A stretch of DNA of 22,599 bases from NCBI GenBank assembly GCA_030595925.1, contig JAUVLC010000033.1, positions 1 to 22,599 on the forward strand, read 5' to 3'. The position numbers were made by a program, and so were the translations under genes. The notes under the pieces were generated by a model that worked only from the letters and a program-made list of their open reading frames with translations, had not been told where the DNA came from and made no database searches. This stretch comes from Clostridia bacterium (GTDB lineage Bacteria > CBDUZB01 > JAGLHV01). Shown piece by piece: positions 1 through 22,599 of this stretch (positions are counted from its first letter, which is position 1; every line of letters begins with the position of its first letter).

Positions 1-473
1 ATCACTTTTGAGACGCCTCGACAGGAATCAGAGTATATACTCGTTATATAGAAAGAGACTCAAAAGACTAAAACGAAAAAATCAATGAGTGTGATCCTTG
101 CTTAGATTTATTTAATTTTCACTTCAAGGATGCCACGGACAACAGATAGTTCCGGTTCCGATTATTGCAAAAGCATTTGAATTAGGGCTTGACACATTAT
201 ATAACAGATTCCTGCCAAAATTTATTCCCAACCCCAATAAGGGGCAGAAAAAACCCTTCTTAAAAACTAGCAGGCAAACAAAAACTGTTCTGTAGAACTC
301 CTGTCATAAATATATTTCAATCATTAAATCATAACCTTAATTACCAAATTATGATTCCAAACCTAACAATTTATTGTTTACCTTATTTCTGCCTAAGAGC
401 TTAATTTATCACATTTTGCCTTTTTTTGCAAGACAATTTCTATTTTATTAAAATCGTAAACCGCCAAAAAATT
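1..473. other. Non-coding stretch downstream of rho
   Basis: This stretch follows the rho stop codon and holds no gene I can support. There is no rpmE (ribosomal protein L31), which often follows rho. On the plus strand one frame is open from about 116 to 295 (ends KTSRQTKTVL then stop), but it has no start codon and I do not recognise it. An 8-bp inverted repeat (327-334 with 349-356, loop 14 nt) would form a weak AU-rich hairpin. It is not followed by a T-run in the rho direction, so I do not call it a terminator. Confidence 0.5.
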
Positions 474-1760
474 TTAACTACCCATACTATTCAATTCCAT
501 AGATTTAAGAAAATCTTTATTTGATTTGGTTGCCTTCAACTTTTCCACTAACAATTCCATTGCTTCTATTGTACTTAAAGAACTTATAATTTTTCTAAGA
601 ATCCAGATTTTATTCAGTTCATCTTTAGAAAGTAATAAATCTTCTTTTCTGGTCCCGGAACGATTTATATCAATAGAAGGAAAAAGCCTTTTATCCACTA
701 ATTTTCTATCCAGACATATTTCAAGATTTCCTGTTCCCTTAAATTCTTCAAAAATTACATCATCCATCCGGGAACCTGTATCTACTAAAGCAGTAGCTAA
801 AATTGTCAAACTGCCTCCTTCTTCTATATTACGCGCAGCCCCAAAAAATCTTTTAGGCCGTTGAAGGGCATTGGCGTCTATCCCTCCGGAAAGCACTCTT
901 CCGCTTGAAGGGCTAACCGTATTATATGCCCGAGCCAAACGGGTTATACTATCCAATAAAATAACAACATCTTTCTTATGTTCCACCAATCTTTTTGCTT
1001 TTTCTATAACCATTTCCGATACCTGAATATGTCTATCAGCGGATTCATCAAAGGTAGAAGAAATCACTTCTCCTTTTACTGAACGCTGCATATCCGTAAC
1101 CTCTTCCGGCCTTTCATCAATTAATAAAACAATTAAATTAACCTGTGGATTATTAATCGTTATGCTATTCGCTATTTTTTGCAACAATACAGTCTTCCCT
1201 GTTCGTGGCGGAGCCACAATCAATCCCCGTTGCCCTTTACCTATGGGAACAACTAAATCCATTATTCTCGTAGAAATTTCATTTTTAGTGGTTTCCAATA
1301 CAAATTTTTTATCAGGATATAAAGGGGTTAAATTATCAAAAGGGACCCGCTCTCTAAGGGTATCCGGATTTTCCCCATTGACTGCCTCTACCCGCAAAAG
1401 GGCAAAAAATCTTTCTCCTTCTTTGGGAGGTCGCACCTGTCCTGAAACTGTATCTCCTTTGCGTAAAGCGAATTTTTTTATTTGCGAAGGAGAAGTGTAA
1501 ATATCATCAGGTCCTGGTAAATAATTATAATTCGGTGACCGCAAAAAACCAAATCCATCGGGTAATATTTCCAAAACCCCTTCATCAAAAAGTAAACCGT
1601 TTTTTTCCGCCCTCATTTCCAATATTTTAAAAATTAAGTCTTGCTTCCTCAAACTGCCAATTCCCTCTATCTTTAAACTTTTCGCCGTTGTCATCAATTG
1701 ATTCATCGTCATTTTTGCCAAATGGCTAATATCCAAAGCCGTACTATCTACTGCAATCAT
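474..1760 (-). CDS. rho: Transcription termination factor Rho
   Basis: Hexameric RNA-dependent ATPase that terminates transcription. The start at 1760 (428 aa) is chosen over an upstream in-frame ATG at 1817 because an excellent Shine-Dalgarno (GAGGAGG) lies just before it; the longer form would also overlap coaE. Order: N-terminal Rho helical domain, cold-shock-like RNA-binding domain around residues 50-115 ([20 protein letters not shown]), then the RecA-like motor with Walker A PPRTGKT near residue 184, Walker [17 protein letters not shown] and the [17 protein letters not shown] segment. No insertion or truncation is seen; the length is normal for short Rho proteins. It is the last gene of the crp-like/polA/mutM/coaE/rho run, 29 nt after coaE. 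Confidence 0.97.
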
Positions 1761-1765
1761 AATAA

Positions 1766-1772
1766 CCTCCTC
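1766..1772 (-). promoter_or_regulatory. Ribosome binding site fixing the rho start
   Basis: GAGGAGG on the minus strand, five bases before the ATG at 1760. It is a near-perfect anti-16S match and decides for the shorter Rho reading. Confidence 0.8.
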
Positions 1773-1789
1773 GTTTTTTATAAAATAAA

Positions 1790-2407
1790 TTACTTCAAAT
1801 AAAGTAACTCTTCCCAAACATTTTCTATCTTTTCCTTCAGTCTTTGTATGCTTTCCGAATTATCAATAAGATAATCAGCATATCTTATTTTTTTCTTTAA
1901 AGGCCATTGCTTATTTATTATCTGCAAACTCTCCTTTTTATTTAACCCATCCCTTTTCTCCATCCTCTCTATCTGGCATTCCCGGGAAACACTAACAACA
2001 ATTATCCTATCCATAAAAACATTCACCCCTGTTTCAAAAAGGAGCGGAGCATCTACTATTATTATTTGTTTTCGAAAACCCTTCGTTTGCTTAACTTCTC
2101 TGATTTCTTTTTTTATTTGATTAATTATCAAAGGATGCATTAATTCGTTTAATTTTTTTAACTTTTCTTTATTAGAAAAGACTAAAGCCGCTAATTTTTT
2201 CCTGTTTATATATAATTTTTTCTTCGTTTTATACAGTATTTGTTTACCAAAGCAATTAATAACTTTTTTTCCTAAACTTGTTTGAGGTTGAAGCATTCCC
2301 CTCGCAATTTTATCCGCATCAATAATGTATGCCCCTAATTTTTTAAATTGCCCGGCAACAGTTGTTTTCCCGCTACCAATTCCACCCGTCAATCCTACTA
2401 CAAACAT
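1790..2407 (-). CDS. coaE: Dephospho-CoA kinase
   Basis: Catalyses the last step of coenzyme A synthesis, phosphorylating dephospho-CoA with ATP. The start at 2407 (205 aa) places the P-loop GGIGSGKTT at residues 8-16, as in other CoaE proteins. The alternative start at 2446 would overlap the end of mutM and add a tail unlike the family. A GAGAGAG stretch lies upstream of 2407. Other family marks are DADKIAR after the P-loop, the substrate-lid region with DAPLLFETG, and the C-terminal [11 protein letters not shown] segment typical of CoaE. It lies 17 nt after mutM and 29 nt before rho, so co-transcription is likely. Confidence 0.95.
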
Positions 2408-2424
2408 AAAAATCTCTCTCGTTT

Positions 2425-3231
2425 TTATTTCTGACAATTTGGACAAAAAGCTGTTCCTCTTCCAGCCATTTTCATTCCTACCACTATAGACTTACACTTG
2501 AAACACGGCTTTCCTTTCCGTCCATATATTTGAAGGCGTTCACCCATCCATCCTTTCCTTCCTTTTAAGTCTACATAAGTGTCAATTGAAGACCCCCGAC
2601 ATTTTATTGCTTCCTTCAATATTTCTTTTATTGAAAAAAACAATTTATCACTTTCGCCCTTACTAAGGCTTGATGCAATTCTCGCGGGATGAATTTTTGC
2701 TTTAAATAAAGATTCCTGTGCATAAATATTTCCTATCCCGGATATAAAACTTTGATCCATCAATAGAGATTTAATTTTTGCTTTTTTCCTTTTAATCATT
2801 TCATAAAACATTTTTATAGTAAACCTTCTATCCAACGGTTCTATTCCTAACTTGCTAATTCCTTTAAATTTCTCCCAATCATCTATTAGACGTATTTCTC
2901 CAAAAAGACGCCAATCGCAAAAATTTAAATATTGTCCGTTATCTAAAAGAAAACGAATTTTACTTTTCTCATTTTTATCACCATAAGTTAATTGCCCGGT
3001 CATTTTAAGATGAATTACTAAGTGTTGCCCGGAGAAAAATTCAAAAATTAAATATTTACCTCTTCGAATAATTTTCTTAATAATTTCCCCTTTTATTTTA
3101 TCAGCGAATTCTTCGGCAGAGGGTTCTTTAATAATTTTAGCTACTTTAATTTCTGCGACTTTTATTTTTTTGCCCAAAATTGTTTTTTCTAAATCAGTTT
3201 TAATCGTTTCTACTTCCGGTAATTCCGGCAT
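2425..3231 (-). CDS. mutM: Formamidopyrimidine-DNA glycosylase (Fpg/MutM)
   Basis: Base-excision repair enzyme that removes 8-oxoguanine and other oxidised purines and cleaves the abasic site. The N-terminus is the canonical MPELPEVET, supplying the catalytic Pro2 and Glu3. Lys59 in RRGKYLIF matches the catalytic lysine of the family. The helix-two-turn-helix region includes SGIGNIYAQESLF. The C-terminus carries the zinc finger (CFKC ... CPNC) with the beta-hairpin arginine in GRGTAFC. At 268 aa the length is normal and all key residues are present. A GAGAGGG ribosome binding site precedes the ATG; the gene follows polA by 16 nt, forming a repair-themed pair. Confidence 0.97.
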   Translation of the reverse strand: MPELPEVETIKTDLEKTILGKKIKVAEIKVAKIIKEPSAEEFADKIKGEIIKKIIRRGKYLIFEFFSGQHLVIHLKMTGQLTYGDKNEKSKIRFLLDNGQYLNFCDWRLFGEIRLIDDWEKFKGISKLGIEPLDRRFTIKMFYEMIKRKKAKIKSLLMDQSFISGIGNIYAQESLFKAKIHPARIASSLSKGESDKLFFSIKEILKEAIKCRGSSIDTYVDLKGRKGWMGERLQIYGRKGKPCFKCKSIVVGMKMAGRGTAFCPNCQK

Positions 3232-3247
3232 AAAAACCCTCTCTTAA

Positions 3248-5929
3248 TTACATTCGCTCCAACAAATTACTCCCCATGCTACCCCAATTTTCACCCGTTT
3301 TTATGTTTACTTTTATCGGCACATCCAGTTTTACCGCATTTTCCATTTTTTCCTTAGCTACCTGAAGAAGAACCTCTTTTTCTTCTTGAGGAACTTCGAA
3401 AATCAATTCATCATGTATTTGTAATAACATTTTGGATTTTAAATTTTTATTTTTTAATTCGAAATCAATTTGGACCATTGCCATTTTAATAATATCCGCA
3501 GATGTCCCCTGAATAGGCATGTTTATTGCTACTCTTTCGGCAAATTCTTTCAAAATACGATTTTCACTCTGAATCTCGGGAAGATATCTACGACGATTAA
3601 AAAGAGTTAATACATAACCGTCTTTTTTAGCTCTGGTTACTGCTTTATCTATAAATTTTTTAACCCCTTCATATTTTATGAAATATTTCTCAATATATTC
3701 TTGTGCCTGTATCTGGCTAATTCCTAATTCCTGGGCAAGACCGTAAGAAGACATTCCATAGATAATACCAAAGTTTATAATTTTAGCTGTCTTTCTCTCC
3801 TCCTGATTAATTTTCTCAAGAGGAATATTAAAAATCTCTCTTGCGGTCTGGCTATGGACATCGTTTCCGCAACAAAAAGCTTTTTTTAAATTTACGTCTT
3901 TTGAAAAATGAGCCAGAACCCTTAAATCTATTTGTGAATAATCCAACGATATAAAAACACATCCTTTTTGAGCAATAAAAGCTTTTCTGATTACTTTTCC
4001 CATTTTCGTACGAACAGGAATGTTTTGCAAATTGGGATCAGAAGAAGAAAGCCTTCCTGTCGCTGTAATTGTTTGGTTGAAAGAAGAGTGAATACGTTTG
4101 GTTTTTGAGTCTACCAACTTCAATAATCCATCAACATAAGTAGATTTTAATTTTTGTAATCCCCTATATTTCAAAATTAATACGGGTAATGTATGTGAAA
4201 AAGAAAGTTTTTTTAAAATATCTTCCGAGGTAGAAGCTCCTGTTTTAGTCTTTTTTATAATCGGTAACTTCAATTTTTCAAATAAAATAACCCTTAACTG
4301 CTTCGGAGAATTTATATTAAACTCTTCACCGCTTTGAATATAAATTTCTTTTTTTAACTCTTCAATTTGATGTTCTAATTCCACCCCTATCCCTTCAAGA
4401 TAATCAGTGTCCAGAAGAATTCCTTCCATTTGCATTTGTGCCAGTATTTTAAGTAATGGTATTTCTATCTGGTAAAAAAGTTTATCCAACTCCTTTTTCT
4501 TTAATTGGGAATTCAAAATTTCTGTTAACCGCATCATATATTTAGTATCTCTGCAGGCTAAAATAGCAATTTTTTCTATTTTTATTTTTGAAACCTCTTT
4601 TTTTTCTTTTTTAATTAAATCTGCAATTGTTGTTGTTTTTAAATTTAAATACTCCAGGATTATGTTTTCCAACGGATACTTTTGCTTAGAAGGATTAAGC
4701 AAATAAGCAGCAACCATTAGATCAAAGCCTATCCCGCAAAGATCAATTCCCTTTTGCTTTAAAACAATTAAACTAAATTTCAAATCCTGTCCGTATTTTT
4801 TAATTTTTTCATTCTCAAAAATGAATTTCAGTTTTGCCAAAACATAATCCGTTTTTAACTGCCCGGGACACCCCTCATAATTGTGAGCAAGGGGGAAATA
4901 AACTGATTTTCCGTCCTCAAATGTAAAAATTAAACTTACTATCTGTGCATTCAAAGGAGACGAATCTGTTGTTTGTATTTTGAAAAAAACTTTTTCTGAC
5001 TCACAACTTTTTTTCAATATCCTTTCAAACTCTTTTTCCCCGGTAATAATTTGATAATTATCCGAAATATTTTCTTCCTCGGGCATCCATTCTGAAATTA
5101 AATTCTTAAATTCAAATTCTTTCAATATTTTTAAAAATTTTTCCCGTTCAATCTTTTTAAATTTACAATCAGAAATCTCTATATCTACAGGCACATTTTT
5201 TACCAGAATAACCAATCCCCTGCTCATTTCCGCCATTGGTAAAAAATTCTCTATTTTCTCTTTAATTTTTCCTTTAAGTTCCGGCAGCTTGTTTTTTAAA
5301 TTTTCTATTGTTCCATATTTCTGAATCAATTTAACTGCTGTTTTATTTCCGATCCCCGGAATACCCGGAATATTATCTACAGAATCTCCTGCCAGTCCCA
5401 TAAAATCCACTATTTGTCCGGGCTCTATTCCCAAAATATGTTTCACTTCTTCATTATCATATACAACATTTTTAAGCTCATCCAAAACCGTTATCTTCTC
5501 ATTTACCAATTGAAGCATATCCTTGTCATTGCTTATTATAACTGTTTCTATCCCCTCTCTTTCCGCTTTCCCGGAAATAGTTGCAATCAAATCATCTGCT
5601 TCATAACCTTCCTTTTGGAAAAAAGGAATACTTAAAGATTCTACTATTCTTTTACACAAAGGAATTTGTACTTTTAAATCTTCCGGCATTGCAGGACGGT
5701 TTGCTTTATATTCAACATATTCTTTATGTCTAAACGTTGGATGAGGAGAATCAAAACAAACAACTAAATAATATGGATTTTCCTGTTGTATAATTTTTAG
5801 CATCATTCTGGTAAACCCATAAACTGCATTAACCGGAAGTCCCTGAGAATTAACCAGAGGGGGAAGAGCATAATATGCTCTATAAAAATATGCATTTCCG
5901 TCTATAAGATATAATTTTTTATTTGTCAT
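3248..5929 (-). CDS. polA: DNA polymerase I, proofreading site degenerate
   Basis: Pol I for Okazaki-fragment processing and repair synthesis, 893 aa. Residues 1 to about 280 are the 5'-3' exonuclease/flap domain, with LYLIDGNAYFYRAYYALP, the acidic GYEADDLIAT and GDSVDNIPGIPGIG intact. Residues about 310-480 match the 3'-5' exonuclease fold, but by alignment to E. coli D355, E357 and D424 become Ile318, Thr320 and Ser386; only D501 remains (Asp461), so proofreading is probably dead, as in some other bacterial Pol I enzymes. The polymerase domain has motif A DYSQIDLR (663-670), motif B with Arg712, Lys716 and Phe720, and motif C HDE (839-841). Motif A has Asp668 where E. coli has Glu710. The gene starts 18 nt after a Crp/Fnr-like gene with only a weak ribosome binding site. 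Confidence 0.97.
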   Translation of the reverse strand: MTNKKLYLIDGNAYFYRAYYALPPLVNSQGLPVNAVYGFTRMMLKIIQQENPYYLVVCFDSPHPTFRHKEYVEYKANRPAMPEDLKVQIPLCKRIVESLSIPFFQKEGYEADDLIATISGKAEREGIETVIISNDKDMLQLVNEKITVLDELKNVVYDNEEVKHILGIEPGQIVDFMGLAGDSVDNIPGIPGIGNKTAVKLIQKYGTIENLKNKLPELKGKIKEKIENFLPMAEMSRGLVILVKNVPVDIEISDCKFKKIEREKFLKILKEFEFKNLISEWMPEEENISDNYQIITGEKEFERILKKSCESEKVFFKIQTTDSSPLNAQIVSLIFTFEDGKSVYFPLAHNYEGCPGQLKTDYVLAKLKFIFENEKIKKYGQDLKFSLIVLKQKGIDLCGIGFDLMVAAYLLNPSKQKYPLENIILEYLNLKTTTIADLIKKEKKEVSKIKIEKIAILACRDTKYMMRLTEILNSQLKKKELDKLFYQIEIPLLKILAQMQMEGILLDTDYLEGIGVELEHQIEELKKEIYIQSGEEFNINSPKQLRVILFEKLKLPIIKKTKTGASTSEDILKKLSFSHTLPVLILKYRGLQKLKSTYVDGLLKLVDSKTKRIHSSFNQTITATGRLSSSDPNLQNIPVRTKMGKVIRKAFIAQKGCVFISLDYSQIDLRVLAHFSKDVNLKKAFCCGNDVHSQTAREIFNIPLEKINQEERKTAKIINFGIIYGMSSYGLAQELGISQIQAQEYIEKYFIKYEGVKKFIDKAVTRAKKDGYVLTLFNRRRYLPEIQSENRILKEFAERVAINMPIQGTSADIIKMAMVQIDFELKNKNLKSKMLLQIHDELIFEVPQEEKEVLLQVAKEKMENAVKLDVPIKVNIKTGENWGSMGSNLLERM

Positions 5930-5947
5930 GATTCAAACCCGGCGCCC

Positions 5948-6628
5948 CTAACAAATTACCTCTTTTAGTTTTTCTTCATCAATAATAACTATATAGTGAT
6001 CATCAATACTAAGATACCCATTTCTTTTAAAACTACTCAAAACCTTAGTAATAATTTCCCTGGCAGTTCCAACTAAATTGGCTAATTCCTGGTGGGTTAT
6101 TTCCAGATTAATCTTTATTCCTTTTTGGGTTTTCTCTCCACACCTGGCCGCTAAATCCAGAAGTGCCGATGCAGTCCGCCCCATTATATTCTGAAAGGTC
6201 ATTATCTGAATATGTCTATTCGATTCACGCAACCGAAAACATAGCGTTTCTATTATATTGAAAAGTATCTCCGAATTGTCTTTGAGCAATAATCTAAAAG
6301 AATTATTATCTATTACCATCATATCAGTATCTTCCATTGCTTGAGCAGTAGCTGATCTCAACTCTTTATCCAAAATGGCCATTTCACCGAAAAAATCACC
6401 TTTTTTTAATAATGCCAGTGTTTTTATTCTTTCTCCCGAAGAAATTTTAAAGATTTTAATCAACCCTGAAATTACAATATATAATTTATCCCCTTCATCC
6501 CCTTCGGAAAAAATGTTTTCCTCTTTTTTGTAATTTTGTATATACGCTATTTTAGCTATTTTATTTAGATTCTTAGAGGAAAGCTTAAAAAAAAGCCCTA
6601 CCTTCTTTAACAATTTAATCTTGTCCAT
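5948..6628 (-). CDS. Crp/Fnr-family transcriptional regulator
   Basis: A 226-aa regulator. Residues 1 to about 130 form a cyclic-nucleotide-binding beta-roll, with the phosphate-binding cassette FFGEMAILDKELRSATA close to that of E. coli CRP, including the Arg-Ser pair that contacts cAMP. There is no Fnr-type N-terminal cysteine cluster, so oxygen sensing through an iron-sulfur cluster is unlikely. Residues about 150-220 are the winged helix, with THQELANLVGTAREIITKVL as helix-turn-helix; the usual GTSRE is GTARE here. The start has a strong GGAGGGG ribosome binding site. The gene lies 72 nt after tldD and directly before polA. The effector and targets cannot be told from sequence; cAMP or another cyclic nucleotide is plausible. 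Confidence 0.9.
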   Translation of the reverse strand: MDKIKLLKKVGLFFKLSSKNLNKIAKIAYIQNYKKEENIFSEGDEGDKLYIVISGLIKIFKISSGERIKTLALLKKGDFFGEMAILDKELRSATAQAMEDTDMMVIDNNSFRLLLKDNSEILFNIIETLCFRLRESNRHIQIMTFQNIMGRTASALLDLAARCGEKTQKGIKINLEITHQELANLVGTAREIITKVLSSFKRNGYLSIDDHYIVIIDEEKLKEVIC

Positions 6629-6700
6629 TTTTCCCCTCCATAAATAAAATTAATTCTTAAAAGATTATTTCATCCGAACTTTTTCAAAAATATTACGGTT

Positions 6701-8128
6701 TTATTTTTTTCCTTGTGTAGTCCCTCCCACAATGATTTTCGGTATTCGTAAGGTCGGTTGCCCATCCGAAACAGGAACACCCTGACCATCCTTTCCACAA
6801 GTGCCTATATTAAACCCTAAATCACTTCCCACTTTATCAATCGAATTTAAAACCTCCGGGCCATTTCCGATTAAAGTTGCCCCCCTCACTAATGAACCGA
6901 TTCTCCCATTAACTATTTCATATCCTTCTTCTACTTCAAAAACAAAATCACCATTAGCAGTATTCACTTCCCCCCCACCCATTTTTTTAACTAATAATCC
7001 TTCTTCCTGTGCTTTCATAATATCCTGCGGGTCTTCTTTACCCGGAGCAATATAAGTATTACTCATCCGGGGAATAGGTTTAAATCGATAGGAAGCACGC
7101 CGGCCATTTCCCGTTGATTTTGTATTATCTTTCCATGCACTAAAAAGGTCGTAAAGATAATTTTTTAAAATACCGTTTTCCACTAAAACATTCTTTCTGG
7201 CAGGTATTCCTTCATCATCAAAAAGATAAGACCCCCGTTTGGAAAAAAGAGTCGGGTCATCAATTACGGTAATTAATTCAGACCCTATTTTTTGTCCTTT
7301 CCTGCCGGCATAAGCAGGGGAAAGACCCTTTTGCACTAAATCCGCTTCCAAACTATGGCCGATTGCTTCATGAATCATCGTCCCACCGGCCTGCGCAGAT
7401 AAAATCACAGACATATTTCCGGCAAGAACCTTGGGAGCACTCAATAAATTTATCGCCCGCTTTGCCGCTATACAAGATAAAATTTCTACATTATAATTAT
7501 CAAACAATTCAAAACCAATTAATCCTCCGACAATTTCACTCCCTGTTTGGATAGTTTTTCCATCAAAAGCAACTACTTTTATTAAAAAAGTAGTATACAC
7601 TCTTTTCTCGCAATTATATAAACCGAAAGAATTAGCAACTATTACTTCTTTTATTATATTATTATAAACAACTTTAACCTGTTTAATCCTACTATCTATA
7701 TTTCTTGCTGCATTGTTAGCTGAATTAACCAATTGAACCTTTTTTCCTATCGGAATATTATCCGGCATTTTCCTTATATTGTTCAATTGTTTTTTTTCAT
7801 TATTAAGATGTTCATAAGTAAAAACATCCAGACATTTTTTATTCCCTCTTTCTTTTCCCCTCTTAGATTCATAAGATGAACACAACTCTAAAGCTAATCC
7901 TTTTAGTTTTTTAGGGGAAAAATCATTAGTACTTGCATATAACGTTTCTTCTCCCGTTATAAACCTAATCCCTACCCCTTTATCCACACCTGAAGAAATA
8001 TATTCAATTTTATCTTCTTCACAAACCACACTTGTAGAATGTGTGTTTTCCGCATAAATGTCAGCAAAATCCATTTCTTTTTCTGTGGCAATTTTAAATA
8101 ATTCTTTAGTTAAGTTTTGAGTAATCAT
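6701..8128 (-). CDS. tldD: TldD-type metalloprotease
   Basis: TldD/PmbA-family zinc protease. In E. coli TldD works with TldE (PmbA) to degrade unfolded or leader peptides, for example in microcin B17 and CcdA processing. The HExxxH motif HEAIGH is present (His253, Glu254, His258 in this reading), and the C-terminal region NIGTCGKDGQGVPVSDGQP carries the conserved Cys ligand. I start at the ATG at 8128 (475 aa). A GTG at 8176 would add 16 residues but has no ribosome binding site and lies inside a possible promoter. The length matches E. coli TldD. No tldE/pmbA partner is in the window. Confidence 0.93.
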   Translation of the reverse strand: MITQNLTKELFKIATEKEMDFADIYAENTHSTSVVCEEDKIEYISSGVDKGVGIRFITGEETLYASTNDFSPKKLKGLALELCSSYESKRGKERGNKKCLDVFTYEHLNNEKKQLNNIRKMPDNIPIGKKVQLVNSANNAARNIDSRIKQVKVVYNNIIKEVIVANSFGLYNCEKRVYTTFLIKVVAFDGKTIQTGSEIVGGLIGFELFDNYNVEILSCIAAKRAINLLSAPKVLAGNMSVILSAQAGGTMIHEAIGHSLEADLVQKGLSPAYAGRKGQKIGSELITVIDDPTLFSKRGSYLFDDEGIPARKNVLVENGILKNYLYDLFSAWKDNTKSTGNGRRASYRFKPIPRMSNTYIAPGKEDPQDIMKAQEEGLLVKKMGGGEVNTANGDFVFEVEEGYEIVNGRIGSLVRGATLIGNGPEVLNSIDKVGSDLGFNIGTCGKDGQGVPVSDGQPTLRIPKIIVGGTTQGKK

Positions 8129-8148
8129 AGAATTTACTCGCAATTTAT

Positions 8149-8178
8149 ATTTTAAATTTTCAATGCTTTTTATCACAA
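8149..8178 (-). promoter_or_regulatory. Possible sigma-70 promoter of tldD
   Basis: On the minus strand TTGTGA (8178-8173) and TAAAAT (8154-8149) are separated by 18 nt and lie about 20 nt before the ATG at 8128. AT-rich sequence gives such matches by chance, so this is weak. If real, it rules out the GTG start at 8176. Confidence 0.3.
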
Positions 8179-8362
8179 AAATCTTTTTATTTTTTTATTA
8201 TGTAAAAACAACTTTTCGTTAGGCACTTTTTAATTTAATTTCACCTGTAAAAATCACGGCATTTGTCTATTACTAAATATAAATAAACTTGCGGGTACTT
8301 TTTAGAAAATTTTTTATGTTAAACCAAACAAATATTTCGAGGATTACCGGCTGGACTTTTTG

Positions 8363-9112
8363 TCATACAAAAAATATATTATCATTAATATCTTTTTTTA
8401 AAAATATAATTCCTCTTAAAGCTAAAGAATATAAAACCTCAGATACTTCCGCCTCTGACAGACCGCTTCTTTCAACTATTTCATCTTTTTTGTTCTTTCC
8501 ATCTATTAAAAGAATTATTTCTTTTTCTCTATCAAAAAAAAGTCCTATCTGAGATTTTATTTTCTCAACAACAGTAAAAACTAAAGATTTCTTTGCAAAA
8601 ATACTGCGTTTCAATCTTTTTGCTTTTTTATTCCATAAATTTCCCTTACTGATTAAATCGTCAATATTAACAAAAAAATGTATCTTTTCTATTTTTTTCA
8701 AAAATTCATCAGATAAAAATTCCGTTTTAAACTCATAAAACCCTTCTTCCCATGTATATACATCATAAATTTCCTCCAGAAGTTGACGCTTGAGTATTTC
8801 TACAAATTCACTTTGAGAAAGAATTTTCTGTTGCATTAAAATTTCTTCCAGCGATTTATTTGTCTTACTCTGAATTTCTATTACTTCTTTTATTTTTTCC
8901 TCGGGAATATTTTTAAATCCTAAAATTATTCTGTCCAAAGATATTTTTTGGGAAGAAGAAACCCAGCATAAATTTCCTTCCTGAAAATAAAAACTTTTTT
9001 TTATTTCATCCTCACTACTTACAACAACCAAAGAACCTGTTTCTTTATTTTCCGAAAAAGTTTTTAAAATCTTACTCAAATCAACCGAATTTAATTTACC
9101 CTTAATAATCAC
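8363..9112 (-). CDS. DUF4388 (PATAN-like) protein with winged-helix-like tail
   Basis: A 249-aa cytoplasmic protein, last of the six-gene signalling module. Residues 1-130 match the DUF4388 pattern: GKLNSVDLSKILKTF, then TGSLVV, a strand pair around FYFQEGNLCWVS, and a closing WEEGFYEFKTEF. Inserted at 87-110 is a helical motif (SLEEILMQQKILSQSEF ... KRQ) of the type repeated in GspE/MshE N-terminal domains. Residues about 195-245 (DEIVERSGLSEAEVSEVLYS, then ALRGIIFL) look like a small winged helix. DUF4388 proteins are common in bacteria with gliding or complex signalling and are thought to be adaptors; no enzyme activity is expected. The start is a GTG with a purine-rich upstream stretch. 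DNA binding by the tail is only inferred. Confidence 0.8.
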   Translation of the reverse strand: MIIKGKLNSVDLSKILKTFSENKETGSLVVVSSEDEIKKSFYFQEGNLCWVSSSQKISLDRIILGFKNIPEEKIKEVIEIQSKTNKSLEEILMQQKILSQSEFVEILKRQLLEEIYDVYTWEEGFYEFKTEFLSDEFLKKIEKIHFFVNIDDLISKGNLWNKKAKRLKRSIFAKKSLVFTVVEKIKSQIGLFFDREKEIILLIDGKNKKDEIVERSGLSEAEVSEVLYSLALRGIIFLKKDINDNIFFV

Positions 9113-9198
9113 TCTTTATCTTCTCTCTTCCTGTTTCAAAATATTATCCAATATTCTTAAAATTATTCCTGTATTAACAAAGTAACAACTATTCTTTT

Positions 9199-10683
9199 TT
9201 ACAAATTCATTTGCTGTAATTTATTAATTAATTTAAAGGCTTCCTGTAGATTTTTTTCACCCAATAGTTTTTTTACTTCATTTAACATATCCAGTGCCTG
9301 TTGATTTCGTTTTTCAACTGCTTTCGGAACTAAAAAATTCACTGTTTCTTCAATTATATTCATTATCCCCTGCAAATTTTTAGCACTCTTAATTTTTTGT
9401 TTAAAAATTTTTGCAACTTGAAAGTCATTCTTTCTTGTTTCCGGTTTTTTTTCAGGCAACCCTGTTTCAGTAAAAACTAAAAGATCTTTAAGCAATTCTT
9501 TTGCCATAACAAGTGTTATTTCTCCACCCTTCAATGTCAACTGGGAAATCGCAATTAACCTGTTTAAAGCCCCTTCCAATTCCCTTACACTATTAGAAAT
9601 ATTTTGTGCCAGAAAAAAAACAACTTCATCGGAAAGTATAATTTTATTTTCTTTTAAGCTAAGTTTCTTTTTTAAAATAGCCACTCTTGTTTCTAAATCC
9701 GGCGGCTGAATATCTGTTATTATTCCTCCCGATAATCTCGTTTTTAACCGTTCTTCAATGTTTTTAAACTCTCCGGGAGGACGATCACTGGTAACTATAA
9801 TTTGTTTATTAGATTGAGATAAAGCATTAAAAGTGTGAAAAAATTCTTCTTGCGCCCTTTCTTTTCCAATTAAAAATTGAATATCATCTATTAAAAAGAT
9901 ATCGTTTTCCCTGTATATTTCATGTAATTCATCTACAGTGTTATTTTTTATCGCATTAACGATATCTTTAACAAAGCGTTCTGCATTAATGTAAAAAACT
10001 TTCAGCGATGGATTTTTTTCAATTAAATAATTACCTATAGCATTCACTAAATGCGTTTTTCCTAATCCCGTATGGCTGTAAATAAACAAGGGATTATATT
10101 TACCTCCGGGAAATTTAGCTACTGCCACCGCTACTGCGTAAGTAAAACTATTTCCACTCCCTATTATAAAATCATCAAAAACGAATTTTTTTATTAAAGG
10201 AAATCCTTCCCCCCCCGAAGAGATATTCTCATCCATTTTATCGTCGATAAATTCCGGCACTGAAACGTATCGATAATAAAGAACTTTTTCAATATCTTTT
10301 TTCCGGCTTATAAAAGGCAAGATAGAATAATCCGTTATTTTTTTCAAATTTTCAATAACTTCATCACTTACGGGATCCAACATGCTTACGGCAAGAACAT
10401 TGTTTGATTTGGCAATTGGGACTACAAAAAATTTTTTTGCTATATTAGCCGGGATTTGTTTTATAACATCATTTTCTATTTTATGTTTTGCTAAGTCAAA
10501 ATAAACACAGTTATATTTTTTTTCCAAAAAATCCACCAAAATGTCTTCTAAAAGATAATCATTATTTATCAAACACGCTATATCCGTTCCTCCCTGTCGA
10601 TTACTTTCTTTCCGTGCTCTTTGAAAAGATTCCTTGGAAATAATCTTTTCATTTTGAAGAATATCACTTAATCTTTCAGCCAT
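9199..10683 (-). CDS. GspE/MshE N-terminal domain fused to a DnaA-type AAA+ ATPase
   Basis: A 494-aa fusion. Residues 1 to about 138 match the N-terminal domain of GspE/PilB/MshE secretion ATPases: two helical repeats (ERLSDILQNEKIISKESF; GTDIACLINNDYLLEDILV), then YFDL ... IPANIAKKFFVVPIA and AVSMLDPVSDEVIENL. Residues about 165-400 are a DnaA/Hda-type AAA+ core: FVFDDFIIGSGNSFTYA, Walker A SHTGLGKTH (203-211), Walker B FLIDDIQF (263-270), sensor 1 IVTSD, box VII EERLKTRLSGG with Arg312 and Arg316, and sensor 2 SVRELEGALNRL. DnaA domain IV, with its origin-binding helix-turn-helix, is absent; the tail from 410 is helical, charged and unlike DnaA. It is therefore not the replication initiator but a regulatory ATPase. 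Binding of c-di-GMP by the N-domain is doubtful because key glycines are replaced. Confidence 0.88.
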   Translation of the reverse strand: MAERLSDILQNEKIISKESFQRARKESNRQGGTDIACLINNDYLLEDILVDFLEKKYNCVYFDLAKHKIENDVIKQIPANIAKKFFVVPIAKSNNVLAVSMLDPVSDEVIENLKKITDYSILPFISRKKDIEKVLYYRYVSVPEFIDDKMDENISSGGEGFPLIKKFVFDDFIIGSGNSFTYAVAVAVAKFPGGKYNPLFIYSHTGLGKTHLVNAIGNYLIEKNPSLKVFYINAERFVKDIVNAIKNNTVDELHEIYRENDIFLIDDIQFLIGKERAQEEFFHTFNALSQSNKQIIVTSDRPPGEFKNIEERLKTRLSGGIITDIQPPDLETRVAILKKKLSLKENKIILSDEVVFFLAQNISNSVRELEGALNRLIAISQLTLKGGEITLVMAKELLKDLLVFTETGLPEKKPETRKNDFQVAKIFKQKIKSAKNLQGIMNIIEETVNFLVPKAVEKRNQQALDMLNEVKKLLGEKNLQEAFKLINKLQQMNL

Positions 10684-10711
10684 AAAACACCTACCCTTTT
10701 ATTTCTTTATA

Positions 10712-10740
10712 ATCATAATAATACCTGAGTTTTATTTGAA
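10712..10740 (-). promoter_or_regulatory. Possible internal promoter before the DnaA-like fusion gene
   Basis: Minus-strand TTCAAA (10740-10735) and TATGAT (10717-10712) with 17-nt spacing, in the 99-nt gap after the DUF4388-roadblock gene, the largest gap inside the module. The -35 match is poor, so an internal start site is only a possibility. Confidence 0.3.
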
Positions 10741-10782
10741 TTATTTTTTATTAACATACCCATATATTTTAAGTTTAAAAAA

Positions 10783-11478
10783 TTATTTTATCTGTTTAGC
10801 TATTTCCTCAACGACCTTATTTAAAGAAAAAATTAGAGACCCCAACCTGGCCAAAGGTGATGATAAAGAAACAAGAAATAATTTGCTATTAACATTAACA
10901 AAGGAAACAAATCCCTTTTCATCATTTACAAACATTTGAATAATCGACGGTCTTTTTATTTGCTTGTAATCTTTATAAAATTTCAAAAAAAGTTTAGGCA
11001 CAGATAAAAGATTCTCTTCTTTCAACTTATCATTTACTGCCTGAAAAACTATTTTCCCTTCGAAATCCACAATTACTGCCCCTAATACTTGATTGTCCTC
11101 TGTGACTAATTCTTTTAAAATTATTTCCATCTTTTCTTTCACCGGCAATTTTTTTTCTTTTTCGTTAACTTTTTGTTCATCAATTCTTTTTATCCCTTCC
11201 ATAAAAAGTTTCTGGATACTTGTCTTTATTGTTTCCTGTCCTGTATATTCACCTTTACTAAATTCAAATTCCCCTTTTTCCCACCGTAACATCTCAAAAA
11301 TAACTTCCTGCCCGATTAAACTTCCTAAAGTAGCATGAACCACTTTCCCATGCTTAAAATATAGTTTTCCTATTCCATTGTTATTTTTTACTTGCAAATA
11401 ACCTGTTTTTCCTGCCATTTCTAAAATTTGAATTGTATCAGTCAAATTAACATCTTCCAGAGAACCTCGTAAACTCAT
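10783..11478 (-). CDS. DUF4388-roadblock/LC7-like protein
   Basis: A 231-aa two-part adaptor. Residues 1 to about 100 are a clear DUF4388 domain: GSLEDVNLTDTIQILEMAGK, TGYLQV, KLYFKHGKVVHATLGSLIGQ, LRWEKGEFEF. After a charged linker, residues about 115-231 look like a roadblock/LC7 fold: VLGAVIVDFEGKIVFQAV, then two helices and FVSFVNVNSKLFLVSL. Roadblock proteins such as MglB pair with Ras-like GTPases, and an MglA-like gene lies 50 nt upstream, so this is a candidate partner or effector of that GTPase. The ATG has a strong GGGGGAG ribosome binding site. The roadblock assignment is from pattern only and less certain than the DUF4388 part. Confidence 0.78.
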   Translation of the reverse strand: MSLRGSLEDVNLTDTIQILEMAGKTGYLQVKNNNGIGKLYFKHGKVVHATLGSLIGQEVIFEMLRWEKGEFEFSKGEYTGQETIKTSIQKLFMEGIKRIDEQKVNEKEKKLPVKEKMEIILKELVTEDNQVLGAVIVDFEGKIVFQAVNDKLKEENLLSVPKLFLKFYKDYKQIKRPSIIQMFVNDEKGFVSFVNVNSKLFLVSLSSPLARLGSLIFSLNKVVEEIAKQIK

Positions 11479-11528
11479 TTTTACTCCCCCACATTTACTA
11501 AATTAAATTTTTCTATATTATTACACAT

Positions 11529-12113
11529 TTAATTCAATTCAAACTTTTCAATAACAGACTTACAAATTACTTTTATTGTAGCAAAAACCCCCACTCCTTT
11601 AATCGCAATCGCTTCAAAAGAAGGCTTTTTATGAAGATTTACCATCTCTTCCAAATGGAAAACCGAATGTATATCAGACAAATCCCGCTTATTATATTGC
11701 ACAACACAAGGCAAGGTATCAAACTCCAAATTATATTCCTTTAATCTAAGTAAAAGTTCCTTATAGCTATTTATATTCTCATTCAATCTATCTTTCTGTG
11801 AATCAACAATAAAAACCACTCCATCCGCACCTTTTAAAATTAGCTTACGACTCGCTTCATAATATTCCTGTCCGGGAACTGTATAAAGATGAACTCGAGT
11901 AGTAAACCCTTTTATTTCCCCTAACTCCAAAGGAAGAAAGTCAAAAAATAAAGTGCGTTCCTTATCCGTCATTAATGAAATCATTTTTCCTTTATAGGAA
12001 GGCGATATTGATTGGTAAATATATTCCAGATTCGTGGTCTTCCCACCTAACCCAGGACCATAATATACAATTTTAAAATTAATCTCCCGTAAGGCATAAT
12101 TAAGGGATGCCAT
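11529..12113 (-). CDS. MglA-like small Ras-family GTPase
   Basis: A 194-aa GTPase close to Myxococcus MglA, which sets cell polarity and drives gliding and type IV pilus motility. Seen: P-loop GPGLGGKTT (19-27); MTDKERTLFFDFLP, with the conserved Arg53 that acts as an intrinsic arginine finger in MglA; switch region TVPGQEYYEASRKLILKGAD with Gln82; and the guanine-specificity motif NKRD (141-144). All catalytic positions known for MglA are retained, so an active GTPase is expected. Its ATG overlaps the stop codon of the upstream roadblock gene (TAATG), implying translational coupling and a matched GTPase/roadblock pair like MglA/MglB. The target machine is not in the window. Confidence 0.93.
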   Translation of the reverse strand: MASLNYALREINFKIVYYGPGLGGKTTNLEYIYQSISPSYKGKMISLMTDKERTLFFDFLPLELGEIKGFTTRVHLYTVPGQEYYEASRKLILKGADGVVFIVDSQKDRLNENINSYKELLLRLKEYNLEFDTLPCVVQYNKRDLSDIHSVFHLEEMVNLHKKPSFEAIAIKGVGVFATIKVICKSVIEKFELN

Positions 12114-12676
12114 TATTTTTCCTTCGTTTCTGTTTTTGTCTGCTCAATCAGGGCAGAATCCGAATCAGAAAAAATGGTATCTATTAAATTAGTAGCATAT
12201 TCTTTAAAATTCAACAATTCCAATTTCACCCTTTCTTCCTCTCTTTTCCCCCCTTTAATTAAGGATCCCGTCACTTTTTGAGATACTTCTTTTGCATAAA
12301 ACCTAACTTTTCCCACATTATTAAGATTTTCAAAAACCACCACCATCATCGCAATAGAACCTAACAAGGAAATATGCACATGCCTTTTTTCTCCCTGCTG
12401 AAGAAGAATACTAAATTCTCTCTCCCCTAAAAGAGAGGCAACCTCTTTTGTCGCCGCAAAAGACCCTGCAACCAATGCCGCCAAAGCAGTAGTATTAATA
12501 AAAGAAACATCTCCTCTACTGGTTATTAACTGCCCGTCTTTGGTAATCAAAATTATACTTATAGCCGTTGTTTTAATTATGAAGTCATCTAAATACTTAT
12601 TAATTTCTTCTATTTGAGATGAAAAAGTAATACTTTTATAGTCTCCCATCCTTCCATTATCTCCTTTTGTTATCAT
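12113..12676 (-). CDS. Roadblock/LC7-domain protein (MglB-like)
   Basis: A 187-aa protein. Residues about 20-140 match roadblock/LC7: an amphipathic helix (QIEEINKYLDDFI), strand ISIILITKDGQLITSRGD, helix TTALAALVAGSFAATKEVA, strand pair FSILLQQGEKRHVHISLLGS and MMVVVFE. In Myxococcus the roadblock protein MglB is the GTPase-activating partner of MglA; here the gene overlaps the MglA-like gene by one base, which supports the same relation. The C-terminal 45 residues are charged and probably flexible. A second in-frame ATG at 12649, preceded by AGGAG, could be the true start. It follows the AAA ATPase gene by 8 nt. Confidence 0.85.
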   Translation of the reverse strand: MITKGDNGRMGDYKSITFSSQIEEINKYLDDFIIKTTAISIILITKDGQLITSRGDVSFINTTALAALVAGSFAATKEVASLLGEREFSILLQQGEKRHVHISLLGSIAMMVVVFENLNNVGKVRFYAKEVSQKVTGSLIKGGKREEERVKLELLNFKEYATNLIDTIFSDSDSALIEQTKTETKEK

Positions 12677-12684
12677 AAAATAAA

Positions 12685-13521
12685 CTACTCTTTTCGATTT
12701 TCAATGTTTAATATTATTTTTTCCAAAACATTTTTCGCTAAATCCAATTCTATGGATTTTTTGCCTAAAAGAAAAGCTTTCAAAAATATAGCATCACATA
12801 AAACATTTATCCAAAAAGGAAAAGATATTTTATTTTTTTTATCTAACCATCCAAAAATTTTTTCTTTTATTTTTTCAGAAAAAAATTCCTTTTCGCCGCC
12901 ATATAATTCAAGTCTTTGATCAATATATCCTTTCACATCCGCTAAACCGAACGATCCCAGATGAAATTGCTTTGTTACCTCTTTTAATTTTTCATTTTTT
13001 TCTATCCACTCATTAATTAAGGATGAACCTAATAAAATAAAACTAACAATACTCCTTCCATCTTCGTCTTTTAACTCTGTCAACCGAAGCAGATTAACTA
13101 TTGCCTCTTCCCCTGCAAGATTATCACTATTATCAATTAAAAAAATTGTTTTTTCTTTTTCTTTATTATATTCCTGCTCTATAAAATCAATAACACTTTT
13201 TATTTCTTCCCCGGAAATATTAACCTGCCTTATTACTCTTTTCAGAAAAGAATCAAAATCAATCTGCTTTTTTGTAATAACTAAAAAAATAACCTTATAT
13301 TCTCTTTCTTGTTTTAACAAACTATCCAAAAGTTTTATTCCTAAAGTACTTTTCCCCGCATTCCTGTCTCCTGTAATTGTTAACAAGGAAACTTTTAATT
13401 CTTTTATTGTTTTTAAAACCTCTTTTTCTATTTTACCATTTCTATCACTCGGATAATAAGTAGTTAAATCCAAAGCGTTTTTAAAAGGCAATTCTCTAAA
13501 CCCAAAAAAGTCTTTATACAT
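12685..13521 (-). CDS. ExeA/GspA-like AAA ATPase with altered Walker B
   Basis: A 278-aa P-loop ATPase. Its N-terminus MYKDFFGFRELPFKNALDL is the ExeA/GspA signature; those proteins help secretins assemble through the cell wall, and related ATPases serve transposition and signalling. Walker A is GDRNAGKST (51-59). Walker B reads IFLIDNSDN (127-135): the metal-binding Asp130 is kept, but the following catalytic Glu, normally DE, is Asn131, so hydrolysis may be weak or absent. LLGSSL matches the sensor 1 region. No transmembrane segment or peptidoglycan-binding domain follows, unlike full-length ExeA. It is the first gene of the module, behind a promoter ending about 150 nt upstream, with a GAGGGG ribosome binding site. 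Confidence 0.85.
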   Translation of the reverse strand: MYKDFFGFRELPFKNALDLTTYYPSDRNGKIEKEVLKTIKELKVSLLTITGDRNAGKSTLGIKLLDSLLKQEREYKVIFLVITKKQIDFDSFLKRVIRQVNISGEEIKSVIDFIEQEYNKEKEKTIFLIDNSDNLAGEEAIVNLLRLTELKDEDGRSIVSFILLGSSLINEWIEKNEKLKEVTKQFHLGSFGLADVKGYIDQRLELYGGEKEFFSEKIKEKIFGWLDKKNKISFPFWINVLCDAIFLKAFLLGKKSIELDLAKNVLEKIILNIENRKE

Positions 13522-13576
13522 AACCCCTCATTATTACCTACCAATACATTCAAGCAAATAGTTCTTTAATTTGCTT

Positions 13577-13599
13577 AAAATAACATTTTTTGTTATTTT
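13577..13599 (-). repeat. Perfect inverted repeat in the leader of the signalling module
   Basis: Nine-base arms (13577-13585 and 13591-13599, AAAATAACA and its complement) flank a 5-base loop. It lies between the promoter and the first gene of the module. It is too AT-rich for a strong terminator and has no clean T-run after it; a protein-binding operator or a weak mRNA stem are the likelier roles. Confidence 0.5.
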
Positions 13600-13668
13600 T
13601 AATTTACAATTTACGGTTTGTCCATCGAAGTTTTTTATCTCAGGTAGATTTTTTTATCAGTGATAGTT

Positions 13669-13697
13669 ACTATAATACATAAATTTAAAAAAGTCAA
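13669..13697 (-). promoter_or_regulatory. Sigma-70-type promoter of the signalling module
   Basis: Minus-strand TTGACT (13697-13692), 17-nt spacer and TATAGT (13674-13669): each box is one base off consensus, with ideal spacing. It begins 28 nt after the cinA stop codon and points at the ExeA-like gene at 13521, predicting a leader of about 140 nt. It is the best promoter match I found in the window. Confidence 0.72.
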
Positions 13698-13724
13698 GTT
13701 TTTTCAATTCGCTTTATTTTAATA

Positions 13725-14987
13725 CTAATTCCTATTTAACATCAATTCTTTTCTTAATAAATTCAGTGCAGCGTTTTTTACCTGTTCTTTAATTTTTTCA
13801 CGTTTTCCCACAAATCTGTATTCTTCACATATTTCCCTGCTATTTGAAGCCAAAGATACATAAACTAACCCTATAGGTTTTATCAAAGACCCTCCGCCCG
13901 GTCCGGCAATACCCGTAGTAGCCAGACCAATATCCGTCTGGGCAAGACGCTTTATTCCCTGAGCCATGGATAACGCTACTTCCTTGCTCACCGAACCGAA
14001 TTTATTCAAAACTTCTTCTTTTACCCCTAATAAATTAATTTTTACTTCATTACTGTAGGCAATTACCCCTTGTTTAAAATAAACAGAACTTCCTGCAATA
14101 TCAGTTACCTTATGAGCAATCAATCCTCCGCTACAGGACTCGGCAACAGCTAAAGTTAGTTTTTGTTTATTTAAGAGTTGCCCCGCTACGCTTTCTAATG
14201 TTTCCTGTTTTTCACCATAAATATTATCTTTCAGACACTGATAAATTTCCGATTTAACCTTGAGCAAGATTTCATCTATCAGTATTTCGTCTTCTCCCTG
14301 AGCGGAAATTTCTATATCTACCAAAGATGTATACGCTTGTAAACCAAAATTTAACTTCCCTAATTTTTTTTCCATCTGTACTAAATTCCTAATTTTTTCT
14401 GCAACTACTGACTCTGTCAATCCATAAGTATGAAAAATAATAGCTTTTCTGATTTTGTGTTCATATTTTGCCTTCAAAAAAGGTAAAATATGCTTTTTCA
14501 TCATTGGCTGCATTTCCGAAGGGGGGCCGGGTAACATAATAACTATGGACTTAAAATCCTTTTCCTTTAACTGAATAATCATTCCGGGAGCTGTCCCTGT
14601 CAAATTAGGAATTATTTTTGCCCCTTCAATAATGTAAGCCTGTTTTTCATTTTCCTGCGGCATTTTCAAATTTCTTTTAGCAAAATGTGCCGCGATATTA
14701 TGCATAATTTCTTTATTAAATACCAACTTTAAATTCATTACTTTAGCCATTATGTCCCGGGTTAAATCATCAAAAGTCGGGCCCAGACCGCCGGTAATAA
14801 TAATAATTTGTGACCTTTTAAGGGCTTTTTTAAAAAACTCCTCTAATATTCTTTCTTTATCCTCTAAATTACTGATTAAATTCACTTCTATCCCTATATC
14901 CGCTAATTCCTTACTAATATAGGCACTATTAGTATCCACATATCCTCTTAAAAGTTCTGTCCCAATACAAATTATTTCGGTATACAT
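13725..14987 (-). CDS. cinA: CinA-family protein (NMN deamidase / ADP-ribose pyrophosphatase type)
   Basis: A 420-aa protein of normal length. Residues 1 to about 170 are the MoaB/MogA-like domain, with CIGTELLRGYVDTNS, TGGLGPTFDDLTRD and LPGPPSEMQPM; in characterised CinA proteins this domain hydrolyses ADP-ribose. Residues about 260-415 are the PncC amidase domain that deamidates nicotinamide mononucleotide, with AESCSGGLIAHKVTDIAGS holding the catalytic Ser, and ATTGIAGPGGG. Both domains look intact, so pyridine-nucleotide salvage is the expected role; the competence link implied by the name is species-dependent. It starts 17 nt after thiC with AAGGA upstream, so the two are probably co-transcribed. 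Confidence 0.95.
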   Translation of the reverse strand: MYTEIICIGTELLRGYVDTNSAYISKELADIGIEVNLISNLEDKERILEEFFKKALKRSQIIIITGGLGPTFDDLTRDIMAKVMNLKLVFNKEIMHNIAAHFAKRNLKMPQENEKQAYIIEGAKIIPNLTGTAPGMIIQLKEKDFKSIVIMLPGPPSEMQPMMKKHILPFLKAKYEHKIRKAIIFHTYGLTESVVAEKIRNLVQMEKKLGKLNFGLQAYTSLVDIEISAQGEDEILIDEILLKVKSEIYQCLKDNIYGEKQETLESVAGQLLNKQKLTLAVAESCSGGLIAHKVTDIAGSSVYFKQGVIAYSNEVKINLLGVKEEVLNKFGSVSKEVALSMAQGIKRLAQTDIGLATTGIAGPGGGSLIKPIGLVYVSLASNSREICEEYRFVGKREKIKEQVKNAALNLLRKELMLNRN

Positions 14988-15004
14988 AATTTATATGTTC
15001 CTTC

Positions 15005-16324
15005 TTATTGCAACTTTAAAACACAAAATTCCCCACACATAGTACATGCTTTTTCTTTCTCTTTTTTTCTTTTGTTAAGGGAAGATTCAACCATAAATTT
15101 TTTTCTAAATGTATCCGGATTAATAGATAACTTTTCCTGTGCTTTCCAGTCCAATGCCCTGCGTGCTTTTGCCATCTTAATATCCCAGTCAAGACTATTT
15201 TTTACTCCTTTTACAATATCAGCGGCATGGGCGGCAATGCGTGAAGCAATCACCCCCTCTTCCACATCTTTTACCTGCGGTAAAGACAAATGCTCCGATG
15301 GCGTAACATAACATAAAAAATCCGCCCCGTGAGAAGCAGCAATTGCCCCCCCAATAGCTGAAGTAATATGATCATATCCAGGGGCAATATCGGTAACCAA
15401 AGGCCCTAAAACATAAAAAGGCGTTTCCTGGCATAAATTTTTTTCCAACAGAATACTGGCTTCTATCTGATTTAAGGGAACATGTCCGGGCCCTTCAATT
15501 ATTACCTGAACATTTTTTTCCCGGGCTCTTCCGGCCAAATCTCCTAAAATAGAAAGTTCCGCAACTTGCGCAGCATCAAAAGAATCCATTAAACAACCCG
15601 GGCGTAAACCATCTCCCAAACTTAAAGTAATATCATAGGTTCGTGCAATTTCCAGAATTTGATTAAACTTTTCGTAAAGAGGATTTTCACATTTATTAAA
15701 AAGAATCCAATTAGCTAAAAAAGTTCCCCCTCTGCTTACCATTCCCATTAACCTTTTATTTTTTTCTAAAATATTTAATACGCTTTGGGTCACTCCGCAA
15801 TGTAAAGTCATAAAATCAACACCCTCTTTTGCCTGTTCTTCAATAACATTAAACATATCTTCTGCTTTCATATCTTTAATGCCTTGTCCTTTTTCCATAC
15901 TTCTTCGTGCTGCCTGATAAATGGGAACTGTACCCAAAGGCACCGGAGACTTTTTTAAAATCATTTTTCTTATTTCTTTTAAATTCCTCCCTGTAGAAAG
16001 ATCCATTACCGTATCCGCTCCCATTTTTACGGCAACCCGTAACTTTTCTTTCTCATCACCTAAATTCCCGGAATCAGAGGAAGTACCAATGTTGGCGTTA
16101 ACCTTTGTTCTCAAACCCTTACCTATCCCCACCGGTTGAAATTTTTTCTTTCCGTATTTACCTAATTTTGACAAAGATGTCTTTCTCAATTTATTCTGAA
16201 GAATGACTATCCTCCCCCTGGCAATACCTTCACGAATATATTCCGGTGATAAATTTTCATAAGATGCAACTATTTTCATTTCCGGCGTAATTTTTTTCTC
16301 TCTGGCAGACTTTAACTGTATCAT
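15005..16324 (-). CDS. thiC: Phosphomethylpyrimidine synthase ThiC (short form)
   Basis: Radical-SAM enzyme that turns aminoimidazole ribotide into the pyrimidine phosphate of thiamine. At 439 aa it is the short form seen in many anaerobes and archaea. Family marks: [84 protein letters not shown] and [15 protein letters not shown]. The C-terminal cluster motif is CTMCGEFC (Cys427, Cys430, Cys434), that is CX2CX3C rather than the CX2CX4C described for well-studied ThiC. The paralogue BzaF (hydroxybenzimidazole synthase) has the same fold and cannot be excluded. A GAGGAG lies 11 nt before the ATG. No TPP riboswitch is visible in the 179 nt upstream, and no other thiamine gene is nearby. Confidence 0.92.
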
Positions 16325-16503
16325 TTTATTTTTTTCTCCTCATTTGTAATTAAACTATTTAGATTTCTACAAAATAAAAAAAAAATCCTTGTCCAACTAT
16401 ATCAAACAATCCAAAACACATTGATTTAACCAAACTCCTCTGTCAATCATGGTATGTTTTAATCTATTTTACAGCACTCTCAATAAATCATCTATAAAAA
16501 TAC

Positions 16504-17178
16504 TCAGGAAACATATACTAATCTGGCAATTATTCCCACAATAATAGCAATGCCGTTTCCTACAATTAAATTCTTCCGGGAAAAATCCAATTGCTCTTTC
16601 CATTGGGTTTTACTTAAAAAAACCCTTCCTAACCAAATTAAGGGAAAAAGCATTTTCCAAAATCCCGGTAAAAGTAAACAGAAAAAAACAACTGTTCTTT
16701 CCAATATACCATAATGTTTTTCTTTTCCTTCTATATTTGTTTTATCAAAATTTTTAAGGTAATATATAAAAATAGTTGTAAAATGGGTCGCAACAATATA
16801 CAGAGATAAAATTATTACCCATCTCTCTCTCAATAAAGGAGCTGAAAAAACAAGGTAAAACTTCCATATTAAAAAAATAATTGTAATATGAAGAACTTGA
16901 TCCAGAATAAAAAATAAAACATTATCCGTCTTCTTATATTTTTTTATCCCAACCATGCGAACAGTGTCGATAAAAAAATGTGAAAAAGCAATAACAACAA
17001 CAAAAATCCAATTTTTCTCTAAAAATCTGCTAAACAAGCTAAAACTTAATATTAAAAAAATAAAAGAATGTATTATAACACCAAAAAGTCTCTTACTTTT
17101 TTCTTCGGCAATCTTATTGGTTTGTAAAGTAAAATCGGCTAATAAATGTGCCAAAATCAAACGCCAGAATAAAAACAT
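16504..17178 (-). CDS. DUF3307 integral membrane protein
   Basis: A 224-aa polytopic inner-membrane protein. The N-terminus FLFWRLILAHLLADFTLQTNKIAEEK carries the H-x3-D-F-x-L-Q pattern typical of DUF3307, and a second HFFIDTVR motif follows at residues 86-93. About six hydrophobic segments are visible, around residues 34-50, 57-75, 97-112, 121-138, 165-182 and 206-222. The family has no established function; the His/Asp motifs inside membrane segments hint at metal or substrate binding, but that is inference. A GAGAGGG ribosome binding site precedes the ATG. It is downstream of the AsmA-like gene with a strong hairpin between them. Confidence 0.8.
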   Translation of the reverse strand: MFLFWRLILAHLLADFTLQTNKIAEEKSKRLFGVIIHSFIFLILSFSLFSRFLEKNWIFVVVIAFSHFFIDTVRMVGIKKYKKTDNVLFFILDQVLHITIIFLIWKFYLVFSAPLLRERWVIILSLYIVATHFTTIFIYYLKNFDKTNIEGKEKHYGILERTVVFFCLLLPGFWKMLFPLIWLGRVFLSKTQWKEQLDFSRKNLIVGNGIAIIVGIIARLVYVS

Positions 17179-17203
17179 TTTTCCCTCTCTTTTAATTCAA
17201 TGA

Positions 17204-17246
17204 GACCACAAAGTTTTATCAGCTGCGCTGATAAAACTCTGTAGTC
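17204..17246 (-). repeat. Long RNA hairpin between the AsmA-like and DUF3307 genes
   Basis: Twenty-base arms (17204-17223 and 17227-17246) with a 3-base loop. On the minus-strand transcript all 20 positions pair, two as G-U wobbles; on the plus strand those two would be C-A mismatches, so the structure belongs to the minus-strand RNA. It is not followed by a U-run, so it is not a standard terminator. It may be a REP-like palindrome or an RNA-processing stem that separates expression of the two genes. Confidence 0.75.
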
Positions 17247-17342
17247 GAATAGATCCCAAACACTTCGTTTTGCTCAGCATAAACTCCCTTGAAGAAAATC
17301 GAAGGGACTAGGGATTAATACCCCACAACTTGCTGGGGGATA
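17247..17342. repeat. REP-like intergenic sequence with small palindromes
   Basis: Next to the long hairpin lie a 6-bp inverted repeat (TCCCTT/AAGGGA around 17286-17308), a C4A/TG4 pair around 17321-17338, and a minus-strand GCTGAGCAAAACGAAGTG string. The last resembles short repeats I associate with intergenic regions of other bacteria. Whether it recurs in this genome cannot be seen from one window. Confidence 0.35.
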
Positions 17343-17348
17343 ATTAAT

Positions 17349-20045
17349 TTACTTCTTCTTCCATAAATTATCCAATAAATCCCGGGCCTTATCCTTTAAT
17401 AAATCTTCCGGCTTTTTCTCTTCCTGGACTTCAGTACCTTTCTCCCCTTCCCCTTTTCCCTTGATTTTCATTTTCTTAAATATTCCTTCAATAACTTTTT
17501 CTTTTATTACTTTTTCTACTTTTTTAAGTTTCGGTTTAATTTTCGGGTTATCAAAACTCCCTTTAATGAAAAAAGTCAACACTACACGCCCGTCTTTATC
17601 TACTTCGGTATAGGCTGCCAGTTCCTTTCCTTTTCCTTTAGGCAGCTTAACATCCATTTGAACATCCAGTTTTTCTTTAACCAAATAAACCTTTCCCCGG
17701 GAAAAAATATCAGAACCCGGACTATAAATAGAAAGATTCTCCTTCATTATCCCCTGACTAAAAATATAGTCTCCTTTAATTTTTTTATACGGAATTTCAT
17801 CGTTCAGGGAACCGGTATTTTTAACCAGCCCTTTTTTTTCTAACTTTTGCAACATGATAATCGGAGAAAGTAATCCTTTAAGCAATTTAGACTTGGACGC
17901 TAAAACAGTAAGATTGGATATTTTTCCTTTTCCCATGTTCATAAAAAATTTTCCTGAAAGTTTCGATAAATCCGGGGTAAGATTACCAAACCCCCATTTC
18001 AATTCTATGTTATTTCCTTGATAATTGGAATGTGTTACTTTTCCGATTTTAAATTTACCTTCCGTTTTAATTTTTATAGCCGGCCCTTTTTTAATCCCTG
18101 TAGAAACATCTTTTTCTTTTTTCCCGGCCGGTTTTTCCCCTTGCGGCAATGGAGGAAGCAAAAATAAAATTTTATCAAAGTTTAGTTCTGATAAAGAACC
18201 CTCAAAAACAACATCCGGTGATTTGAAATTTTTTACACATAATTTGCTTATATTAAAATCCGCACCGTTCATTTTAGCTGTAAATTTTTTTGTTCTGACA
18301 CTTTGTTGAGTAAAATCAACCTCAGTAGTAAAATCGGTTATCGTATTCTTTTTATGCTCAACACAAAAGTTGTTAAGCTTGAAATTTCCCTTGAATTTAG
18401 GTTTCTTAAAATCTCCACTTAAATAAATATTTATCCCTGCTATCCCCTTTACTTTGTATTTTGTAATCAATTCGGATAGAACAGCAAATTTTTGTAAAGA
18501 AAATTGATTGGTAAACAACTTACAGCTCAGTTGTTGTTTATCAAGATTAAATGTTGCTTTTTTGGTATTTAGTTTAAAATCGGAAAATAAAAATTCTGCA
18601 GAATCTATCCTTACTTGCTTTTTAACCAAAGGTGTTTCTTGATAATTAATTTCCATTTTAAAATGCCCCGGAACTTGTTGAGTCTTCTTAAAAAAATTGC
18701 TGTAACTCATTTCCAGACCGGAAAAATCTAATTTTGATTTAACAAAAAGATCCTTTAATGTTCCCTTCACTTTATTGCTTAATGTAGAGGTTCCGGTAAA
18801 AGCAAATTCTTTGGGGAAAGGTAAAAATAAAAATTGTTTAATTTTATCAATAGAATTTACTTCAACGAACAAATCCATATCTATGTGTGGATCTTTGAAA
18901 TTTTTAATCATTCCTTTACTTTTCAATTTGATATTGGAAAATACAACCTCTGTTGAATTTATCTTCAACTGTTTATTTTTTTCTTTTGTCTCCCGGTAAT
19001 TTACTGCCAGCTTAACATTACCCGGTATTTGCCGGCTCTTTTTAAAAAGTTTCCCATATACTATTTCTAAGCCGGAAAAATCCAAATTGGATTCAAAAAG
19101 AACATCGTTCAACGTTCCCTTAACTTTACCTTTTAATATGGATCCTCCTTTTATTGTCAGGTTCCGGGGAAAGGGCAAATCCAGGAATTGTTTAATTTTA
19201 TTAATTGAATTTACTTTAAATAAGAAATTAAAATCAAACAAAGGTTTATTGATGTTTTCCACCCGTCCGGAGAGATTAGCATCGATCTCTTCGCTAATAA
19301 ATCCTAATTGCTCAATATCTATTCTGACCTTATCCATCTCTAAATTAGAGAGATTAATTTTACTTTTGAAATCAACTTTTCCGTTTAATTCTTTTTTGTC
19401 TAAAACAACTTTCTCTTCAAAAGAAAAATTTATCTCAAAAGGGGTTAAAAGGTTAGCATGTTTTACTTCCAAATTGAGCTGTTCAATATCTGCATTGAAT
19501 TTATTGGTAAAATTATCTTTAAAGGAAACTTTCCCTTTTACAATATCAACTTTTGAAACCAGAAAAGAAAAAGGGCTTTTTTTGTCCTGGCTTTCTTTTA
19601 ACTGTTCCCCTTCCTGGACATCTTTTTCTTCTTTGGTTGAACCCTTTTCCATTAAATCACTAAAATTAAATTTTCCATCTGCCAACCGTTCTATTGCAAT
19701 TTGTGGCTCAACCAATGTTAATCTACTGATAATTAGCTTCTTTTTTAACAAAGCAAACAAATAATACTTAACTACAAATTTCTTCGCCGATATAAAAGTG
19801 CCTTGCTTAAAAGTAGATAGCCGAGAAACTTTAAACTCTTCGACAGTAATACCTTTGAACAACCCAATACTAATTTTTCCCACTTCTACTTCCCGATTCA
19901 AAAAAGTAGTTAATTGTTTGCTTAAAATTGTCTTTATTTTTTCAGGAGGGAATAAGACACGAATTAAAACTGTTCCTACCAATAATAATGCTACTATTAC
20001 TATCCCCACCCATAACAAAATCTTTTTTATTTTTCCTTTTTTCAT
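17349..20045 (-). CDS. AsmA-family envelope protein with an internal duplication
   Basis: An 898-aa protein anchored by one N-terminal membrane helix (residues 9-31, after a lysine-rich start) with the rest in the periplasm. The start of the soluble part (LSKQLTTFLNREVEVGKISI and the strands that follow) is the typical AsmA N-terminal region, and the body is mostly beta-strand with no enzyme motif. AsmA-like proteins such as TamB and YhdP form lipid-transfer bridges or affect outer-membrane protein and lipid balance. Residues about 272-378 and 390-496 are a clear tandem duplication sharing VNSI(N/D)KIKQFL, LPFP, KVKGTL and LDFSGLE. The last 100 residues include GSFDNPKIKPKL, another family mark, then a charged tail. 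It lies 78 nt after the OmpA-like gene, so a shared envelope transcript is likely. Confidence 0.88.
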   Translation of the reverse strand: MKKGKIKKILLWVGIVIVALLLVGTVLIRVLFPPEKIKTILSKQLTTFLNREVEVGKISIGLFKGITVEEFKVSRLSTFKQGTFISAKKFVVKYYLFALLKKKLIISRLTLVEPQIAIERLADGKFNFSDLMEKGSTKEEKDVQEGEQLKESQDKKSPFSFLVSKVDIVKGKVSFKDNFTNKFNADIEQLNLEVKHANLLTPFEINFSFEEKVVLDKKELNGKVDFKSKINLSNLEMDKVRIDIEQLGFISEEIDANLSGRVENINKPLFDFNFLFKVNSINKIKQFLDLPFPRNLTIKGGSILKGKVKGTLNDVLFESNLDFSGLEIVYGKLFKKSRQIPGNVKLAVNYRETKEKNKQLKINSTEVVFSNIKLKSKGMIKNFKDPHIDMDLFVEVNSIDKIKQFLFLPFPKEFAFTGTSTLSNKVKGTLKDLFVKSKLDFSGLEMSYSNFFKKTQQVPGHFKMEINYQETPLVKKQVRIDSAEFLFSDFKLNTKKATFNLDKQQLSCKLFTNQFSLQKFAVLSELITKYKVKGIAGINIYLSGDFKKPKFKGNFKLNNFCVEHKKNTITDFTTEVDFTQQSVRTKKFTAKMNGADFNISKLCVKNFKSPDVVFEGSLSELNFDKILFLLPPLPQGEKPAGKKEKDVSTGIKKGPAIKIKTEGKFKIGKVTHSNYQGNNIELKWGFGNLTPDLSKLSGKFFMNMGKGKISNLTVLASKSKLLKGLLSPIIMLQKLEKKGLVKNTGSLNDEIPYKKIKGDYIFSQGIMKENLSIYSPGSDIFSRGKVYLVKEKLDVQMDVKLPKGKGKELAAYTEVDKDGRVVLTFFIKGSFDNPKIKPKLKKVEKVIKEKVIEGIFKKMKIKGKGEGEKGTEVQEEKKPEDLLKDKARDLLDNLWKKK
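18558..19232 (-). repeat. Tandem coding duplication inside the AsmA-like gene
   Basis: Two copies of about 107 codons with a 118-codon offset: copy 1 at about 19232-18912, copy 2 at about 18878-18558. They are still similar at DNA level, for example the segments at 19188 and 18834 that encode SI(N/D)KIKQFL. The duplication lengthens the periplasmic beta-groove. Confidence 0.8.
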
Positions 20046-20123
20046 TTTCCCATCCTTTTTTATCCTTATATTTCCATTATTTTAAGCACCCACTGTTTTA
20101 CCCATCATCACCAAAATCTAAAC

Positions 20124-22202
20124 CTATTTCTTTCCCTGCTTTGTTCTTTCTTTTGTTTGTTCCTTTATTTCTTTCTTTGTCCGATCAACTGCCTGTTTCT
20201 TTACAGGATCCCTTAATATAATAATTTCTACTCTTCTATTTTGTGCTCTTCCCTGCCGGGTTGAATTTTTGGCAATCGGTTTTGTTTCCCCAAAACCGAT
20301 AACTGTTATTCTTTTAGAATCTATTCCTTTTTTTACTAAATACTGATAAACCCCGTCTGCTCTTTTCACCGATAATTTTTGATTAAATGAAGCCCTCCCT
20401 ACGCTATCCGTATGCCCTTCAATAACTACTTTATTCTCCGAATATGCATCAAGCAGCATTACTACTTCCGATAAAGCTTTATAAGATTGTTTTTTTAAAC
20501 TGCTTTTTCCCGAAACAAATAAAACATTGGAAGAGAGATTCACTTTCAAACCTCTTTTATCTTCTTTTATTATAATTTCTTTCATCTGGATCACTTTTAC
20601 TTCTATCCCTTTAGGGGTACTTACTGTTTTATTTCCTGCTTCATCGGTAATAGTTGCCACCACACTATATTTGCCATTAGGAACTATTTTTTTATAATAG
20701 TCATCTTTTCCGTCCCAGATAAGAGAAAACGGCAACATTTTTTCTCCTTTAAAAGCCTTTACTAATTTTTCTTCTTCGGTTAAAATATTTATCTGCCATT
20801 CTCCTATCCCCCGTACCTGAGCTGTAGAAAAACTGATTGTAGCTATATCATCTTTTCCATTTTCATCAGGCGAAATCACCGGGGGAGAAACTAACCAGTT
20901 CAACAGAGGAGGAACAGTATCCAAAACAATCCATCCTTCTTCAGAACGAATATTTTTTCGTCCCTTGCCTTTTGCCCGAAGAATATACTTATACTCTCCG
21001 TCTTTTACCACGTCTCCTATTTCATTCGTTCCTCTCCAAATAATTTTTAGAGGAATTTTATCTTTTCCCGTATATTTTTTAATTAAATTACTATTACTAT
21101 CGCTTATTTGAAAATTCCACTTTTTTACCTTTCCCAAATCATAAGCCATAATATCAAAGACAACCTTGTCCTTTATCTCATCCTTATTGGGAGAAAAAAT
21201 TCGAGGATTGGCTGAAATTATTACTTCCGTTCCGGAAAAAGTTTCTTTTTTCATTGCTCTAGCCGAAAATCTACCGCTTAACGATATTCGATGAGTATGC
21301 CCCATTCCCCCATAAGGAACAAACGCATAATCCAATAAGAACCCAACGCATTTAATACCCAACCCCATCCCCCATCCTGAAAGGGGGTCTCCATCTTTAA
21401 GCTTATTATCTTCTAAATAATACTTGTATCCACACCGTAACGCCAGAATGTCCGCTCCCCAATGTTCTAAACCAAAACAAAAATTGTAATCTTCATTGAC
21501 AGGCTTATTTACATCCACGGTAAGATTTAAATCTGTATACTGCTCCGGGAAAGAGAATCTCCCGGTTAATCCAAATTTAATATTTTCCGGTAAATATTCC
21601 TCTTCTTCAACAAATTCTAGTTTTGATCCAAGATTTTGTCCCACAATCCCCATAGAAAAACTATTTCCTTCCCTATTAGTACAAAATAATACTCCCACAT
21701 CAGAAGCTACCGCCCCCGCCTTTTGAGTATCAATTTTACATTGTAACACCTTTACGTTTAATCCTAAAGAAACTTTCTCCCCCAGGCAAGCTCCATAAGA
21801 GAGAATTCCCAAAGAATCATAAACGCTAAATTTCCCCTCTTCCACTCCTTCGGAAATTTTATACATCTTATCCATATATACATACTGTATTCCTACCCCG
21901 AAAGTTCCAAGTGAAGTGGGTTGTATATATCCTAAAAAATCATAACTAACATCTGCAAACCATATAGCATGGGTTGCCTGAATTTCCGGCTGTACAACCC
22001 AACCCAGGCCGGCAGGATTAAAATAAATAGCATCAACCCCATCAGCTAATGCAGCATATGCTTCCCCCATTCCGGAAGGACGGGCTCCTATTGGGAGCTT
22101 AAGGAAAGAAGCAGCCGTTTCGCGAGTAGAAGCGTTTAAATAATTGTTCGTACTAAAACAAAAAAATAAACAAATTATAAAAAAAACCTTTTTCTTAGTC
22201 AT
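20124..22202 (-). CDS. PorV-like outer-membrane barrel with two FlgD-like Ig domains and an OmpA domain
   Basis: A 692-aa secreted protein. Residues 1-24 are a signal peptide, probably cut after YLNA. Residues 25 to about 315 match the PorV/PorQ (UPF0164-like) family: SFLKLPIGARPSGMGEAYAA, ALADGVDAIYFNPAGLG and many amphipathic strands. Residues about 325-428 and 430-537 are two Ig-like repeats with FSPNKDEIKDKV and ISPDENGKDD, resembling FlgD/CHU-type modules and their acidic loops. Residues about 550-665 are an OmpA C-terminal domain (VIEGHTDSVGRASFNQKLS, KRADGVYQYL, GFGETKPI, NRRVEI) that binds peptidoglycan. In Bacteroidota PorV serves type IX secretion; here no other T9SS gene is visible, so a structural or transport role is safer. 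The ribosome binding site is GGGAGAG. Confidence 0.9.
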   Translation of the reverse strand: MTKKKVFFIICLFFCFSTNNYLNASTRETAASFLKLPIGARPSGMGEAYAALADGVDAIYFNPAGLGWVVQPEIQATHAIWFADVSYDFLGYIQPTSLGTFGVGIQYVYMDKMYKISEGVEEGKFSVYDSLGILSYGACLGEKVSLGLNVKVLQCKIDTQKAGAVASDVGVLFCTNREGNSFSMGIVGQNLGSKLEFVEEEEYLPENIKFGLTGRFSFPEQYTDLNLTVDVNKPVNEDYNFCFGLEHWGADILALRCGYKYYLEDNKLKDGDPLSGWGMGLGIKCVGFLLDYAFVPYGGMGHTHRISLSGRFSARAMKKETFSGTEVIISANPRIFSPNKDEIKDKVVFDIMAYDLGKVKKWNFQISDSNSNLIKKYTGKDKIPLKIIWRGTNEIGDVVKDGEYKYILRAKGKGRKNIRSEEGWIVLDTVPPLLNWLVSPPVISPDENGKDDIATISFSTAQVRGIGEWQINILTEEEKLVKAFKGEKMLPFSLIWDGKDDYYKKIVPNGKYSVVATITDEAGNKTVSTPKGIEVKVIQMKEIIIKEDKRGLKVNLSSNVLFVSGKSSLKKQSYKALSEVVMLLDAYSENKVVIEGHTDSVGRASFNQKLSVKRADGVYQYLVKKGIDSKRITVIGFGETKPIAKNSTRQGRAQNRRVEIIILRDPVKKQAVDRTKKEIKEQTKERTKQGKK

Positions 22203-22349
22203 CTTCTCTCCCTTTTTTATAAGTAAGTAATATCAAAAAAAATTTAATTACCCTTTTAATATCCATAACCATTGTGGACTATTTTTTGACTATTGTCTAA
22301 CTATTTATTACTTACTATCCATTCGCAGTCTTTTATCTTTTATCCTTTA
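22203..22349. other. Leader region between the group II intron and the OmpA-like gene
   Basis: AT-rich, without a gene. On the minus strand ATAGT recurs four times between about 22301 and 22273 (ATAGTAAG, ATAGTTAG, ATAGTCAA, ATAGTCC), just after the short repeat GATAAAAGATAAAA. I see no convincing promoter; the TATAAA close to the ribosome binding site lacks a -35 box. Confidence 0.4.
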
Positions 22350-22468
22350 GTAGAGTAGAACACTGGCGCAGTAGCTTCAGGTTAATGTTTGTTTTCCCTG
22401 TTTCTCCCCGTTTCCTCTGGGAGTATCACAATATCTCAACCATACCCTGTTTCCAGCATCCCCTCGTC
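22350..22468 (-). ncRNA. Candidate group II intron domain VI with bulged adenosine
   Basis: Minus-strand GAGGGGATGCTGG (just after domain V) can pair with CCAGTGTTCTACTC (22366-22353). The only unpaired base in the lower helix is the A at 22356, seven bases from the proposed 3' end at 22350 (CTCTAC), which suits a branch-point A. The loop between the arms is unusually long, about 85 nt, and contains its own small hairpins, so the pairing is a model only. Confidence 0.45.
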
Positions 22469-22501
22469 AAACCGTGCATGAAGTTTTCCCTCACACGGCT
22501 T
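22469..22501 (-). ncRNA. Group II intron domain V
   Basis: The minus-strand RNA folds as AAGCCGUG / CACGGUUU (lower stem with the AGC catalytic triad), a two-base UG bulge on the 3' side, and an upper stem UGAGG / CUUCA closed by a GAAAA loop. This is the standard domain V architecture, the catalytic heart of group II introns. Confidence 0.8.
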
Positions 22502-22513
22502 TCCGATAAACGC

Positions 22514-22597
22514 TCATCTTAAAGCTTTCGCCCACCTGATAGACTGTGACTTTGCTTTAAGGTATAGTTTCCTTTGAAGTTCCCGAACTTTATCCGT
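22514..22597 (-). pseudogene. Internally deleted group II intron reverse transcriptase
   Basis: In one minus-strand frame from the window edge the translation is TDKVRELQRKLYLKAKS followed at once by QSIRWAKALR and a stop. The first part resembles the N-terminus of group II intron reverse transcriptase/maturases (RELQRKLYLKAK). The RWAKA tail resembles the C-terminal end of the same proteins, which finish near WAKA just before domain V. Nearly all of the reverse transcriptase, maturase and endonuclease regions in between would be missing, with the frame kept. The assignment rests on my memory of these proteins; the start lies outside the window. Confidence 0.6.
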
Positions 22598-22599
22598 AG

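Follow-up and report, generated by a model that had tools for sequence, protein, structure and literature searches.

A DnaA-type AAA+ core fused to a PilB-like MshEN domain: a candidate ATP-dependent switch of pilus-type machines

We report a family of proteins in which the AAA+ core of DnaA is joined to an N-terminal MshEN domain of the kind found in the pilus-assembly ATPase PilB. From their gene context, they are best read as ATP-dependent assembly switches predicted to act on a pilus-assembly ATPase, and not as replication factors; more specifically, we give a probability of roughly 0.55 to the proposal that they are DnaA-derived AAA+ switches of the type IV pilus (T4P), or of a related pilus-type machine, which license or block the engagement of PilB. 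DnaA is regarded as the protein that initiates replication, and proteins closely related to it as regulating replication or loading the helicase. In open-licence papers searched for MshEN with DnaA, Bac_DnaA with pilB, DnaA with MglA or PilB, and DnaA paralogues, this family is not described. The member from which the analysis proceeds is encoded on contig JAUVLC010000033.1 of a Clostridia bacterium (assembly GCA_030595925.1), the entire 22,599-nucleotide stretch of which was analyzed and is referred to below as the window.

Domain architecture of the fusion protein

The fusion gene (9199..10683, minus strand) is an ORF of 494 amino acids with an ATG start, immediately upstream of which lies a purine-rich stretch, aaaagggtaggtg. 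Its N-terminal region (residues 1-140; 10264..10683, minus strand) is a MshEN domain by both profile and phmmer matches: the Pfam MshEN model matches residues 58-135 (E 5.6e-12), the PilB model TIGR02538 covers residues 5-145 (E 1.2e-15) and solved PilB chains match residues ~1-148 in phmmer searches (best E 1e-15). In the predicted structure a four-helix MshEN_N (helices 2-11, 17-30, 34-40 and 46-57) is followed by MshEN_C; the fold is assigned by sequence, as the prediction drew on DnaA homologues for the core only and the model has a pLDDT of ~65-78 for most of MshEN_N and ~50 or less, i.e. low confidence, for MshEN_C. The proposal of the initial annotation that a GspE/MshE-type domain replaces domain I of DnaA is upheld by these matches and by a search for DnaA_N (domain I, PF11638) in the window protein that returned nothing even at E<=1; a check of residues 1-138 for lack of a GspE N-terminal fold instead gave profile matches to it.

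The DnaA-type AAA+ core (domain III; residues 161-404; 9472..10203, minus strand) is recovered by Pfam, phmmer and structure alignment: Bac_DnaA matches residues 165-324 (E 2.1e-64), Bacillus subtilis DnaA (8btg) aligns with residues 163-407 (E 7.6e-77), and a VIA-align superposition on 8btg_C gives a Z of 27.9 with an rmsd of 2.1 over 240 residues. The core has, encoded on the minus strand, a Walker A SHTGLGKT (residues 203-210; 10054..10077; GLGKT at 206-210), a Walker B IFLIDD (residues 262-267; 9883..9900; DD at 266-267), a box VII RLKTRLSGG (residues 312-320; 9724..9750), in which both R312 and the arginine finger R316 are kept, and a sensor 2 RELEG (residues 367-371; 9571..9585; R367 in RELEGALNR), along with sensor 1 TSD at residues 298-300. 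Every AAA+ motif listed in the initial annotation is thus present. The core shares these motifs, as well as the initiator-specific helix, with domain III of DnaA (8btg, 8bv3, 2z4r; ~50% identity, Z 27-28); the fusion protein differs from DnaA in being without domains I and IV, in the replacement of the box VII Trp and in the loss of the equivalents of Asn187 and Thr225, and the family further differs in its gene context, which is either pilus or mgl.

The absence of domain IV, claimed at the outset, also stands: Bac_DnaA_C (PF08299) has no match in the window protein even at E<=1, whereas the ordinary DnaA of the same genome, encoded near an rnpA-like ORF on a different contig, returns domain IV at 1.1e-29 and domain I at 2.3e-17 with the same library. 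The DnaA equivalog model TIGR00362 scores the window protein at 331.1 bits, under its cut-off of 343.9. The protein shares with the assembly ATPases PilB, MshE and GspE an N-terminal domain of the same MshEN family but differs from them in having the DnaA AAA+ core in place of the T2SSE motor domain (PF00437), which is absent by Pfam. The C-terminal tail (residues 405-494; 9199..9471, minus strand) is predicted to form four helices, with no domain IV helix-turn-helix among them. Searched against the PDB it gave no informative fold, only generic four-helix-bundle neighbors (best E 0.47), and a Pfam match to PIG-S (E 0.004, under the cut-off) was set aside as chance. The tail is seen only in the window's genus and does not resemble the extended helical regions of the G152 proteins described below.

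Selection and phyletic spread

Orthologs of the fusion gene are present in two congeneric genomes (87% and 71% identity), with the same neighbors as the window copy on the readable parts of the contigs. Its dN/dS is ~0.2 for the whole gene and ~0.09 for the AAA+ core; the neighboring genes have values in a similar range. Given the congeneric orthologs and the low dN/dS, the fusion gene is a real, selected gene and a product of neither chance nor decay.

A profile built from the first six members and run over 386 genomes detected the full MshEN-DnaA architecture in eight of them, distributed over three phyla: three belong to the window's genus, three are all the sampled genomes of a second phylum (G026, G041 and G042; below, the G026 phylum), and two (G152 and G289) are among the three sampled from a third. 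Three other phyla were surveyed in addition, with 68, 6 and 44 genomes, and none of these yielded a member at the strict threshold; scans of viral contigs with the MshEN part and with the tail found no relative, and in a whole-protein scan of genome contigs the best 80 loci matched over the DnaA core, with no named fusion relative surfacing. Such rarity might be expected if the fusion had arisen by chance or were decaying and had no function in its own right; against this, the purifying selection on the core, the conservation across three phyla and the intact active-site residues render that explanation barely credible.

Association with type IV pilus operons

The initial annotation had suggested that a replication-initiator motor has moved into a membrane-machine context, and the gene neighborhoods bear this out: the relatives in the two other phyla occur in T4P operons with pilB, while the window copy lies beside mglA and mglB. 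In all three sampled genomes of the G026 phylum the fusion gene is directly upstream of pilB, which encodes a MshEN + T2SSE protein, with gaps of 19, 30 and 157 bp; pilB is followed by pilT, genes for a PilS-type kinase and a PilR-type regulator, and pilC, and the opposite side of the fusion gene is occupied by genes for a histidine kinase and a sigma-54 regulator. Elsewhere in this phylum (L136:3512-8752) we observed a 1746-residue protein with two Bac_DnaA domains and no pilus genes nearby in the stretch that was read.

The third phylum shows a more elaborate arrangement: in G152 the operon opens with a pilin-like gene and the prepilin peptidase gene pilD, after which come four tandem MshEN genes, three of them with Bac_DnaA. 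The first codes for 983 residues comprising MshEN, an AAA-like stretch, a helical region and Bac_DnaA; the second (436 residues) has no ATPase domain by Pfam and, by eye, a decayed AAA+ domain without a P-loop; the third is a MshEN-DnaA protein of 409 residues; and the fourth is a MshEN-DnaA protein of 1993 residues that has, in addition, a second Bac_DnaA and an extended helical region. Next come a TonB_C gene and pilB, and further along pilT, pilC, pilS, a second pilT and pilR. The first six genes are the same in G289, where the contig then ends, and G152 has an additional MshEN-DnaA copy elsewhere in its genome. In the members from these two genomes the arginine finger has changed from Arg to Gly in the short proteins and is kept in the long ones, a pattern of loss and retention that suggests hetero-assembly between them.

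The mgl neighborhood of the window copy

In the window the fusion gene belongs to a same-strand run in the order AAA_22 ATPase, mglB, mglA, DUF4388, MshEN-DnaA, DUF4388, all on the minus strand. The mglA gene (11529..12113; 194 aa) encodes a Ras-like polarity GTPase matching MglA 6hjh at 1.3e-66, with the same gene order in genome G001, and mglB (12113..12676) encodes the roadblock GAP of MglA, matching MglB 6hjm at 3.3e-19, with an NF052242 match under the cut-off; judged by sequence, both identities are unambiguous. Domain searches assign an ATPase of the ExeA/PEP-CTERM type with an AAA_22 domain to 12685..13521 and DUF4388 proteins to the two genes flanking the fusion, at 10783..11478 upstream (E 3.4e-25) and 8363..9112 downstream. 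The downstream DUF4388 protein ends in a winged-helix-like region and contains half of a MshE-type c-di-GMP motif, a weak match of 27 bits against a cut-off of 38.

This linkage to mgl occurs in one genus only, with mgl genes on the same contig in two genomes. The genomes of the G026 phylum gave no MglA match, while G289 and G386 each have one; thus, MglA is not a general partner of the family. The mglA reading frame of G289 (L200, G289:C39:3505-4080) contains one internal TGA. In Myxococcus, T4P are controlled by a polarity switch consisting of mglA and mglB. There, MglA acts through SgmX and brings PilB to the leading pole (PMC11580455). The likeness of the window cluster to this MglA-SgmX-FrzS-SopA pathway, which recruits PilB (PMC11580455), lies in the presence of mglA and mglB beside the fusion gene; it differs in that SgmX is a TPR protein and no SgmX-like TPR gene was recognized in the cluster.

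The window copy lies outside the pilB operon of its genome: pilB-pilT is on another contig, and the genome also encodes other pilT-type ATPases and a set of type II secretion genes (named from sequence and a T2SSE search). Both this placement outside any pilus operon in the window's genus and the availability of a type II secretion system would suit a general signaling ATPase with a non-pilus output, e.g. secretion or exopolysaccharide, for which the T4P and mgl neighborhoods are simply regulatory company. So would the known versatility of the domain: the fusion-listing section of PMC5013675 gives many outputs for MshEN, among them REC, HD-GYP, CheA and kinases, and names none with DnaA. In the two other phyla, however, the gene sits in mainly-pilus operons directly or shortly before pilB, and we regard the non-pilus reading as rather unlikely. 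Operon membership alone may leave PilB, PilT, secretion or DNA uptake as the target. On the strength of gene context, we consider a pilus-machine role of the family probable.

Divergent fates of the c-di-GMP site

The capacity of the MshEN domains to act as c-di-GMP receptors was assessed by the tandem RLGxx..LxxxLxxQ motif, with 12 key residues, as defined in PMC5013675, and by the model NF053729 (cut-off 38 bits). Four proteins from two phyla score above this cut-off (40-67 bits): those of G026 and G042 and two from G152. Of the 12 key residues, the long members from G152 and G289 have 12 and 11, their spacer being 7 and not 5; both G041 and G042 have 10. The window MshEN has four of the 12 and no match to NF053729 at E<=0.05. 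The motif is gone from the window protein, and therefore this copy is probably not a c-di-GMP sensor in the known way; c-di-GMP control has probably been lost in the window's genus. Hence, the idea in the initial annotation of a nucleotide-sensing regulator holds for those relatives in which the motif is intact and fails for the window protein itself.

Retained ATP switch and lost DNA-reading residues

We compared 12 AAA+ cores from MshEN-DnaA proteins, using 57 ordinary DnaA proteins as the reference for the box VII Trp. All 12 keep the Walker A Lys, both Walker B Asp residues and the sensor 2 Arg, and nine keep the arginine finger. The residues of DnaA that touch DNA show a different picture. 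Asn187 of B. subtilis DnaA reads adenine, and its change to Ala causes a severe growth defect (PMC10721633, from which the roles of Asn187 and of the arginine finger are taken); its equivalent is lost in 11/12 family cores. The equivalent of Thr225 is Ala or Val in every one, and the box VII Trp, present in 47/57 ordinary DnaA proteins, is Gly, Ala, Thr or Asn in 12/12. The DnaA-trio readout residues Asn187, Arg202 and Glu228 correspond to K239, H254 and E280 of the window protein, two of the three being lost; across the window's genus the Arg202 position is His or Gln. The backbone-contacting Lys222 position is Lys or Arg in 10/12 cores. Judged from these residues, the ATP switch is conserved and origin-DNA reading is not.

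These observations bear on the possibility that the protein is a subunit of a DNA-uptake pilus, in which the AAA+ spiral, located at the foot of a transformation T4P, would hold the single-stranded DNA being taken up. The T4P context and the basic residue at the Lys222 position are compatible with such a role; the losses at the Asn187 and Thr225 positions, together with the His or Gln at the Arg202 position in the window's genus, speak against it, as does the lack of recognized com genes in the T4P operons that were read. We therefore consider DNA uptake decidedly improbable.

Origin of the fusion

A careful tree of AAA+ cores unites the window's genus, the long members from G152 and G289, and three other paralogs without domain IV (support 100/99). 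In the same tree, searched freely, the long-branched members, namely those of the G026 type and the short ones of the G152 type, split off, so that there is no single MshEN-DnaA clade; both a quick tree and a held tree do show one. Constraining the MshEN-DnaA proteins and the three domain-IV-less paralogs to stay together gives a best tree that improves on the free search by 13.6 log units (p-AU 0.74). The MshEN halves, for their part, are set apart by a branch (85/95) from PilB domains, those of their own genomes included. On account of the held AAA+ tree and this MshEN branch, a single old fusion for both halves is favored by the phylogenies, though not proved. The tree does not place the window core beside the DnaA of the same genome, and a recent fusion derived from that DnaA was discounted for this reason.

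The distance in the tree between the fusion core and the DnaA of the same genome also weighs on the notion, raised in the initial annotation, of an Hda-like factor. As such a regulator, the protein would meet ATP-DnaA with its arginine finger and either stimulate hydrolysis or block the orisome, with MshEN tying initiation to cell state. It does resemble Hda (TIGR03420) in having a DnaA-type AAA+ core, intact and with its arginine finger, but no domain IV, and polA, fpg and rho are found further along the same strand. Nevertheless, it scores only 90 bits with the Hda model against a cut-off of 194.8, it bears a PilB-type MshEN that sets it apart from Hda, its DNA-reading residues are lost, and its relatives are in T4P operons and not with replication genes. 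We accordingly rate the replication-factor proposal as markedly unlikely and favor that of a pilus-machine switch.

The surveys also brought up other unusual DnaA-like proteins. The window genome has a second DnaA paralog (contig C180, L174:3233-5362), of 709 residues, without domain IV and with an unrelated N-terminal region; its gene adjoins gcvH and is two genes from one for a pilT-type ATPase. Paralogs of this type form a clade common to two other families, and in G241 they are likewise near pilT and a glycine cleavage cluster. In the tree, some of the MshEN-DnaA proteins group with very long paralogs from G014 (L172:8458-14856; 2132 residues, with a TPR array and, by Pfam, a Bac_DnaA at the C-terminus) and G302 (L173:4480-9732; 1750 residues, with a C-terminal DnaA-like core). 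Two DnaA-like proteins of ~350 residues (L118:1474-2532 and L120:1192-2265), with an AAA+ core and a domain-IV-like end but without domains I-II, adjoin a GspE/PilB-type gene. Finally, a 619-residue protein (L177:6729-8588) has an N-terminal Bac_DnaA and a hydrophobic, membrane-like C-terminal end, and its gene adjoins ABC-transporter genes resembling a gliding-type set.

A mechanistic proposal and its implications

For the proposed switch of a pilus-type machine we offer the following scheme, the particular docking, assembly and gating steps of which we rate at slightly under even odds. The N-domain of PilB is proposed to point toward the stator or platform (PMC11656802), and for this reason the PilB-like MshEN domain is predicted to dock on the PilB/PilM platform, contacting either the pilus-assembly ATPase itself or the inner-membrane platform that binds the N-domain of PilB. 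The ATP-loaded cores would then assemble in an arginine-finger-dependent manner, as in DnaA, and the state of this putative oligomer would license or block PilB engagement and thereby affect pilus extension. In lineages with an intact MshEN site the input would be c-di-GMP. In the window's genus it is more likely to come from MglA/MglB and the DUF4388 proteins, by analogy with the action of Myxococcus MglA via SgmX. A precedent for MshEN regulating a non-secretion output is presented by NfrB and other MshEN fusions (PMC5013675).

A bolder and tentative extension, which we ourselves hold to be doubtful, is that these proteins constitute a new class of the DnaA family: an ATP-gated, c-di-GMP- or MglA-controlled collar of origin-type AAA+ assemblies on the pilus-assembly motor. 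The tandem paralogs of one phylum, some without an arginine finger or a P-loop, might then reflect a division of labor like that of ORC or clamp loaders.

If the proposed role is correct, an initiator-type ATP switch would have been taken over for a membrane nanomachine, and pilus biology would have, besides PilB and PilT, another kind of ATPase. It would also offer a testable answer to the question of how MglA signaling reaches PilB in Myxococcus-type polarity.
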